Both the position numbers and the translations under genes were made by a program. A stretch of DNA of 64,000 nucleotides from Pyramidobacter sp. C12-8 (lineage in GTDB: Bacteria; Synergistota; Synergistia; Synergistales; Dethiosulfovibrionaceae). How positions within the stretch are numbered: the stretch's first letter is position 1; every line of letters begins with the position of its first letter. Under the pieces are notes generated by a model. The model did no database searches and was not told where the DNA came from. It worked only from the letters and a program-made list of their open reading frames with translations. The DNA lies in NCBI RefSeq assembly GCF_002007215.1, contig NZ_MUHX01000013.1, positions 1 through 64,000 of the forward strand, in the 5' to 3' direction. Positions 1 through 64,000 of the stretch are shown one piece after another.

Positions 1-2
1 AA

Positions 3-134
3 AAATTTAACGGAAAATCTCCTGCAGAGATCTTTATCAACCTGTATGGCGAGGATGTATTGCATTTACTCGGACTCGAACTTATTCCGCCACAGGATAT
101 CTGTTTAAAGCGGACTCTTCTCGCCGGTAAATAA
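3..134 (+). pseudogene. C-terminal remnant of an IS30-like transposase
   Basis: An open frame enters the window and ends at TAA 132-134, giving about 43 residues with NGKSPAEIF, LYGED and LIPPQDICLK. This resembles the C-terminal tail of IS30-family DDE transposases, recalled from memory and not searched. The DDE core lies outside the window, so I cannot tell whether the element is intact upstream. It sits at the left edge of the AT-rich island and marks past transposition there. It could instead be the tail of another DDE family. Confidence 0.5.
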
Positions 135-326
135 CGGCTCCTTTTTAATTTCTTGATTGCATTAACTCTGAACTGAAAATTTTGCTTTCAGTTGAGGATC
201 ACTTTTGTATGCACTTTTTTCGGACAATTTCCTCGTAACAGCTTTTCATCCCCTTGAATTTGTTCCGTTAGCGCAATCTTGATCGTTATTATGTGTTCGT
301 AATGACTGCTTGCTGCTTTTGTCCTG

Positions 327-376
327 TCAAAGTAAATGCAACCCCGTCGCATTTACTTTGACGAGGTTGCATTTAC
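327..376. repeat. Overlapping inverted repeats, possible IS end
   Basis: TCAAAGTAAATGC at 327-339 is perfectly inverted at 349-361, and GTAAATGCAACC at 332-343 is inverted at 365-376, so two hairpins compete. The cluster lies about 190 bp downstream of the transposase tail and just before the IS200 remnant. It may be the terminal inverted repeat of the IS30-like element or a junction of two element ends. Bases 135-326 hold nothing else I recognise. Confidence 0.45.
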
Positions 377-399
377 TCTGAAAATTTACCTTAAAAACG

Positions 400-723
400 T
401 TATGCGGATATAAGGGAGTGGAAATACTGGAGGGGCACTTAATGCCAGATCATATTCATATGCTGGTAAGTATTCCACCGAAATACAATATATCCAGCTT
501 TATGGGATACTTAAAGGGAAAAAGTGCGCTGATGATATTTGATAAGCACGCAAATCTAAAGTATAAATACGGAAATCGTCACTTCTAGGCAGAAGGTTAT
601 TATGTCAGTACAGTAGGTCTAAATGAGGCAACAGTTAGGAAGTACATTCAGGAACAGGAGAAGTATGATATAGCAATGGATAAACTGAGTGTAAAGGAAT
701 ATGAGGACCCCTTTAAGGGGTAG
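400..723 (+). pseudogene. tnpA: Truncated IS200/IS605-type TnpA (HUH transposase) with in-frame amber
   Basis: The frame reads GVEILEGHLMPDHIHMLVSIPPK, then KYGNRHF, a TAG at 586-588, then AEGYYVSTVGLNEATVRKY and DKLSVKEYEDPFKG, ending at TAG 721-723. HIH within the MPDHIHML segment is the HUH motif that holds the metal in single-strand transposases of this family. In the family the position of the TAG is normally Trp (FWAEGYYVSTVG), so one TGG-to-TAG change explains it. The N-terminal third is missing upstream of about base 400. The copy is therefore dead twice over, unless the amber is suppressed. The Tyr nucleophile region after the stop appears intact. Confidence 0.85.
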
Positions 724-863
724 TTGGTATTACAAATGCCCTTTAAAGGGCGGCGACGAGTCAAGGGCATAGTGGCTTGAACAGAGTGAAAGCCAGCGTC
801 TTAGGCGCTGGCCGGTAACTGCCCCCTTATAGGGGCGAGCAAACCACCCGTTTGACGGGTGGT
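708..863 (+). mobile_element. Right-end hairpins of the IS200-type element
   Basis: Four short palindromes follow the tnpA remnant: 708-720 (at the stop codon), 738-751 (GCCCTTTAAAGGGC), 792-798 paired with 806-812 (GCCAGCG/CGCTGGC), and 843-850 paired with 856-863 (ACCACCCG/CGGGTGGT, loop TTTGA). IS200/IS605 elements end in subterminal imperfect hairpins that TnpA recognises, so this block is probably the right end. No matching left end is present. No tnpB is present. Confidence 0.6.
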
Positions 864-901
864 CATGATTATTTTATCTCGAAGGTTACGCATATAAGCT
901 A

Positions 902-930
902 TTGCTTTTTGTATGTCCGCATGCTATGAT
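902..930 (+). promoter_or_regulatory. Promoter of the DUF1413-AAA-protease unit
   Basis: TTGCTT at 902-907 and TATGAT at 925-930 are separated by 17 bp and lie 47 bp before the first start codon. AAACAA at 933-938 and TTGTTT at 953-958 form an inverted repeat across the likely transcription start and could be an operator. Promoter match is seen; the operator is inference. Confidence 0.6.
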
Positions 931-977
931 ATAAACAACATTGTTCATCATATTGTTTACAACGAGGAGGACATGAA

Positions 978-1217
978 ATGGCAACTGCAAACGATCTTTT
1001 AGCTCGGGCTATAGAGGAAACAAAGCATCTGCATACTAATGAAGTTTTTCTTGTACGAGATTTATTTAAAGGCTATGAATGGAACCGAATATCAAGAAGT
1101 GACAGATTGTTATTGGGGACTTTGTTCTTAAACTATGTTCACATCTCTGGAACCCGTTTGGAACCAATCGAAAAAACTTCCTCTGGACAGCAAAAGTATA
1201 AAGTCAGCGGCAATTGA
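978..1217 (+). CDS. Small DUF1413-type protein
   Basis: A 79-residue protein with the pattern FLVRDLFKGYEWNRI then DRLLLGTLFLNYV, which I recognise as the DUF1413 family of small proteins of unknown function. There is no signal peptide or membrane segment, so it is probably cytoplasmic. The start has a strong AGGAGG site nearby. It is the first gene of the AT-rich unit, 52 bp ahead of the AAA+ ATPase, and shares its promoter. A small protein leading a toxic or defensive operon is often a regulator, inhibitor or adaptor, but nothing in the sequence decides between these. Its AT-rich codon use matches the two genes that follow and not the rest of the window. Confidence 0.75.
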   Translation: MATANDLLARAIEETKHLHTNEVFLVRDLFKGYEWNRISRSDRLLLGTLFLNYVHISGTRLEPIEKTSSGQQKYKVSGN

Positions 1218-1269
1218 TGGTTTTATACGCTATCAGAATGACAGCTATTCGAGAGGGAGGATTTACTAT

Positions 1270-2253
1270 ATGAAAGCGGAATTATATAAGAGACTATTTC
1301 GAGCCATTTTTTCCGAAGATGTATCATCATTAAAGAAAATATCCATTACGATCATTCAAGAGGAACGCAAACTCGGTCATAACATTCTTGCAGACTCTTT
1401 AGAAAAAATTTCAATTACCGAAAAGCCAAAATACACTCTGTTTGAGAGCAAAAAAAGCGAAAGTGGATTATCTACTTTGCCAAAGAGCAAGCGTACAAAT
1501 TCACAATTGGTATCGTATATTCCGAGAGAACAATTAAAACATCATATGATTTTACCGAACGAAGTTGAAGAACGCCTTCTTTCGATTGAGCAGGAATATG
1601 TAGCGCGCGAAAGGTTAAAAAAATTCAACCTCGTACCTAAAAGGAAAATACTTCTCTATGGCCCTCCGGGGTGTGGTAAAACTTTAAGCGCCGAACGAAT
1701 TGCATGGAATCTCGGGTTACCACTATTGAAAGTTCGATTCGATTCTTTACTTTCTTCTTACTTTGGAGAGTCAGCATCAAATCTTAGAATGGTATTTGAT
1801 TATTGCAAAAGCGAACCTGTTGTTTTACTTCTTGACGAGTGTGATTTTATCGCTAAATCTCGCATTACAACACAGGATGTTGGCGAAGTTCCTAGAATCG
1901 TCAATATGCTACTCACTTTGTTAGACGAATATGATGCTCCGGGATTGGTTTTAGCCACTACAAATTTGAAAGTGTCTCTTGATGAGGCTCTTTTCCGAAG
2001 ATTCGATGATGTTATTGAAATGCCGATGCCGGGGAAATCAGAACGTAAACGCTTATTGGAGATGACTTTATCTGCAATACCAGTTTCTCCGGATGTTGAT
2101 ATGGATGAAATATCAAATCAATTGGATGGATACTCTGCCGCTAATATTGTTTTGATTGCGCAACGGGCTGCAAAGATTGGTGTTCTTGCAGGGTGCAAAA
2201 AAGTGTGTAACGAACACTTTATAAAAGCATTGGAAGAAAGCTCTAAATTTTAA
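1270..2253 (+). CDS. AAA+ ATPase paired with a subtilase
   Basis: A 327-residue classical AAA+ ATPase. The first 100 residues form a helical domain (QEERKLGHNILADSL) that resembles the N-terminus of ATPases encoded beside S8 peptidases. Then come Walker A GPPGCGKT at residues 131-138, Walker B LLLDECD with D189 and E190, sensor 1 (ATTN) and an arginine-finger segment (LFRRFDD), so ATP hydrolysis and hexamer formation are plausible. I chose ATG 1270 because GGGAGG lies 9 bp upstream; an earlier in-frame start at 1135 would overlap the DUF1413 gene and has no such site. It precedes the protease gene by 19 bp. The likely role is to remodel, sense or feed a substrate to the protease; that is inference. 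FtsH/Lon-type housekeeping is unlikely because no protease or membrane domain is fused. Confidence 0.88.
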   Translation: MKAELYKRLFRAIFSEDVSSLKKISITIIQEERKLGHNILADSLEKISITEKPKYTLFESKKSESGLSTLPKSKRTNSQLVSYIPREQLKHHMILPNEVEERLLSIEQEYVARERLKKFNLVPKRKILLYGPPGCGKTLSAERIAWNLGLPLLKVRFDSLLSSYFGESASNLRMVFDYCKSEPVVLLLDECDFIAKSRITTQDVGEVPRIVNMLLTLLDEYDAPGLVLATTNLKVSLDEALFRRFDDVIEMPMPGKSERKRLLEMTLSAIPVSPDVDMDEISNQLDGYSAANIVLIAQRAAKIGVLAGCKKVCNEHFIKALEESSKF

Positions 2254-2272
2254 TCTGTAAGGAGGTACGACA

Positions 2273-4825
2273 ATGGCAGAGAATAATGACTTTACGCATT
2301 TGCCCCTCCCACTATTATTTCAAGGGAAACCAAAATTGCGTGGTGGCGGCTCAGTATCTGCTCAGACAAATAGGAATACTGCTAATCGAATTGCTCATGG
2401 TGGCTATGTGAAACGTCGCTCTGCTGAATTGTCCCGTTTTTGGAAAGAGCGTCGTGCAGAACGCTCAGAAAACGCCTTACCTGAAATAGAAACTGGCATT
2501 CCCATACTGCTAGAAATAGATCCTTTTGCTGATATTGATTTCCTGCGTGGACTAGGATTTGAAATCGTCTGTGAAATTGAGGAAGGATTTATTATAGTTG
2601 CTACAGAAGATGTTGACCTTTCGGTTTTAAATGAGAAAGCAGATGCTTTTATTGCAAATGTAACCGCAAGGTGCAATTCGCCAGCAAAAGTCTATGCGCT
2701 CTGCGAAGATGGCGATAGGCTTAAACGGGTTTTGTCGAAAGAACTCTACGAAAAATGGACAACTATTTCACCAGATGAAGTATATATAATCGATATTGGT
2801 GTAAGCTGCTGTGGAAACATCGAGTTGCCAAAACGACCCAAGCGAGAAGATGATGAAACTGATGAACACTATTCTGTTCGTGAGCAACGGTGGATAGAAA
2901 AGTTTAGTGCCGCCTATATGACTTGGGACGAAATCAAGATGAAACGAGAGGGAATAATAGAAAATTTTGTTTCTGATTATGATGGTGAAATTATGCAACT
3001 CGCCGATGGTATATCGGAAATGACTGATTTGCCTGATAGTTTCTCGGCACGTTTAAAAATATCTGGTAAATGTTTGCTTGACTTAGTGTTGAATTTTGCA
3101 TATATATTTGAAGTATCCGAAGCTGAAACAATAGTTATGGGAGAGGCCCCCGAAAATAGCGATAGTCTTACCGAAAACGTACAAATTGAGGCTCCTATCC
3201 AATCTGCTCCCATTGTGTGTGTAATGGACAGTGGAGTTCAAGAGGAACATAAGTATTTAGCATCAGCAATTATTAGTGGTGAATCTATCAGTTTGCTCCC
3301 AAATAATACAGGCATAAGTGACGAAGTTGCCGGAGGGGGACATGGAACACGAGTGACTGGTGCAATCTTGTACCCAAAGACAGTTCCTTCAGATGGAGTT
3401 TATCAACTTCCTTGCTGGATTCGTAACATGCGAATTCTTGATGAAAACAATTGCCTGCCAGAAAATGTGTATCCGCCAAAGGCAATTGCTATTGCTGTGC
3501 AGAAATATAATGTTGAGAACCCAATCCCAACTAAAATATTTAATCACTCCATTGGTAGCCGTCGATCTTGTGAAATGAAACACATGACGCCATGGGCGGC
3601 TGAAATTGATAGTCAGTCTTACAATCATGATGTCTTGTTTATACAGGCGGCGGGGAATATTTCCACAGATGTCATATCGGCCTATTGGCAGGCGGGGTAT
3701 CCATATCCTGAATATCTTGACAGAGAGTTATGTAGAATTTCAAATCCGGCGCAGAGCCTACAAGCAATTACCGTAGGATCCGTGTCGGCGGATGAGTTAG
3801 AAACTGATGACTTTATCGCATTGGGAAAGCATATGGAGGCCTCTTCATTCTCACGCTCAGGACCAGGTATTTGGGATGTCTTAAAGCCAGAAGTTGTCGA
3901 ATATGGAGGGACGCACATGTATAATAAAGGGAGTGTCCCACCTCAACTTACAACGCCTCCGGAAGTATGTCCGGAACTAATTCGTAAATCTCCAGAAGGT
4001 CCAGCTTTTGCACGTGATGATGTTGGCACGTCTTTTTCAGCGCCAAAAGTCACCTATATTGCATCACAGGTTGAAAAGGCTTTGCCAGAGTCTCCTGCGT
4101 TGTTGTATAGAGCGTTAATAGCCCAATCTGCCCGGTGGCCCAAGAGTATCAATGAAGTTAGTAAAGAAGAATGTGTTTCTACATTGCGCCATATAGGATA
4201 TGGTGTTCCAGATGTCGAACGTGCTACTCACAATGACGAGTATCGAATAACTTTGGTAACACCGTCCCTTATGGAACTTGGAGACGATGAAGCTCATATT
4301 TTTCAAGTTCCTATTCCGGAAGAATTATCTAATGTTGGTGAAGATTATGACATTTTGGTCGAAGTTACCCTGTCTTACGTAGCGAATCCTCGCCGGACTC
4401 GGCGTTACGTAAAAGGGTATTTATCAACATGGCTAGACTGGTGCTGTAGCCGGATTGGAGAGAATGCGGAGACATTTGCTCGCCGTATCTTTGAAACGGG
4501 CGCTATCATTGACGATGATGGCGATTTTAGCTGGGTACTTGGAGAGGCAACCAATCGGGGTGCAGCGGAAGGATATTCTCGAAAAAATGGTACTCTTCAA
4601 AAGGATTGGTGTATAATCAAATCCAATCAATTGAGTGATGCTTTTTGCATTGCGGTTCGCGGTCACAAAGGTTGGGGAGGCTTATTTAAAGCAAAATATT
4701 CGTTAGCTGTCAGTTTTGAAGCTATCAATCAGGATATATCGGTCTATGGACCGATACGGACTGAAATTGAATTGGCTGTTGAAAACGGAGAAATCGAGGT
4801 TGAAATGCCAGAGAACAAACAGTAA
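2273..4825 (+). CDS. Large subtilisin-like serine protease (S8), AAA-associated
   Basis: An 850-residue cytoplasmic-type subtilase with no signal peptide. The catalytic triad is visible: D319 in VCVMDSGVQ, H357 in GGGHGTRVTG and S587 in GTSFSAPKV; QAAGN supplies the oxyanion Asn. About 300 residues precede the catalytic domain (basic N-terminus TNRNTANRIAHGGYVKRR, then a mixed domain), and about 230 residues follow it with a beta-rich look. Both extra domains are long for a simple secreted subtilisin. A strong AGGAGG site sets the ATG start. The gene shares an operon and codon use with the AAA+ ATPase. All catalytic residues are intact, so it should be active; lack of a propeptide or export signal suggests control by the ATPase or by an intracellular trigger. 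Anti-phage or suicide protease is the leading guess, not shown. Confidence 0.9.
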   Translation: MAENNDFTHLPLPLLFQGKPKLRGGGSVSAQTNRNTANRIAHGGYVKRRSAELSRFWKERRAERSENALPEIETGIPILLEIDPFADIDFLRGLGFEIVCEIEEGFIIVATEDVDLSVLNEKADAFIANVTARCNSPAKVYALCEDGDRLKRVLSKELYEKWTTISPDEVYIIDIGVSCCGNIELPKRPKREDDETDEHYSVREQRWIEKFSAAYMTWDEIKMKREGIIENFVSDYDGEIMQLADGISEMTDLPDSFSARLKISGKCLLDLVLNFAYIFEVSEAETIVMGEAPENSDSLTENVQIEAPIQSAPIVCVMDSGVQEEHKYLASAIISGESISLLPNNTGISDEVAGGGHGTRVTGAILYPKTVPSDGVYQLPCWIRNMRILDENNCLPENVYPPKAIAIAVQKYNVENPIPTKIFNHSIGSRRSCEMKHMTPWAAEIDSQSYNHDVLFIQAAGNISTDVISAYWQAGYPYPEYLDRELCRISNPAQSLQAITVGSVSADELETDDFIALGKHMEASSFSRSGPGIWDVLKPEVVEYGGTHMYNKGSVPPQLTTPPEVCPELIRKSPEGPAFARDDVGTSFSAPKVTYIASQVEKALPESPALLYRALIAQSARWPKSINEVSKEECVSTLRHIGYGVPDVERATHNDEYRITLVTPSLMELGDDEAHIFQVPIPEELSNVGEDYDILVEVTLSYVANPRRTRRYVKGYLSTWLDWCCSRIGENAETFARRIFETGAIIDDDGDFSWVLGEATNRGAAEGYSRKNGTLQKDWCIIKSNQLSDAFCIAVRGHKGWGGLFKAKYSLAVSFEAINQDISVYGPIRTEIELAVENGEIEVEMPENKQ

Positions 4826-4836
4826 TATCTTTATTT

Positions 4837-4868
4837 GGAGGAGAGTCAATCGACTCTCCTCCATTTTT
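4837..4868 (+). terminator. Terminator closing the AAA-protease unit
   Basis: GGAGGAGAGTC at 4837-4847 pairs perfectly with 4852-4862 across a 4-base loop and is followed by ATTTTTC. It starts 11 bp after the protease stop and marks the right end of the AT-rich island; GC-rich DNA begins just after. Confidence 0.9.
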
Positions 4869-4921
4869 CGGGCCAACTTGGCCCGAGGTGCCGGGACAAG
4901 ATTTACTAACCGCCGACAACA

Positions 4922-4952
4922 TTGTGGCCCCTCCTGCCGTAGGCTATATAAT
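4922..4952 (+). promoter_or_regulatory. Candidate promoter for the 5024 gene and pepF
   Basis: TTGTGG at 4922-4927 and a TATATAAT run at 4945-4952 give a 17-19 bp spacer, about 70 bp before the next gene. The -35 match is modest. Confidence 0.5.
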
Positions 4953-5023
4953 CGTGGCGGAGCGTGCGACGAGATGTTCCGGCCCGGGGCGGGCGGAAAA
5001 TTTTTTCGGGGAGATGAAGCTGA

Positions 5024-5707
5024 ATGATGCGTTTAAGATACTGGAGCGCGTTTTTGGCTGCCGCGGCGCAGGAGGCCCGCGCGGCGGGCGAGGCGAAAGC
5101 GGCGGAGCTGCGCCGGACGCTCGACGGTCAGATTCTCGAGGGCTCTTTGTACTCGCTGTGGCGGCGCTGCGTCCGGGGCGAGGGGCCGCAGCGGCTGCAG
5201 GCGGCGTGGAGCGTCCTGCGCGCCCACGTGCCGGGCGGCGATCCGAGCCGCTGGGACGAGGTCGGCTCTTTCGAGCTGCCGTCGGAAACGCCGCGGGCGT
5301 TCATGGTGATCGACGCGCTCTATGCGGCGCTGATTGAACTGCCGCGCCGTGAAGGCGGCGAATGGCTGGCGGCCGGGCTGCTGCGCGATTTCGCGCGCTC
5401 GCCGCACGGGCGTTACGACTTTCTCGGCGTCTGTCCGGCGCCGGTGGCCGAGGCTGTGGCGGATATCGTGGCGCGCACGGGGCTGAGCGGGAACTGGCGG
5501 CCGCGCCGGGTGGTGGGGCGTCTGCCGATCGCCCGCCCGGTGCGCGGCACGGTCACCGATTCCACCGCGCGCGGCGGGGACATGCAGTTCCTCGACGGCG
5601 CGGGCATCCCGGCGGGCAACGGATTTTACGCCTGGGACCGTCCCTCGGGGCGGATCTACCGCATCAGCCTGCACGATCGTAAGCTGTTTTTCATTCCCGG
5701 TTTTTGA
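5024..5707 (+). CDS. Uncharacterised 227-residue protein
   Basis: I do not recognise this protein. It is Arg/Ala-rich, has no clear signal peptide or membrane segment, and opens with a helical Ala-rich stretch (FLAAAAQEARAAGEAKAAELRR). The C-terminal third (FLDGAGIPAGNGFYAWDRPSGRIYRI) looks beta-rich. GGGGAG ends 10 bp before the ATG; a second ATG follows directly. It precedes pepF by 32 bp and is probably cotranscribed with it, but this gives no functional clue. Its GC-rich codon use is that of the host genome, so the horizontally acquired island ends before it. Confidence 0.65.
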   Translation: MMRLRYWSAFLAAAAQEARAAGEAKAAELRRTLDGQILEGSLYSLWRRCVRGEGPQRLQAAWSVLRAHVPGGDPSRWDEVGSFELPSETPRAFMVIDALYAALIELPRREGGEWLAAGLLRDFARSPHGRYDFLGVCPAPVAEAVADIVARTGLSGNWRPRRVVGRLPIARPVRGTVTDSTARGGDMQFLDGAGIPAGNGFYAWDRPSGRIYRISLHDRKLFFIPGF

Positions 5708-5739
5708 GCGTCGGAGAAGATGAGAAAGGGAGTTGCGAA

Positions 5740-7590
5740 ATGACGGAGAACGAAACGAAGGCATCGGGCGTCGCCGGCGACGCGGGCTACGCGGCGCCGC
5801 TGTACGAAACGCGCGCGGAGGTGCCCGAGGCGGCGCGCTGGAAGCTGGAAGACATTTACGCCGCGCCGGCGCAGTGGGAAGCGGAGGCGAAGGAAACGGA
5901 AGCGACGGCGGCGGAACTGGCGGCCTGCCGGGGGCGCGTGATGGACTCGGCCGCGTCGCTGCTGAAGGCGATCACGCTGGACGAGCGGCTGGATTACCTG
6001 CTGGGGCGGCTGTACAGCTACGCGGTGATGCGCAGCCACGAGGACACGGCGGCGGAAGGGCCGAAGGCGCTGGCGGCGCGCGCCACGCAGCTGAGCGTTC
6101 GGGCGGCGGAGGCGTCGGCGTTCCTGTCTCCGGAGATCCTCAGCGCCGACGAGGCGAAGATCGGCGCCTTTCTGGCGCGGGAGCCGAAGCTGGAACTGTA
6201 CCGCCTGATGCTGCGGCGCATCCTGCGCGAGAAGAAGCACGTCCTTTCCGCCGAGCAGGAAGCCGTCATGGCGGCGATGGGCGAGCTGGCCGGGGCCCCC
6301 GACGAGATCTTTTCGATGCTCGCCGACGCGGACATGCAGTTCGGCGAGATCGCCGACGAAAAGGGCGAAAAGCGGCCGCTGACGCAGGAAAGCTACGGCC
6401 GCTACATCTCCTCGCCGGAACGCCGCGTGCGCCGCGAAGCGTTCGAGGGCATCCACCGGACGTTTGCGAAGTTCCGCAACACGCTGGGCGCGGCCTATGC
6501 GGCCAGCGTCAGGAAAGACGTCACCTTCGCGCGCCTGCGCCGCTACGGTTCGGCGCTGGAAGCGTCGCTGTACGGCAACGAGATCCCCGTGTCCGTCTAC
6601 GACGGCCTGGTCGCGGCGGTGAACGGAAAACTGCCGGCGCTGCACGAATACGTGGCGCTGAAGAAAAAAGCCCTCGGCGTGGAACGCATGGAGCCGTGGG
6701 ATTTGTACGCTCCTTTCACGAAGGAACTCAAACGGACGTTCAGCTACGAGACGGCGCAGAAGCTGGTGCTCGAAGCCGTCGCGCCTCTTGGCGAGGAGTA
6801 CGCGCGGGCCATGCGGCGCGCTTTTAGCGAGCGCTGGATCGACGTGTACGAGAACCGCGGCAAGCGCAGCGGCGCCTATTCGTGGGGCTGCTGGGGCGTG
6901 CATCCCTACATGCTGCTCAACTACGGCGGCACGTTCAGCGACGTCTCGACGCTGGCCCACGAGGGCGGGCACTCCATCCACACGTGGATGTCCAACGCCG
7001 CCCAGCCGCAGGTCTACGCCGGCTACACGCTGTTCGTCGCCGAGGTCGCCAGCACGGTCAACGAGACGCTGCTGGCGGAGCATCTGCTGGGGAACACGGA
7101 CGACCGCGACGAGAAAATCTTTCTGCTGAGCCAGCAGCTCGAGCTGATCCGCCTGACCATCTACCGCCAGACGCTGTTCGCCGAGTTCGAACGCGACGCG
7201 CATGCTCTGGCCGAAAAGGGCGAGCCCCTGACGCCGGAGCTGCTGAACCGTATGTGGAGCGAGCTGTACACGCGCTACTACGGCGAAGAAGTCGGCGCCA
7301 ATCCCGACCTGGCCGCGGAGTGGTCGCGCATCCCGCACTTTTACAACGCCTTTTACGTTTATCAGTACGCCACCAGCCTTGCGGCGGCGCTGGCGCTGGT
7401 CGACCGCATCCTCGCCGGCGGGCGCGCCGAGCGCGACGCCTATCTGAACCTGCTGCGGGGCGGCTGCTCGAAAGACCCGATCAGCCTGCTGCGCGACGCC
7501 GGCATCGATATGAGCACGTCCGAGCCGGTGGAGCGGGCGCTGGCCGTGTTCGGGCGCAAAACGGCCGAGCTGAGGGGACTGCTGCGGTAA
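5740..7590 (+). CDS. pepF: Oligoendopeptidase F (M3 metallopeptidase)
   Basis: A 616-residue cytosolic zinc endopeptidase that cuts imported oligopeptides. The M3 zinc site HEGGH is at residues 407-411, followed by a Glu-bearing helix (FVAEVASTVNETLLAEHLL) that supplies the third ligand. Length fits PepF (about 600). ATG 5740 is preceded by GGGAG with good spacing; an in-frame start 12 codons earlier would overlap the upstream gene and lacks such a site. The peptide importer and PepT further along the window fit the same peptide-degrading lifestyle. A hairpin with a T-run follows the gene. Confidence 0.95.
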   Translation: MTENETKASGVAGDAGYAAPLYETRAEVPEAARWKLEDIYAAPAQWEAEAKETEATAAELAACRGRVMDSAASLLKAITLDERLDYLLGRLYSYAVMRSHEDTAAEGPKALAARATQLSVRAAEASAFLSPEILSADEAKIGAFLAREPKLELYRLMLRRILREKKHVLSAEQEAVMAAMGELAGAPDEIFSMLADADMQFGEIADEKGEKRPLTQESYGRYISSPERRVRREAFEGIHRTFAKFRNTLGAAYAASVRKDVTFARLRRYGSALEASLYGNEIPVSVYDGLVAAVNGKLPALHEYVALKKKALGVERMEPWDLYAPFTKELKRTFSYETAQKLVLEAVAPLGEEYARAMRRAFSERWIDVYENRGKRSGAYSWGCWGVHPYMLLNYGGTFSDVSTLAHEGGHSIHTWMSNAAQPQVYAGYTLFVAEVASTVNETLLAEHLLGNTDDRDEKIFLLSQQLELIRLTIYRQTLFAEFERDAHALAEKGEPLTPELLNRMWSELYTRYYGEEVGANPDLAAEWSRIPHFYNAFYVYQYATSLAAALALVDRILAGGRAERDAYLNLLRGGCSKDPISLLRDAGIDMSTSEPVERALAVFGRKTAELRGLLR

Positions 7591-7663
7591 AACGGCTTGC
7601 AGCGGCCGGGCGCCGGGATTTTAACGGCGGGGATCCATTGCAATGCATTTAACGAAAAACGTT

Positions 7664-7694
7664 CGGCCGGACGCGCATGTCCGGCCGTTTTTTT
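7664..7694 (+). terminator. Terminator after pepF
   Basis: CGGCCGGAC at 7664-7672 pairs with GTCCGGCCG at 7679-7687 and is followed by seven T residues. Confidence 0.9.
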
Positions 7695-7695
7695 G

Positions 7696-7704
7696 TGCTA
7701 GAAT
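7696..7704 (+). promoter_or_regulatory. Extended -10 promoter of murI
   Basis: TGCTAGAAT at 7696-7704 is an extended -10 box placed right after the pepF terminator and about 44 bp before the murI start. The -35 region overlaps the terminator stem and is poor, so the extended -10 would carry recognition. Confidence 0.55.
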
Positions 7705-7747
7705 ACTGTCAGGCAAGGTCCAAAATTCAGATAAAGAGGGGAGTCCT

Positions 7748-8551
7748 ATGGATAAGCTGAGTCCCGTGGGCGTTTTCGATTCCGGAGTGGGAGGCTTTTC
7801 CGTCGTCAAGGAAATACAAAAAGTCCTGCCGGGAGAAGATGTGCTCTATTACGGCGACAGCGCCAACATGCCTTACGGCAACAGATCGGGCGAGGAGATC
7901 CTGCATCTGACGCGCCAGATCCTCGCGTTTTTGGAGCGGCGCGGCGTCAAGGCGGCGGCCGTGGCCTGCAACACGATTTCTTCGCTGATCGACCGGTACC
8001 GCGACGATTATCCGTTCAAGATTTTCAGCGTCATCGAAGCGGGCGCCGCTTCCGTGGCGACGCTGGACGCCGATTGCGTCGGCGTGATCGGGACCGTCTT
8101 CACGGCGCGGTCGGGGGCGTACCATCGCCTCATCAACGCCGTCCGGCCGGAGATGAAGGTCTACGCTCAAGGCTGTCCCAATCTGGCGCGCCTGATCGAC
8201 GGCGGCGACCTTCGTCCCGAATCGATCGATCCCGAGCTGCGCGCGGCGGTGGAACCGCTGTTGACCCAAGCGCCGATCCGGCACCTGATCCTGGGCTGCA
8301 CTCACTATCCGCTGGTTTCCGGGTATCTGAACCGTCTTTATCCGCAGCTGACGCTGATTGACCCCGCTCATGAGCAGGCGCTGGCGGTGAAGCGTTTTCT
8401 CGAATCGCAGGGGCTGCTCAACGACGCCGGCTCCGGCAGCCTGGAGCTGAACACGTCCGGAGACGCGGCACAGTACGCCGAAGCGGCGCGGCGCTTCGGC
8501 CTGAAGGAGCCGCGCGCGATCAACACCGTCGCGGCCGCTCAGCCGCTTTAG
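7748..8551 (+). CDS. murI: Glutamate racemase
   Basis: A 267-residue racemase that makes D-glutamate for peptidoglycan. The N-terminal FDSGVGG signature, the first catalytic Cys in AVACNTIS and the second in LGCTHYP are all present, together with YYGDSANMPYG. Length matches the family. ATG 7748 has GAGGGGAG a few bases upstream; an earlier in-frame ATG at 7643 falls before the promoter and terminator and is rejected. Aspartate racemase is a less likely alternative, since DSGVGG and the two Cys contexts are typical of MurI. Confidence 0.95.
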   Translation: MDKLSPVGVFDSGVGGFSVVKEIQKVLPGEDVLYYGDSANMPYGNRSGEEILHLTRQILAFLERRGVKAAAVACNTISSLIDRYRDDYPFKIFSVIEAGAASVATLDADCVGVIGTVFTARSGAYHRLINAVRPEMKVYAQGCPNLARLIDGGDLRPESIDPELRAAVEPLLTQAPIRHLILGCTHYPLVSGYLNRLYPQLTLIDPAHEQALAVKRFLESQGLLNDAGSGSLELNTSGDAAQYAEAARRFGLKEPRAINTVAAAQPL

Positions 8552-8554
8552 ACA

Positions 8555-8572
8555 GAGGGCAAAAATGCCCTC
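8555..8572 (+). terminator. Short hairpin after murI
   Basis: GAGGGC, a six-base A-rich loop and GCCCTC form a hairpin immediately after the murI stop. No T-run follows, so it may only stabilise the 3' end or pause polymerase. Confidence 0.35.
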
Positions 8573-8681
8573 CGCGCTCTCGACGGCGCAGGGGGCATTC
8601 CTGGCGGCGCCCAAACGCGCCGCCGCAACGATTGTCGAGCGCCGCCGTTCCCGACGGCCAAATCAGAGGAGGCTGGTTTTT

Positions 8682-9230
8682 GTGAAGATGAGAAGAGTTG
8701 TTTCCGCGATGATCGCCGTGTTTACCCTGGCGACGGCCGCTTGCGCCGCCGACGTGGCCCTGACCTCGATCGGCCAGGGACCCGATGCGATGATGGTGAA
8801 AGTGGTTATGCGCGCCCTGAAGGTGGTTCCCGATTATGATGCGCTGATGAGGCCCGAAGCGCTGCAGAACCAAAAGGTACTGGTCGCCGTCGTCGGCGGC
8901 AGTTCCAAGGGGCTTGGCGCGGCGGGCATCGACAAGGAAGAAGAAGTGGCGCGTGCGAAGGCCCTGCTGGACGCGGCCGCAAAGAAGGGCGTGAAGGTCC
9001 TGATCATGCACGTGGGCGGCGAGGGACGCCGCGGCACTCTGTCCGACCTGTTCATCAACGCGGCGGCTCCTTACGCCGACGGCATGATCGTCGTCGACGG
9101 CGGCAACTCCGACGGGGTGTTCGACAAGTACGCCGACGAAAGGAAGATCGTCATCCAGACCGCTCCCAACGTGAAGGGAACAAAGGAGCCGCTGGGGAAG
9201 ATCCTCGCCGACTGGAACGCGGGCCGGTAA
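8682..9230 (+). CDS. Exported DUF6305-like protein, first gene of a transport unit
   Basis: A 182-residue protein with an N-terminal signal peptide (MRRVVSAMIAVFTLATAACAA, cleavage before DVAL) and a mature domain rich in VVGGSSKGLG, VLIMHVGGEG and MIVVDGGNSDG, which looks like a Rossmann-like alpha/beta fold. I associate this family with DUF6305 from memory, with moderate certainty. I chose GTG 8682 because AGAGGAGG is 9-10 bp upstream; ATG 8688 is the alternative. The permease gene begins 9 bp after the stop, so the protein may be a periplasmic partner or binding protein for it, replacing a DctP-type component. It is too short for a usual TRAP binding protein. Confidence 0.65.
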   Translation: MKMRRVVSAMIAVFTLATAACAADVALTSIGQGPDAMMVKVVMRALKVVPDYDALMRPEALQNQKVLVAVVGGSSKGLGAAGIDKEEEVARAKALLDAAAKKGVKVLIMHVGGEGRRGTLSDLFINAAAPYADGMIVVDGGNSDGVFDKYADERKIVIQTAPNVKGTKEPLGKILADWNAGR

Positions 9231-9239
9231 GGCGCGCCC

Positions 9240-10526
9240 ATGGAGTGGTTCTGGCCGGAAGGTTTTTATACCTTCCTCATGATCGCAGTTTTTGCTTTTG
9301 GCGCTTTCCGCTGGAAGCTGCCTATCGCCGTGGCCATGGCCCTGGCCGCGATCGTGGGCGCGCTGGTTGGCGGCGAGGGGTTCCCGCTCCGTCATTTTGT
9401 GGAAGGCCAGTTCGGCTATCTGAACACGATCCTTGTGATCGCCACGGCCATGATCTTCATGAAGGTCATCCTCAGGATCGGCCTGCTTGACGCGCTGTCG
9501 GCATGGCTGATTCGCAGGTTCCGCCGTTTCCCGGCGCTGCTCAGCATCGGCCTGATGCTGATCGTCATGGTGCCCGGCATGATCACCGGATCTTCCACGG
9601 CTTCCGTGCTGACCACGGGAGCGCTGGTCGCGCCGGTGCTGAGGGCGCTGGGAGTCGACAAGGTCAAGACGGGCGCGATCATTTCCATGGCTGCCCTGCT
9701 GGGCATGATCGCGCCGCCGATCAGTATCCCCGCGATGATCATTTGCGCCGGCGTCGATATCCCTTACGTGGGGTTCGCGCTGCCGCTGCTGGTCTGCACG
9801 ATGCCGCTGGCGGTCGTCTACGCGCTGACGATGATCTATCCCGCGATCCGTAAAGGCGAAGACACGCAGGCCCTTGAAGAGCACCTGAAAACGATGGAAC
9901 GCGAGAAGCTCGGTTTCCGCCTCGCTCTGCCCGTGATCGTGCTGGCTGCGCTGTTTGTCGTCGAGCAGGCGCTGGCTTCCGTCTGGCCGGGGCTTGGCAT
10001 GCCGCTGATCTTCCTCGTTTCCGCGGCGGCGGGATTCTTCGCGGGAGTGAAATGGAACTTCGTCGACACGGTTACCGAGGCGGTCAACGACTGTCTGCCC
10101 GTGCTCGGCATCCTCATGGGCGTGGGCATGTTCATCCAGATCATGACGCTGATCGGCGTGCAAGGCTTTATTGTCGTCTCGACGCTGAGCCTGCCGAGCT
10201 GGACGCTCTATCTCGGCATCGCGCTGATCATCCCGCTGTTCGGAGCGGTCTCGTCCTTCGGTTCCTCTTCGGTGCTCGGCGTTCCCTGCCTGCTGGCCAT
10301 GCTCAGCAAGGATTCGGTCGTCGTCGCGGCGGCGCTCAGCCTTGTGGCTGCGCTGGGCGATCTGATGCCGCCGACGGCGCTGGCCGGTATTTTCGCCGCG
10401 CAGGTGGTCGAGGAGGAGAACTATTTCAAGATCCTCAAAAAGTGTCTCTGGCCGAGCTTTATCCTCGACGTCTGGGGCATTCTGATCATCGTCTACAGCA
10501 ACGATATCGCTGCTTTGCTCAAGTAG
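9240..10526 (+). CDS. TRAP-type large permease subunit (DctM-like)
   Basis: A 428-residue integral membrane protein with roughly 11-12 hydrophobic segments. SMAALLGMIAPPISIPAMI and a second half with SLVAALGDLMPPTALAGIFAA form the pseudo-repeat with PP-containing hairpins seen in DctM and other ion-transporter superfamily carriers. A normal TRAP system also has a DctQ-like small subunit and a DctP binding protein; neither is beside this gene. Instead it is flanked by a small exported DUF6305-like protein and a 47-residue membrane protein. Downstream deacylase-like and gamma-glutamyltransferase genes suggest the substrate is a conjugated amino acid or a product of one. Substrate is inference. 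Confidence 0.85.
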   Translation: MEWFWPEGFYTFLMIAVFAFGAFRWKLPIAVAMALAAIVGALVGGEGFPLRHFVEGQFGYLNTILVIATAMIFMKVILRIGLLDALSAWLIRRFRRFPALLSIGLMLIVMVPGMITGSSTASVLTTGALVAPVLRALGVDKVKTGAIISMAALLGMIAPPISIPAMIICAGVDIPYVGFALPLLVCTMPLAVVYALTMIYPAIRKGEDTQALEEHLKTMEREKLGFRLALPVIVLAALFVVEQALASVWPGLGMPLIFLVSAAAGFFAGVKWNFVDTVTEAVNDCLPVLGILMGVGMFIQIMTLIGVQGFIVVSTLSLPSWTLYLGIALIIPLFGAVSSFGSSSVLGVPCLLAMLSKDSVVVAAALSLVAALGDLMPPTALAGIFAAQVVEEENYFKILKKCLWPSFILDVWGILIIVYSNDIAALLK

Positions 10527-10540
10527 GGAGGGAGAGCCTG

Positions 10541-10684
10541 ATGACGCTAATCTACCGAGGGATCGTGCTCTTCGTGCTGCTCTTCGTGCTGCGCTGCATG
10601 TTCAAAGAGCGCTCGTTCTGGAAGCAGGTCACCGGCGCGATGGTGCTTATACCGCTGGTCCTCCGTCTGCTCATGATCAAGTAA
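10541..10684 (+). CDS. 47-residue membrane protein
   Basis: ATG 10541 follows GGGAGGGAG at good spacing and opens a 47-residue frame ending at TAA 10682-10684. It has a hydrophobic segment (GIVLFVLLFVL), a basic hinge (CMFKERSFWKQ) and a second one (GAMVLIPLVLRLLMI), so two short membrane helices. It lies 14 bp after the permease and 13 bp before the next gene, in tight operon spacing. It could act as a stabilising or small permease subunit; that is inference. It is easy to miss because of its length. Confidence 0.75.
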   Translation: MTLIYRGIVLFVLLFVLRCMFKERSFWKQVTGAMVLIPLVLRLLMIK

Positions 10685-10697
10685 GGAGGCCGGCGCG

Positions 10698-11843
10698 ATG
10701 GAAGAGAGCTATAAGGTCAAAGGCAGTCCTCTCACGGCTGTCGTGCTGTGCGCTCTGGTCGGACTGATCTGCTGGCTGACGGCGCAGTCGTTCATGTCCA
10801 TGTGGAAGCCGGATGTCTTGTATCCGGCGCCGGGCTTCGAGCGGCATGCGCTGTCCGAATGGGAACCCGCCTTGAAGGGGACTCACGGCGACACCCCCGT
10901 TTACATTCAGAAGGGGGCCGAGGAGGGCGGCACGGTCTTCGTCATGGGCGGCACGCATCCTAACGAGCCTGCCGGCTATATGGGCGCCGTCATGTACCTT
11001 GAGCGCGCGCAGGTGAAGAAGGGGCGTCTGATCGTGCTGCCCTGCGCCAATATGTCGGCGTTCACTCACAACTCGCCTCAAGACGCGGCCCCCCAGCGCT
11101 TCCACATTCCTCAGGAAGGAGGAAAGGCGCGGGTGTTCAAGTACGGTTCGCGCGCCACCAATCCAATCGACCAGTGGCCGGAGCCCGATGTATATATCCA
11201 CTATCCTTCCGGTCAGAAACTCGATGGCGGCTCGCGCAGCAATCTGAACCGCTCCTATCCCGGCACGAGGAACGACGGCCTGACGCAGCTGGTCGGCCTC
11301 GCCATCGTCGAACTGCTGAACAAGGAAAACGTCGATCTGGCGTTCGACCTTCATGAAGCTTCGCCGGAATACCCCGTCATCAATGCGACGGTCGCCCATG
11401 AACATTCCATGGAGCTGGCCGCGATGGTCACGATGGAACTCGAGATGATGGGCATTCCCATGCGGCTCGAACCTTCGCCGGTGAACTTCCGCGGTTTGAG
11501 CCACCGCGAGTGGGGAGATCACTGCCCGAATGTGATCCCGATCCTGATGGAAGCCGGCAATCCGGCGCAGGGGCGTCTGCGCGGCCACACCGATGAGGCG
11601 CTGGTGCTCTCGGGGCACGACAAGGCCTACATGAAAGCCGCCAAGCTCGGCGTGCTGTTCATCCCCTACGAGGATCGGCAGCCGCTTGAATTGAGGACGG
11701 CTCGCCACGTCGCGGCCATGAGCAAGTACATCGAACTGCTTGGCGACGTGCGTCCCGGCAAGGAAATCGTCGTGGAGGGCATCCCTTCGTATGAAGAGAT
11801 CAACGAAAAAGGGCTCGGCGCCTGGCTGGCTCCGGCGAGGTAG
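10698..11843 (+). CDS. Membrane-anchored succinylglutamate desuccinylase/aspartoacylase-like protein
   Basis: A 381-residue protein with one N-terminal membrane segment (LTAVVLCALVGLICWLTA) and an M14-like zinc amidohydrolase domain. Zinc ligands are seen as H87 and E90 in GGTHPNEPAG and H219 in DLHEASP; SNLNRSYPG carries the substrate-side Asn and Arg. This superfamily removes acyl groups from N-acyl amino acids or cleaves C-terminal amino acids. The anchor probably holds the domain on the outer face of the inner membrane. Its place between a permease and a secreted gamma-glutamyltransferase suggests trimming of conjugated amino acids before or after uptake. True substrate unknown. Confidence 0.8.
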   Translation: MEESYKVKGSPLTAVVLCALVGLICWLTAQSFMSMWKPDVLYPAPGFERHALSEWEPALKGTHGDTPVYIQKGAEEGGTVFVMGGTHPNEPAGYMGAVMYLERAQVKKGRLIVLPCANMSAFTHNSPQDAAPQRFHIPQEGGKARVFKYGSRATNPIDQWPEPDVYIHYPSGQKLDGGSRSNLNRSYPGTRNDGLTQLVGLAIVELLNKENVDLAFDLHEASPEYPVINATVAHEHSMELAAMVTMELEMMGIPMRLEPSPVNFRGLSHREWGDHCPNVIPILMEAGNPAQGRLRGHTDEALVLSGHDKAYMKAAKLGVLFIPYEDRQPLELRTARHVAAMSKYIELLGDVRPGKEIVVEGIPSYEEINEKGLGAWLAPAR

Positions 11844-11913
11844 TTGTTTTATGGAGTTGGGTTTCAAGGCTGCGGAGCGCTTTGCAGCCTCAAAATACAA
11901 AGGAGGGAATGGT

Positions 11914-13635
11914 ATGAAGAAGTTGGGCGCAACGTTGGCATTGGCTCTGGTCGCCGCTGCTGCATGCGGGGCCGGCGCCGCGGAGGTTAAGGATGTTTAT
12001 GCCGAGCATGGCATGGTGGCTGCGGCGCACGAACTGGCGGCCAAAGCCGGCGTCGAGATCCTGCAGAAGGGCGGCAATGCTATCGACGCGGCGGTCGCCA
12101 CGGCTCTGGCGCTGAACGTCGTGGAATTCAACGCTTCCGGTATCGGCGGCGGCGGATTTATGACCTTCTATTCGGAAAAGACGAAAGACGTGATCTGCCT
12201 CGATTACCGCGAGCAGGCTCCCGCTTCGGCCACCAAGGATATGTTCGCGTCCGAGCAGGCCAAGAAGGAAAAGTGGTCGGCCTACGGCGGCAAGTCCGTC
12301 GGCGTGCCCGGCTGGCTGAAGGGCATGACCTACGCGCTCGAGAACTACGGCACCATGACCTTTGCCCAGGTTGCCGAACCCGCCATCCGTCTGGCCGAGG
12401 AAGGTTTCGTCACCGACCCGGCCCAGAAGGGATTCATTCAGGACCATTTCGAGACGCTGAACCAGTTCAACGAACCCGGCACGCTGCCTTTCTTCGACGA
12501 GGTCGGACTGCCCATCGAGGGCGGCACGCTTCTGAAACAGCCGGCGCTGGCCAAAACGTTCCGCCTGATCGCCGAGAAGGGGATCGACGTGTTCTACAAG
12601 GGCGAGATCGGCGAGGCCATTTGCAGGGCCGTGGAGCGTAGCGGCGGCAAGATGACCATGGAGGATCTTGCCAGTTATCAGATGTACGTTCGCAAGCCCG
12701 TCGTCGGCACCTATCGGGGCTACCGGATTTATTCCGTGCCTCCCGCGTCGTCCGGCGGCACGCATGTGGTCCAGCTGCTCAACATCATGGAAAACTACGA
12801 CGTCAAGAACCTGGGATTCAAGTCCGCGAAGAAGGTTCATGTCTTCGGCGAGGCGACGAAGATGATGTTCGCCGACCGCAGCAAGTACATGGCCGACACG
12901 GCTTACGCCAAAGTCCCGCTGGCGGGGCTGCAGTCCAAGGAATACGCCAAGGAGGAGGCCGGCAGGATCACCGACGCGATCGTCGACAAGCCGGAAGCGG
13001 GCGATCCCTGGAAGTACGACACGGCGGAGAAGACTTCTTTCCTCGGCGGCATGGGAGACGAGCGTTTCTCGACTTCCAGCTTCTCCGTGGCCGATCAGTT
13101 CGGCAACGTCGTCACTTCGACCAACACGATCAATTTCTTCATGGGGTCTTCGGTGTTCGTGCCCGAGTACGGTTTCCTGATCAACGACGAGATGGACGAC
13201 TTCGCTTCCAATCCGGAAAGCGTCAACGCCCCCGAACCCGGCAAGCGCCCTCTGTCCTGCATGAGCCCCACGATCGTGCTCGATCCCGAAGGGCGTCCTT
13301 TCATGAGCATCGGTTCGCCCGGAGCGACCCGCATCATCACCGCCGTAGCTCAGTGCATCATGAACGCCGTCGATCACGGTATGACGATGGACGAGGCGAT
13401 CGAGGCGGCGCGCTTCCACAATCAGAGCGGCAACGAAATGAGAACCGAAAACGATCGCTACGACAAAGCGCTTCTTGACACGCTCGAACTGATGGGCTAC
13501 AAGATCTCGCTGCAGGAACCGCTGTACACCGGCGGCGCCCAGGGCATCATGTTCAACTGGAACGCCAAGGGCACCGACAAGTTCCTCAACGGCGGCGCCG
13601 ACAGCCGTCGTTTGGGAGCGGCCGTCGGCTTCTAG
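11914..13635 (+). CDS. ggt: Secreted gamma-glutamyltransferase
   Basis: A 573-residue proenzyme with a signal peptide (MKKLGATLALALVAAAACGAGA). GGNAIDAAVATALALNV, GIGGGGFM and YREQAP are family landmarks, and GRPFMSIGSPGATRIITA lies near the C-terminus. Autocleavage should occur before T387 in the segment FSTSSFSVADQFGN; the usual TTH triplet is TSS here, so the nucleophile is kept but the following residues differ. ATG 11914 has AAAGGAGGG upstream. The enzyme breaks gamma-glutamyl bonds, for example in glutathione, in the periplasm and releases amino acids. It is last in the unit that starts at 8682, 70 bp after the deacylase-like gene. Confidence 0.93.
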   Translation: MKKLGATLALALVAAAACGAGAAEVKDVYAEHGMVAAAHELAAKAGVEILQKGGNAIDAAVATALALNVVEFNASGIGGGGFMTFYSEKTKDVICLDYREQAPASATKDMFASEQAKKEKWSAYGGKSVGVPGWLKGMTYALENYGTMTFAQVAEPAIRLAEEGFVTDPAQKGFIQDHFETLNQFNEPGTLPFFDEVGLPIEGGTLLKQPALAKTFRLIAEKGIDVFYKGEIGEAICRAVERSGGKMTMEDLASYQMYVRKPVVGTYRGYRIYSVPPASSGGTHVVQLLNIMENYDVKNLGFKSAKKVHVFGEATKMMFADRSKYMADTAYAKVPLAGLQSKEYAKEEAGRITDAIVDKPEAGDPWKYDTAEKTSFLGGMGDERFSTSSFSVADQFGNVVTSTNTINFFMGSSVFVPEYGFLINDEMDDFASNPESVNAPEPGKRPLSCMSPTIVLDPEGRPFMSIGSPGATRIITAVAQCIMNAVDHGMTMDEAIEAARFHNQSGNEMRTENDRYDKALLDTLELMGYKISLQEPLYTGGAQGIMFNWNAKGTDKFLNGGADSRRLGAAVGF

Positions 13636-13667
13636 CGGGGAAAAACGATCCGAATATTGACCGATGG

Positions 13668-13704
13668 CCAAAGCGCGGAGAACCGACGGTTCTCCGCGCT
13701 TTGG
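13668..13704. terminator. 17-bp perfect stem after ggt, no T-run
   Basis: Bases 13668-13684 and 13688-13704 are perfectly complementary across a 3-base loop, 32 bp after the ggt stop. No T-run follows on either side, so it is not a textbook intrinsic terminator; it may be a processing or mRNA-stability element or act with Rho. Confidence 0.55.
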
Positions 13705-14127
13705 CGTGTGCGGCGGCGCCGGGGTCTTCCGGGGAGCATGATTTTTTGCTGCCGAAAGGGTTTGCAGCAATGGGGCGAGGCGGTCCGGGCGAGGTCCTTT
13801 CATCGTCGCGCCGGGAATATTCCGGGCGTCGGTTTCGCGAGTCGTGGCGGAGACGCCGCGACGCATATAATACCGCGTGATTTTATAGAGGCTGACATTC
13901 TCGTGGGGAATGTTCTGTAAAATGTGGAACTCGACGCGCCGTCGGGGAGGAATAACACGACAGGAAATCGCATAACGCCGCTTGAAATGTCTCTCATACA
14001 AGGGACGTTTGCTATTGTATACTTTGGTTCGGGGACTTCTCAAAGCCGGGTTAAAAATGTATAATAATGCCAAGGGGAAGATTCATTTCTCTGAAGATTC
14101 ATATCTTATTCTGTGGAGGGGATACGG
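13705..14127 (+). promoter_or_regulatory. Noncoding leader of the TAXI-TRAP operon
   Basis: No convincing gene is seen. The stretch contains the palindrome GGAATATTCC at 13814-13823, an inverted repeat ACATTC (13895-13900)/GAATGT (13908-13913), and -10-like boxes TATAAT at 13866-13871, TATACT at 14018-14023 and TATAAT at 14060-14065. The last is the best placed for the gene at 14128. The two inverted repeats could be operators. AT content rises sharply towards the gene. Confidence 0.4.
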
Positions 14128-15087
14128 ATGAAGAAATCAAGAGTTTTGGCAGTTGCGCTCGCGGGGCTTTTTGCCGCTTCGACGGCTTTTGCGGCCAGCC
14201 AGTTCATCATGGGCACGGGCGGCACGTCGGGGACCTATTATCCTCTGGGCGGCGCCATCTCCCAGATCATCACCGACCATTCCGGCGGCAAGGTTGCCTG
14301 CGTAGCCCAGGCGACGGGGGCTTCCGTCGAGAATCTGAATCTGCTCAACGCCGGCGACATCGACCTGGCTCTGGTGCAGAACGATACTGCCGATTACGCC
14401 AAGCGCGGCGTGATGTTCTTCAAGGCGCCGCTGGCGAACGTGACCGGCATCTGCCGCATTTATCCCGAGCACATTCAGGTTGCCGTCAACGCCGACAGCG
14501 CCATCAAGTCGCTGGAGGACTTCAAGGGCAAGAATATTTCCGTCGGCGCGCCCGGCTCCGGCAACGAAGCGAACGCCCGCCAGATTTTCGGCGAGATCGG
14601 CCTGTTTGACGGCGCCAATTACGTAGGGTTTACGCCTCACTTCCTGTCCTACGCCGAGGCCACGTCGCACTTCAAGGATCGCCTGATCGACGGTTTCACC
14701 TTCACGACCGGCGCTCCCAACTCGGGCATTCAGGAGATCGTCACGACGCAGCCTCTGCGTTTCCTCGAGATCAAGGACAAGCTTCGCGACGACATCATTG
14801 CCAAATATCCGTTCTTCGCCCCCGCGCTGATCGAGAAGGGGACGTACAGCGGGCTTGATCACGATGTCGAGACTATCGCCGTGCAGGCGTGCCTTGTGGC
14901 CCGCCGCGACATGTCGGAAGACGAAGCCTACGCCGTCACCAAGGCGATCTTCGAGAATCTCGAGGCGCTTGGCAACGCGCACGCCAAGGGCAAGAATCTG
15001 ACGCTTGAGCACGCTCTTGACGGCATGACGCTTGACATTCACCCCGGCGCTCTGAAGTACTACAAGGAAGTCGGCCTGGTCAAGTAA
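14128..15087 (+). CDS. TAXI-family TRAP solute-binding protein
   Basis: A 319-residue periplasmic binding protein with signal peptide (MKKSRVLAVALAGLFAASTAFA). FIMGTGGTSGTYYPLGGA and VENLNLLNAGDIDLALVQND are hallmarks of the TAXI family; VGAPGSGNEANAR follows. TAXI proteins capture small organic acids, in some cases glutamate, for TRAP permeases. ATG 14128 is chosen since GGAGGGG sits 5-10 bp upstream; the GTG at 14113 overlaps that site. DUF1850 and a fused TRAP permease follow, separated by a terminator-like hairpin that would leave the binding protein in excess. Confidence 0.92.
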   Translation: MKKSRVLAVALAGLFAASTAFAASQFIMGTGGTSGTYYPLGGAISQIITDHSGGKVACVAQATGASVENLNLLNAGDIDLALVQNDTADYAKRGVMFFKAPLANVTGICRIYPEHIQVAVNADSAIKSLEDFKGKNISVGAPGSGNEANARQIFGEIGLFDGANYVGFTPHFLSYAEATSHFKDRLIDGFTFTTGAPNSGIQEIVTTQPLRFLEIKDKLRDDIIAKYPFFAPALIEKGTYSGLDHDVETIAVQACLVARRDMSEDEAYAVTKAIFENLEALGNAHAKGKNLTLEHALDGMTLDIHPGALKYYKEVGLVK

Positions 15088-15115
15088 GCGGGGCTCGGAA
15101 GTTTGGAGCTTTCTC

Positions 15116-15150
15116 AAACGGAAGGAGTCGCGAGGCTCCTTCCGTTTTTT
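15116..15150 (+). terminator. Attenuating terminator inside the TRAP operon
   Basis: AAACGGAAGGAG (15116-15127) pairs with CTCCTTCCGTTT (15136-15147) and runs into T residues to 15150. It lies between the binding-protein gene and its permease genes, so partial read-through would set their ratio. Confidence 0.85.
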
Positions 15151-15207
15151 CAGGAAAAAGCGTGACTTTTCATTCTGCCGGCGATGTGCGGCGGAGAGGA
15201 CGTGAAC

Positions 15208-15726
15208 ATGAAAAAATCCCGGGGGCGTGCGTCTCTTTTCGTCTTTCTGCTTATGGCTGCCGCGGGGATCCTGTATGGTGTGCGGCAGCAGTATCTGACC
15301 GTGACGGATGAACGGGGGACGGTGGTCTATCTGCGTCCGGTAAAACTGGGAGAGCGCTACACGGTGCGTTTTATCCATTCGGTGGCACGGCGCCCGGTGG
15401 ACGAGATCTACGAGATCGCCCCGGGCTGTTCCATCCTGCGCGAAACGGTTTATGACATGATGGGCGCGGGGCTGCCGACGGAGCCTCTGGACGGCCAGAC
15501 GTTCACGGTGGAGGACGGCGCATACCACATCAGGGGTTTTCATCTGAGGCTCCCCGCGGTGACCTACCGCATCAGCAAGGTCGTGGCGGATCACACGCTG
15601 TGTGTCGGGAAGGATGAATTCAGGCTGAAGCAGTGGGTGTTCGCCCCGGGGAAGCCGCTGACGTTCACGGTCCACGAAGGGAATCTGTGCGAACTGCTGA
15701 AGTTTAAATGTCGGAGCATGTTGTAG
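15208..15726 (+). CDS. DUF1850 protein of a TAXI-TRAP system
   Basis: A 172-residue protein with an N-terminal membrane anchor (SLFVFLLMAAAGILYGV) and the DUF1850 features YTVRFIHSVARRPVDEIYEI and LRETVYDMMGAGLP. DUF1850 genes commonly stand between a TAXI binding protein and a fused permease, as here, but their role is unknown. ATG 15208 follows GGAGAGGA; an earlier in-frame ATG at 15184 has no site. The permease starts 21 bp downstream. Confidence 0.85.
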   Translation: MKKSRGRASLFVFLLMAAAGILYGVRQQYLTVTDERGTVVYLRPVKLGERYTVRFIHSVARRPVDEIYEIAPGCSILRETVYDMMGAGLPTEPLDGQTFTVEDGAYHIRGFHLRLPAVTYRISKVVADHTLCVGKDEFRLKQWVFAPGKPLTFTVHEGNLCELLKFKCRSML

Positions 15727-15747
15727 AGTATAAGGGGGTATGGGAAT

Positions 15748-17736
15748 ATGGATGAAATGAAGAAAGAGTCAGGCGCGACAGAGCTGCCGCAAGAGAAAAA
15801 GCAGCTGAATGCCGACACGGTGGCCGGCGACCAGAGCGCAGTCCAGGAGAATCTCGAAAAGTACGATACGGAATCGCGGTACCGTCGCCCGGATGGTTTC
15901 TGGGGCAAGGCGATCAAGCTCATCTGCATCGTTTTTTCTCTGTTCCAGTTCTATACGGCCGGTTTCGGCGTGCTGCCGGCGCAGATTCAGCGTCCTCTGC
16001 ACGTGTTCTTCACGTTCGTGCTGATTTTCCTGCTGTATCCTTCGTTCGCGTCGTTCTCCAGAAAGACGATGCATTGGCTCGACGTGGTGCTGGCCGTTCT
16101 TGCCGGTTCGACGATGATCTACCTTGTCGTCAATTACGAGGCGATCCTGTACCGCGGCGGGCTGCCCACGACGTTCGACCTGATCTTCGGCGCTCTGGCG
16201 ATCCTGTTCACGTTCGAAGCGGCGCGCCGCATCGTCGGGCTGCCGATCGTGCTTGTCGCCCTGGTCTTCGTGCTCTACGCCCATTTCGGCAAGATCATGC
16301 CCGGCTTCCTCGCTCACCGCGGTTTCAGCTGGACGCGCATCGTCAACCACATGTACCTGACCACTGAAGGGATTCTTGGCTCGCCCGTCGGCGTTTCTTC
16401 GACCTTCGTCTTCATGTTCATCCTGTTTGGCGCTTTCCTGAACAAGACCGGGCTGGGCAAGTTCTTCATCGATCTGGCCCTTGCCGCGGCCGGGCATCAG
16501 GCCGGCGGCCCGGCCAAAGTGGCCGTCATCTCGTCGGCGTTCTTCGGCACCATTTCCGGCAGTTCCGTGGCCAACACGGTGACGACGGGAACGTTCACGA
16601 TCCCGCTGATGAAGAGCATCGGTTACCTGCCGCACTTTGCCGGCGCCGTCGAAGCGGCGTCGTCCACGGGCGGCCAGCTGATGCCCCCGATCATGGGGGC
16701 GGCGGCTTTTATCATGTCCGACTTCATCGGCGTGCCCTACATCACGATCGCCATTGCCGCCGTGCTTCCCGCCCTGCTCTATTACATGGCCGTGTTCATC
16801 ATGATCCACATGGAAGCCAAGCGCCTCGGCCTGCGGGGGCTGCCCAAAGAGCAGCTGCCCAACACGAAGAAGATCTTCCTGGCCGGCGGGCACCTGCTCA
16901 TCCCGCTGTTCGTCATCGTTTACATGCTGATCAAAGGCTATACGCCGCTGAAGGCCGCGTTCTACAGCATCCTCTGGACGGTGGCCGTGGCCATGTGCCG
17001 CAAGAACACGCGCATGAAGCTGAGCGACATCATCGCCGCTTTCGACGAAGGCGCCCGCAGCGCTCTCGGCGTCGCCGCGGCCTGCGCCTGCGCCGGCCTC
17101 GTGATCGGCTCCGTGACGCTGACCGGCATCGGCCTGAAGCTTGCCAACGGCATTGTTTCGCTGGCGGGCGGGCATTTGTTCTTCACGCTGGTGCTGACCA
17201 TGATCACGTCGATCTTGCTCGGCATGGGGCTGCCCACGACCGCCAAGTACATCGTGCTGGCTTCGATGGCCGCGCCCGCCATTCAGAAGTTCGGCGTGCC
17301 CGTGCTGGCGGCGCATATGTTCATCTTCTACTACGGCATCATCGCCGACCTGACGCCGCCGGTCGCGCTGGCGGCCTACGCCGGCGCCGGCATCGCCGGA
17401 GCCAACCCGATGCGCACCGGTTTTACCGCCCTGCGTCTGGCCGTGGCCGGATTTTTGATTCCCTATTTCTTCGTTTACAGCCCCGAACTGCTGATGATCA
17501 ACGCCTCCGTCGCCAACACGACCGTGCCGGTCGTGACGGCGATCCTCGGCACCGTGCTGCTGTCCTTCGCGGCGGCGGGCTACTGGCTGCGCAATCTGAA
17601 CCTGTTCGAGCGCGCCGTGATCTTCGCCGCTTCGCTGCTGCTGATCCAGCCTGGCTGGATGACCGACGTGATCGGCGCCGGCGTCGGCGTGGCGATGTAT
17701 CTGCTTCAAAAGATGACGCTGAAAAACAGGGCGTGA
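15748..17736 (+). CDS. Fused TRAP permease (4TM/12TM)
   Basis: A 662-residue membrane protein: a charged cytosolic N-terminus of about 60 residues, a DctQ-like four-helix part, then a DctM-like part with GTISGSSVANTVTTGTFTIPLM, SSTGGQLMPPIMGAAAFIM and LGMGLPTTAKYIVL. The fused architecture is typical of TAXI-TRAP systems, so it should form the transporter with the binding protein at 14128. These systems import organic acids using a sodium or proton gradient. The long charged N-terminal extension (MDEMKKESGATELPQEKKQL) is unremarkable but could bind a regulator. Confidence 0.93.
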   Translation: MDEMKKESGATELPQEKKQLNADTVAGDQSAVQENLEKYDTESRYRRPDGFWGKAIKLICIVFSLFQFYTAGFGVLPAQIQRPLHVFFTFVLIFLLYPSFASFSRKTMHWLDVVLAVLAGSTMIYLVVNYEAILYRGGLPTTFDLIFGALAILFTFEAARRIVGLPIVLVALVFVLYAHFGKIMPGFLAHRGFSWTRIVNHMYLTTEGILGSPVGVSSTFVFMFILFGAFLNKTGLGKFFIDLALAAAGHQAGGPAKVAVISSAFFGTISGSSVANTVTTGTFTIPLMKSIGYLPHFAGAVEAASSTGGQLMPPIMGAAAFIMSDFIGVPYITIAIAAVLPALLYYMAVFIMIHMEAKRLGLRGLPKEQLPNTKKIFLAGGHLLIPLFVIVYMLIKGYTPLKAAFYSILWTVAVAMCRKNTRMKLSDIIAAFDEGARSALGVAAACACAGLVIGSVTLTGIGLKLANGIVSLAGGHLFFTLVLTMITSILLGMGLPTTAKYIVLASMAAPAIQKFGVPVLAAHMFIFYYGIIADLTPPVALAAYAGAGIAGANPMRTGFTALRLAVAGFLIPYFFVYSPELLMINASVANTTVPVVTAILGTVLLSFAAAGYWLRNLNLFERAVIFAASLLLIQPGWMTDVIGAGVGVAMYLLQKMTLKNRA

Positions 17737-17747
17737 CGCTTGCGCCC

Positions 17748-17786
17748 AATCCGGACCGGCTGCTGGGCAGCCGGTCCGGATTTTCT
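17748..17786 (+). terminator. Terminator of the TRAP operon
   Basis: A perfect 16-bp stem, 17748-17763 with 17767-17782, ends in a short T-run (17781-17784). Confidence 0.88.
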
Positions 17787-17806
17787 GTCGGGGGCGACGC
17801 AGAAAT

Positions 17807-17850
17807 TTCATCCTATCGGGTGATGCGAGCGTCTCGTTCCATGGTAGGAT
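17807..17850 (+). promoter_or_regulatory. Shared regulatory motif plus -10 box (site C)
   Basis: TTCATCCTATCGGGTGATGC at 17807-17826 is followed, 21 bp after GGGTGA, by TAGGAT at 17845-17850. The same arrangement occurs at 41933-41977, 50185-50228 and 50990-51033. The motif covers the -35 position, which suits an activator. The next gene is at 18097. Confidence 0.55.
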
Positions 17851-18096
17851 ACGGATGGATGCGGCGTTCCGTGAAGGCCGCCGGCCGATGAGCGGCGCGC
17901 GGATGGCACGCCGGGGGCCGTGCGAAGGGAAAGGCACGAAGAATATCCCGCTTTAGATAGTATTTTATTTAATATTATGCATTGAGGAAAGAGTTTCGGA
18001 ATGATAAGATTCAAACCGGTAGTACGCCTTTCGTAAGAGGGGCTGATGTGGTTCTTGCCGCAGGGCAAGACGAATATTTGAAAGGTGGAATGTCTT
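17851..18096 (+). other. Noncoding leader before the 18097 gene
   Basis: No gene is supported. If transcription starts at site C the leader is about 240 nt. It contains an AT-rich patch (17956-17980) that could be a second promoter, and a hairpin TCTTGCC/GGGCAAGA just before the ribosome-binding site. Confidence 0.4.
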
Positions 18097-19632
18097 ATGA
18101 AGAAATTCCGTTCCGTTCTGGCCGCTTCGGCGGCGTTGGCGCTCCTGGTGTCTTCCGCGTTCGCTGCTCCCCGACCGGGCGATCTGACGACCGGTCTGGT
18201 TGGCGGCGGCGACTGGGCCGCGTTCGGACTGCGCGACGCGCAGGCGCTGCTGAACAAACCGGCGGATTCTCTGCTGATGCGCGCCATGAAAATGCTGCCC
18301 GCCGAGCAGGTGAAGAACTACGCCGACAAGGCCGGCAGCTTCGACGTGCGCATCGCTCTGAAGTCGAGCCTCGACGAGGTCGACAAGCTGGCTCTGGCGA
18401 TGGAGATGAAAGCGCCCCTGACCGCCGAGGATTTTGCGGCCGCCGGCAATTTCAAGGCCCCCGAGTTCACGGTGACCGCTCCCGAAGGCACGACCGTCAC
18501 GCCGCTGGGCACGGTTGACTCCGAGGACGGCTCCATCGGCCTGATTTATTTGGCGACGCTGGAGCGCGACGGCGCCAAGTACCTGATCGGCGCGAGCGGC
18601 GATCCCGCCAACCTGGCCGTGATGGCCGGCGCTCCCGAGAACAGCGCCGTGGTGACGGCCCGCACGCCCGCCAACGTTTGGGCGCAGATGCAGATCTCGG
18701 CGGAGACGCTGGCCAAGATGGACGCGCCGCTGCCGCAGCCGCTCAGCCTCGAACTGGGGCTTGACGACACGGCGACGTCCGTGAAGGCGATGCTGTGGAG
18801 CAACCTTGTGGACGAGATCGGCGCCCTGATCGGCAAAGATCTGCGCGCCGTGCTCAACGGCGGCGCCGCGGCCAAGGCCCCGTTCGTCTACGGCTCTTCG
18901 CCGCTGGCCGCTCTCGTGAACCTGTCCGCTTCCTTCCTGCCGGAGAACTTCAAGCTCGCCGACCTGATCGCCGACGCGGACATGCTCAAGGAAGCCGAGT
19001 CAGAAATCAATGGAGCCATTGGCGCCGTTGGCCTTGAGTGGGCGGACGTCGTCAAGATCCTGCGCGGCAACGTCACGCTCGGCGTGGCCGGCAAGCTGGC
19101 CGCTCCCATGGTGGGCGAAATCCCCGGCCTGTACCTGCACGTTTCCGACATCGACGCCGCCAAGGCGGCCGCGCTTGCCAACATGCTCGCCGAGCAGGGC
19201 AAGATGGTGGCCGGCGAACCGGCCGCCTACGACGCGGACGGCTGGAAGGGCTTCGCGTTCGCCGCGCCCGTCTCGGTCCTCGTCGCCGGCGGCGAGAAGG
19301 GCCTGCTGATCGCCGGCATGAACGCCGATCAATTCGGTCAGGCCGCCGAAGCGGCTTCCGGCCTTGCGGCGGCGCTCGAACCCCGCAACGTGGCGCTCGG
19401 CTTTGACGTCAAAGTCCTGCAGCCCGTGCTGAAGAAGCTGTTCGCCGACTTCGGCGACAGCGTCATGCCGGCGCTGGGCGGCGACGACGCGAAGGGCATC
19501 GTCTCCATGGTACTGGACAACATGGGCATGATCGACGCGGTCAACCTGGTCAACGCCGACGCCGACACGCTCGTGCTCGAAGTGACGCCCAACGCCGAAA
19601 TGGTGGGCGCGATCCTGCCCGCGGCGCAGTAA
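18097..19632 (+). CDS. Exported protein of unknown function
   Basis: A 511-residue protein with a clean signal peptide (MKKFRSVLAASAALALLVSSAFA) and no lipobox. The mature part is rich in Ala, Asp and Leu with alternating helices and strands; I recognise no domain or catalytic motif. AAAGGTGG lies 8 bp before ATG 18097. It stands alone between two terminators. Its upstream region carries the motif shared with the sensor-gene promoter, so it may be a target of the same regulator. It resembles the large exported proteins common in this genome group, but I can say no more. Confidence 0.8.
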   Translation: MKKFRSVLAASAALALLVSSAFAAPRPGDLTTGLVGGGDWAAFGLRDAQALLNKPADSLLMRAMKMLPAEQVKNYADKAGSFDVRIALKSSLDEVDKLALAMEMKAPLTAEDFAAAGNFKAPEFTVTAPEGTTVTPLGTVDSEDGSIGLIYLATLERDGAKYLIGASGDPANLAVMAGAPENSAVVTARTPANVWAQMQISAETLAKMDAPLPQPLSLELGLDDTATSVKAMLWSNLVDEIGALIGKDLRAVLNGGAAAKAPFVYGSSPLAALVNLSASFLPENFKLADLIADADMLKEAESEINGAIGAVGLEWADVVKILRGNVTLGVAGKLAAPMVGEIPGLYLHVSDIDAAKAAALANMLAEQGKMVAGEPAAYDADGWKGFAFAAPVSVLVAGGEKGLLIAGMNADQFGQAAEAASGLAAALEPRNVALGFDVKVLQPVLKKLFADFGDSVMPALGGDDAKGIVSMVLDNMGMIDAVNLVNADADTLVLEVTPNAEMVGAILPAAQ

Positions 19633-19665
19633 AAACGTTCTTTCCGCACGTTTCAAGAAACGAAA

Positions 19666-19713
19666 AACAAACGAACCGCCCCGCTGAAATTTCAGCGGGG
19701 CGGTTCGTTTGTT
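19666..19713. terminator. Bidirectional terminator, 48-bp perfect palindrome
   Basis: Bases 19666-19689 are exactly complementary to 19690-19713, with AAATTT at the centre, between two convergent genes. It can serve both strands; the outer AACAAACG/CGTTTGTT arms supply the T-rich side. Confidence 0.85.
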
Positions 19714-19724
19714 GGGCGCGCCGT

Positions 19725-20960
<1,236 letters not shown>

Positions 20961-21008
20961 GAAAGATCCTCCTTCGAAAAAGCAATGGGAAATTGTTGGC
21001 GCGAAACT

Positions 21009-21014
21009 ATTCTA
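21009..21014 (-). promoter_or_regulatory. -10 box of pepT
   Basis: TAGAAT on the minus strand, 48 bp before the pepT start and directly after the dpp terminator. The -35 region is A/T-rich without a clear hexamer. Confidence 0.5.
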
Positions 21015-21041
21015 CCGCAAAAAAATAAAAACGGCGTCATC

Positions 21042-21073
21042 AAAAAAGGGCCTGTGGCGCACACAGACCCTTT
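21042..21073 (-). terminator. Terminator of the peptide ABC operon
   Basis: On the minus strand AAAGGGTCTGTG pairs with CACAGGCCCTTT (one mismatch) and runs into TTTTTTG, 12 bp after the last ABC gene. Confidence 0.85.
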
Positions 21074-21085
21074 GGGGGAGCGATA

Positions 21086-22069
21086 TTAACGGGCGTACTG
21101 GAGCTTGCCGGTGAAATGGCAGGCCACGAAATGGTTCGGCTCGTACTCGTTCAGCTCGGGTGACTGCTGGCGGCAGACGTCCTGGGCGAAACGGCAGCGG
21201 CCGGCGAAGCGGCAGCCCTGGGGCGGGTTGACGGGGCTGGGCACGTCGCCTTCGAGGATGATGCGGTTGCGTTTCTGTCCCACCTTGGGGATGGGAATGG
21301 CCGACAGCAGCGCCTGCGTGTAGGGATGCAGGGGATTCTTGAAGGTGGTCTTGTAGTCCGTCAGCTCCACGATCTTGCCCAGATACATGACGGCGATGCG
21401 GTCGGAGAGGTGCTTGACGACGCTGAGATTGTGGGAGATGAACACGTAGGTGTAGTTGTTCTCCTTCTGCAGCTGGTTGAGAAGATTGAGCACCTGAGCC
21501 TGGATGCACACGTCGAGGGCGGAAACGGGTTCGTCGAGGACGATGAACTCGGGATCGAGCGCCAGCGAGCGGGCGATGCCGATGCGCTGGCGGCGGCCGC
21601 CGTCCAGTTCGTGAGGGTAGGCGCCGATCAGGCGGCGGGCCAGGCCGACCGTGTCCATCAGCTTGGTGATGCGGTCGTTCATTTCTTTGCGGCTGGAGCA
21701 GATCTTGTTGACGATCAGCGGTTCGGCGATCAGTTCGGAAACGGAAAGGCGGGGGTTCAGGCAGGAGTAGGGATCCTGGAAAACGATCTGGACCTTTTTG
21801 CGCATTTCTTTCATTTCGCCCTTGCTCAGGCCGACGATGTCGCGTCCCCAGAACTTCACTTCGCCGGAAGTCGGTTCCAGCAGGCGGATCATGGCGCGGC
21901 CGAGCGTGGACTTGCCGCAGCCGGATTCGCCGACCAATCCCAGCGTCTCGCCGCGGTTGACGAAGAAAGAAACGTCGTCGACCGCATGGAGCAGACCGCG
22001 CGGCGTGTTGAAGTACTTCTTCAGGTGGTTGACAACTACCATGGGCTGGTTGTTCAGCTGTTCAGTCAT
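21086..22069 (-). CDS. dppF: Peptide ABC transporter ATPase (DppF-like)
   Basis: A 327-residue ATPase of the dipeptide/oligopeptide importer. Walker A GESGCGKST, Q-loop VFQDPYSCLNP, Walker B FIVLDEPVSALD and switch FISHNLSV are present, and the C-terminal GCRFAGRC is the oligopeptide/dipeptide ATPase extension. The signature reads LDGGRRQR in place of LSGGQ, a variant I recall from DppF-like proteins. ATG 22069 is preferred because AGGAGG is 9 bp upstream; ATG 22075 would leave only 3 bp. It is the last gene of a five-gene operon, partner of the DppD-like ATPase. Confidence 0.93.
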   Translation of the reverse strand: MTEQLNNQPMVVVNHLKKYFNTPRGLLHAVDDVSFFVNRGETLGLVGESGCGKSTLGRAMIRLLEPTSGEVKFWGRDIVGLSKGEMKEMRKKVQIVFQDPYSCLNPRLSVSELIAEPLIVNKICSSRKEMNDRITKLMDTVGLARRLIGAYPHELDGGRRQRIGIARSLALDPEFIVLDEPVSALDVCIQAQVLNLLNQLQKENNYTYVFISHNLSVVKHLSDRIAVMYLGKIVELTDYKTTFKNPLHPYTQALLSAIPIPKVGQKRNRIILEGDVPSPVNPPQGCRFAGRCRFAQDVCRQQSPELNEYEPNHFVACHFTGKLQYAR

Positions 22070-22084
22070 AGTCATCGGCCTCCT

Positions 22085-23074
22085 TTAGTCGTTCTTCAGC
22101 GCCGCCGTGCGCACGGGGCAGGCGACGAAATGTCCGGGCGCCACTTCGGCCATTTCCGGCGCGCTCTTGGAGCAGTTTTCCGTCGCGTAGGGGCAGCGGG
22201 GATGGAAGCAGCAGCCCGAAGGCAGGTTGGTGGGATCGGGCATCAGGCCGTGGATGACCTTCAACTCTTCCTGCTCCGACTCGAGGTCGGGCAGCGAGTT
22301 GAACAGCCCTTCCGTGTAGGGATGCAGGCGGTGGTTGTAGATCATCTCGGTCGTGCCGTACTCGACGACGCGACCGGCGTACATGATGGCCACCTTATCG
22401 CACATCTCGGCGACGATGCCCAGGTCGTGGGTGATCATGATCATGGCGGTCTTGAACTTTTCCTTGAGCTCGTGCATCAGCTCGAGCACCTGAGCCTGGA
22501 TCGTCACGTCCAGAGCCGTGGTCGGCTCGTCGGCGATCAGCAGCGTCGGGTCGCAGGCCAGCGCGATGGCGATGACGACGCGCTGCTTCATGCCGCCCGA
22601 AAACTGGTGCGGGAAGGCGACGCCGCGCTCGCGGGGGATGCCGACCAGTTCGAGCATGTCGCCGGCGCGTTTGAGCGCGTCGGCCTTGGTGCCCTTCTGG
22701 TGCAGCTCCACCATCTCGGCGATCTGTTCGACGACGGGAACGACGGGATCCAGCGAGGTCATGGGATCCTGGAAGATCATCGCGATCTTGCCGCCGCGGA
22801 TGGCGCGCATCTGGCTTTCGGGCTTGCTCAGCAGGCTCTCGCCTTCGAAGAGGATGTCGCCGGAAACGATCTTGGCGGGCGGCATGGGCAGCAGGCGCAT
22901 GATGCCCAGCGCGGTGGTCGTCTTGCCGGCGCCCGTTTCGCCGACGAAGCCCAGCGTCTCGCCGGGCGCCAGTTCGAGGTTCAGCCCTTCGACGGCGTGG
23001 ACGCGGCCGCTCTCGGTGACGTAGTGGATGGTCAGATCCTTGATCTCGAGGAGCAAATCTTTGTTTTCGGACAT
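22085..23074 (-). CDS. dppD: Peptide ABC transporter ATPase (DppD-like)
   Basis: A 329-residue ATPase with Walker A GETGAGKTT, Q-loop IFQDPMTSLDP, signature FSGGMKQR, Walker B LLIADEPTTALD and switch MITHDLG, plus the C-terminal CCFHPRCPYA segment that carries Cys residues in this family. It forms the ATPase heterodimer with DppF. GGAGGAG precedes the ATG. It follows the DppC-like gene by 13 bp. Confidence 0.94.
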   Translation of the reverse strand: MSENKDLLLEIKDLTIHYVTESGRVHAVEGLNLELAPGETLGFVGETGAGKTTTALGIMRLLPMPPAKIVSGDILFEGESLLSKPESQMRAIRGGKIAMIFQDPMTSLDPVVPVVEQIAEMVELHQKGTKADALKRAGDMLELVGIPRERGVAFPHQFSGGMKQRVVIAIALACDPTLLIADEPTTALDVTIQAQVLELMHELKEKFKTAMIMITHDLGIVAEMCDKVAIMYAGRVVEYGTTEMIYNHRLHPYTEGLFNSLPDLESEQEELKVIHGLMPDPTNLPSGCCFHPRCPYATENCSKSAPEMAEVAPGHFVACPVRTAALKND

Positions 23075-23087
23075 GGCAGGCTCCTCC

Positions 23088-23966
23088 TTAGCGCTTCAGC
23101 TTGGGATCCAGGGCGTCGCGAAGACCGTCGCCGAGGAAGTTCAGGGCCAGAATCGTGAGCATGATGGCCAGGCCGGGATAGAGCGTCAGATGCGGGAAGT
23201 CGCGGATGTACTGACGCCCGCCGGAGAGCATGGCGCCCCATTCGGGATTGGGCGGCTGGATGCCCAGCCCGATGAACGACAGCCCGGCCGCGTTGAGGAT
23301 CGCCGAGGCGACGCCCAGCGTGGACTGGACGATGATCGGGGCCATGCTGTTGGGAATGATGTGGCGCAGAATGATGCGCAGATCGGAAGAGCCGACGGCG
23401 CGGGCCGCTTCGACGTACTCCATGCCGCGGATCGAGAGCACCGAGCCGCGCACGATGCGCGCGTAGTTGGGAACGGCGGAAATGCCGACGGCGATCATCA
23501 TGTTGAACAAACCCGGCCCGAGCGCCGCGGCGATGGCGATGGCCAGCAGCGTCTGCGGAACGGCCAGCAGCACGTCCATGACGCGCATGATCACGTTGTC
23601 GAGCGTGCCGCCGTAAAAGCCGGCGAACGCGCCGAGCAGGCCGCCGACGACCAGCGAAATGCCGACGGCGATGAAACCGACCTGCAGCGACACGCGCGCG
23701 CCGAAAATCAGGCGGCTGAGAATGTCGCGCCCAAACTCGTCGGTGCCGAGCAGATGCTTGGCCGACGGCAGGTCGAACGTGTGCATCAGGTCCTGCTTGG
23801 AGAAGGAGAACGGCGCCAGCTGATTTGCGAAAATGGCGCAGATGACCAGCAGAATGATAAAACCCAGCCCGAACATGGCCAGAGGACTTTTGCTCAGGCG
23901 ATGCAAGACTTCGGCGATGCCGCGGCGCTGTTTTTTGACGGGAGCGTCGATAACTTTTTCAGTCAT
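23088..23966 (-). CDS. dppC: Peptide ABC transporter permease (DppC-like)
   Basis: A 292-residue permease with about six membrane segments. LLGTDEFGRDILSRLIFGARVSL is the DppC/OppC family signature and EAARAVGSSDLRIILRHIIPN is the EAA loop that contacts the ATPase. ATG 23966 has AGAGGAGG upstream; the longer in-frame start overlaps the preceding gene's end and is rejected. Confidence 0.94.
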   Translation of the reverse strand: MTEKVIDAPVKKQRRGIAEVLHRLSKSPLAMFGLGFIILLVICAIFANQLAPFSFSKQDLMHTFDLPSAKHLLGTDEFGRDILSRLIFGARVSLQVGFIAVGISLVVGGLLGAFAGFYGGTLDNVIMRVMDVLLAVPQTLLAIAIAAALGPGLFNMMIAVGISAVPNYARIVRGSVLSIRGMEYVEAARAVGSSDLRIILRHIIPNSMAPIIVQSTLGVASAILNAAGLSFIGLGIQPPNPEWGAMLSGGRQYIRDFPHLTLYPGLAIMLTILALNFLGDGLRDALDPKLKR

Positions 23967-23979
23967 GAGATGACCTCCT

Positions 23980-24912
23980 CTATCGTTTGTACTGCGCCTT
24001 GATGCGCGGATCGATGAAGGCGTACAGAATGTCAACCAGCAGGTTGACGACGCTGAACGCCGCCGAGACGCACAACACGGCTCCCTGCACCATGGGATAA
24101 TCGCGGGCCATGATGGACGTGAGCATGACGCGCCCGACGCCGGGGATGGCGAAAATCGATTCCGTCAGCAGAGCGCCCGACAGCAAGTGTCCGAACTGGA
24201 GCCCGCAGAGCGTGACCACGGGGATCAGCGCGTTATGCAGCGCGTGCCCCCAGATGACGACGCGTTCGGTCTGCCCTTTGGCGCGCACCGTGCGGATGTA
24301 GTCGGCGCGGATGACCTCGAGCATGGAGGAACGGGTCATGCGCGTGATCATTGAGATGGACTGAGCGGACAGCGCGACCGAAGGCAGGATCATCGCCTTG
24401 AACGTGGAAAAACCCGACGACGGCAGCCAGCGCAGACGCACCGAGAAGAACAGGATCAGCAGCAGCCCCAGCCAGAACACGGGCATGGACAAACCGATCA
24501 TGGCGAAGATCATGGTGACGGTATCGAAAAGCGAGTATTGCTTGATGGCGGAAACGATGCCGCATGGGATGCCGATGAGGACCGCTATGAATATGGCGAA
24601 GCCGGCCAGCTTCAACGTAGCCGGAAACGCCGCCAGCAGCTCCTTCATGACGGGCGTTCTGGAAGCGTAGGAGCGTCCGAGATCTCCCTTGACGACGATC
24701 TTGTATAAATATGTGCCGAAGCGGATCCAGAAGGGATCGTTCAGGCCTTCCCGTTCGCGGAACTCTTGAATGGCAGTCTCCGTGGCCTGGTCGCCGAGCA
24801 CCATCTTGGCCGGGTCCCCCGGCGTCAGATAGAGCAGCAGGAAGACGCAGAACGCCACGCCGACCAGTACGGGAATGAGCAGGATAATCCGGCGGAGAAT
24901 GTATCGAAGCAT
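23980..24912 (-). CDS. dppB: Peptide ABC transporter permease (DppB-like)
   Basis: A 310-residue permease beginning MLRYILRRIILLIPVL, with LYLTPGDPAKMVLG and the EAA-type loop YIRTVRAKGQTERVVIWGHALHNA. AGAAGG lies upstream of ATG 24912, and an earlier in-frame ATG at 24954 has no such site. It is the first permease gene, separated from the binding-protein gene by a terminator-like hairpin. Confidence 0.94.
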   Translation of the reverse strand: MLRYILRRIILLIPVLVGVAFCVFLLLYLTPGDPAKMVLGDQATETAIQEFREREGLNDPFWIRFGTYLYKIVVKGDLGRSYASRTPVMKELLAAFPATLKLAGFAIFIAVLIGIPCGIVSAIKQYSLFDTVTMIFAMIGLSMPVFWLGLLLILFFSVRLRWLPSSGFSTFKAMILPSVALSAQSISMITRMTRSSMLEVIRADYIRTVRAKGQTERVVIWGHALHNALIPVVTLCGLQFGHLLSGALLTESIFAIPGVGRVMLTSIMARDYPMVQGAVLCVSAAFSVVNLLVDILYAFIDPRIKAQYKR

Positions 24913-25021
24913 GGTTTTACCTTCTTTTCGTCGAATTTTGACCGTTGGGTTCACGGTGTGAGAATAAAGACAGATTAGCTATGAATTGGACTCTCAAACC
25001 GATACAGAACGCCAAAGAAAA

Positions 25022-25050
25022 AAGCAGGGGAACAGGAAATTCCCCTGCTT
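25022..25050 (-). terminator. Attenuating terminator after the peptide-binding protein gene
   Basis: On the minus strand AAGCAGGGGAA (25050-25040) pairs with TTCCCCTGCTT (25032-25022), followed by a T-run. It lies between the binding-protein gene and the permease genes, as in the TRAP operon. Confidence 0.88.
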
Positions 25051-25095
25051 GCGCGCGTGCCTGAGTTTTTTCCTCAAGCCGGCAGGCGCTGCGGA

Positions 25096-26616
25096 TTAGT
25101 CCTCGAAGTAGACGGTGCGGAAGTTGTAGGTGTCGTTCGCGCCGACTTCAAAGCCCTTGACATACTTCTGAGTGCCGACGCAGTTGTCGTCGCTGTGAAG
25201 ATAAACCTGGGGGCACTGATCAAGGAGGATTTCCTGAGCTTCCTTGTAAACGGCGGCGCGCTCGGGACCGTCGAGGGTCTTGCGTCCCTTGTCCATGGCG
25301 GCGTCGAAAGCGGCGTTGCTGAAGAAGGTATAGTTGGAGCCGGCGTTCGTCTCAAGCAGACCGCTCATGGCGAAGTTGGGATCGGGAACGCTGGTGGACC
25401 AGCCGAGGATGAACATGTCATGGTTCTTTTCCTGCAGGCCGTTGAGATACGCGCCCCACTCGAGGACCTTGATCTCGGTCTTCATGCCGACTTCGGCCAG
25501 CATGCCCTGAATGATCTGGGCCATGTCCTGACGTTCTTTGCGCTCGTTCGTCCAGATCTGGTAGGTCTTGTTCAGATCGATGCCCGATTCGGCGAGCAGC
25601 TTCTTGGCAAGCTCCTGATCCTGCACGTGCTCGGGCTGATCGTTGGCGATGCTGTAAGGCAGAGCCGCGGGCACAATGGCGCGGGGCACGGAGCCGTTCT
25701 TGCCGAGCTTCTCATAGACGACCTTGTGCATGCCGATGCTGTCGATGGCGGCGTTGACGGCGCGGCGGACGACTACGTTATCGAAGGGAGCCTTGACGGT
25801 GTCGAAACCAAGGTAAGTGACGTTGACGGCGGGAACCTGCTGCAGAACCAGTTCGGGGTTATCCTTGACGCGGTTCAGGTCGTTGACGGCGATGGGGAAG
25901 GCGATATCGACGCCCTTGGTCTCGAGCTCGATGGTGCGGTTGTTGGCTTCGGGGATGGAACGGACTTCGAGATACTGGTACTTGGGAGCTTCGCCCCAGA
26001 AACCGTCGAAGCGCTCAAGCTCATACTTGTCGTTCTTCTGCCAGCTCAGGAATTTGAAGGGGCCGGTGCCGACGGGCGGCGCGGCCAAGGTGCCATAGTT
26101 GTCGCCAGCGGCTTCGACGGCCTTCTTGTTGAGGATCGAGGCCCAGCTGTGGGTCAGGGAATTGAAGAACGAGGAGTTGGGGGCTTTCAGTTCGATGACG
26201 AAGGAGTAGTCGTCGAGGACCTTGACATCCTTGACGTCCTGGGAATAGCTGCGGATCTTGGCGCCTTTGTCGGTGGTGGCGCGCATCAGCGTGAAAGCGA
26301 CGTCCTCTGCCTTCAGCTCTTCGCCGTTGTGGAACTTGACGCCCTTGCGGAGCACGAACTTGATCTCGGTGGGCGAGACGAACTCCCAGCTCTCGGCGAG
26401 ACCGGGCGTGACAACGTTCTGATTGTCGCGGAAAATCAGCGTGTCGTACAGCTCGAAGCAGCAGCGCGAACTGGGAACGTCGTTGTGGCCGATAGGATCC
26501 ATGCTGGTGACGTCGTACTGATCGGCGACGATCAGACGATCCTTGGCCGCGAAAGCGGTGCTGGCCGCCACACCGAGAACGAGGGCCGCGAGAGCCAGAA
26601 TGGTGCTTTTCTTCAT
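25096..26616 (-). CDS. dppA: Peptide ABC transporter substrate-binding protein
   Basis: A 506-residue family-5 extracellular binding protein with signal peptide (MKKSTILALAALVLGVAASTAFA). RLIVADQYDVTSMDPIGH, WEFVSPTEIKFVLRKGVKFHNGEEL and GTGPFKFLSWQKNDKYELERFDGFWG are typical of dipeptide/oligopeptide binders. No lipobox is present, so it is free in the periplasm. AAGGAGAT lies upstream of ATG 26616; the extra 31 upstream codons are not supported. It is the first gene of the operon and has a leader of about 250 nt. Confidence 0.94.
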   Translation of the reverse strand: MKKSTILALAALVLGVAASTAFAAKDRLIVADQYDVTSMDPIGHNDVPSSRCCFELYDTLIFRDNQNVVTPGLAESWEFVSPTEIKFVLRKGVKFHNGEELKAEDVAFTLMRATTDKGAKIRSYSQDVKDVKVLDDYSFVIELKAPNSSFFNSLTHSWASILNKKAVEAAGDNYGTLAAPPVGTGPFKFLSWQKNDKYELERFDGFWGEAPKYQYLEVRSIPEANNRTIELETKGVDIAFPIAVNDLNRVKDNPELVLQQVPAVNVTYLGFDTVKAPFDNVVVRRAVNAAIDSIGMHKVVYEKLGKNGSVPRAIVPAALPYSIANDQPEHVQDQELAKKLLAESGIDLNKTYQIWTNERKERQDMAQIIQGMLAEVGMKTEIKVLEWGAYLNGLQEKNHDMFILGWSTSVPDPNFAMSGLLETNAGSNYTFFSNAAFDAAMDKGRKTLDGPERAAVYKEAQEILLDQCPQVYLHSDDNCVGTQKYVKGFEVGANDTYNFRTVYFED

Positions 26617-27180
26617 GTAATGCCATCTCCTTCGATAGGATAAGAGCACTGAAAGCCAAACTGCCGTCCCGTCTCCCGCCAGCGCCCGCCGGGGACGGGA
26701 TGGCGACATCGCGTCGCCGCCGCGCGGTCTGTCCCGCAGACCGCTTTGTTTCTCGATCCGCTTTCCGTCTTGTTCGTGTCCAAAGAAACGATCGCCGACG
26801 GTGCTCTTCCGAATGTTATTTATTGTTAGGAAAGCACGGCGAAAGACAGAAAGTTTTCATGTGAATAATTATGCCTTATTCGGGGCTCGTCGTCAAGAAG
26901 ATATAATTTTTAACTTGTCAAAGACAAGAAGTCAAAATTGCGCGAATGTTTTCAAAGAGACTTCCGACGCTTTGAACCTGCTTCTTCGATGAACTCTTTC
27001 CCGCTTCTGAGGCGTCGGCCGTCCATATTTACGGGAATGTATCTGTTTGTCTTAACTAATCAATGGATTGTTCAATAACTTTGTCAAGAGTCCGCTTCGA
27101 AATCATGCCGGGCAATGACCGATCGTCAGTCGGAAAAGCAATCTCCCGTTTTTAAAGGCCGTCTCCGCGGATCGGAGCTG
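26617..27180. other. Long noncoding region between divergent genes
   Basis: I see no supported gene. Besides the dpp promoter it holds a hairpin GCGGTCTG/CAGACCGC at 26725-26745 in the dpp leader and CTTGTC/GACAAG at 26914-26928. A 63-codon frame at 26801-26992 lacks a ribosome-binding site and is not called. Further right lies a palindromic repeat. Confidence 0.5.
26868..26896 (-). promoter_or_regulatory. Promoter of the peptide ABC operon
   Basis: On the minus strand TTGACG (26896-26891) and CATAAT (26873-26868) have a 17-bp spacer, about 250 bp before the binding-protein gene. Confidence 0.65.
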
Positions 27181-27286
27181 ATCCTAATTCTTGTAACATG
27201 GTTTTCTGGGCGCTGCGGGGGAGTCCTGTGCGACAGGACTCCCCCGCAGCGCCCTTGCGTCCGGCTTTTTAATTAAGAAATAGTAT
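27181..27286. repeat. MITE-like palindromic element, copy 1
   Basis: The core is a perfect 22-bp inverted repeat (27209-27230 with 27234-27255) beginning GGGCGCTGCGGGGGAGTC. The flanks read TAACATGG on the left and CCGGCTTTTTAATTAAGAAATAGTAT in total on the right (27262-27286). The same core and right flank recur at 52725-52884, so this is a dispersed element. The left end is shortened here. Confidence 0.7.
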
Positions 27287-27336
27287 GAAACGGTGAAGCC
27301 GTCGAGAGCCAGGGACGGCGCGTTCTCCAAGGGGAT

Positions 27337-27375
27337 TTGACAGTCTGCCAACTTATAAATTAAAATGAGTTGTCA
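27337..27375 (+). promoter_or_regulatory. Promoter and possible operator of the BusR-like gene
   Basis: TTGACA at 27337-27342 and TAAAAT at 27361-27366 have an 18-bp spacer. TGACA (27338-27342) and TGTCA (27371-27375) form a widely spaced inverted pair around the -10 box, which would suit a tetrameric autoregulator. Confidence 0.5.
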
Positions 27376-27438
27376 CAATCTCTGAAAATTTTTCTCGAAC
27401 GTATGGTCGAACAGAACTCGTCAGAAGAGGGGATTTCC

Positions 27439-28086
27439 ATGAGGAAGGGGCAGGGGCAGTCCGTCTATTCCAAAATCGCCTTTGATCTCGCCGTCAAAAT
27501 TGCCAGCGGCGAGCTCAGGGAAGGGACGAAGATCACCGGACGCTCGTTGATGGGGACGCAGTACAAGGCGTCTCCGGAAACGATCCGGCGCGCGCTCTGG
27601 CATCTGAACGACGTGGGGGCCATTTCGACGCAGGACAACGTCGGTTCGACGATTGTATCCCGAAGCCATGCCGTGGAATATGTCGAGCATCGCCAGCTCG
27701 ACAACGATCTGCTCGCTCTCAGAGCGCGGCTTGACGCCATGATCGCGGCGCGGGACGAGCTTAATCGAGACATCGACGCCACCCTCGGGCAGATCCTTGA
27801 ATTGAATCAGCGCTTTCGGGACAGCGACCGACTGCACATGTTCACGTTCAAGATCGGCGGAACTTTCCCCGCTCTGGGGGTCAGCATCCGCGATTTTCAG
27901 TTCCGGCAAAAAACCGGCGCCACGATCGTGGCGATCAGGCGGGATGATGAAACCATACTGTCGCCGGAGCCGTCGACGGAATTCAAGGTCAACGACGTGC
28001 TGATCGTCGCGTGCGGGGTGCAGCATATCGATAAAGTCCGCGAACTCATGGAGGACGGCGTTCCCAAGGCCCGCTGCAAAAGTTGA
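27439..28086 (+). CDS. busR: GntR/RCK_C (TrkA_C) regulator, BusR-like
   Basis: A 215-residue protein with three parts: a GntR-type winged helix (residues about 8-75, VYSKIAFDLAVKIASGEL, SPETIRRALWHLNDVGAI), a coiled coil (about 85-130), and a C-terminal RCK_C domain (FPALGVSIRDFQFRQKTGATIVAI). This layout is that of BusR, a repressor of betaine uptake in streptococci and lactococci that is controlled by c-di-AMP through RCK_C. A glycine-betaine-type ABC operon starts 149 bp downstream on the same strand, as expected. ATG 27439 follows GAGGGG; upstream non-ATG starts are less likely. c-di-AMP binding itself is inference. Confidence 0.82.
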   Translation: MRKGQGQSVYSKIAFDLAVKIASGELREGTKITGRSLMGTQYKASPETIRRALWHLNDVGAISTQDNVGSTIVSRSHAVEYVEHRQLDNDLLALRARLDAMIAARDELNRDIDATLGQILELNQRFRDSDRLHMFTFKIGGTFPALGVSIRDFQFRQKTGATIVAIRRDDETILSPEPSTEFKVNDVLIVACGVQHIDKVRELMEDGVPKARCKS

Positions 28087-28235
28087 AGGGCGACGGGACG
28101 AAGCCATTTTTTCGGAGAGTGACGCGCTTCTTCGCGAACTCCTGGGGCGCTGGGGAGGGGCCGCTTTCGGGGCGGTCTGTCTCCCGCCGCCATCGGCGCT
28201 CCGGGGGATCCGAAACCCATGAAAAGGAGGACATC

Positions 28236-29213
28236 ATGAAAAAGACGACAAGATCGCTGCTGCTCTTGGCAATGCTCCTGCCGTGTGTGTCGGCGGGGTG
28301 CGCCGCCGGCGGCACTGCGACGGGGAAAGAGAAAACCGCTCTCACATTCGCCGACGTGGGCTGGGATTCCATCAAACTGAACAACGCGCTGGCCGGATTG
28401 ATCGCGGAAAAAGTTTTCGGGTACACGTGGCAGGAAACGCCGGGTTCCACGCCGATCTCCCATGAGGCCCTGCTGAAGGGAGAAATCGACATTCACATGG
28501 AGGAATGGACCAGCAACATTCGGTCTTACGCTCCGGACCTGCAGGCCGGCCGTTTCACCGAACTGGGCGTGAACTTCGACGATAACCGCCAGGGCTTTTA
28601 CATTCCCAGGTACGTGGCCGACCGCTGTCCCGATCTGAAGAGCGTAAAAGATCTGGCCCGTTATGCCGAACTGTTCCCCGACCCGGAGGATGCCTCGAAG
28701 GGCATCATTTACGGCGGCATCGTCGGCTGGGAGATCACGGAGATCATGAACAAAAAAATAGCGGCCTACGGGCTGGACAAGAGTTACAACTATTTCGCCA
28801 GCGGCAGCGACGCGGTGCTCAGCGCGGCGATGGTCTCCGCCTGGGACAAGAAGGCACCGATCGTGGCCTATTACTGGGAACCCACGTGGCTGCTGGGAAA
28901 ATACGATTTCGTCCTTCTCGAAGACGAGCCGTACGACGCCGAACGCTATCACGAGGGATACAGCGCCTGCCCTTCGGTCACGGTGACGGTGGCGGTGAGC
29001 AATGACTTTGCCGCGTCGAATCCGGAATTCTGCGCGTTTCTTGCCAAATTCAAGATGAGTTCCGCGATGATCAGCGAAGCTTTAGCCTATATGAACACCA
29101 CCAATGCCGGCTACGAAGAGGCCGCGGAGTGGCTGTTGACGAAGTCGCATCCCGAACTGCTGGATCGATGGCTCTCGCCCGAACAGGCGGCAAAGGTGAG
29201 GGCGGCTCTGTGA
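28236..29213 (+). CDS. proX: Glycine-betaine/choline-type ABC substrate-binding lipoprotein
   Basis: A 325-residue lipoprotein precursor; the lipobox SAGC follows the signal segment SLLLLAMLLPCV. The OpuAC-type domain has VGWDSIKLNNALAGLIAEKVFGY, HMEEWTSNI and YYWEPTWLLGKYDF, with Trp and Tyr residues fit to cage a quaternary amine. AAAAGGAGG precedes ATG 28236. It is followed by permease and ATPase genes and preceded by the BusR-like regulator, so it probably imports an osmoprotectant. Direct binding of betaine, carnitine or choline cannot be told apart. Confidence 0.9.
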   Translation: MKKTTRSLLLLAMLLPCVSAGCAAGGTATGKEKTALTFADVGWDSIKLNNALAGLIAEKVFGYTWQETPGSTPISHEALLKGEIDIHMEEWTSNIRSYAPDLQAGRFTELGVNFDDNRQGFYIPRYVADRCPDLKSVKDLARYAELFPDPEDASKGIIYGGIVGWEITEIMNKKIAAYGLDKSYNYFASGSDAVLSAAMVSAWDKKAPIVAYYWEPTWLLGKYDFVLLEDEPYDAERYHEGYSACPSVTVTVAVSNDFAASNPEFCAFLAKFKMSSAMISEALAYMNTTNAGYEEAAEWLLTKSHPELLDRWLSPEQAAKVRAAL

Positions 29214-29249
29214 CAGCGCCGCTTTGTGCGTTCCGAAAGGGGGTAGAGC

Positions 29250-30152
29250 ATGGATTGGCTGTTCACATTCCCGGAATTCTTCAAACTGAACACGACGGCG
29301 ATCGACACGACGGTGCGTTCTTTCGCCGTGAACGCCGAAACCTTTCTTGACCTGATCAAAGGCGGCCTCAACAGCTTCGTGAGCCTCGTCCTGCTGTGCC
29401 TGAGGCACGTGCCGTGGCCGCTCTTCCTGCTGCTGGTCGCGCTCCTGGTCTGGCGCGCCCGCCGGAGTCTCCGCAGCGGCGTCCTGTACGCCGCGCTGGT
29501 CGCCGCCATCGGCTTCGCCGGACTGTGGCAGATGATGCTGGTGACGCTGTCCGTCGTGCTGGCCAGCGTGATGATCGCCCTTGTGATCGGCATTCCGATC
29601 GGGATCCTGATCTCCGGTTCCGATCTGGCGAATAAAATGCTCCGCCCCGTTTTGGACACCATGCAGACGATGCCGGTGTTCGTCTATCTGATCCCCGCGC
29701 TGCTGCTGTTCGGGACGGGCAACGCCTCGGGCGTGATCGCCACGGTCATTTACGCCGTCGTCCCGGTCATCCGCCTCACCAGTCTGGGGATCCGCCAGGT
29801 GGACAAAGAGGTGGTGGAAGCCGCCAGGGCCTTCGGCTCCACACGGTGGCAAACGCTGTTCAAGGTGCAGATCCCCCAGGCCAAACCGACGATCATGGCG
29901 GGCGTCAACCAGACTCTGATGATGGCCATGGCCATGGTGGTCACGACTTCGATGATCGGCGTGCGCGGGCTCGGCATGGAAGTCTTGAACGCCGTCAACC
30001 GGATCGAGATCGGGCGCGGGCTCGTGGCCGGAAGCTGCGTCGTCGTCCTGGCGATCGTGCTCGATCGGGTGACGCAGGGGATGAGCTCCGGAAAAGGTGC
30101 GGACAGTCCCAATGGAGACGGAGGACAGGCTCATGACAGCCCTTCGAAATGA
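29250..30152 (+). CDS. proW: Osmoprotectant ABC permease (ProW/OpuAB-like)
   Basis: A 300-residue inner-membrane permease with about six helices, LVIGIPIGILISGSDLANKMLRPVLDTMQTMPVFVYLIP and the ATPase-contact loop EVVEAARAFGSTRWQTLFKVQIPQAKPTIMAGVNQ. AAAGGGGG precedes the ATG. It overlaps the ATPase gene by 20 bp, which indicates translational coupling. Confidence 0.93.
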   Translation: MDWLFTFPEFFKLNTTAIDTTVRSFAVNAETFLDLIKGGLNSFVSLVLLCLRHVPWPLFLLLVALLVWRARRSLRSGVLYAALVAAIGFAGLWQMMLVTLSVVLASVMIALVIGIPIGILISGSDLANKMLRPVLDTMQTMPVFVYLIPALLLFGTGNASGVIATVIYAVVPVIRLTSLGIRQVDKEVVEAARAFGSTRWQTLFKVQIPQAKPTIMAGVNQTLMMAMAMVVTTSMIGVRGLGMEVLNAVNRIEIGRGLVAGSCVVVLAIVLDRVTQGMSSGKGADSPNGDGGQAHDSPSK

Positions 30153-31320
30153 CGTGATCCTGAGGATGGAGCACGTGACCAAGCTCTATGGTCCGAACTG
30201 CGCGGAAGCGTCCAGGATGATGTCGGCGGGGGCCGACAAGGATACGGTTTACAAAAAAACGGGGTGCACCGTCGCTTTGTGGGATGTCGGCCTGGAGGTT
30301 TTCAGGGGAAGCATTTTCGTGATCATCGGCCTTTCGGGATCGGGAAAATCGACGGCGGTACGCTGTTTCAACAGACTGACGACGCCGACGAGCGGAAAGG
30401 TCCTCTTCGAGGGGCGCGATATTCAGTCGATGAGCCGCAGGGAGCTGCTGAACCTGCGCCGCGAAAAGATAGCGATGGTCTTTCAGTCGTTCGGGCTGAT
30501 GAGCCACAGAGACGTCCTGGGAAACGTCACCTACGGCCTGGAGGTGAAAGGGCTCGGGCGCGAAGACCGTGAACGCCTCGCCAAAGCGAGCATTTCCATG
30601 GTGGGACTCGACGGCTGGGAACATCAGCCGTGCGAGCGGCTCTCCGGCGGGATGCGCCAGCGGGTCGGCATCGCCCGGGCGCTGGTCAGCGATCCCGAAG
30701 TGCTGCTGATGGACGAGCCGTTTTCCGCGCTGGATCCTCTGGTGCGCCGGGACATGCAGTTCGAACTGCTGCAGATCCAGCGGAAACTGAAAAAGACGAT
30801 CGTCTTCATCACGCACGACATCGACGAAGCCTTCAAGATGGGGGACAGGGTCTGCATCATGAAGGACGGGAAAGTCGTTCAGATCGGCACGCCGGAACAG
30901 CTGAGCACGCAGCCTGCCGACGAGTACGTGCGGAACTTCGTCAACAGCGCGGACAAGACGAAAGTGGTGTCGGTGCGCAACATCATGATCACGCCGTCCA
31001 GCATCGTCCGCCTGGACAACAGCGTGGATTACGCCATCCATGAGATGCGGATGAACGGTTTGTCTTCCGTTTTCGTGATCGACCATGATCTGCGCCTGTC
31101 AGGGATCCTCTCGATCAGGGAGGCGATCGAGGCGCGCCGGCAGGGGCAGCCGATCGCTCAGGCGCTCTGCCGGAACGTGCAGACCGCGACGCCCGATACG
31201 CTGATCGCAGACGCCATCTCCCTCGCGGCGGAAGCGCCGTTCCCCATCGCCGTTGTCGACGAGGAGGGGGTTTTGCTCGGCATCGTCACCAAGGCCAGCA
31301 TCCTTTCCTCTCTGATGTGA
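30133..31320 (+). CDS. proV: Osmoprotectant ABC ATPase with CBS domains (ProV/OpuAA-like)
   Basis: A 395-residue ATPase: an N-terminal extension, Walker A GLSGSGKST, Q-loop VFQSFGLMSHR, signature LSGGMRQR, Walker B VLLMDEPFSALD and switch FITHDIDEA, then a C-terminal pair of CBS domains (about residues 285-395). CBS domains in OpuA sense ionic strength and in some cases c-di-AMP, which would match the RCK_C regulator upstream. ATG 30133 has GGAGGAC upstream; two earlier in-frame starts lie deeper in the permease gene and are less likely. Confidence 0.93.
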   Translation: MTALRNDVILRMEHVTKLYGPNCAEASRMMSAGADKDTVYKKTGCTVALWDVGLEVFRGSIFVIIGLSGSGKSTAVRCFNRLTTPTSGKVLFEGRDIQSMSRRELLNLRREKIAMVFQSFGLMSHRDVLGNVTYGLEVKGLGREDRERLAKASISMVGLDGWEHQPCERLSGGMRQRVGIARALVSDPEVLLMDEPFSALDPLVRRDMQFELLQIQRKLKKTIVFITHDIDEAFKMGDRVCIMKDGKVVQIGTPEQLSTQPADEYVRNFVNSADKTKVVSVRNIMITPSSIVRLDNSVDYAIHEMRMNGLSSVFVIDHDLRLSGILSIREAIEARRQGQPIAQALCRNVQTATPDTLIADAISLAAEAPFPIAVVDEEGVLLGIVTKASILSSLM

Positions 31321-31434
31321 GCCGCTTTCCGGCGAAAACCCGGAGGCGCGGGCTGCGGACGGAGCCCTGCGGAGTCGCTCTGCGGAGAACGGGCGCGCTG
31401 CGGTCTTTCGGTATTCGCGAGTCCGTTGAACGAG

Positions 31435-31484
31435 AAAAGGCTGCTTCCCTCCATGCTTTTGCGCGGAGAGAAGCAGCCTTTTTT
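31435..31484. terminator. Bidirectional terminator between proV and pbpC
   Basis: AAAAGGCTGCTTC at 31435-31447 pairs with GAAGCAGCCTTTT at 31470-31482, with T-rich ends on both strands, between convergent genes. Confidence 0.85.
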
Positions 31485-31524
31485 GTTCAAAGCGGCGTTG
31501 GCAGAGGCCGCGGGAGTGCGGCGG

Positions 31525-33762
31525 TCAATCGAGCGGGAGCAGATCGGGGAGCTGTCGGCCGGGATTGTCGTCCAGCGTGTAAACGGAGAAGGAGATCGCT
31601 TTCTGCCGTCCCAGCGAGTCGGTCACGGAAAGGCGGTGACGCCCCGGCGTCATCGGCCACAGGCAGGGCCGGTCCGCCGTGCCGCGGCCGGCGTATTTGC
31701 CGTCGACGAACCAGAAGAACTCGCCGGTGCCTTCGGCGCGGAAGACCAGTTTGGCGTCTTCCTCGTGCATCAGGTAAGCGGCGTCGGCCAGCGGCGAGGC
31801 GACCGTCAGCTCGGTCCGCTTTTCGCGCGCGCTTTCCATGTAGACGGACAGCTCCTGCGGCCAGACGACCACCACTTTGCCCTGTTCGAGCTGGTGCATG
31901 GGGCAGACTCCGGACGGCGAGACGCCGGGAATGAAATATTCCCTAACGGTGCGCGGGCAAAGGTCAGTGGGCGGCAGTCCCGAAAGCGAGCAGACTTCGC
32001 GCTGCGCCACGCCGGCCGGCGGCGCGCCGAATCCTCCCGGCGGCAGGGCGCGGAACGCTTTCAGCACGGCTGGCGCGGCCGCGCCGAGGCCGACGAGTTC
32101 GGGATGCGGTTCGCCGCGCGGGTCCCCCAGCCACACGACCAGCGACCAGCGGTCGTTCCAGCCGGCCGTCCAGGCGTCGCGCAGGCCGTAGGAGGTACCG
32201 GTCTTGAAGGCGATCTGCCCGCGCGACGGATCGACGGATCGCAGCAGCGTCGGCATCCGCGCCGGATCGGCGAGGACGTTGGTGGTGATCCAGGCGCTTT
32301 CGGCGGAATAGACGTCGCGTTCCGAAAGCGGCTCTTTTTCGACGAAGCGGCTCTCGATCAGCCGTCCGCGGCGCGCCAGCGCGGTGACGGCGCGGGCGAG
32401 CTGGAGCGGCGACACTTCGCAGCCGCCCAGCACGAGCGAGTCGCCGTAGTGCGCGGCGCTCTGCGTCAGCGCCGCGAAGCCGAGATTGCGCAGTTTCTGC
32501 AGCAGGCGTTCGCCGCCTTCCGCGCGCAGGATGCGCACGGCGGGGACGTTGAGCGAATCGACCAGCGCGTTGGCGGCGCTGACGGGGCCGCGATAGATGC
32601 GGTCGAAGTTGCGCGGCGCGCGTCCCGAAAGCGTCAGCGGCGTGTCGGCCATCAGCGAGGCGGGTGTGAGCGCGCCGTCCTCGAAGGCCATGGCGTAGGC
32701 GAACGGTTTCAGCGCCGAGCCGGGCGAACGCAAAGACGAGGCGCAGTCCACCCAGCCGGCGGGAGCGCCCTTCATGCCCCAGCGGGCGTTGGGCACATAG
32801 GCGCGCACGGCGCCGGTGGCGTTCTCGATCAGCACGCCGGCCGCCGTGACGGCGTCGTCCTGCGAGGCCAGCGCGTCGAGCAGCGCGGCGCGGAGGACTT
32901 TCTGCGCGTTGCGGTCGAGCGTGGACGTGATGTCCTTTTCTTCCGTCAGGCTGATGACCTTCTGGCAGGAGACCCACTCGTCGGCCGGCGGCGGCGAGAT
33001 CGTTTCCGGCAGCGGTTCGGCCATGGCGGAGCGCGCCTGCCGGTCGGTGATCCTGCCGCGCTCGCGCAGCAGCGAAATGGCCCAGTTGCGCCGCTGCCGC
33101 GCCGCTTGGGGATGCAGGTCGGGACGGTAGGCGGTCGGTCCCTTGATCATGACGGCCAGCAGCGACGCCTGCGCGATGGTCAGGTCGCGGGCCGAGCGAC
33201 GGAACCAGGCCAGCGAGGCGGCTTCGACGCCGCGCAGATTGCTGCCCAGCGGGACCACGTTCAGGTAGATCTGGAGGATCTCGTCTTTCGATTTGATCTT
33301 TTCCAGTTGAGTTGCCTGGGCGAACTCGCGCAGCTTGGTTTTCAGATTGCGTTCGGCCGGCCAGCAGAGGCGGATCACCTGGCTGGTGATCGTCGAGGCG
33401 CCGGAGCGCACCTTCCCGGCCAGCAGATTGTCTTTGGCGGCGCGCAAAACTCCCCGCCAGTCCACGCCGCCGTGCGACCAGAAACGACGGTCCTCCACTT
33501 CCACGGCGACGAGCGGCATCCAGCGCCCCATCTCAGAAAGAAGGACGGGGAGACAAAACTCCCCGTCCTCCGACATGGTCACGCTGAGCATCGTCCCCTT
33601 GCGGTCGCGGACGACCGTGGAGCGGGGCCAGGACGAGAGGCGCGCCTCGATCGGCTCGAGCCGGCCGAGCCGGTTCCAATAACGCCAACTGGCTGCGGCG
33701 GCGAGAAACGCGCAGAGAAGCGCCGCCCCTCCCATCCAAAGCGTGAGCTTATGAAATTTCAT
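31525..33762 (-). CDS. pbpC: Penicillin-binding protein 1C
   Basis: A 745-residue bifunctional peptidoglycan synthase of the PBP1C type. An N-terminal membrane anchor (residues about 9-27) is followed by the GT51 transglycosylase with EDRRFWSHGG (catalytic Glu90) and the transpeptidase with SxxK in GSALKP, an SLN motif and KTGTS. The C-terminal 150 residues form the Cys-containing PBP1C extension (VCSLSGLPPTDLCP, GVCPMHQLEQG). It starts 13 bp after the alpha-2-macroglobulin gene; this pairing is well known in proteobacteria, where the two proteins are thought to guard and repair the wall. Confidence 0.94.
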   Translation of the reverse strand: MKFHKLTLWMGGAALLCAFLAAAASWRYWNRLGRLEPIEARLSSWPRSTVVRDRKGTMLSVTMSEDGEFCLPVLLSEMGRWMPLVAVEVEDRRFWSHGGVDWRGVLRAAKDNLLAGKVRSGASTITSQVIRLCWPAERNLKTKLREFAQATQLEKIKSKDEILQIYLNVVPLGSNLRGVEAASLAWFRRSARDLTIAQASLLAVMIKGPTAYRPDLHPQAARQRRNWAISLLRERGRITDRQARSAMAEPLPETISPPPADEWVSCQKVISLTEEKDITSTLDRNAQKVLRAALLDALASQDDAVTAAGVLIENATGAVRAYVPNARWGMKGAPAGWVDCASSLRSPGSALKPFAYAMAFEDGALTPASLMADTPLTLSGRAPRNFDRIYRGPVSAANALVDSLNVPAVRILRAEGGERLLQKLRNLGFAALTQSAAHYGDSLVLGGCEVSPLQLARAVTALARRGRLIESRFVEKEPLSERDVYSAESAWITTNVLADPARMPTLLRSVDPSRGQIAFKTGTSYGLRDAWTAGWNDRWSLVVWLGDPRGEPHPELVGLGAAAPAVLKAFRALPPGGFGAPPAGVAQREVCSLSGLPPTDLCPRTVREYFIPGVSPSGVCPMHQLEQGKVVVVWPQELSVYMESAREKRTELTVASPLADAAYLMHEEDAKLVFRAEGTGEFFWFVDGKYAGRGTADRPCLWPMTPGRHRLSVTDSLGRQKAISFSVYTLDDNPGRQLPDLLPLD

Positions 33763-33775
33763 CTGTAATGAACGG

Positions 33776-36700
33776 TTACTGGATCGTCACCGTACCGGCC
33801 TTGCCGAGGTAACCGATGCCCTTGTTGCCCAGCGCCTCGACGGAGATCGGCGGTACGGAGAACGTGCCGCGGTAGACGGCGCGGAGCGGCAGTTTCCATT
33901 CGAAGTTCTTGCCCTGCCCGTCGATGTGGAGCAGCAGACGGTCGAAGCGCAAGTCGGAGCGGACGGAGTAGCCTTCGCCGGCGGTCATTTCGCCGGCGCT
34001 GACCGCTTCGAATCCGGCGGGCAGCAGCGCGCTCAGCCGCAGCGCCGCGGGACGCGAGGTGGAAGTGACCTTGATCTTCATGGCCGCTTCCTGGCCGAAA
34101 GCGATGGAGGACAGATCGAGGTTTTCGCCCGTCTTGGCGTCGACGAAGCTGCGCTCCACTCGCAGGCCGCGGCTGTAGCTGCGCGGCTCCTTGTCGGGCA
34201 CGCCGCTGGCGGTCCAGGAGTACCAGATCGAACCGGCGCCGCTGGCTTCGAGCTTCATGGTCCCGCCCTTGCCGCCGCGCCAGATCGCGGGCTTGCCGTC
34301 AAAGACCGCCGCCTCGTTGCCGTCGGCGTCGAACAGTTTGGCCGTGACGGGGCCGGGGACGACGTGAGTCGAGAACACGCCGAGCGCCATGATCATGCTG
34401 CCGGCGTCGCGGGCGCTGCGGCGTCCGCTGCCCTTGGCCAGTTCCGCGGCGATGCGGGCCGCGAGATCGCGGCTGGGCGCTCCGCCGGGTTCGATGGCGT
34501 CAAGCGCCAGCATCCTGAATCCGGCTTCGGGCAGCGACAGCTTGGCGTCGGCCGAAGAGGATTCCGAACCGGCCAGCGCCTGGGCTTTTTCCTGATCGCC
34601 GGCGAGGGCGTAGCTGGCGGCCAGCAGCGCGCGGCCGGAGCCGCTCAGGTCGCCGATGCGCTCTTCGAGCCAGTTCATCCAGCCCAGCGGCGCTTCGCCG
34701 CCCAGCGCCAGCACGTAGGCGCCATAGGCGCGGGCGTTCATGGCTTCGCGGACGTTCTTTTCCGGCAGCGGCTCGGCCATGTAACGGCGCAGCCACTGAG
34801 CGCCGGCGTTCAGGCCGGAAGGTTCGATGACGCCGGCGGCTTTGACGGCCGTCAGCAGGTGCAGGGCGGCCACCGAGCCCCAGGCGTCGGTACCGTCGCC
34901 GCGCCAGGCGCTCCACGAGCCGTCGTAGAGCTGATAGCTCGCCAGACCGGCGAGGACGGTGTTCATGGCGATGCGGTTCTCGATCGGGTTGACCAGATCC
35001 TGATCTTCGTCGCTGAGCAGGCTGGGCATGTTCAGCGTGATCCAGCCGCGCGAGACGAGACGGTCAAGGCCGAAGCCCCACGTATCGACCGTCTCGAGCA
35101 GCGAGACCGCGTCGACCACGGGCGCGCCGGAGATGGTCAGCGTCAGGCTGCCCGTACCGGGGTACCAGTCGTCGGGCAGGACGATGTCGGTCGAACCTTC
35201 GCCGGCGCTGCCGCCGCCGACCACGGAAGTCAGCGGCCAGCCGGGACGGATGGCAAGCCCGGTTTCGGACGCATAATCGCGGCCGTCCAGCGAGACGGAA
35301 GCTTTCAGGGCGCCGTGTTCGCTGGCGCTGCGAGCCGTCAGCGTGGGGATCAGCGACGTCAGTTCGAGACGCTTGTTGGCCGTCAGCGCGATCGTATCCT
35401 TCCACTCGCTTTGGCCGTTGAAGTTCAAGTCGAGCCCTTCCGCGGGAGTCACGACGGCGGAGGCGCTGCCGCCCTGTTCGGCGGTGACGTTCAGCGCCGC
35501 CTGGAGCTGGTCGCCGGGCGCGGTGAAGCGGGGCAGCGTCAGGTCGATGACCACGGGGCGGGCGATCTTCGACTCGCTTTCGGCGCGTCCCAGAGCCACG
35601 CCGTCGACAGCGATCGCTTCGACGCGAAGCGCGCCGGCGAACTCGGGCACCTGCGTGGTGATCTCCGCCGTGCCGTCCTTCAGCTCGACGGCGGGCAGCC
35701 AGATCGACAGCGGCTTGTAATCGGAAGCGCGGACCGGCGACATCATGTCGGCGTTGGCCATCAGCTTGGCTCTGCTCATTTCGGCGTCGTCGCCGCCGGC
35801 GGGATGGAGCAGCGCCGTGCCGCGGGCCTCGATGGGCAGCAGCGAGTCGTAAATGTCGCACATCTTGCCGTCCATGCCGCGGCGGCGCGTGAAGTACTTC
35901 CATGGATCGGCGTTGTCGCTGCCGCTCAAAAGCAGGATGCCGCGATCGACGAGGGCGACGGCCACGGTCCCCTTGGCGGGCTGTCCCTTGGCGTCGGCGA
36001 CGCGGATCTTGGCGCTGAACACGCCGGGCTCCGCCTTGTCGGGCGCCTCGACGGAGACGTTCAGACGGCGGTCGCTGAGGTCGAGCTTCAGCGGCAGGGC
36101 GCCCAGCGCGCGATACGGCGGCTTGGTGTCGGCGCTTTCGGGGCGGACGACCTGGATCGTGAGCCAGCCGTTGGGGAGCAGTTCTTCGGTGACGGGCACG
36201 TCGACGGTCGTTTCCTTGTCGGCCATGTCGAAGGACTTGACCATCACGGGGCGGTCGCTGCCGAGGGCGAGGATGGCGCGTCCGGCGAAGGGCGACTTGA
36301 CGGTGATCCGCGCCGTGGCGCCGGGCAGATAGCTTTCCTTGTCGGCTTTCAGCTCGACGCGGTCGGGCATGACGGCGCCCATGGAAGCGGAGCCGGTCCA
36401 GTTTTCCCACACCCAGAGGCGCAGCGAGGCGCGTCCATCGGCGTGAGTGAAGGTCAGGCGGTATTCGCCCTCGTCCTTGGGCGTGAAGGCGTATTTGCCC
36501 TTGCCGTTCAGCGTGACCTTGTCCGTGACGGGCTCGGAGAACTCTTCCTGCCAGGTCATGCGGCTGCCGTTGTCGTCGCTGACCATCACGTAGCGGCTGG
36601 TGACCTTGCTGATCTCGACGGCCACTTCGCCCAGGTTTACGGGCTTGTCGTCCGGATCGACGGCGACGAGGCCGATCTCGGCGGAGCTGTTGGGACGGAC

Positions 36701-39046
36701 TTCGGCCTTCGGGGCCATCACGCCGATCAGCGCCTTGGTGGGATAGATCGGCGCCGAAACCGTGCTGCCGGTCCAGCGGCCGTTGGCTTCCATGACGTTG
36801 AGACGCAGATGGGCGCGGATGATCGAAGGAGCGTTCAGATCGGCCTCGGGCGTCCAGACGGCCTGAGCGGCGCCGTTCTCGTCAAGCTCTCCGCTGGCGA
36901 TCTGGCCGGAAGAGCGCCCGGCGTCCTTGCCCATTTCGGAGCCGAAGACGTAGCTGGGATTCGCCTTGGAGACGTAGGCTTCGGGAACGGTGGTGTAATC
37001 GAGTTCCCAGTTCAGGCCGGCGCCGCTGCCGCCGAAGAGGTAGCGGGCGCTGAGTTCGAGCGTGGCTTCCTGCCCGGGATAAAACGCCTTGGGGGCCTGA
37101 AGCTTCGTTTCGATCTGAGGCGGACGGAACTCCTCGATCTGCACGGCGCGCTCGGCGACGACGGTCTTCGTGCCGGGAACGGTCAGCCGCAGCGAATAGG
37201 AACCGCTGTCGACCGTAGCGGGGATCGGTACGGAGACGACGCCCGTGCCGTCGGCGCCGAGCTTGATGACGCCGGAAGCCAGGTCGATGCCGCGGGCGGT
37301 CAGCGCCCAATTCAGCGGGAATTCGCCGGGCAGTTCGAGCACGGTGCTGCGCACGATCGCCTTGGCTTCGAGCGTTTCGCCCGGCTGCCAGAGCGCGCGC
37401 GGCAGGATCCACATGCCGTCGTAGGCGTCGTTCCACGGCGCGCCGGAGATGTCGACGTCGCGGCCGGAAAGCTGATTGACGCCGAGCTTGACGAAGGAGA
37501 GACGTCCTTCCTTTTCAACGGTGGCCACGGAAGGCTGAAGGTCTTCCTGCCAACCTTCGGCGACGCCGAAGGAAACCAGGCCGTCGGCATCCGTCGTTCC
37601 GTTCAGGAGCAGCTGATTTTTGCTGGAGTAAACTTTCACTTCGGCTCCGGACAGCGGCTTGCTGTCCGAGATCGAATTGGCCCAGATCTGCAGGCCGCGC
37701 TTGTACATGCGCGCCGACAGCGCCGTGTCGGTGATGGTGAGGAGCATTCTGGCGCTGTCCCACGTGGAGGGATCTCCGTTTTTGGCCTCGATCAGGTAGA
37801 CGCCTTCGCCTTCGCAGCCGAGGCCGGCCAGATCGAGGGCGCGGCGCGCGGTCTCGTTGACCATGCCGCCGACGGCGTATTTCTTGGAACCGAGCGGTTT
37901 TGCCCAGCTGATGAAGCTGCCCTCGTCGTCAAGATCGAGCGCGGCGATCGGCACGTTGTTGTTGTAGAGCCGCCACGCCGAAACTTCGAGCGTTTCGATG
38001 TTGGCGCTCTCCACGGCGACGCACGGGGCCTCCGCGGGCGTGAGGAACATTCCGGCGGCGGGGAAGCGCACGAAAGAGGGCATGTCGGGGAAGATGAACG
38101 CTTTGACGAAATCTTCTTTCATCGGTTGGGCGTCCTGCCCGGTCAGTCCCTTGCGGATCGTCAGTGTGACGCGGCTGCGGGGCGCGAAATCGCCCTCGAT
38201 GTTGAAGCCGTCGTAACTGCCGGTCAGTGTGAAGGGAACGGCGGGAGACAGTTCGATGAATCCTTTGGCCTTGGCCAGATCGACGCTGTTGTTCAGACCG
38301 ACGCGGATACGCCCGCGGCCGGATTCGTTCATGTAGGCGTTGGAATCGGTCACCAGCGTTTCGGTGGAGACGTTCAGCGTCGCTTCGAGCCCGCCTGCCT
38401 GCGGCAGGTCGCCCTTGTCGGGCAGCAGCCCGCCCTCGACGAGGACTTTGACGCTCTTGCCGTAGACGGAGCTGGTGCGGACGACGATCTCTTTGGCGGG
38501 CGTCGCGCCCTGGATGTTGTAGCTCACGGAGTTGCCGGCGGCGTTGAAGATCTTCAGGAAGCCGCGCAGGCGCACGGGCGAGACTTCGGCGCTGAAGTCG
38601 AGGCGCAGCGTCAGCTCGCGGTTGGGCGACGTGCCGATGATGGTCACGCGGTCGAAGCTGAGCGCCGGGCGGTGGAACGTGAAGCTCTGACGTCCCGCGA
38701 CCAGCGATCCGCCGGCGGTGCGGAGCCCGCCGGGGCCGAAATCGGCGTCATAGCGCGTGGCCGGCTGCAGATTGGCGGACGGCGTGAAGACCAGCTGATT
38801 CGTCTTCACCCACTTGGCCGTACCGGCCAGAGCCGGACGGAATTTGAGCGGCACCGCGCCGCCCGTGAGGGGCTTGTTCAGCTGGTTGCTTTTCACCACG
38901 TCGCCGCTGAAAGTAACGGTGAACTTCGGGCGGTTGGCCGTCACTTCGCCCTCGGGGGAGAAGCTTTTGACGGTCACATCGTTGGCCGCCCATGCCGCGC
39001 CGGCGAGAATCAAGCCGCACAGCAGGGCGCCGAAAAATTTGCGCAT
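33776..39046 (-). CDS. Bacterial alpha-2-macroglobulin without the thioester motif
   Basis: A 1756-residue periplasmic protein with signal peptide (MRKFFGALLCGLILAGAAWA) and no lipobox, unlike the E. coli YfhM lipoprotein. MG domains fill the first half (YKRGLQIWANSISDSKPLSGAEV, ARYLFGGSGAGLNWE), then the A2M core (GALRVEAIAVDGVALG), and a helical terpenoid-like domain (YQLYDGSWSAWRGDGTDAWGSVAALHLL). Where thioester members have YPYGCxEQ, this one has VDTWGFGLDRLVSRGW, so the Cys-Glu bond that traps proteases covalently is absent. It still adjoins pbpC. It may trap proteases by shape alone or act as a scaffold; both are inference. Confidence 0.9.
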   Translation of the reverse strand: MRKFFGALLCGLILAGAAWAANDVTVKSFSPEGEVTANRPKFTVTFSGDVVKSNQLNKPLTGGAVPLKFRPALAGTAKWVKTNQLVFTPSANLQPATRYDADFGPGGLRTAGGSLVAGRQSFTFHRPALSFDRVTIIGTSPNRELTLRLDFSAEVSPVRLRGFLKIFNAAGNSVSYNIQGATPAKEIVVRTSSVYGKSVKVLVEGGLLPDKGDLPQAGGLEATLNVSTETLVTDSNAYMNESGRGRIRVGLNNSVDLAKAKGFIELSPAVPFTLTGSYDGFNIEGDFAPRSRVTLTIRKGLTGQDAQPMKEDFVKAFIFPDMPSFVRFPAAGMFLTPAEAPCVAVESANIETLEVSAWRLYNNNVPIAALDLDDEGSFISWAKPLGSKKYAVGGMVNETARRALDLAGLGCEGEGVYLIEAKNGDPSTWDSARMLLTITDTALSARMYKRGLQIWANSISDSKPLSGAEVKVYSSKNQLLLNGTTDADGLVSFGVAEGWQEDLQPSVATVEKEGRLSFVKLGVNQLSGRDVDISGAPWNDAYDGMWILPRALWQPGETLEAKAIVRSTVLELPGEFPLNWALTARGIDLASGVIKLGADGTGVVSVPIPATVDSGSYSLRLTVPGTKTVVAERAVQIEEFRPPQIETKLQAPKAFYPGQEATLELSARYLFGGSGAGLNWELDYTTVPEAYVSKANPSYVFGSEMGKDAGRSSGQIASGELDENGAAQAVWTPEADLNAPSIIRAHLRLNVMEANGRWTGSTVSAPIYPTKALIGVMAPKAEVRPNSSAEIGLVAVDPDDKPVNLGEVAVEISKVTSRYVMVSDDNGSRMTWQEEFSEPVTDKVTLNGKGKYAFTPKDEGEYRLTFTHADGRASLRLWVWENWTGSASMGAVMPDRVELKADKESYLPGATARITVKSPFAGRAILALGSDRPVMVKSFDMADKETTVDVPVTEELLPNGWLTIQVVRPESADTKPPYRALGALPLKLDLSDRRLNVSVEAPDKAEPGVFSAKIRVADAKGQPAKGTVAVALVDRGILLLSGSDNADPWKYFTRRRGMDGKMCDIYDSLLPIEARGTALLHPAGGDDAEMSRAKLMANADMMSPVRASDYKPLSIWLPAVELKDGTAEITTQVPEFAGALRVEAIAVDGVALGRAESESKIARPVVIDLTLPRFTAPGDQLQAALNVTAEQGGSASAVVTPAEGLDLNFNGQSEWKDTIALTANKRLELTSLIPTLTARSASEHGALKASVSLDGRDYASETGLAIRPGWPLTSVVGGGSAGEGSTDIVLPDDWYPGTGSLTLTISGAPVVDAVSLLETVDTWGFGLDRLVSRGWITLNMPSLLSDEDQDLVNPIENRIAMNTVLAGLASYQLYDGSWSAWRGDGTDAWGSVAALHLLTAVKAAGVIEPSGLNAGAQWLRRYMAEPLPEKNVREAMNARAYGAYVLALGGEAPLGWMNWLEERIGDLSGSGRALLAASYALAGDQEKAQALAGSESSSADAKLSLPEAGFRMLALDAIEPGGAPSRDLAARIAAELAKGSGRRSARDAGSMIMALGVFSTHVVPGPVTAKLFDADGNEAAVFDGKPAIWRGGKGGTMKLEASGAGSIWYSWTASGVPDKEPRSYSRGLRVERSFVDAKTGENLDLSSIAFGQEAAMKIKVTSTSRPAALRLSALLPAGFEAVSAGEMTAGEGYSVRSDLRFDRLLLHIDGQGKNFEWKLPLRAVYRGTFSVPPISVEALGNKGIGYLGKAGTVTIQ

Positions 39047-39106
39047 GGAAAGACCTCCTTGCGAGAAAGATTTTATGATGCGGAAAACGAGCTTACGGAA
39101 GCCGCG

Positions 39107-40336
39107 TTAACACCAGAAACGTTCCCCGTGGAACAGCTTCGGCCGGCGCGCGAATTCCGCCGGCAGGCTCGCGGTTGACCGCGCCGGGACGCGGAAGGAC
39201 GACCGCACGGCCGGCGGCGTGGCCGGCGCCGACTTTTTGTTGATGAAGTACCAGGCGCCGCCGATAAGCGCCGCCGCCAGGAGCACGGCGATGGTGACGC
39301 GGAGCGCCGAGATCGGCGACTTGCCGCCGACCCGTCCGGTCTGGCCGTTGACCATGAAGTTGTAGACCTTGCCGTTGTAGCGGAACGACGACAGCCACAC
39401 CGGCAGCAGCAGATACTTGAACTTGAGGTCGTCGTAGCTGGTCTGTACGTTGACGTTGGCGACCGTGTCGGCGCGGCATTCGTAGCGGATCTTCTGCTTG
39501 ACCTGGCGTTCGAGATGGTCGTGGATCTCTTCGCGTCCCTGTTCCCAGCCGTCGTTGAGGCCGACGGAGTAGCGTTCGGCGGCGTAGCCGGCCAGGTATC
39601 GGGGGTTATAAGCGACGTTGGCCTCGGTGTCGAAGGGCAGGATCTCGTTCAGGATCGAGGCGTCGTGGCGCGCCGTGGCGAGCACGGGATGATCGTTGAC
39701 GAATTCGCTGTAATCGCCGGAAGTGTAGTACCAGTCGGTGACCGTGCGGGTTTTGCCGTCGGCCTCCCTGACCGTGCGGTAGATGCCGTAGCGCCCGTCG
39801 TACTCGGACTCGGTCTGCGTGTCGAAGGTCCAGTAAGGCAGATAGACGCCGTGGAAGGCGTCGGGACGCGCCTTCTGCTTGGCCAGCGACGGGCAGAACA
39901 GTTTGCCGGCGATCCAGCGCTTGAAGTTCGCGCCGGCGGTCTTCTTGTCGATCTTGAACGGGCAGACGCCGCCGGGGGCCATGGTGTCGTCGTCCTGCAC
40001 TTCCATGACCTGGTTGGAACCGCAGTAAGGGCATTCGTTGGCGACTTCGAGCGCGTCGTAGATCGTTTCCGCGCCGCAGGACTCGCAGAGAACCCTTTTC
40101 TTGGCGGCTCCCCAGTCGTGACTGGCGCGGTCTTCGGCGTCTTCGAAGTCGATCTCGCGGGCGGCCTCGCCGGCCGCGATCTCTTCGGCGTATTCGCAGT
40201 AGGGACATTTCATGCCGCCCGTGGCGGGGTCGAACTCCATGACGCCGCCGCACTGCGGGCATTTCTTGTCGGTCTCGTCCTTGGTTCGGACCCGTACAGG
40301 TTCCTGCTCATCCTGAAAGGCCGGTTTTTCTTCCAT
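39107..40336 (-). CDS. Zinc-ribbon protein with C-terminal membrane segment
   Basis: A 409-residue protein with two zinc ribbons near the start (CPQCGGVMEF...CPYC and CESCGAETIY...CPYC), a middle domain with KIDKKTAGANFKRWIAGKLFCP and LPYWTFDTQTESEY, and one membrane helix near the C-terminus (VTIAVLLAAALIGGAWYFI). It belongs to the TFIIB-zinc-ribbon group sometimes mislabelled as primosomal helicase; it has no helicase motif. ATG 40336 is supported by AAAGGAG. It directly follows an SPFH gene, a common pairing, and may be a membrane-tethered partner. A possible ParB-site-like palindrome lies in its last codons. Confidence 0.8.
   Translation of the reverse strand: MEEKPAFQDEQEPVRVRTKDETDKKCPQCGGVMEFDPATGGMKCPYCEYAEEIAAGEAAREIDFEDAEDRASHDWGAAKKRVLCESCGAETIYDALEVANECPYCGSNQVMEVQDDDTMAPGGVCPFKIDKKTAGANFKRWIAGKLFCPSLAKQKARPDAFHGVYLPYWTFDTQTESEYDGRYGIYRTVREADGKTRTVTDWYYTSGDYSEFVNDHPVLATARHDASILNEILPFDTEANVAYNPRYLAGYAAERYSVGLNDGWEQGREEIHDHLERQVKQKIRYECRADTVANVNVQTSYDDLKFKYLLLPVWLSSFRYNGKVYNFMVNGQTGRVGGKSPISALRVTIAVLLAAALIGGAWYFINKKSAPATPPAVRSSFRVPARSTASLPAEFARRPKLFHGERFWC
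39120..39135. other. Degenerate parS-like site inside a gene
   Basis: CGTTCCCCGTGGAACA matches the palindrome at 63563-63578 at 14 of 16 positions. It falls in the last codons of the zinc-ribbon gene, so chance is possible. Confidence 0.3.
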
Positions 40337-40387
40337 GGAATTTTCTCCTTTCGTCAAGCGCGATGCGGAAACTCTATGGGAAATCCC

Positions 40388-41743
40388 TTATTTGTTGATG
40401 TTGTCGTTCTCGTCGAAGGGATCGCCGCACTCGGGGCAGAACTTGGGCGGATGATGGGGATCCTTGGGCTCCCAGCCGCACTTGTCGCATCGGTAGAGCG
40501 GTTCGCCGGCGGGCTTTCTGGCGCCGCATTCGGGGCAGAACTTACCCTTGTTGACGTGGCCGCAGGTCGGGCAGGTCCAGCCTTCGGCCGAAGCCGGCGC
40601 GGGCTGAGGGGCGCCGCACTCCGAGCAGAACTTGCCGCGATTGCCGTCGTGTCCGCACGCGCCGCACTTCCAGCCGGCGAGAACGGGAGCCGGCGCCGGC
40701 TTCGCGGCCTGCGGGGCGGAGGCGGCGTGCTGCTGCTGCGCGCCCATAGCGAACAGATTGGCTGCGTTCATGCCGCCGGCCTGAGAGGCCATGTTCATGC
40801 CCGCGAAGGCGAACATCGGCCCCGTCGCCGTGTTGGAGGCGGCGGCGCGCATGGCGTCGGCCTGCGCCTGGCCGAGATGGGCGGCCATCATGTTGGGATT
40901 GCGGAGCACGGCGCTGCGCTGCATTTCCTTGATCATCTTCTCGTCCTCTTCGGACGCCTTGACGGAGTTCACGCCGAAAGCCACGATCTCGATGCCGCGC
41001 AGGGCGCCCCACTGTTCGGAAAGGATGTCGTTCAGCGCCTTGGCCATTTCCATGGTATGGGCGGGCAGGGAGCTGTAACGGATGCCCTGTTCGGAAAGGC
41101 GGGCGAAGGCGGGCTGCAGCGCCGTCAGCAGCTCGGTCTTGAGCTGGCTGTCGATCTGGTCGCGCGTGTAGACCTCGTTCACGTTGCCGCAGACGTTGGT
41201 GTAGAACAGCATCGGGTTGGTGATGCGGTAGGAATATTCGCCGTTGCAGCGGATGGCGATGTCGATGTCGAGGCCGATGTTGCTGTCGACGACGCGGAAC
41301 GGAACGGGGTTGGCCGTGCCGTAGCGGTTGCCCATGATCTCCTTGGTGTTGAAGTAGTAGACGCGCTGCTCCTTGGGCGCTTCGCCGCCGAAGGAAATGC
41401 GCTTGCCGATGGTCTTGAAGCTTTCCTTGAGGCCGTGCCCGAGCCCGCCGTAGAAGATGCTCGGCTCGCTGGACGTGTCGTAGACGAACTCGCCCGGTTC
41501 GGCGCAGAGCTCGACGACTTTTCCCTGGTCGACGACGATCATGCACTGGCCGTCGGCCACGGAGATGATCGAGCCGTTGCTGATGATGTTGTCGCCGCCT
41601 TTGTTGTTGCCGCGCTTGCCCTTGCGTTTGTAGCCGCGTTCGACGAGCACGTCGCGTTCCATCGCGTCGCAGTAAAAGTACTCGCGCCACTGGTCGGAAA
41701 GCACGTCTCCCATGGCGCCGCCGATCGCTTTGAAAAGTCCCAT
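40388..41743 (-). CDS. SPFH-domain protein with three zinc ribbons
   Basis: A 451-residue protein with an SPFH/virion-core-like domain (residues about 15-300: YFYCDAMERDVLVERGY, GQCMIVVDQGKVVE, EIVAFGVNSVKASEEDEKMI), an Ala/Met-rich linker (NMMAAHLGQAQADAM, NMASQAGGMNAANLF) and three C-terminal CxxC...CxxC zinc ribbons. SPFH proteins assemble oligomers on membranes; the ribbons probably recruit partners. ATG 41743 is preferred because GAGAGGGG lies 8 bp upstream, while the GTG at 41752 touches it. It opens the series running through the zinc-ribbon gene to alpha-2-macroglobulin and pbpC, and has a conserved motif before its promoter. Confidence 0.82.
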   Translation of the reverse strand: MGLFKAIGGAMGDVLSDQWREYFYCDAMERDVLVERGYKRKGKRGNNKGGDNIISNGSIISVADGQCMIVVDQGKVVELCAEPGEFVYDTSSEPSIFYGGLGHGLKESFKTIGKRISFGGEAPKEQRVYYFNTKEIMGNRYGTANPVPFRVVDSNIGLDIDIAIRCNGEYSYRITNPMLFYTNVCGNVNEVYTRDQIDSQLKTELLTALQPAFARLSEQGIRYSSLPAHTMEMAKALNDILSEQWGALRGIEIVAFGVNSVKASEEDEKMIKEMQRSAVLRNPNMMAAHLGQAQADAMRAAASNTATGPMFAFAGMNMASQAGGMNAANLFAMGAQQQHAASAPQAAKPAPAPVLAGWKCGACGHDGNRGKFCSECGAPQPAPASAEGWTCPTCGHVNKGKFCPECGARKPAGEPLYRCDKCGWEPKDPHHPPKFCPECGDPFDENDNINK

Positions 41744-41932
41744 TTTCAGCACCCCTCTCAGATTTCTTTCTCAAGTTTCCCCGAGAAATTATTCTTTATT
41801 AACATCATCGTAAGATTAACATAAAAAGCCGTTTCATGCACGGGGTTTTTGTCGGTTTTCGAGGCTTTCCCGCTTTTGAAAAATGAAAAACGCGCGCGGA
41901 AAAAAGGCAGCCTGATCGACGTTCTTGCCGCT

Positions 41933-41977
41933 ATCATAAGCGCGCCGCCGCGAAAAGGCATCACCCGAAGGGGTGAA
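41933..41977 (-). promoter_or_regulatory. Shared regulatory motif plus -10 box (site A)
   Basis: On the minus strand TTCACCCCTTCGGGTGATGC (41977-41958) precedes TATGAT (41938-41933) by 22 bp after GGGTGA. It lies about 190 bp before the SPFH gene. Confidence 0.6.
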
Positions 41978-42035
41978 AACCGCGCCGCGTTCGTCCGCGG
42001 CGGCGCGGAAAGATTTTTTCGTCCCGCGCGGAACG

Positions 42036-42075
42036 AAAAAAAACGCCCCGCGAAACGTTTCGGCCTCGCGGGGCG
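42036..42075 (-). terminator. Terminator of the exported-protein operon
   Basis: On the minus strand CGCCCCGCG (42075-42067) pairs with CGCGGGGCG (42052-42044), then eight T residues, 14 bp after the stop of the 42089 gene. Confidence 0.88.
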
Positions 42076-42088
42076 GAAAGAACATTCC

Positions 42089-43762
42089 TTACTGGAGCGC
42101 GAACGGCAGTTTTTTGTAGATCACGACGACGCCGCCGGAAAAGCCGCGCGTCAGCTTTCCGTTTTCGAACTTGAGTTCGGCCTGGGCGAGCAAACTCTTG
42201 AGACTGAACGTGTAAACGCCGCTTTCGTTTGTCCACGCGCCGCAGTCGCGCCCGTCCGCGAAGACCGTGCCGTCGGAGCGGATCCAGATGGGACGGGCGT
42301 TGGCGCGGTAGTTGTCGCTGGCGATGCTCTTGGGCATTTCTTCGCCGTTTTTCGTCACGCCTGCGGGCTCCCAGCGGCCGATGAGCGGTTCGCTCTCGGC
42401 CGCCGCCGCTTCGGCCGCCAGCAGTTCGCTCATGAAAACGGACTTGAAGCGGCGCTCTTCGCCCTGGCGCGCGTAGATCACGCGCGCGCCGTCGGCGGCG
42501 AGGTTCTCGATGTGCGCGCCGCGCAGGACGAACTGATAGTTCTCGAACGTCATGACGAAGCGGTTGTTTTCGAGCTTCCACGAGCCGAACTTCTTGCCGT
42601 CGAAGAGCGTGCCGTCGGTGCGCACGGAAAGCGGCTGCAGCGGCGCGCGGGCCAGCCGGGCGGCGCGCTCGAGTTCGTCCCCCATGGCGTCTTTGCCGCC
42701 GGCGATCAGTTCCACCGGCGTCCACTCTCCGACGGCGGCGGCCAGCAGCTCGGGGTCGCTGGGGAACTCGCTGGGCAGCTTGCGGAAGACGAAGTGATAG
42801 CCGTCGGCGTCGCGGAAGTTGACGAGGCCGTTGTTCTCGACCCAGAGGCGGCCGCTGAAGTCGCCGAGCGTGTAGTCGCCCTTGCCGTCGGGCTTCCACG
42901 TCTCGTCGCGCGGCTCGAATCGGTAGGCGCCGTCCGTGCCGAAGGTGACGGTGCGCAGGCGGCCGGCGGCGGCTTCTTCCATCTCGGCGCCGGTCAGCGT
43001 GCGTCCGTTCACGCGCAGCTCGGTGGGGACCCATGTGCCGGCCAGTTTGCCGACGGCGATCAGGCGCGTCACCGCGGCGGCGTCTTTCTGCTCCTGCGCC
43101 TGGCGGCGGATGGCGGCGAAGCGCGCGTGGTATCGTTTGGCGGGGCTGTCGGCAAAGGCAATGCTGTGCAGGATGGCCATGATCTCCACGTCGGGAAGGA
43201 TGCCCTTGCGCAGCAGTTCGCCGGTTTGTTCGGGCTTCAGCGCCGTCTGCGCGTCGGGGCCGAGCAGCGGGCGCTCCAGAATGGAAATGTTCATGGCGTC
43301 GCGGAATTCGTTGCCGACCGGTTCTTCCCTGCGGGGCCAGTCGGCCCACAGGATCATGTCGTACTGCGTGCCGGGGACGCGCTTGTCCTGATATTTCGAC
43401 GGCGTTACGTAGAACGTGAAGGGAATGTCGTCGATCAGCGCGGACTGCAGCGTCGCGCCCGCTTTTTCCGCGGCGGCGGCGGCGACCTTCTGCTGAAACT
43501 CTTCGGGCGAGTGGGAGTAGAGGATCTCCTGCGAGAAGCGCAGCGTCTTGGTGGTGATCCTGCCGGTCGGGGCCTTGAAGTCGAGCCAGCGGTCGGTGTC
43601 GAACGTGCCTTTCTTCCAGCCCTGCGGCAGCAGGAGCGTGGCGATCTTGCCCCGATATTCGCCGCCCGACTGGATCACTTCGGCCACGGTGACGGCGCTC
43701 CTCGCCGCGGCCGAACCTGCGGCGAGGAGCAGCGCCAGAACGAGGGCGCGCGGGATTTTCAT
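42089..43762 (-). CDS. Exported protein with three lipocalin-like repeats
   Basis: A 557-residue protein with signal peptide (MKIPRALVLALLLAAGSAAA). Residues 25-200 form one domain I do not recognise. Then three copies of a roughly 90-residue module follow, at about 241-329, 345-433 and 461-552, each starting G-x-W-x-P (GTWVPTEL, GEWTPVEL, GRWEPAGV), with a central DGT/DGA turn and ending in a Phe/Val-rich strand plus K(K)LP or ARQ. This pattern resembles small lipocalin-like domains; the repeat is seen, the fold is inferred. It is last of three exported-protein genes with 16-23 bp spacing, so the products probably act together in the periplasm. Confidence 0.8.
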   Translation of the reverse strand: MKIPRALVLALLLAAGSAAARSAVTVAEVIQSGGEYRGKIATLLLPQGWKKGTFDTDRWLDFKAPTGRITTKTLRFSQEILYSHSPEEFQQKVAAAAAEKAGATLQSALIDDIPFTFYVTPSKYQDKRVPGTQYDMILWADWPRREEPVGNEFRDAMNISILERPLLGPDAQTALKPEQTGELLRKGILPDVEIMAILHSIAFADSPAKRYHARFAAIRRQAQEQKDAAAVTRLIAVGKLAGTWVPTELRVNGRTLTGAEMEEAAAGRLRTVTFGTDGAYRFEPRDETWKPDGKGDYTLGDFSGRLWVENNGLVNFRDADGYHFVFRKLPSEFPSDPELLAAAVGEWTPVELIAGGKDAMGDELERAARLARAPLQPLSVRTDGTLFDGKKFGSWKLENNRFVMTFENYQFVLRGAHIENLAADGARVIYARQGEERRFKSVFMSELLAAEAAAAESEPLIGRWEPAGVTKNGEEMPKSIASDNYRANARPIWIRSDGTVFADGRDCGAWTNESGVYTFSLKSLLAQAELKFENGKLTRGFSGGVVVIYKKLPFALQ

Positions 43763-43778
43763 TTTTTGTGCCTCCCCT

Positions 43779-44894
43779 TTAATATTTCATCGTGTGCCAG
43801 CCTTGCGAGCCGCCGTAGGCGACATCGAGGTGCACGACGGAGTCGTTCCAGATGCGGCGCAGCTCGGTCAGGCTTTTGCGCAGGCGGCGCGTGTAGACGG
43901 GACCGCCGCCGCTGGAAATGGAATCGCCGGTGTCGAAGGCGGTGGCGGCGACGTTCTTCCACGCGCGCAGGCTGCCGCCGATGGTGTCGCCGTCGTTCAG
44001 GGATTCGATGGTCGTCAGCGCTCCGTCGAGCAGATCGAACGCGTTGAGCAGGATCTTTTCGTCGGCGTCGACGATGGGCTGGATCTCGGCGTAACCGGGC
44101 AGTTTCAGCACGGCTTCTTTCGCCTGGCTGAACGAGGCGTGGGCTTTCTCCCATTCTTTCTTGAGCGCTTCGAACATGCTTTTCTGCTCGTTCAGTTTCG
44201 AGTCGCTGCAGGCGACGATCTGCGAGTCGAGGACGCGCATCTCGTTCTCGAAGTAGGGCTGGGCGCGCAGGACTTTCAGCGCGTATTCGTTCAGGCCGGC
44301 GTAGTTGAAGACGTCGACGAAATCGACGTTCCAGGGATAAGGGCCGCTCGCTTTCACGCCCTTCAGATCGACGTTGTTCTTCAGCTTTTGGGCGGCTTCG
44401 ACGAACTTGCGGTAGGCGGCGTCGTAGCCGTTCATGAGCTTTCTGTAAGCCGGCCCCATCTCTTCGAACCATTGGAAGGAAGTGTTCAGTTTCTTGGCGC
44501 GGATGACGGCCCGGTTGCCGGCGAGGATGTTGAGCATGCGCCCTAACGTGGTCCGGCAGAGGGAGGTATCGTTGTAGCGCTGGAAAGCGGCAGCTATCTC
44601 CCGGCAGCGCTGGATCTCCGCCGGCGTGCCGGTGAAATTCAGCGCTATCGAGAGCGTCGTCGGCGAATACATGAGGCTCACGTACTGTCTCAGATCGGCG
44701 TCGCGGTCGGGATCCCGAAAAGCGTCGCCCTTGACGAGCGCGGCGCGGGCGCTGAGTTCCTGCGCGATACAGCCTTTGCAGAAGGCAAGGTCGTTGGGCC
44801 TCTGCGCCTCGGACGGTTCCTGCGCGGCGGCGGGCAGCGCGGCGCTCAGGCAGAAGATCAGGACGGCGGTCAGTCTTTTTGCGGAAGGAAACAT
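43779..44894 (-). CDS. Exported helical protein of unknown function
   Basis: A 371-residue protein with signal peptide (LTAVLIFCLSAALPAAA) and an early CKGC motif (FCKGCIAQEL) that could bind metal or form a disulfide. The rest looks mostly helical, with coiled-coil-like stretches (EQKSMFEALKKEWEKAHASF). I recognise no family. GAGGAG lies upstream of the ATG. It is the middle gene of the exported trio and ends 16 bp before the lipocalin-repeat gene. Confidence 0.75.
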   Translation of the reverse strand: MFPSAKRLTAVLIFCLSAALPAAAQEPSEAQRPNDLAFCKGCIAQELSARAALVKGDAFRDPDRDADLRQYVSLMYSPTTLSIALNFTGTPAEIQRCREIAAAFQRYNDTSLCRTTLGRMLNILAGNRAVIRAKKLNTSFQWFEEMGPAYRKLMNGYDAAYRKFVEAAQKLKNNVDLKGVKASGPYPWNVDFVDVFNYAGLNEYALKVLRAQPYFENEMRVLDSQIVACSDSKLNEQKSMFEALKKEWEKAHASFSQAKEAVLKLPGYAEIQPIVDADEKILLNAFDLLDGALTTIESLNDGDTIGGSLRAWKNVAATAFDTGDSISSGGGPVYTRRLRKSLTELRRIWNDSVVHLDVAYGGSQGWHTMKY

Positions 44895-44917
44895 TTTTCT
44901 TCAGCTCCTCTCGGGGG

Positions 44918-46243
44918 TTAAAAGCGCGGCTGGTAGTCGTAAACGTACCAGCGCCCGCCGCCTTCGCGGCGCAGGCGGTGCGGATGCGGCGAACCGACGG
45001 CTTTGCCGTTTGCGTCCCAGGCGCGGGTCTCGACGACGGCTTCTTCGATCTTCGTGCCGCCGACTTTGTTCAGGGTTTCTTTCTGACCGGCGTCGAGGAA
45101 GAAGTTCTCCAGGTCGTTTTTGTCGTCGAAGCCTTTCAGCACGCTGATCTTCGCCTGGCCGAAGGTGACGTGCACGTACTCGCCGTGGAAACGCCCCTGA
45201 TGCAGGTCCCAGTGGTAGGAAAGCAGTCCCTTGCCGGTGTCTTCCTTGTAGCAGTCGGGGTAGATGCACTCGCGGTAAAGGTCGTAGTTCTTTTCCTTGA
45301 TGGCGGCGACGTAGATCTCCATCAGCCGTTCGGGCGAGACGTCCGCTGGAACGGACGTGACGCTGTACCAGCTCTTTTTCCTCTCCGCGACGATGTCTTC
45401 GCCGGCGAACGCGCCGCCCGCCTCGCCGTCCGGCGTGTGATAGGCCATGACGTGCCCCGGGACGTACAGCGCCACGGGCGTGACCACCCAGCCGTACTGG
45501 AAGCCGCCGACTTTTTTCTCGCCGGCTTCGGGGATCTCGGCGGTGATGTCGGTGATCTTGCCGAGCACGGTCCAGCTCTTCGCCTCTTCGAGTTCGGTGT
45601 CCACCTGGCGGCGGAAGCGTTTGGCGGCCTCGTAAGGCCCAAGCCAGGCGCGGCTGCCGATGTCGACGAAGTAATAGCCGGCGGACGGCTTGCCGGCGAA
45701 AACGTACTCGCCCGTCGCGCCGTAGAACTGGTGCTGCGGGTACTGCACGTCGTCGAGCACGACGTATTTGCCTTCCAGGTCGCTGACGGCGGTCTGTTTG
45801 GAGTCGGGCGCGGGGAAAGGCTTGTCGATCAGCGTGTCCCGATATTCGGCGAGCTTCTCGTCCCACGCCTTTTTGCCCAGCGCGGCGATCTCGCGGCGCA
45901 GATTCTCCTCCGTGCGTAGGTAGGCGGTCATCTCGGGGGTGATCTGGATGTAGTCCCCCTTGCTCTTCATCAGCGCGCTCTTGGTGCGCTGGAACAGCTC
46001 TTCGACCTTGGGATCGTCGGGGTACTGGAGCTTGAGCGCCTGCACGCGGCTGAGCGCGTCCTGCTTGCCGCGCCAGACCGTCTTTTCGCCGCCGCGCTGG
46101 CGTTCCACCTCTTTCTCGAACTCGCGCACGTAGTATTCGGCGTGTCCGATCAGATGCTCCTTGCTGATCGCGCTTGCGGGCGCGGCGTTCAGCGCTCCGG
46201 CGCAGACGGCGGCGGTGAAGAGCAGCAGCGATTTCCTTTTCAT
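44918..46243 (-). CDS. Exported protein of unknown function, first of three
   Basis: A 441-residue protein with signal peptide (MKRKSLLLFTAAVCAGALNAAPASA). A helical N-terminal part (EYYVREFEKEVERQRGGEK) is followed by a mixed domain (GKYVVLDDVQYPQHQFYG) and a C-terminal region with WYSVTSVPADVSPERLMEIYVAAIKEKNYDLY and a final GGGRWYVYDYQPRF strand, reminiscent of NTF2-like or SnoaL-type small domains, which is a guess. GGAGG precedes the ATG. It is divergent from the response-regulator gene, with 252 bp between, and heads the exported trio. Confidence 0.75.
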   Translation of the reverse strand: MKRKSLLLFTAAVCAGALNAAPASAISKEHLIGHAEYYVREFEKEVERQRGGEKTVWRGKQDALSRVQALKLQYPDDPKVEELFQRTKSALMKSKGDYIQITPEMTAYLRTEENLRREIAALGKKAWDEKLAEYRDTLIDKPFPAPDSKQTAVSDLEGKYVVLDDVQYPQHQFYGATGEYVFAGKPSAGYYFVDIGSRAWLGPYEAAKRFRRQVDTELEEAKSWTVLGKITDITAEIPEAGEKKVGGFQYGWVVTPVALYVPGHVMAYHTPDGEAGGAFAGEDIVAERKKSWYSVTSVPADVSPERLMEIYVAAIKEKNYDLYRECIYPDCYKEDTGKGLLSYHWDLHQGRFHGEYVHVTFGQAKISVLKGFDDKNDLENFFLDAGQKETLNKVGGTKIEEAVVETRAWDANGKAVGSPHPHRLRREGGGRWYVYDYQPRF

Positions 46244-46321
46244 GCGCAGTGAAGCCTCCTTAAATAGAATAAATGGATTGAACGATGCCGGTTTGCGATC
46301 TTCATAACTTATCGAAAAAAT

Positions 46322-46352
46322 ATGTTAGCACGAACGGATTGAAAAATCACCC
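46322..46352 (-). promoter_or_regulatory. Candidate promoter of the exported trio with a half motif
   Basis: On the minus strand TGCTAACAT ends at 46322 and GGGTGA (46352-46347) lies 19 bp upstream of the -10 hexamer. Only one arm of the shared inverted repeat is present, so regulation by the same factor is uncertain. The 46244-46495 interval also holds a plus-strand -10-like TAAAAT at 46375-46380 for the response regulator gene. Confidence 0.35.
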
Positions 46353-46495
46353 TGCATAAATTTTTGAATCCTGATAAAATAACGCCGATGGAAGCAATCG
46401 AAATTTTTCGTCCGCGTTGTGCCGTGAAATGCAAAAAGCGTCGAAGCGCGCAACGCGGCGGAAAAAATCTCGAACGCCGGGCGGAGGCGAAGGAT

Positions 46496-47107
46496 ATGGT
46501 CCGAATCATGATCGTCGAGGATCAGACGATGGTGCGCGACGCGCTGAAAAACAGCCTGGACGGCGTCGAGGATTTCAACGTCATCGCCGCCATCGCCGAC
46601 GCGGCGCTGGCGGAACTGTACTGCGAGAGGACGTCTCCCGATCTGGTGCTGATGGACGTGTGCACCGAGAACGATTCCAGCGGGCTGGACGCGGCGGCGG
46701 CGATCAAAAAACGCTTCCCGCAGGTGCGCGTGGTGATGATGACGGGGCTGCCGGAGGTGACGTTCGTCGAACGGGCCCGCGAGGCGGGGGCCGACAGCTT
46801 CGTCTACAAGGATCTGGACGTGAACGGCCTGGCCGGCGTGATCCGCGACACCTGCGCGGGCAAAAGCGTCTATCCGGGACGACGCGAGGAAGTTCTCAAC
46901 TTCGGCGAACTGACGCGGCGCGAGCGCGAGGTGCTGGTGCTGATCTGCGACGGGCTGTCGCGCCGGGAGATCGCCGAGCGGCTGAACATCACGGTCAACT
47001 CGGTGAAGACGCACTTTTCGAACATCCTCTCGAAAACGGGCTACGAGAGCGTCGCCAAGCTGGCGATCTTCGCCGTCTCCAACGGTTTCATCAACACGAA
47101 AATATAG
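46496..47107 (+). CDS. NarL/FixJ-type response regulator
   Basis: A 203-residue two-component regulator: receiver domain (residues 1-120) with acidic pair in IVEDQ, phospho-acceptor D54 in LVLMDV, Thr in MMTGLP and Lys in FVYKDLD; then a LuxR-type helix-turn-helix (LTRREREVLVLICDGLSRREIAERLNITVNSVKTHFSNIL). ATG 46496 follows GGAGGCGAAGGA; a longer in-frame start at 46364 adds a basic tail with no receiver homology. It is convergent with two sensor genes, which are its likely partners. Its targets may carry the inverted-repeat motif found before four promoters in the window. Confidence 0.92.
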   Translation: MVRIMIVEDQTMVRDALKNSLDGVEDFNVIAAIADAALAELYCERTSPDLVLMDVCTENDSSGLDAAAAIKKRFPQVRVVMMTGLPEVTFVERAREAGADSFVYKDLDVNGLAGVIRDTCAGKSVYPGRREEVLNFGELTRREREVLVLICDGLSRREIAERLNITVNSVKTHFSNILSKTGYESVAKLAIFAVSNGFINTKI

Positions 47108-47111
47108 GACG

Positions 47112-47143
47112 GAAGCTCCGGAACGGCCGGAGCTTCTTTTTTT
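47112..47143 (+). terminator. Terminator between regulator and sensor genes
   Basis: GAAGCTCCGG (47112-47121) pairs with CCGGAGCTTC (47127-47136), then seven T residues that run into the stop codon of the convergent kinase gene. The hairpin can also slow transcription from the other strand. Confidence 0.85.
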
Positions 47144-48563
47144 ATGCCTCGCGCTCTTCCGGCGGCAGTTTTACGGTCACGGTGAAGCGCGGCGAAGTCG
47201 CGATCTCCAGCGTGCCCCCCGCTTCGGCGGCGAGGCGGCGCATGCCGGCCAGCCCCTGGTTTTCTTTGAGCGGCCGGTCGCCGTCAAAGGGCGCGCCGTC
47301 GTTGGCGACGCGCATCGCCAGCCCCGCGCCGGTGCGCTCGATCCGCGCCTCGACGCGGGACGCGCCCGCGTGTTTGACAGCGTTGGTCGACGCTTCGCGC
47401 AGGATCTTGATCAGTACCGCGGCCTGCCGCTCGTCGCGGGGAAGCCGGCCTTCCACGCTCAGTTCGACGCCGATGAAGCCGAACGACCGCTGCAGGTCGG
47501 CCAGCAGCCGCGCGGCGGGCGCCGTGACGTCGGCGCGCAGGTCGTCGATCAGGCCGGAGAGGAGCGGCAGGAAGCGCTCGAGGTCGTGGAAATTTTCGCC
47601 GCCGCGCTGCAGGTACTGCTGCATCAGGTAGATGCGGTGTCCCGCCATGTCGTGGATGCGGCTCTGCAGACGCGCCAGCTCCTGCTCGCGTTTGACGGCG
47701 GCAAGCGCTGCTCCGGCTTCGCGCAGCTCTTCGGCGCGCGCGGCCAGTTCTTCGTGAAGCTTTTGCAGCTCGCGCGTGAGCCGGTCGGTCTCGGTCACGC
47801 AGGCGGCGAAGATCGCGCTGAACGCGCGTCCCTCCACGTCGAGCAGGCGGCGCGAAAATTCCCACGACTGGCCGTCGGCGCGGAACAGCAGCGCATCCGC
47901 GAGCGCGATCCGCTCGACGCCCTCGCGGAGCGCGCCGCCGTTCAGCGCCTGCCAGAACGCCTCGCCGTCGCGCAGCGGCCGGGCCGTGAGCGTTTCGGCC
48001 AGAAGCAGCATCTGCCGGTTGGCGAGCACGGGGCGGCCCGTGGGATCGCTGAACAGAACGCCGTCCGGCAGCCGGTCGAGCGCTTCCTTGATGGAGTGGC
48101 GCGCGACGGAACGGCGGCGTTCGCGCCGCGCGCGGGCGTCGCACCAGGCGGCCCGCAGCGCGAAGAACGGCAGCCCGAGGACGAACAGCGGCGCGAAAAA
48201 GCGCGCGCGGTCGAAGCAGGGCAGCGCGGCGAACGCGAAAAACGCGCCCGGCAAAAACATCGACCGGCGCGAGACGACGCCGAAAACGACAAGCGGGACG
48301 GCGCTCAGCCACCGCCACGGCGTCAGCGGGAAAACGGCCTCTGTCCCCGCGTAGCCGCGGCAGTGGACGGAGAGAAGCAGCGCAAAAGCGCCCAACAAAT
48401 ACAAACCGGTCAAGAATTCTCCGAAGCGCTCGGCGCGCAGGCCGGGGCGTTTCCGCTGCAAGGCCAGCTCCAGCGACAGAAAAACTTCGAACAGCAGCGC
48501 CAGAGCGGTCAGCCCCATCAGGGCGATACGGAAAAAGGCGTCGAACGCCAGCAGCTCGTTCAT
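47142..48563 (-). CDS. Membrane sensor histidine kinase (NarL-type partner)
   Basis: A 473-residue kinase: about five membrane helices in the first 150 residues, a PAS-like segment (ALDRLPDGVLFSDPTGRPVLANRQMLLL), a coiled coil, the HisKA_3 H-box (LQSRIHDMAGHRIYLMQQYL, with the conserved His-Asp) and an HATPase domain (REASTNAVKHAG, NDGAPF, NQGLAGMRRLAAEAGG). This is the DesK/NarX class that phosphorylates LuxR-type regulators. GGAGG precedes ATG 48563. It overlaps the upstream sensor gene by 4 bp (ATGA), so the two are translated together. The regulator is encoded convergently next door. Confidence 0.9.
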   Translation of the reverse strand: MNELLAFDAFFRIALMGLTALALLFEVFLSLELALQRKRPGLRAERFGEFLTGLYLLGAFALLLSVHCRGYAGTEAVFPLTPWRWLSAVPLVVFGVVSRRSMFLPGAFFAFAALPCFDRARFFAPLFVLGLPFFALRAAWCDARARRERRRSVARHSIKEALDRLPDGVLFSDPTGRPVLANRQMLLLAETLTARPLRDGEAFWQALNGGALREGVERIALADALLFRADGQSWEFSRRLLDVEGRAFSAIFAACVTETDRLTRELQKLHEELAARAEELREAGAALAAVKREQELARLQSRIHDMAGHRIYLMQQYLQRGGENFHDLERFLPLLSGLIDDLRADVTAPAARLLADLQRSFGFIGVELSVEGRLPRDERQAAVLIKILREASTNAVKHAGASRVEARIERTGAGLAMRVANDGAPFDGDRPLKENQGLAGMRRLAAEAGGTLEIATSPRFTVTVKLPPEEREA

Positions 48564-50140
48564 GGGCGCGCCTCCTTTCCGTCGGCGAGAAGCGGCAAGC
48601 GGCAGGTCGCGTACAGGCTGCCCTCGTCGCGTTCGAGACGATACGCGCCGCCCAGACGGCGCAGCGTTTCCCGCAGCGGCGGCGGTAAAAGCGCCGCTTC
48701 GTCGGGCGGCTGCGCGCTTTCGATCACGAGACGCAGTTCCAATTCGTCGCCGGCGCGCCGCAGCCGCATCAGCAGCGACGCGGGCGCGGCCGTCAGGCAG
48801 CATTCCAGCGCTTCCTCGAACAGATCGTAGACGAACATGCCTGTCCGCGCCGGCACGGCGCCGCTTTCGGCGCAGAACGGGGCGCAGTCCACGCCGGCCG
48901 GCGCGGCGCAGCGGGCCGATTCCATGGCGGCCTGCATGATCTCGGCCAGCGGCAGCCGGTTCGACTGTTTGCTTTTCAGGAACAGATGACTCTTGCGCTT
49001 TACGGCGCAGATCAGCACGCCCAGACGGGCGAGGGCGCGGCGGACCGTTTCGCGATCTCCCGCGGCGGGGCGTTCGGGAATGGCCGCGAGAAGCCGGCGC
49101 GCCGCTTCGATCTTGTCCTGCATGCGTCGTTCGACTTCGGCGCAGAGGCGGTTCTGCCAGCGCAGTTCCAGCAGGCGGCCGCGGATCTGATTGCGCTGCG
49201 CCAGCAGGCGGTTGCCGCGTTCGCGTTCGCGCGTCAGTTCGCGCAGTTTTTCCTGAAGCGCCAGGAGTTCGCTCACGTCCTCCTCCCACAGGACCGAGCC
49301 GCCGCGCAGCGGCCACAAACGGCGCTGCGTCCCCGGCGGCGCGTCCGCCCCCGGACGGGGCGGGGCGAGGCGGGTGCGGTAGACGGGCGTTCCCCGTTCG
49401 TCCTCGATCCACATCCGCGCCGGGGCGAGTGCGAACAGTTCCTCGTAGCGGCTGTTGCAGGGAAGCGCGCCGCTGCACAGGCAGCTTTCCCAGAAGAGGA
49501 AGACCGCGACGGCCGTGGCGAAAATAAAGCCGCCGCCCGGCAGCCAGGCGGGCCGTTTGACGAAATACAGCCAGACGTAGAGCGCGAAAGCGACGAGGAT
49601 CGCGATCGGCGCGGCGGCGCGGCGGGCGCGGGCCGGCGAGGCGGCGTTTTTGATCAGCCCGGCGGCGAAGCACAGCGTCGAGAGCGCGATCCAGCCGACG
49701 AGGATTTTTTTCGCCCCCGCGGCCAGCGGCAGGACCGCCGCCAGCCACAGCGCCAGCGAAACCGTCAGATGGAGCGTCAGCGCCCGGTCCAGCGGCGGCG
49801 CGTCGAGCGGCTGCGAGGAAACGCGCAGGATCAGCAGATCGAGCCACGGCAGCAGCGCGAAGATCAGCCAGCTGACAACGTCCATGCCGCGCAGCGCCGC
49901 CGTCTGCATGAGGCGGTATGCCTGCCACCGGTCGCGGGCCATGGGCAGATTGAACGCCGCCAAAAACTGCAGCGCCCGCAGCGCGATCCAGAAAAACAGC
50001 AGCAGCGCCGTTCCCTGCATGCCGCGGCGCAGCGCCGGATGAACGACGCGGCGCTGCAGCGACCAGCTCCATCCGCACAGGACCGCGAGAAAAAGCAGAT
50101 GCCCCAGCCCCTGCCCGACGCCGCCTTCCAGTGCCGTCAT
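48560..50140 (-). CDS. Membrane protein, degenerate sensor-kinase partner
   Basis: A 526-residue protein with about six membrane helices in the first 220 residues, a PAS-like part (YEELFALAPARMWIEDERGTPVYRT), a coiled coil (ELLALQEKLRELTRERERGNRLL) and a C-terminal domain that resembles a worn HATPase (LFEEALECCLTAAPASLLMRLR, ELRLVIESAQPPDEAALL). I cannot find a convincing H-box His or the G1/G2 glycine boxes, so it is probably not a working kinase. Overlap with the real kinase gene suggests a heteromeric sensor in which this subunit detects the signal. GGAGGTGAG precedes the ATG. A conserved motif lies before its promoter. Confidence 0.75.
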   Translation of the reverse strand: MTALEGGVGQGLGHLLFLAVLCGWSWSLQRRVVHPALRRGMQGTALLLFFWIALRALQFLAAFNLPMARDRWQAYRLMQTAALRGMDVVSWLIFALLPWLDLLILRVSSQPLDAPPLDRALTLHLTVSLALWLAAVLPLAAGAKKILVGWIALSTLCFAAGLIKNAASPARARRAAAPIAILVAFALYVWLYFVKRPAWLPGGGFIFATAVAVFLFWESCLCSGALPCNSRYEELFALAPARMWIEDERGTPVYRTRLAPPRPGADAPPGTQRRLWPLRGGSVLWEEDVSELLALQEKLRELTRERERGNRLLAQRNQIRGRLLELRWQNRLCAEVERRMQDKIEAARRLLAAIPERPAAGDRETVRRALARLGVLICAVKRKSHLFLKSKQSNRLPLAEIMQAAMESARCAAPAGVDCAPFCAESGAVPARTGMFVYDLFEEALECCLTAAPASLLMRLRRAGDELELRLVIESAQPPDEAALLPPPLRETLRRLGGAYRLERDEGSLYATCRLPLLADGKEARP

Positions 50141-50184
50141 GGTCGTCTCACCTCCGTGCGGCGAAATTTCTTTTTCTGGAGCTT

Positions 50185-50228
50185 ATCCTATCATGACGCG
50201 GCGGAAAAGCATCACCCGAAGAGGTGAA
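50185..50228 (-). promoter_or_regulatory. Shared regulatory motif plus -10 box (site B), sensor operon
   Basis: On the minus strand TTCACCTCTTCGGGTGATGC (50228-50209) precedes TAGGAT (50190-50185) by 21 bp after GGGTGA, 45 bp before the sensor gene. It differs from site A by one base in 20. Confidence 0.65.
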
Positions 50229-50293
50229 GTTTTGAATTTTTTCAAAGGCAGGCGGCGCGAAATAAATACGGTCAATCATCATGCAGGATAAAA

Positions 50294-50309
50294 TGTTCCA
50301 TGTAGAACG
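50294..50309. other. Degenerate parS-like site
   Basis: TGTTCCATGTAGAACG matches the perfect palindrome at 63563-63578 at 13 of 16 positions and lies in noncoding DNA. The rest of 50229-50352 holds nothing I recognise. Confidence 0.3.
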
Positions 50310-50352
50310 TTTTTCGCGAGCCCTTGCGGCGTCTTGTGGGGATTTGCATGTT

Positions 50353-50391
50353 AAAAAGCCGATAACCGACCGGTGGTTGGCTATCGGCTTT
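50353..50391 (-). terminator. Terminator of the 50434 gene
   Basis: On the minus strand AAAGCCGATA (50391-50382) pairs with TATCGGCTTT (50364-50355) and continues in T residues. Confidence 0.82.
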
Positions 50392-50433
50392 CGTTGCCGT
50401 TGGCATATGCGAAGAGAAGCGCGCGACGGCTGT

Positions 50434-50865
50434 TTATTTTTTGAACTCGATCGAATTGAACACGTCGGTGGCCGCGTCGCTCCCGTGATCGCCGACGATG
50501 GTGATGCAGCCGTACGCGCCGCCGCCGAGGTCGAAAACTTGGGCGTACAGGGGCTGGCCGTTGGCCGCGCCGGTGTATTCCCAGGCTTCGCCTTCGCCCT
50601 CCATCCTGACGAGGTCCTGAGAGCCGTGCGCTTCGGCCATGCGGGATGCGGCGTCATGCAACGGCGTGCCCGCCGCGGGCATTTTCGTCACCGTGAAGAC
50701 GATCGCTTTGTCGGGAGACGCAAGCGCGGCGGAGTTTTCGCCGTCCGCCTGGAGCGTCCAGCCTGCGGACGGCGTCTCGGCGGTGAAAAAACCGGCGTCG
50801 ACTGGGGCGGCGGACGCCGTCGCGACCATCGCCAGCGTCGCCGCGAGCGCGAGAATTTTTTTCAT
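50434..50865 (-). CDS. Small exported protein
   Basis: A 143-residue protein with signal peptide (MKKILALAATLAMVATASA). The mature part (FFTAETPSAGWTLQADGEN, IVFTVTKMPA, ATDVFNSIEF) has the look of small PsbP/DcrB-like periplasmic proteins, which also end with a FNSIxF-type strand; this assignment is tentative. GAGGAGG precedes the ATG. It is divergent from the exported-protein gene at 51113 and has its own terminator. A minus-strand TATGAT near 50943 may be its -10 box. Confidence 0.72.
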   Translation of the reverse strand: MKKILALAATLAMVATASAAPVDAGFFTAETPSAGWTLQADGENSAALASPDKAIVFTVTKMPAAGTPLHDAASRMAEAHGSQDLVRMEGEGEAWEYTGAANGQPLYAQVFDLGGGAYGCITIVGDHGSDAATDVFNSIEFKK

Positions 50866-50989
50866 GGAAGATTCCTCCTCAAAAAGTCACGACGCTCCGG
50901 CCGCGCGGCCGGAGTTTTCGGATTCCCGATCTACGGCTGTAATCATATCACGCCGGCGCGTTTCGCGAAAAGACGCAGGAGGCGAAAAA

Positions 50990-51033
50990 ATCGCCTTTTC
51001 AGGTGAGGCCGCGGACCTTTTTTCTGATAAGAT
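50990..51033 (+). promoter_or_regulatory. Shared regulatory motif plus -10 box (site D)
   Basis: ATCGCCTTTTCAGGTGAGGC at 50990-51009 precedes TAAGAT (51028-51033) by 21 bp after AGGTGA, 79 bp before the exported-protein gene. This is the most divergent of the four sites. Confidence 0.5.
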
Positions 51034-51112
51034 AAGGGAACGGAAAACAATCTTTTCGTCAGCGTCCGGCCGTCGAAAAACGCCGGGCGGAATCGAGAAA
51101 GGCGTGAGATCG

Positions 51113-52642
51113 ATGAAGGCAAGGAAACTGATCGTGGGAGTTCTCGCGGCGCTGGTATCCGTTTCGCCGGCTTTCGCCGCGCTGGCGAAAACGCGGGAAC
51201 TCTACGCGGCGGATCCCGGCGAAGGCAGGGTGTACAAGCTGGAACCGGGGCGGAAGACCGAACTCGGCTTCGAACTTCACGAGGTCAAATCGGGCGGCGA
51301 AACGCGGTATTACTGGGCGGCGCTCGATCCGAACGCGACGGACGAGGCGCTTCTCGAGTCCGGCGTGGCGTTTTTTGCGCCGGACGGGCGCCAGAGCGCG
51401 CTGCTGCCCTTGCAGGGCGGATTCGACGGCGCCTGCGTGGCCGCTTCGCCCGACGCGGCCAGATTCGTGCTTTCGGTGCCCGACGGCGAGGCCGGGCGCG
51501 TCAACCGCGTCTACGATTTTGCGCAGATGAAGCCGCTGACCTCGGTGCGCGGTTCCATCGTCGACTGGGGCGGCCCCGTCTGGGTGGACGAACGCCGCTT
51601 CGTCTACACGTCGTTCGACGACGCGAAGATGAAGAAGCCCGGCCTTGAAGGCGCGGAAGCCGGTTATCTCTCCGTGCGCCTTTTCGACGCGGACAGCCGC
51701 CGTTCGCAGACGCTCAAAGCGGCCACGCCGACGGACGAGTACGCGATGATGGGTTATTGCGACGGCTTCGTCACCATGGCGCATTATTACGTGGACGACG
51801 CGTCGCAGTGGGCGGCCGGCGGCCCCGAGGAAAACGGGGCGCTGCGCTCGGAGCGCACCTATTGCTGGCTGCCGGGCTGGAAGCCCGGCGAGTGGTGGCG
51901 GACGCCGAAAGCGGTGTTCAGCGTCGATGCCGAAAACGGCCGCGTGTTTGCCGGCGAGGGGCGCGAGCGCAGGGAATACGCCGTCGAGCTTCGCCAGGGA
52001 CAGTTCCCGGACGCTTTCTCGCCGTTCGACGACGAAGCGGTGAGGGTGGACTATTACTGGTTCGTCGCCGGCGGCGAAGGGGATCCGGCCGGCGAGATCC
52101 CCGTGCTCTACGTCTTCACGCTCTCGCAGGACAACGCCGAGGCCGACGATCCGGCGCTGACGGCGGCTTTTTTCGTGGGCGAGCCGGAGAGGATCCGCGA
52201 CGTCGGCATCTCGCCCAAGGGCGAGCGCCTGATCGTGGCCGTCGGCGAAGAAGGGTCGCAGGTCCGCGACCTCGAACTGTACCGACTGAGCTATTACGAG
52301 CACGAGGCGTTTTGCCACCTGGCGACGCTGCGCCCTGCCTACGGGGCGTTTTACTGGTTCGATCCCTGGCGCGCGGTCTATTCGGCGCTGAACCTCGAGG
52401 CCGACCTGCAGAGCGGGCGCGAGCCGGGCTACGCGCTGGACGTGCGCGTGTACGACAGCGCCGTGGGCGAGGATTATCGGATCACGGAGAGTTCGACGCT
52501 CGACAGCTATCAGGCCGTGGGGCTGAGCGAAGACGGGGACATCGAGATGGAGCAGATCTCCGTTCCCGATCTGGCGGACTGGAAAGACCCGGGCAGGGAA
52601 CGGCGCACGCGCCTGAAGGGGCGGATGCCCGCCGCCGGCTAA
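51113..52642 (+). CDS. Exported protein, possible beta-propeller
   Basis: A 509-residue protein with signal peptide (MKARKLIVGVLAALVSVSPAFA). Repeated segments such as CVAASPDAARFVLSVPDGEAGR, YLSVRLFDADSRRSQTL and DVGISPKGERLIVAVGEEGSQ resemble blades of a WD40/TolB-like propeller (S-P-D/K-G-x-R-L/F-V), seen weakly and not verified. GAGATCG lies before ATG 51113; upstream in-frame starts run through the promoter and are rejected. No neighbour shares its operon. A conserved motif precedes its promoter. Confidence 0.75.
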   Translation: MKARKLIVGVLAALVSVSPAFAALAKTRELYAADPGEGRVYKLEPGRKTELGFELHEVKSGGETRYYWAALDPNATDEALLESGVAFFAPDGRQSALLPLQGGFDGACVAASPDAARFVLSVPDGEAGRVNRVYDFAQMKPLTSVRGSIVDWGGPVWVDERRFVYTSFDDAKMKKPGLEGAEAGYLSVRLFDADSRRSQTLKAATPTDEYAMMGYCDGFVTMAHYYVDDASQWAAGGPEENGALRSERTYCWLPGWKPGEWWRTPKAVFSVDAENGRVFAGEGRERREYAVELRQGQFPDAFSPFDDEAVRVDYYWFVAGGEGDPAGEIPVLYVFTLSQDNAEADDPALTAAFFVGEPERIRDVGISPKGERLIVAVGEEGSQVRDLELYRLSYYEHEAFCHLATLRPAYGAFYWFDPWRAVYSALNLEADLQSGREPGYALDVRVYDSAVGEDYRITESSTLDSYQAVGLSEDGDIEMEQISVPDLADWKDPGRERRTRLKGRMPAAG

Positions 52643-52657
52643 GACTTGCCGGACGGT

Positions 52658-52708
52658 AAAAATTCCGCCGCGCTTCGAGGCAGCTGGAAGCGCGGCGGAA
52701 TTTTTTTT
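52658..52708 (+). terminator. Terminator of the 51113 gene
   Basis: AATTCCGCCGCGCTTC pairs with GAAGCGCGGCGGAATT across a 10-base loop, followed by a run of T residues to 52708. Confidence 0.9.
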
Positions 52709-52724
52709 ACGCGGGGACGGGCTT

Positions 52725-52884
52725 ATACTATTTCTTGATAAAAAGCGTTAACATAGTTTGCAGGGCGCTGCGAGGGAGTTCAGTCGCTCAGAACTCTCTC
52801 GACCGCTGCGCAGTCTGCGCAGCTCGCTTTGTGAATCTCCCCCGCAGCGCCCTTATGTTCGGCCTTTTAATTGAGAAATAGTAT
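52725..52884. repeat. MITE-like palindromic element, copy 2
   Basis: Ends carry ATACTATTTCT (52725-52735) and its inverse AGAAATAGTAT (52874-52884); the arms inside are about 70% alike (TAACATA/GAACATA) and lead to GGGCGCTGCG and CGCAGCGCCC. The centre holds about 60 bp with smaller hairpins. Core and right arm match copy 1 at 27181-27286. The right end overlaps the stop codon of the neighbouring gene. Confidence 0.75.
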
Positions 52885-53261
52885 TATTCGTAGCGCGGCG
52901 GCGCGTGACGCTTGGCGTCGGCGTCGCGCTCTTCCAGGCCGTGGATCTCCTTGCCCAGCGAGACGCTGAGCACGACGCGGATGATGACGATGGCGGCGAG
53001 GACGCTGACCGTCTGCAGATCGGGGTTGCAGATCGTCAGGATGATGTCGGCGGCGACGAGAAACTGCAGCCCGAGCAGCATGATCTCGCCGAAAGTGCGG
53101 CGCAGCCGCAGCCAGCCGCCGCGCATGTCGACGTCGACGCGGTAGTTTTCCAGCGCCAGCGCCACGATGCGGTACAGGGCCAGCAGCACGCCCCAGGCGA
53201 TGATGAAGATACTGATCAGTTCGATCGCGGACGCGACCCAGCGGGCGATTTCTACGCTCAC
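52884..53261 (-). CDS. DUF1622 family membrane protein
   Basis: A 125-residue protein with about three membrane helices (AIELISIFIIAWGVLLALY, EIMLLGLQFLVAADIILTI, VLAAIVIIRVVLSVSLG); the sequence fits DUF1622, small inner-membrane proteins of unknown role. The start is GTG at 53261 with AAGGAGGA upstream. Its TAA stop coincides with the end of the MITE-like element, so the last codons or stop may have been supplied by insertion. -10-like boxes are present upstream on the minus strand. Confidence 0.8.
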   Translation of the reverse strand: MSVEIARWVASAIELISIFIIAWGVLLALYRIVALALENYRVDVDMRGGWLRLRRTFGEIMLLGLQFLVAADIILTICNPDLQTVSVLAAIVIIRVVLSVSLGKEIHGLEERDADAKRHAPPRYE

Positions 53262-53398
53262 AATAGTTCCTCCTTACGGGAAACAGCAAATTCATATTTA
53301 ACGATTCGTTGGTATAATAACCGATTTGGGCGCTGTTGAAAAGAAGCAATTTCCCGTCCGGAAAAATCTGAAGTCTGGGCGGCGGCGCTTCTTTCATC

Positions 53399-53404
53399 TA
53401 TAAT
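53399..53404 (+). promoter_or_regulatory. -10 box of the HAD gene
   Basis: TATAAT, 53 bp before the start codon at 53458. No clear -35 hexamer. Confidence 0.45.
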
Positions 53405-53457
53405 GGACGGGAGAAACGGCGCCTTTTTGGCGAAAAGAACGGAGCGGAGGAAAAACG

Positions 53458-54261
53458 ATGATCAGGATGATCGCGACCGATCTCGACGGCACGCTGCTGG
53501 CCCCCGGCGGCCTGTCCATGCCGGAGCGCAACCGCGCGGCGCTGGAAAAAGCGGCGTCCCTGGGCGTGCGCGTGGTGATCTGCACGGGGCGGCTGTTCGC
53601 GGGCGGGCGCAGGTACGCTTTGACGGCGCCGGGCGACCAGCCGGTGATCTGCGTCAACGGCGCGGTCGTGCGCATGAGCCGGTCGGAGACATACCTGCGC
53701 CGCGTCGGTCTCGAACCGGGACTGGCGCGCGAGGCGCTGGACCGTTTTCGCGCGGCGGGGGCGAAGCCGTGGTTTTACGTCGGCGACGTCTGCTTCGCCG
53801 AAGAAAGCTCCGACGCGCTCGACGCCCTGAAACGGCGCACGGGCGCGTCGGTGGAGCTCGTCCCCGACCTGGCGGCGAAATACGGCGAACGGCCGGAAAA
53901 ACTTCTCGCGCTTCTGACGCCGCAGCAGGTCGAGGCGCTGCACGGCGATCTGACGGCGCGCTTCGGTCCCCGGCTCTACGTGACGCGCTCCAGCGAGCGC
54001 CAGATCGAAGCGCTGGCGCCGCAGGCGAACAAGGGACTGGCGCTGGCGATGGTGGCGCGGCGCTTCGGCGTCGCCCGCGAGGAGATCGCCGCGTTCGGCG
54101 ACAACTACAACGACCTCGAGCTGTTCCGGGCCGCCGGCATCCGCGTAGCGATGGAAAACGGCGCAAAAGAGCTGAAAGAACAGGCCGATATTATCGCCCC
54201 GCCGAACGGCGAGGGCGGCGTCGGGCAGATCGTCGAGCGCCTGCTGGCGCAGCGGCGGTGA
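53458..54261 (+). CDS. Cof-type HAD-IIB phosphatase
   Basis: A 267-residue cytosolic HAD phosphatase. Motif I is DLDGTLL at the N-terminus, motif II Thr in VVICTGR, and motif III/IV is K in NKGLAL with GDNYNDLELF. The large C2B cap between motifs is typical of Cof/YidA proteins, which hydrolyse sugar phosphates, FMN and similar small substrates; the substrate here cannot be read. GGAGGAAAAACG precedes the ATG. It is monocistronic. Confidence 0.93.
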   Translation: MIRMIATDLDGTLLAPGGLSMPERNRAALEKAASLGVRVVICTGRLFAGGRRYALTAPGDQPVICVNGAVVRMSRSETYLRRVGLEPGLAREALDRFRAAGAKPWFYVGDVCFAEESSDALDALKRRTGASVELVPDLAAKYGERPEKLLALLTPQQVEALHGDLTARFGPRLYVTRSSERQIEALAPQANKGLALAMVARRFGVAREEIAAFGDNYNDLELFRAAGIRVAMENGAKELKEQADIIAPPNGEGGVGQIVERLLAQRR

Positions 54262-54290
54262 GGCGGGGACAGGAAAAGAGGCGCGTAAAC

Positions 54291-54331
54291 AAAAAAAGCT
54301 CGAAGCGGCCCTGCCGCTTCGAGCTTTTTTA
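54291..54331. terminator. Bidirectional terminator
   Basis: AGCTCGAAGCGG pairs with CCGCTTCGAGCT (54297-54308 with 54314-54325), flanked by A-run and T-run, between convergent genes. Confidence 0.9.
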
Positions 54332-54343
54332 TACGGCGCGGCG

Positions 54344-55861
54344 TCAGCGGGCCAGCTTTTCGCGGAGCAGGCGCAGCAGACGCTTTTTGTCTTGGGGGCT
54401 CATGCGCTCGTTGAAGCGGAGCAGGCGGCGCAGGCCGTTGCCGTTGATCGTGGCGCGCGGGTCGGCGCCGGCGTTCAGCAGGGCTTCCGCCGCCAGCGGG
54501 CTGGGGTTGTAGCGCACGGCGCAGATCAGCGCCGTGCGTCCTTCGCCGTCCCTGGCTTCGAGCGCTTCGCCTTTTTCGAGCAGATAGGCGATGATCTCCG
54601 GCGCGGCGGCGTTGGGATTGGTGGCGGCGAGCATCAGCGGCGTGACGCGGGCCGGGTCGCGCTTCAGCGCGGCGTTCAGCTTTTTGAGACGGCGGCGTTT
54701 GGCGGACGCGGACAGCGCCGCCGAAGCGCGGATGCGCGCGGCGCGCAGCGCCGGGCGCGAGAGCAGGCGCGTGTTCCGCGACACGGCGGCCAGCGCCGGA
54801 GCTTCTATAAAGCGTGATCTCTGTCCGGCGGCCGGCTGCGGCGAACGGCCGGACGCCTTGTTGACGAGAGCGGGGGAAGCGGCGCGGCGCGTCGGCCGGG
54901 AGGGGGAAAGCGGCGCGCGTTCGCCGCGGACGCTCACGAGCCGGGCGCATTCTTTCACCGTGCGGCAGACGGGCAGGACCGCAAGGAGCGCTGTCTGCCG
55001 GGCGACGCTGCGGGGCGTCAGTTCACGGTCGAGAAAGCGGACCATCGCTGCGGAATGGCCGCTGCGCACGGCCACCAGCGCGGCGGTGCGGCCGGAACGG
55101 TCGGCCGTTTCCGGATCGGCGCCGGCGTCCAGGAGTTTTTTTGCGATCGCCACGGCCGCGGGCGCTTCGTTGGCGGCGGCGAGCATCAGCGCGGTCAGGC
55201 CGTCGCGATTGTGGGCGTTGACGTCGGCCCCAGCGGCCACCAGCGCGTCGATGACGTCGGTCCTCGTGCTGAAGCGGGCGGCCGTCATCAGCGGCGTCCA
55301 GCCGGCGTCGTTCGCCTGGTTCGCGTCCGCGCGGCTGTTGAGCAGGAACGCGATGATGCCGGGCGCGCCGTCCGTGGCGTTGCGGGCGGCGAAATGGATC
55401 GGGCAGTCTCCGCCGCGGCGCGGCTGCACGGCGTCGGCGTCGGCGGCGTAAAGCGCTTCGACGACGGCGGGATCGCTTGCGTACTGACAGGCGATCATCA
55501 TCGCCGTCGTGCCGTCTTCGCTCTCGGCCGACGCCAGCGCATGGTATTGCGTGAGCAGCCTGGCGACGAACGCGGCGGGTTTGTCGAAGCGCAGCGCGAA
55601 CATCAGCGGCGTCCAGCGCTCTTTGCTGCGGGCGTTGACGTCGGCCCCGGCGGCCAGAAGCGCTTCGGCGGCGGCAGTGTCCCCGCCGGCGCAGAGCGCG
55701 AGCGTCAATGGCGTCCAGCGGTTCGTGCCGGCGACGTTGACATCGGCGCCGCCGACGGACGACGACTCGGCGGCGTCCAGCGCATCCGCCGTCGGCGCGG
55801 CGGCCTCGGCGGCGCCGCAGGCCGTCATCCAGACCACGATCAGCAGTTTTTTCAGATTCAT
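54344..55861 (-). CDS. Exported ankyrin-repeat protein
   Basis: A 505-residue protein with signal peptide (LKKLLIVVWMTACGAAEA). About seven ankyrin repeats occupy residues 40-290 (TPLTLALCAGGDTAAAEALLAAGADVNA and similar) and about two more residues 410-485 (TPLMLAATNPNAAAPEIIAYLLEKG). Between them lies a basic Arg/Ser/Ala-rich stretch of about 110 residues without repeat structure, which may be disordered or a degraded repeat block. Ankyrin domains bind other proteins; export places this in the periplasm or outside. GGAGG precedes the ATG. No partner is adjacent. Confidence 0.85.
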   Translation of the reverse strand: MNLKKLLIVVWMTACGAAEAAAPTADALDAAESSSVGGADVNVAGTNRWTPLTLALCAGGDTAAAEALLAAGADVNARSKERWTPLMFALRFDKPAAFVARLLTQYHALASAESEDGTTAMMIACQYASDPAVVEALYAADADAVQPRRGGDCPIHFAARNATDGAPGIIAFLLNSRADANQANDAGWTPLMTAARFSTRTDVIDALVAAGADVNAHNRDGLTALMLAAANEAPAAVAIAKKLLDAGADPETADRSGRTAALVAVRSGHSAAMVRFLDRELTPRSVARQTALLAVLPVCRTVKECARLVSVRGERAPLSPSRPTRRAASPALVNKASGRSPQPAAGQRSRFIEAPALAAVSRNTRLLSRPALRAARIRASAALSASAKRRRLKKLNAALKRDPARVTPLMLAATNPNAAAPEIIAYLLEKGEALEARDGEGRTALICAVRYNPSPLAAEALLNAGADPRATINGNGLRRLLRFNERMSPQDKKRLLRLLREKLAR

Positions 55862-55955
55862 GGCAGAACCTCCGGTGAAATTCTTTGTTGGGGGAAAAGA
55901 GCGAATTTTCGCAGTTCATCATATCACAACCGAAGCCCGAATGAGCGCGGCAATC

Positions 55956-55984
55956 TTTTGTTTCGCCGCGGGGTAGTGTAGAAT
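55956..55984 (+). promoter_or_regulatory. Candidate promoter of citC
   Basis: TTTTGT at 55956-55961 and TAGAAT at 55979-55984, spacer 17 bp, 40 bp before the start codon. Confidence 0.5.
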
Positions 55985-56024
55985 CAATGAGACGATTCGA
56001 ACTTGCGAAGGGAGGACTGAGCCG

Positions 56025-57017
56025 ATGGATATGATGCAAGGGCGTCCGTTCAAGGGCAGAACGCTGGAGCGGATCGAAAAATTTCTGGCGTCGCTGGGGC
56101 TGGACTACGACGACGGCGTGGAGATGACGGCCTGCGCCTGCGACGAGGAGGGCGAGGTGGTCGCCACGGCGTCGCGCCAGGGCGCGGTGATCAAGTGCGT
56201 CGGCGTCAGCGCGGCGCGTCAGGGCGAGGGGCTGGCGGCGTCGGTCGTGAGCGAGGTCGTGACCGACGCGATCCAGGCGGGGCTGACTCATCTGTTCGTG
56301 TTCACGAAGCCGTCGAACCGGCAGATCTTCGACGATCTGGGATTTTTCCCGATGGCGGAGACCGCCGACGTGCTGCTGATGGAAAACCGCCGCGACGGCG
56401 TGAAGCGCTTCGTCGCTTCGCTGGAACGTTCCGTCCGGGACGGCGTGATCGGCGCCGTGGTGGTGAACTGCAATCCGTTCACGAAAGGGCATCGCTACCT
56501 GATGGAGACGGCGGCGTCGCAGTGCGATTTTCTGCACGTCTTCGTGCTTTCGGCGGAAAAGAGCCTTTTCCCCGCGGCGCTGCGGCTGGAGATGGTGCGC
56601 CGCGGCACCGCGCACCTGAAAAACGTCGCCGTGCATCCGACCGGAGATTATCTGATCTCGGCGGCGACGTTCCCCGATTATTTCCTCAAGGACAAGGCGC
56701 GCGCCGGCGACGTCAAGTGCGAACTCGACCTGACCATCTTCGCGCGCTGTTTCGCCGAACCGATGAACATCACGCGGCGCTTCGTCGGCACGGAGCCGCT
56801 CAGTCCCGTGACGGAGCGTTACAACGAAGCCATGAAGGCGTTTTTGCCGCCATTGGGCGTCGAAGTGACGGAAATCCCCCGCTGCGAGGCCGGCGGCGCG
56901 CCGATCAGCGCCACGCGCGTGCGCGCGCTGCTGGAACGCGGCGGCCCGGACGAGCCGGAGTTGGCGGCGCTGCTGCCGGAAACGACGCTGGCGCTGCTGC
57001 GCGAGTACCGCCGATAG
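56025..57017 (+). CDS. citC: [Citrate (pro-3S)-lyase] ligase
   Basis: A 330-residue enzyme with a GNAT-like N-terminal part (VGVSAARQGEGLAASVVSEV, LFVFTKPSNRQIFDDLGFF) and a C-terminal nucleotidyltransferase domain (VVVNCNPFTKGHRYLME, with the GH of the HxGH-type site, and ISATRVRALL). CitC acetylates the acyl-carrier prosthetic group of citrate lyase using acetate and ATP. GGGAGG precedes the ATG. No citDEF, citG or citX gene is near, so the lyase must be elsewhere or the protein has another target. It is followed 42 bp later by addB. Confidence 0.9.
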   Translation: MDMMQGRPFKGRTLERIEKFLASLGLDYDDGVEMTACACDEEGEVVATASRQGAVIKCVGVSAARQGEGLAASVVSEVVTDAIQAGLTHLFVFTKPSNRQIFDDLGFFPMAETADVLLMENRRDGVKRFVASLERSVRDGVIGAVVVNCNPFTKGHRYLMETAASQCDFLHVFVLSAEKSLFPAALRLEMVRRGTAHLKNVAVHPTGDYLISAATFPDYFLKDKARAGDVKCELDLTIFARCFAEPMNITRRFVGTEPLSPVTERYNEAMKAFLPPLGVEVTEIPRCEAGGAPISATRVRALLERGGPDEPELAALLPETTLALLREYRR

Positions 57018-57059
57018 CGGCCGCGGCCGCATGGGACGAGGAACGAAAGGAGAAGCGCC

Positions 57060-59897
57060 ATGCCCTTTGAACTGTACGCTTACCGGCGTATCGGCGATCT
57101 GGAACGGCTGCTGCGCGCCCTGCCGCCGGCGCGGGGCCGCACGTTCCTCGTGGCCGGTTCGGGCGACCGCGAACTGCTGGCCGAAACGCTGTCGGGAACG
57201 GAGACGTCGCCGGAGTATCGGATCCGCCGCTGGGACGAGATCTACCGCTTCTTTGCGGAAGAACTGAGCGTCGAAAAGCCGCGCGTACAGATCGACCCGC
57301 CCGACCACTGGCTGCTGCTCTGGAGCATCGTCAGGCGTTACCGTGAATCCGGCGGCGTCCTGCCGGCGGGGGCGCAGCGCCGCGGCTTTCTGACGCTGCT
57401 GGGCTCGCAGATCCGCGAGCTGATCAGCGAAGAGGTGCCGCCGGAAAGCCTCGCGGCCGTCTGCGAAGAAGGCGACCAGCTCGGCCGGGCCTTCGTCAGC
57501 CTGTACCGCGCGTATCTCGGAGCGCTCGACCGGCAGGGGCTTTCGGACAGTGCCGGCGTCACCACGGAAACGCGCAAACTCCTCGACCTGCCCGGCGCGG
57601 CGGACGTGTGCCGTTCTCTCGATCTTGTGCTCGTCGGATTTTCCAGCCTGACCCATTCGCAGCTGGCGCTCGTGCGCGCGCTCGTCGGGCACGGCGCGGC
57701 CGTGCGCCTGTGCGCGCCCGTCGCCGATCTGGCCGGGGCCTACGGCGCGGCGCAGCAGTTCGGCGTCGACGGCGAAGCGCTGTCGGAACGGCGGCCGCTG
57801 CGCGCGGTGAAGATCCAGGGCGGCGACCCGCGCCAGGAACTGGAAACGGCGGCGCGCTCGCTGGCGCTTTGGGAGCGAGGCGAAGGGCCGCTGGCGGAGT
57901 TGGGGCCGTGGCCGGGGCTGGAAGCCGTGGCCTTTTCGATGCCGCGCTCCCGCCTCGCCGAGGCAAAAGAAGTCTTTGCACGCTACGGCCTGCCCGTCTT
58001 TTGGGATTTCCGCCGCGCGATCAGCGAGACGCCGCTCTGGCAGCTCTCGTCGGCCTGTCTCGAAGCGGCCGAGAGCGGCTGGCAGACGGAGCCGACGCTG
58101 CGGCTGCTGTCGCTGCCGTGGCTGTGCGGATCCGAGCTCGACATAGAACGGTTGAGAGCGTTCCATCCCCGCGGCGCCAAAGGCTGGGAAAAAGCGCTCG
58201 ACGGCGCCGGCGCTTCCGCCCGCGCCGCGTTCGTCGACTGCCGCCGCTATGCCGCGAAAGTGCGGCGCGGCGGGACGGCGCTGGAACTGCTGACGGCGCT
58301 GCGCGCGTTTGCCTCGGGGCGGGCGCTGATCGTGGCGCGGCTGACGGTCGATGCGCCGGAGCTGGACGGCCGCATCGCCCTGTTCTCGGAAGCGCTGCGC
58401 GAGCTGGACCGCAAGATCCTTTTCATCAAAGAAGTCGTACGCGACCTCGGCGAGTTCGGCTCGCAGAAACTTTCCGGCGCCGACGCGCGCGCCTACCTGT
58501 CGGCGTGGGCTGACGGCACGACCGCCTCGCCGGGGCAGCGCGAGGCCGGCTGCCTGACGGTCTTCGCCGGCGCGCCGTCGCCGCTGTTCCACGCGCCGTA
58601 CTGGTTCATGATCGGCACGGAAGCTTCGCAGTGGCCGGGCGGCCTTCGTGAGTCGCCGCTGCTCGACGAGGCGCGCAAGGAGCGCCTCCACGGCCTGAGT
58701 TCTCTGGGGCTGGACCGCAGCCATCTGCCCCTGTTGTCGGAACAGCGGCGGCAGCGCGAGTTCCTTTTCCGCCGTTTGATCGCCTGCGGCGACCTCTGTA
58801 CGTTCCTCTGCCGCAGCGCCGTGGACGCGCAGGAGCGGCCGCAGGAGGAATCGGCGCTGATCGCCGCCGCCGCGGCCGACCGTTGGATCTCCGTGGAAAG
58901 GACGGTCGCGCGCGGGCTCGATCGTCTTCTCGCCGCGCCGCAGGAAGCGGCGCTGACGCCCGTCGAGACGCGGCAGCCGGATTTCCGCGCCGAGAACTCG
59001 CTGCCGGCCAGCCGCGTGCCGCCGGGACGCCTCGAAGCCGCGGCCGCCGAAGTGCGCCTGAGTTCCGTGGACGACTTCGCCGAGTGCCCGTACCTTTTCG
59101 CGCTGCGTGCCGTCCTCGGTTACGAGGAGCCGCCGCGCGAGGACGAGTATGACCCGCTCCGCGGCGGCACGGCCATGCACGCCCTCTGGGAACGCGTCTG
59201 GCGCGAATACGCCGCGTCGGGCTGCCGCGGCTCGGTCGAAGAGAGGACGCGCCGTCTGTTCGACGGAGTCGTCGGCGAAAACTATCCGGCGCTGCTGCGC
59301 TCTCCGTCGCTGAGCCGCGCGCTGCTGGAACTGCGCAGCGGCGCGGAACGCTGCGCAGCGAAACAGGACGAGTGGGAAACGGCGCTGCGACCGCTGCGCG
59401 CGGAGATCCTCTGCGAGCTCGACCTGCCGCCGCTGCGACGCGGCGCGGTCACGTTCCGCGGCCGCTGCGACCGCCTCGACCGCCTCAAAGACGGCCGTTT
59501 CCTGCTCTGGGATTACAAAGCGGGAAAAGCCTCCGCTTACGGCAAGGCGTCCCAGCTGGGCTGCTACGCGCTGGCCCTCGAAAGCGGCGGCCTGGGCGGA
59601 GGCGTATGCGCCGGCTGGGGCTACGTCGGCCAGAAGGACGCCGCCGTTTTCGGCTGTTGGGATGACGACGTCGCCTCGCTGCTGAACAAACGGAGCGGAT
59701 CGAAAACGCTGCGCGAGCGGAAGGACGGTGCCGGCCAGCTGCTGTCGGATATCGCCCTGGCCATGGACGCCGGGCAGTTCCCGCCGCGCTACGAGAGCAA
59801 ACGCTGCCGCGCCTGCGCCTTCGCGGCGATCTGCCGCCGCGGCGAGATGAGCGGCGAACTCGAAGAATCGGAAGAGGAGGGCGCCGATGACGAATAA
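57060..59897 (+). CDS. addB: AddB-like helicase-nuclease subunit
   Basis: A 945-residue subunit of the AddAB double-strand-break resection enzyme. The long middle is a degenerate helicase; the C-terminal PD-(D/E)XK nuclease has GTAMHALWERVW, RCDRLDRL and LLWDYKAGKA. C676 (FAECPYLF) and C916, C919, C925 (CRACAFAAIC) match the four-Cys iron-sulfur staple of AddB. The Walker A is not recognisable in the first 50 residues (FLVAGSGDRELLAE), as in some RexB-like forms. AAAGGAGAAGCGCC precedes the ATG. Its end overlaps the addA start by 11 bp. Confidence 0.88.
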   Translation: MPFELYAYRRIGDLERLLRALPPARGRTFLVAGSGDRELLAETLSGTETSPEYRIRRWDEIYRFFAEELSVEKPRVQIDPPDHWLLLWSIVRRYRESGGVLPAGAQRRGFLTLLGSQIRELISEEVPPESLAAVCEEGDQLGRAFVSLYRAYLGALDRQGLSDSAGVTTETRKLLDLPGAADVCRSLDLVLVGFSSLTHSQLALVRALVGHGAAVRLCAPVADLAGAYGAAQQFGVDGEALSERRPLRAVKIQGGDPRQELETAARSLALWERGEGPLAELGPWPGLEAVAFSMPRSRLAEAKEVFARYGLPVFWDFRRAISETPLWQLSSACLEAAESGWQTEPTLRLLSLPWLCGSELDIERLRAFHPRGAKGWEKALDGAGASARAAFVDCRRYAAKVRRGGTALELLTALRAFASGRALIVARLTVDAPELDGRIALFSEALRELDRKILFIKEVVRDLGEFGSQKLSGADARAYLSAWADGTTASPGQREAGCLTVFAGAPSPLFHAPYWFMIGTEASQWPGGLRESPLLDEARKERLHGLSSLGLDRSHLPLLSEQRRQREFLFRRLIACGDLCTFLCRSAVDAQERPQEESALIAAAAADRWISVERTVARGLDRLLAAPQEAALTPVETRQPDFRAENSLPASRVPPGRLEAAAAEVRLSSVDDFAECPYLFALRAVLGYEEPPREDEYDPLRGGTAMHALWERVWREYAASGCRGSVEERTRRLFDGVVGENYPALLRSPSLSRALLELRSGAERCAAKQDEWETALRPLRAEILCELDLPPLRRGAVTFRGRCDRLDRLKDGRFLLWDYKAGKASAYGKASQLGCYALALESGGLGGGVCAGWGYVGQKDAAVFGCWDDDVASLLNKRSGSKTLRERKDGAGQLLSDIALAMDAGQFPPRYESKRCRACAFAAICRRGEMSGELEESEEEGADDE

Positions 59898-62800
59898 AGA
59901 ACGCGGACTGCCGCCTCTGCCGGAAGAAGACCTGGCGCTGCTGAAAAATTACGTCGCCTCGCAGGGCCTGCCCGAGCAGGTCGAGGCGATCACGTCCGAC
60001 GCGCCGCTGACGGTGGTCGGCGCCGGGGCCGGCACGGGCAAGACCTGGACGCTGGCCTGGCGCTTCGTCTGGACCGTGCTGACGCGCGAAGACGTGCGCC
60101 ATACGCTGACGCTGACGTTTACCGAAAAAGCGGCGTCGGAGATGCGCCGCCGCATCGCTGCGCTGCTGGCGGACCTCGAGCCGGCGCTCGCCGCTTCGGC
60201 CGAACTTTCGCGCCGCCGCGCCGCCGCGCTGGCTTCGCTCGATCAGGCCTACATCTCCACGATCCACGGCTTCGGCGCGCGCGTCATCGGCGAAGCGGGG
60301 CTGTCGCTGCCCGTCGAACCGTCGCTGCGCCTCGTCGGCGACGCGGAGGCCGACGAGTTCTGGCGCGAACTGACCGGCGCGCTGGACCGGCTCGACGCCG
60401 AATGGTTCTGCTGGGGCATGGACCGCGGGTACGGAGCCTCCGCGCGCGCGCTGCTGAGCGACCCCGGAGCTGCCGACGTGGTGAACTGCTGGCGGCCCGA
60501 AGGCGTCGCCGATTTCGCCCGCAGCTTCGAGGGCATGATGTCCGACTTCGGCGAAACCCCCGAAAGCGTTCTCGAAAAGTTGAGCTCCCCCGACGCGCAG
60601 GCGCTGGAGCTGCTGCGGCAAAATCTCGGCGCCGAGTTCGCGCGGCTGGCCGACTGCTGGACCGAAGGCTTCGACGTCGATCCCGCTCGATGCGGCGGCA
60701 CGGGCGATTTCGTCGCGCGCTTCGCCGCCTTCCGTGACCGCTGGAACGCGCGCGGCTTCGCGAGCGAAGCGGACTGCCGCGAGTTCGTCTTCGACGCCGC
60801 CGACACCGTCAAAAACGCGCGCGGCAAGCTGGCCGACGCGCTGGCGGAGGCGATGGGCGTCAAGCTGGCCGACTGGCGCAGGGACGCCGAAGCGCTGCGA
60901 GTCTTCGAGCGCCTGCTCGCCGACGGGTGGAGCGCCGACGAGCTGAGACTGCGCGCGCTGCTGATCCGCTTCGGCTGGCTGTGCTGGCGCAAGTGGCAGG
61001 CGTACAAGTCCTCGCGCGGCGACATCTCTTTTTCCGACATGATCGCTCTGGCCGCTCAGGCGCTGGAACATGACGAATCTTACGCCGCGCGCTTTTCCGA
61101 AGTGCTCGTGGACGAATTCCAGGACACCAACGACCAGCAGGACGCCCTGCTGCGCGCCGTCCGGCGCGCGGCGCGCGCGCGGCTGTTCGTGGTCGGCGAC
61201 CTGAAACAGTCCATTTATCGCTTCCGCCACGCCGAGCCGGCCATCTTCGAGCGCTATGTCGCCGCGTCGCGCCGCGGCGGCCGTTACGTGAGCCTGTCGG
61301 TGTCGTTCCGCAGCGGCGAAAAGATTTTGGACGCCGTCAACGGCCGTTTCGAAAAAATCTGGAAAGACCGCCTCGGCGCGGAACTGAACCAGCCCTACGA
61401 GGCGTTGCGTTCGCCGCGCGGTCTGGCGCGCGCCGCCGCGTGGATCGACGAACGCCAGCGCACAGAACTGCCCGTCTGCGAACGGCTGCTGGAAGAATTC
61501 CAGCGCGACGAAGAGGGAAGGGCGCGCGAAAGCGCGGCCGCCGCGCGCGACCGTCTGGCGCTGCGTCTGGCGCTGCGTCTCTGCGAGCTGCGCGGACAGG
61601 AGGCGAAAATCTGGGACCGCGACCGCCTGCGCCCCGTCCGCTGGGGCGACATGGCCGTGCTGACGCCGACCCGCAGCTCCTACGAGAACCTGCAGAGAGC
61701 TTTTTCACTCTGCGGCGTCCCCGCCGCCTTTACCGGCGGGCGCAGTTTTTACGCGCGGCCGGAGATCCGCGACGCCTGCGCGCTCTGCGCGTTTCTCGCC
61801 GATCCGCGCGACCGCACGGCGCTGGCGGGGTTTTTGTGTTCGCCTTTCTCCGGCCTGCCGCTCGCGGACGCCCAGGCGCTGCTGCTGCTCGACCGCGGCG
61901 AGCCGCTGAAAACGCTGGCGGAGCATTGGCCCGGCCCGGCCGCGAAACTGAGATCCCTGGCCCGGCAGGCCATGCTCGAAGGCCCGTCGGCGGCGCTGGC
62001 CTCGCTGCTGGCCCGCGGCGACTGCCTGAAAAACGTCCATCCGAAGCGGCGCGTCGCGGCGCTGGCCAATCTGCGCCGCGCCGTGGCTCTGCTGGAAGAG
62101 TACGAAGCGGGCGTCGGCCCGTCGCCGGCGGGCGTCGCCGCGTATCTTCGCAGCGCCCTGCGCCGCGGCGCGGCCGATCCCGAAGCCAGCGCCGAAGCCG
62201 ACGGCGACACGGTCAGGGTGATGACGATCCACGCCTCCAAGGGGCTGGAATTCCCGCTCGTGGCCGTCTTCGGCCTGGAACACGGCGGCCGCGCCGGCGC
62301 GCGGGAAAAAGGCGTGGCTCCTTCGCGCCATCTGCTGGCGGCCGCGCCGCGTTTCCCCGACGGCTGGCCCGAAGGCGACTGCCTGCTCGGCAAGGCGCAC
62401 GCCCGTCTCGACGAACGCGCCGAGTACGAAGAACGGACGCGCCTTTATTACGTGGCGCTGACCCGCGCGCGCGACGGCCTGATCCTGTGCGGCCTCATGC
62501 CCGGCGGGGGAAAACGCGCGGAAAAAGACCGTTCGCTGCTGTCGATAGAGCGCGCCGGCGGCGAGTTCGTCCCCGCGTCCGGCGAAGTCTCCCGTCGCCA
62601 GGCCGACGCCTGGCTGCACCGCAACGCGGCCGGCGCGCTCGAAAAGACGATTCCCGGCGCCGACGTGCCGCTGACCGTCCTCCGCCCGCGCGCGCTGCGC
62701 CGCGTCAGCGCCACCTCGCACGCCCTCTGGAGCCTGTGCCCGGCGGCGTGGCGCCTGTCCTTCCGCCAGAACCTCGACCTGAGCTGGAACGCCGGCGAAG

Positions 62801-63528
62801 GCGAATCGCTTCGCGAAGCGTCCGGCGGCGCCGAGCTGGGCGACGTCGCGCACTGGATCCTCTCCAAATGGGACTTCAGCGACGGCGATTACCGACGCAT
62901 CCTCGGCCTCCGCGACGGGCACCTGCGCCCCGAATTCCGCCGCGTCTGGCGCGATCCGGCCTCGCGCCGCGAGCTGGAACGCTTTTTGCAGAACTTCCAC
63001 AGCCCCGGCGGCGAAAAGCTGCTGGCGCGGCTGCGCCGGGCGCTGGCAGAGGGGACGCTGGCGCGCGAATACCCGTTCAAGGTCCGCCTTGGCCCCGTCG
63101 AGCTGGTCGGCGCCGTCGACGCCTTCTGGATCGAAAGCGCCGCCGGCCGTCCGGCGCGGCTGTGCGTGCGCGACTACAAGACCACGCGCCTGCCGAAAGA
63201 CCCGTTGCGCCGCCGCTGGATGGACGATTTTTACGCGCGGCAGCTGCGGTTTTACGCGCTGGCCCTGCGCCGCCAGCGTCCCGAGTTCGCGCCGCTGCAG
63301 CTCGATCTGGCGCTGTGGAACCTGCGCGGCGGCGCGGAACAGAAGCTCGAAGCGCTGGACGCGGAGGCCGAAAAAGCGCTGGAAGCCGCGCTCCTGGCGC
63401 AGGCGTCCCAAGCGGCCTCCGGCCCGTGGCCGCCCGACCGATCGCGCTGCGCCGGCTGCGCTTACGCGCGCGCCTGCGTGTTCTGGAGGCACGGAGATCC
63501 TTTGGAAATGTGGAATGAACTGTCGTAA
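59887..63528 (+). CDS. addA: AddA-like helicase-nuclease subunit
   Basis: A 1213-residue UvrD/Rep-family helicase with Walker A GAGAGTGKT (residues 45-53), motif II VLVDEFQDTNDQQ, motif III DLKQSIYRFRHAEP, motif V VMTIHASKGLEFPL and motif VI YYVALTRARDGL, then a PD-(D/E)XK nuclease with D1096 and K1098 in RDYKTTRLP. With AddB it processes DNA ends for RecA. A short Cys cluster (CAGCAYARAC) occurs near the C-terminus, a feature normally noted in AddB; with a suitable upstream Cys it could hold an iron-sulfur cluster. It overlaps addB by 11 bp. Confidence 0.93.
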   Translation: MTNKERGLPPLPEEDLALLKNYVASQGLPEQVEAITSDAPLTVVGAGAGTGKTWTLAWRFVWTVLTREDVRHTLTLTFTEKAASEMRRRIAALLADLEPALAASAELSRRRAAALASLDQAYISTIHGFGARVIGEAGLSLPVEPSLRLVGDAEADEFWRELTGALDRLDAEWFCWGMDRGYGASARALLSDPGAADVVNCWRPEGVADFARSFEGMMSDFGETPESVLEKLSSPDAQALELLRQNLGAEFARLADCWTEGFDVDPARCGGTGDFVARFAAFRDRWNARGFASEADCREFVFDAADTVKNARGKLADALAEAMGVKLADWRRDAEALRVFERLLADGWSADELRLRALLIRFGWLCWRKWQAYKSSRGDISFSDMIALAAQALEHDESYAARFSEVLVDEFQDTNDQQDALLRAVRRAARARLFVVGDLKQSIYRFRHAEPAIFERYVAASRRGGRYVSLSVSFRSGEKILDAVNGRFEKIWKDRLGAELNQPYEALRSPRGLARAAAWIDERQRTELPVCERLLEEFQRDEEGRARESAAAARDRLALRLALRLCELRGQEAKIWDRDRLRPVRWGDMAVLTPTRSSYENLQRAFSLCGVPAAFTGGRSFYARPEIRDACALCAFLADPRDRTALAGFLCSPFSGLPLADAQALLLLDRGEPLKTLAEHWPGPAAKLRSLARQAMLEGPSAALASLLARGDCLKNVHPKRRVAALANLRRAVALLEEYEAGVGPSPAGVAAYLRSALRRGAADPEASAEADGDTVRVMTIHASKGLEFPLVAVFGLEHGGRAGAREKGVAPSRHLLAAAPRFPDGWPEGDCLLGKAHARLDERAEYEERTRLYYVALTRARDGLILCGLMPGGGKRAEKDRSLLSIERAGGEFVPASGEVSRRQADAWLHRNAAGALEKTIPGADVPLTVLRPRALRRVSATSHALWSLCPAAWRLSFRQNLDLSWNAGEGESLREASGGAELGDVAHWILSKWDFSDGDYRRILGLRDGHLRPEFRRVWRDPASRRELERFLQNFHSPGGEKLLARLRRALAEGTLAREYPFKVRLGPVELVGAVDAFWIESAAGRPARLCVRDYKTTRLPKDPLRRRWMDDFYARQLRFYALALRRQRPEFAPLQLDLALWNLRGGAEQKLEALDAEAEKALEAALLAQASQAASGPWPPDRSRCAGCAYARACVFWRHGDPLEMWNELS

Positions 63529-63562
63529 TTTTATTCACTGACTGTCTGGTTTTAGATAAAAA

Positions 63563-63578
63563 TGTTCCACGTGGAACA
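63563..63578. other. Perfect parS-like palindrome
   Basis: TGTTCCACGTGGAACA is a perfect 16-bp palindrome that equals, to my knowledge, the pseudomonad-type parS core bound by ParB. It lies in a noncoding gap of 153 bp after addA. ParB sites cluster near chromosome origins. Confidence 0.65.
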
Positions 63579-63588
63579 TTCCGAAACG

Positions 63589-63642
63589 AAAACGCGAGGG
63601 CGAACGGCCGGATAAAATCCAGCCGTTCGCCCTCGCGTTTTT
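63589..63642. terminator. Bidirectional terminator after addA
   Basis: AACGCGAGGGCGAACGG pairs with CCGTTCGCCCTCGCGTT across a 15-base loop; T residues flank both sides. It separates convergent genes. Confidence 0.9.
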
Positions 63643-63681
63643 GCCGCGGTGCGGCGATCCTTTTTCGTGGGCGAAAAAAGA

Positions 63682-64000
63682 TTATCCGCGCGTGGGCAGC
63701 ACTTCGATCCAGTACTGGTCGGGATCCTGAATGAAGTAGATGCCCATGGACGGGTTTTCGTAGCAGATGCAGCCCATTTCCTCGTGAAGCCGGTGCGCCG
63801 CCTCGAAATCGTCGACGCGCAGCGCCAGATGGAACTCCTGCTCGCCGAGGTCGTACGGCTCGGTACGGTCGTGCATCCAGGTCAGCTCGAGCTGAAAATC
63901 GGTGACGCCGTCGCCCAGGTAGACGATCGTGAAACCGTCTCCCTCGATGCGGCGCGCTTCTTTCAGCCCCAGCGCCTTTTCGTAAAAAGCCATGCTCCGT
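63682..64000 (-). CDS. VOC/glyoxalase-family protein, cut by the window edge
   Basis: At least 105 C-terminal residues of a vicinal-oxygen-chelate protein. SMAFYEKALGLKE, FTIVYLGDG, EFHLALRVDDFEAAHRLHEE and FIQDPDQYWIEVLP match the lactoylglutathione lyase-like pattern; H in FHLALRV and E in YWIEVLP are the usual metal ligands. An internal ATG at 63993-63991 would give 103 residues, but family members have about 20 more N-terminal residues, so the true start probably lies beyond the window. It detoxifies methylglyoxal or another dicarbonyl if the assignment holds. Confidence 0.85.
   Translation of the reverse strand, partial: RSMAFYEKALGLKEARRIEGDGFTIVYLGDGVTDFQLELTWMHDRTEPYDLGEQEFHLALRVDDFEAAHRLHEEMGCICYENPSMGIYFIQDPDQYWIEVLPTRG

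What the first reader, a model, noticed from the sequence alone, without database searches (positions are those of the whole stretch)
900..4868. Three-gene AT-rich island: DUF1413 protein, AAA+ ATPase, large intracellular subtilase
One promoter, tight spacing, one terminator and an AT-rich composition unlike the flanking genome mark a transferred unit. The ATPase has intact Walker A and B motifs and the protease an intact D319/H357/S587 triad without an export signal. From memory, AAA+/S8 pairs recur in mobile islands and are suspected of defence, but I do not recall a described three-gene form with DUF1413. A plausible model is an ATPase-gated suicide protease with DUF1413 as sensor, inhibitor or target adaptor.
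Basis: partly seen in the sequence, partly recalled or inferred. Interest (0 to 1): 0.8.

Follow-up and report, generated by a model that had tools for sequence, protein, structure and literature searches.

The report
Phage-defence operon led by swappable regulator
This is a transferred copy of a known bacterial suicide or anti-phage gene pair (IetAS), and the small gene in front of it looks like a DNA-binding switch that, with the same short palindrome in its promoter, also heads many other phage-defence and some drug-resistance operons on mobile elements.

Summary
In detail: three tight co-directional genes at 38-46% G+C in a ~62% G+C genome, intact AAA+ motifs, intact D319/H357/S587, one terminator. 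The pair is not new: it is IetA/IetS (PADLOC 1.5e-72 and 1.7e-51), experimentally a toxin-antitoxin pair (SGI1 sgiAT, mycoplasma A132/T133, Ti plasmid ietAS) and catalogued as anti-phage. What is new is the first gene. It has the fold of LP1413 (6BTC, top PDB match), a winged-helix single-stranded-DNA binder from SCCmec. It is present in all 7 readable relatives with IetS at least 69% identical, and absent from IetAS at 58% identity or less. Its subfamily carries a palindrome, AACAAYRTTGTT, just downstream of the promoter -10, in 15 of 20 non-redundant loci (0.0003 expected per locus). The same palindrome + DUF1413 leader, usually behind tandem large serine recombinases, heads other cargo: Mza, Gabija, Dodola, Lamassu, Qat, McrBC-like, candidate systems, and the ant(6)-sat4-aphA3 resistance cluster. 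Best reading: DUF1413 is a modular autoregulator of exchangeable mobile operons, here driving IetAS. Binding and phage phenotype are untested.

The parts
1..392 (.). End of an IS element present about 15 times in this genome and about as often in the same-species genome G053 (IS30-type by eye); contig break
412..890 (+). Degenerate IS200/IS605-like TnpA remnant (in-frame stop at about 587) and its hairpin-rich end
   Evidence: sequence reading; weak match to G046; family not confirmed by HMM
852..4930 (+). Transferred unit shared with Faecalibacterium sp. I4-3-84; host-type DNA resumes at 4930
902..907 (+). -35 element TTGCTT (weak; 17-bp spacer)
   Evidence: conserved position in 8 IetAS loci
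925..930 (+). -10 element TATGAT, extended TGcTATGAT
934..945 (.). Palindrome AACAACATTGTT directly after the -10: proposed operator of DUF1413
   Evidence: 5 sites in the 2.67-Mb genome
953..957 (+). Additional half-site TTGTT (proposed)
   Evidence: sequence reading
978..1217 (+). DUF1413 protein, 79 aa, winged-helix fold (AlphaFold2 pLDDT 92), proposed autoregulator
1270..2253 (+). IetA, AAA+ ATPase, 327 aa (antitoxin by homology)
2273..4825 (+). IetS, S8 subtilase, 850 aa, D319/H357/S587 (toxin/effector by homology)
4836..4863 (+). Intrinsic terminator
4916..4925 (.). Second ACAACATTGT at the right edge of the unit, unexplained

Best explanation
A horizontally acquired IetAS toxin-antitoxin/anti-phage operon under the control of a DUF1413 winged-helix autoregulator. 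DUF1413, the first gene product, binds the palindrome AACAAYRTTGTT at the start site of its own promoter and holds the operon low (inferred). IetA keeps the subtilase IetS harmless, and when IetA or the repressed state is disturbed by an incoming element, IetS cleaves cell proteins and stops the cell (toxin and antitoxin roles shown for homologues, inferred here). DUF1413 is not specific to IetAS: with its promoter-operator it is a modular leader behind which different defence or resistance operons are exchanged on mobile elements, mostly with tandem large serine recombinases (cargo exchange shown by sequence comparison).
For: IetA/IetS identity: PADLOC 1.5e-72 and 1.7e-51; NCBIfam anti-phage IteA/IteS 2.9e-61 and 1.3e-36, below equivalog cut-offs. 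Homologous pairs are functional TA systems (PMC5006074, PMC8562856). DUF1413 lies upstream in all 7 relatives with readable upstream DNA and IetS >=69% identical; identities of the three proteins fall together (69-70, 82, 69% for L007/L010). AlphaFold2 pLDDT 92, winged-helix topology, top PDB match LP1413 6BTC, TM 0.72. Palindrome in 34 of 40 subfamily loci and 15 of 20 non-redundant upstreams against 0.000275 expected per locus; other sites 9 in 522 kb; absent upstream of IetA where DUF1413 is absent and absent in distant DUF1413. Other cargo: Mza, Gabija, Dodola, Lamassu, Qat, HEC-06-like, PDC-M46, PDC-S15, MTase systems. 12 of 22 readable non-IetAS loci had a strong PADLOC hit, against 1 of 9 distant DUF1413 controls (Fisher p 0.03). 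Near-identical leader, different cargo: L082/L084/L120, 95-97% up to DUF1413 and nothing alignable after it.
Against: No binding data. The only studied family member, LP1413, is a monomeric ssDNA binder, and 79 aa is small for a dimeric repressor. 5 of 20 non-redundant upstreams lack a strict palindrome (one IS-cut, one near a contig edge, one with a single mismatch, two real exceptions). IetAS at <=58% identity occurs without DUF1413, so it is not required by the pair. A second palindrome copy at 4916 is not explained by a repressor. The control set for defence cargo is small, and the viral-contig loci come from a collection biased to mobile DNA.
Confidence: 0.7

Rival explanations
1. ssDNA-titrated repressor: DUF1413 both binds the operator and, like LP1413, binds single-stranded DNA; ssDNA made during phage replication or conjugative entry pulls it off the promoter and switches on IetAS (or whatever cargo follows).
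For: Fold match to the ssDNA-binding LP1413 (PMC6851490); operator-like palindrome; repeated association with defence cargo.
Against: No test of ssDNA binding for this subfamily; about 16% structure-aligned identity to LP1413.
Confidence: 0.25
2. Addiction/stabilisation module: IetAS stabilises a mobile element by post-segregational killing and phage defence is secondary.
For: pTiC58 and SGI1 homologues do this; ParA/ParB genes near L002 and ParB near L007, integrase near L010, ParAB beside the Planctomyces plasmid copy.
Against: No replicon, conjugation or integrase genes were seen beside the window copy; IetAS is catalogued as anti-phage. The two roles are not exclusive.
Confidence: 0.4
3. 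The palindrome is a recombination site rather than an operator, and DUF1413 is a recombination or ssDNA accessory of the mobile element.
For: The site lies between tandem serine recombinases and cargo; a second copy lies at the right edge of the window unit, 2 of only 5 copies in the genome.
Against: Cargo changes downstream of DUF1413, not at the palindrome. The site sits at a nearly fixed place relative to -10 and start codon. Other IetAS copies have no strict second site within 600 bp, and almost none of the other loci do.
Confidence: 0.12
4. DUF1413 acts directly on IetA/IetS as inhibitor, sensor or adaptor.
For: Constant presence and co-divergence within the close IetAS clade.
Against: The same subfamily heads unrelated systems; IetAS homologues lack it.
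Confidence: 0.07

Closest known systems
IetAS (ietA/ietS of Ti plasmid pTiC58; anti-phage entry in PADLOC and NCBIfam as IteA/IteS)
   Same: AAA+ ATPase followed by S8 subtilase, same order, intact motifs, mobile context
   Different: Divergent (about 25% to rhizobial plasmid IetS), scores below NCBI equivalog cut-offs, and carries a DUF1413 leader with operator-like palindrome
SgiAT of Salmonella genomic island 1 and A132/T133 of Mycoplasma mycoides
   Same: ATPase antitoxin plus subtilase toxin, experimentally shown (PMC5006074, PMC8562856)
   Different: Described as two-gene modules; no DUF1413 mentioned in the passages read
LP1413 of SCCmec (PDB 6BTC)
   Same: DUF1413 winged-helix fold, small protein at the start of an operon of a mobile element
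   Different: Shown to bind ssDNA and paired with the Cch helicase; about 16% identity in the structural alignment; no operator role in the passages read
Leader regulators of defence operons such as BrxR/CapW (from memory)
   Same: Small operon-leading DNA-binding protein shared between different defence systems
   Different: Unrelated protein family (WYL-type, from memory)

Membership tests
IetAS | AAA+ ATPase with intact Walker A/B of the IetA family | tested here: met
   PADLOC IetA 1.5e-72, motifs at 131 and 186
IetAS | Adjacent downstream S8 subtilase of the IetS family with D/H/S triad | tested here: met
   PADLOC IetS 1.7e-51, D319 H357 S587
IetAS | NCBIfam equivalog cut-offs for IteA/IteS (an annotation rule, stricter than family membership) | tested here: not met
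   207.7 of 510 bits and 126.2 of 900 bits: a divergent relative, not an equivalog by that rule; filed as a divergent branch on the PADLOC matches
IetAS | Subtilase toxic, neutralised by the ATPase | not testable with these tools
   needs expression
IetAS | Anti-phage activity | not testable with these tools
   needs phage challenge
DUF1413 / LP1413 | Sequence match to Pfam DUF1413 and winged-helix fold | tested here: met
   5.6e-19; model matches 6BTC first
DUF1413 / LP1413 | ssDNA binding | not testable with these tools
   needs a gel shift
Autoregulated operon leader | Conserved inverted repeat at the promoter, linked to the regulator gene rather than the cargo | tested here: met
Autoregulated operon leader | Regulator binds the repeat and changes transcription | not testable with these tools
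   needs binding and reporter assays

The most novel reading that the evidence does not exclude
A subfamily of DUF1413 is a portable, operon-leading switch that binds a conserved palindrome and is titrated by single-stranded DNA, so that one sensor-regulator controls many interchangeable defence operons (IetAS, Gabija, Lamassu, Mza, Dodola, Qat and others) on serine-recombinase elements.
Probability: 0.25. Interest if true: 0.8.

Novelty: new variant of a known kind. Interest (0 to 1): 0.6.

Why it matters
How mobile defence operons are kept silent and then switched on is largely open. A single 79-aa regulator with a recognisable operator in front of about ten different defence systems makes that testable with one protein and one promoter. 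It also offers a way to find uncharacterised defence operons: read what follows a palindrome-DUF1413 leader.

Tried and rejected
DUF1413 as an IetAS-specific partner: rejected as the main reading, because it heads unrelated cargo. Palindrome as attachment site: disfavoured (cargo exchange occurs downstream of DUF1413). AlphaFold2 of IetS: too poor to use (pLDDT 39). Profile search of the PDB by sequence with DUF1413: no hit; only the fold search found 6BTC. Rfam on 1-6000: nothing. Papers on DUF1413: none on defence in the library. IetS in phages: only distant matches. One DUF1413 hit on a Paraclostridium sordellii plasmid was not fetched. The SCCmec LP1413 promoter itself could not be fetched, so whether it carries the palindrome is unknown.

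Full report
What is there. Window 978-4825 holds three co-directional genes: a 79-aa DUF1413 protein, a 327-aa AAA+ ATPase and an 850-aa S8 subtilase. Gaps are 52 and 19 bases, and a 12-bp-stem terminator follows at 4836-4863. G+C is 38-46% against 55-72% in the rest of the window. The catalytic triad D319/H357/S587 and the AAA+ motifs are intact. The segment is found once in its genome, and its protease is absent from the same-species genome G053 and from two other genomes of the genus. Homology with a Faecalibacterium copy runs from 852 to 4947, and host-type DNA seen in two congeners starts at 4930. The unit is therefore about 852-4930. To its left lie an IS200-like remnant and the end of an IS found about 15 times in the genome, which is also the contig edge.

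What the pair is. The ATPase and protease match the PADLOC models IetA (1.5e-72) and IetS (1.7e-51) and, below the equivalog cut-offs, the NCBI anti-phage models IteA and IteS. Relatives have been shown to be toxin (protease) and antitoxin (ATPase) pairs: SGI1 sgiAT (PMC5006074) and the mycoplasma A132/T133 pair (PMC8562856). Both papers trace the family to the Ti plasmid pTiC58 (Yamamoto 2009, cited there). Rhizobial plasmid relatives share only about 25% identity with this IetS, so this is a divergent branch.

How constant DUF1413 is. A scan of GTDB species genomes gave 12 loci. In all seven with IetS at least 69% identical and readable upstream DNA, DUF1413 lies directly in front; a Megamonas copy at 58% lacks it. 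It is also absent from G040 (56%), from cyanobacterial, Planctomyces and Burkholderia plasmids (about 40%) and from four viral-collection contigs. The Burkholderia copy has another small annotated DNA-binding regulator in the same place. In 758 clostridial genomes searched with the IetS alignment, no DUF1413-free intact member of the close clade appeared. The triad is therefore a clade-level unit, not a general form of IetAS.

What DUF1413 is. AlphaFold2 gives a confident winged helix (pLDDT 92) whose best solved match is LP1413 of SCCmec, 6BTC. LP1413 is a monomeric single-stranded-DNA binder encoded with the Cch helicase (PMC6851490, PMC7581432).

The palindrome. The promoter of the unit is conserved where the surrounding DNA is not. 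Just after the -10 sits AACAACATTGTT at 934-945. Every close relative has AACAAYRTTGTT or its 10-bp core at the same place, 42-44 bases before the start codon. The same element is found in front of DUF1413 genes of the same subfamily that have nothing to do with IetAS. In 40 subfamily loci 34 carry it strictly; after removing upstream regions at least 80% alike, 15 of 20 do, against 0.000275 expected per locus from shuffles. Two of the five exceptions are readily explained (an IS-cut copy, a copy beside a contig end), one has a single mismatch, and two are real. Nine other sites occur in 522 kb of the same loci. Distant DUF1413 proteins lack it, and so do IetAS operons without DUF1413. Across the non-redundant loci it follows a -10 at 3-9 bases, usually with a TTG-type -35 17 bases further up (by eye). 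This is the place of a repressor site, linked to DUF1413 and not to the cargo. Binding itself is inferred. The subfamily members are related, so the loci are not fully independent, but upstream regions that otherwise do not align still share the element.

Exchangeable cargo. Sampling viral contigs and 786 clostridial genomes shows the DUF1413 leader typically right behind one to three large serine recombinase genes. Downstream lie Mza (L077), Gabija (L122, L123), Dodola plus Gabija (L076), Lamassu (L075, L121), Qat (L119), PDC-M46 (L080), HEC-06-like (L082), an FRG/PDC-S15 gene (L089), methylase-based systems (L124, L125) and McrC (L120). It also heads the ant(6)-sat4-aphA3 resistance cluster in enterococci, staphylococci and streptococci and a two-component system (L081). 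Twelve of 22 readable non-IetAS loci had a strong PADLOC hit; of nine distant DUF1413 controls one did (Fisher p = 0.03, a small control). L082, L084 and L120 are 95-97% identical through the recombinase end and DUF1413 and unalignable after it: cargo is exchanged downstream of DUF1413, which stays with the element. A tree of DUF1413 shows unlike cargo on neighbouring branches.

How it most likely works. DUF1413 binds its own promoter and limits expression (inferred, about 0.7). IetA restrains IetS, and loss of that restraint lets IetS degrade cell proteins and arrest the cell (toxin and antitoxin roles shown for homologues, inferred here). Whether the trigger is a phage, a competing element or loss of the island is not decided; the flanks of other copies (ParA/ParB, integrase) fit stabilisation of mobile DNA as well as defence. 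Because the fold binds single strands in SCCmec, induction by ssDNA titration is an attractive but untested addition.

Verdict. Observation confirmed. The pair is known; the DUF1413 leader with its palindrome, shared by many defence operons, is the new and testable part. No paper in the searched library links DUF1413 to defence, but most subscription papers and bioRxiv preprints are not covered.

Noticed in passing
window 4916-4925: Second ACAACATTGT at the right edge of the transferred unit; only 5 such sites in the 2.67-Mb genome, two of them bracket the island. L002 has GCAATATTGT at the same place; other copies have no strict site within 600 bp.
   Followed up: partly
window 1-392: IS element end (IS30-type by eye) found about 15 times in this genome and about as often in the same-species genome G053; many contigs of the assembly begin or end in it.
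   Followed up: partly
window 412-890: IS200/IS605-like TnpA remnant with an in-frame stop and hairpin-rich end directly upstream of the unit.
   Followed up: no
L060:5001-5246 (Enterococcus faecium pRUM) and L091: Copies of the resistance-cluster DUF1413 whose promoter and palindrome were cut off carry a change of the invariant tryptophan (GYVWNRI to GYVGNRI), as if decaying once the operator is lost.
   Followed up: no
L079:3474-4472 and L085:6282-7280: Unknown 332-aa protein shared as first or second cargo gene of two DUF1413 elements; no Pfam (L085 copy) or PADLOC (L079 copy) match; candidate new defence gene.
   Followed up: partly
L015 (Planctomyces plasmid pPL62-2): IetS relative directly behind ParA/ParB with no annotated IetA between them and no IetA match by tblastn.
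   Followed up: no
L009 (Oribacterium): The IetA and IetS reading frames are each split in two overlapping frames while DUF1413 and the palindrome are intact.
   Followed up: no
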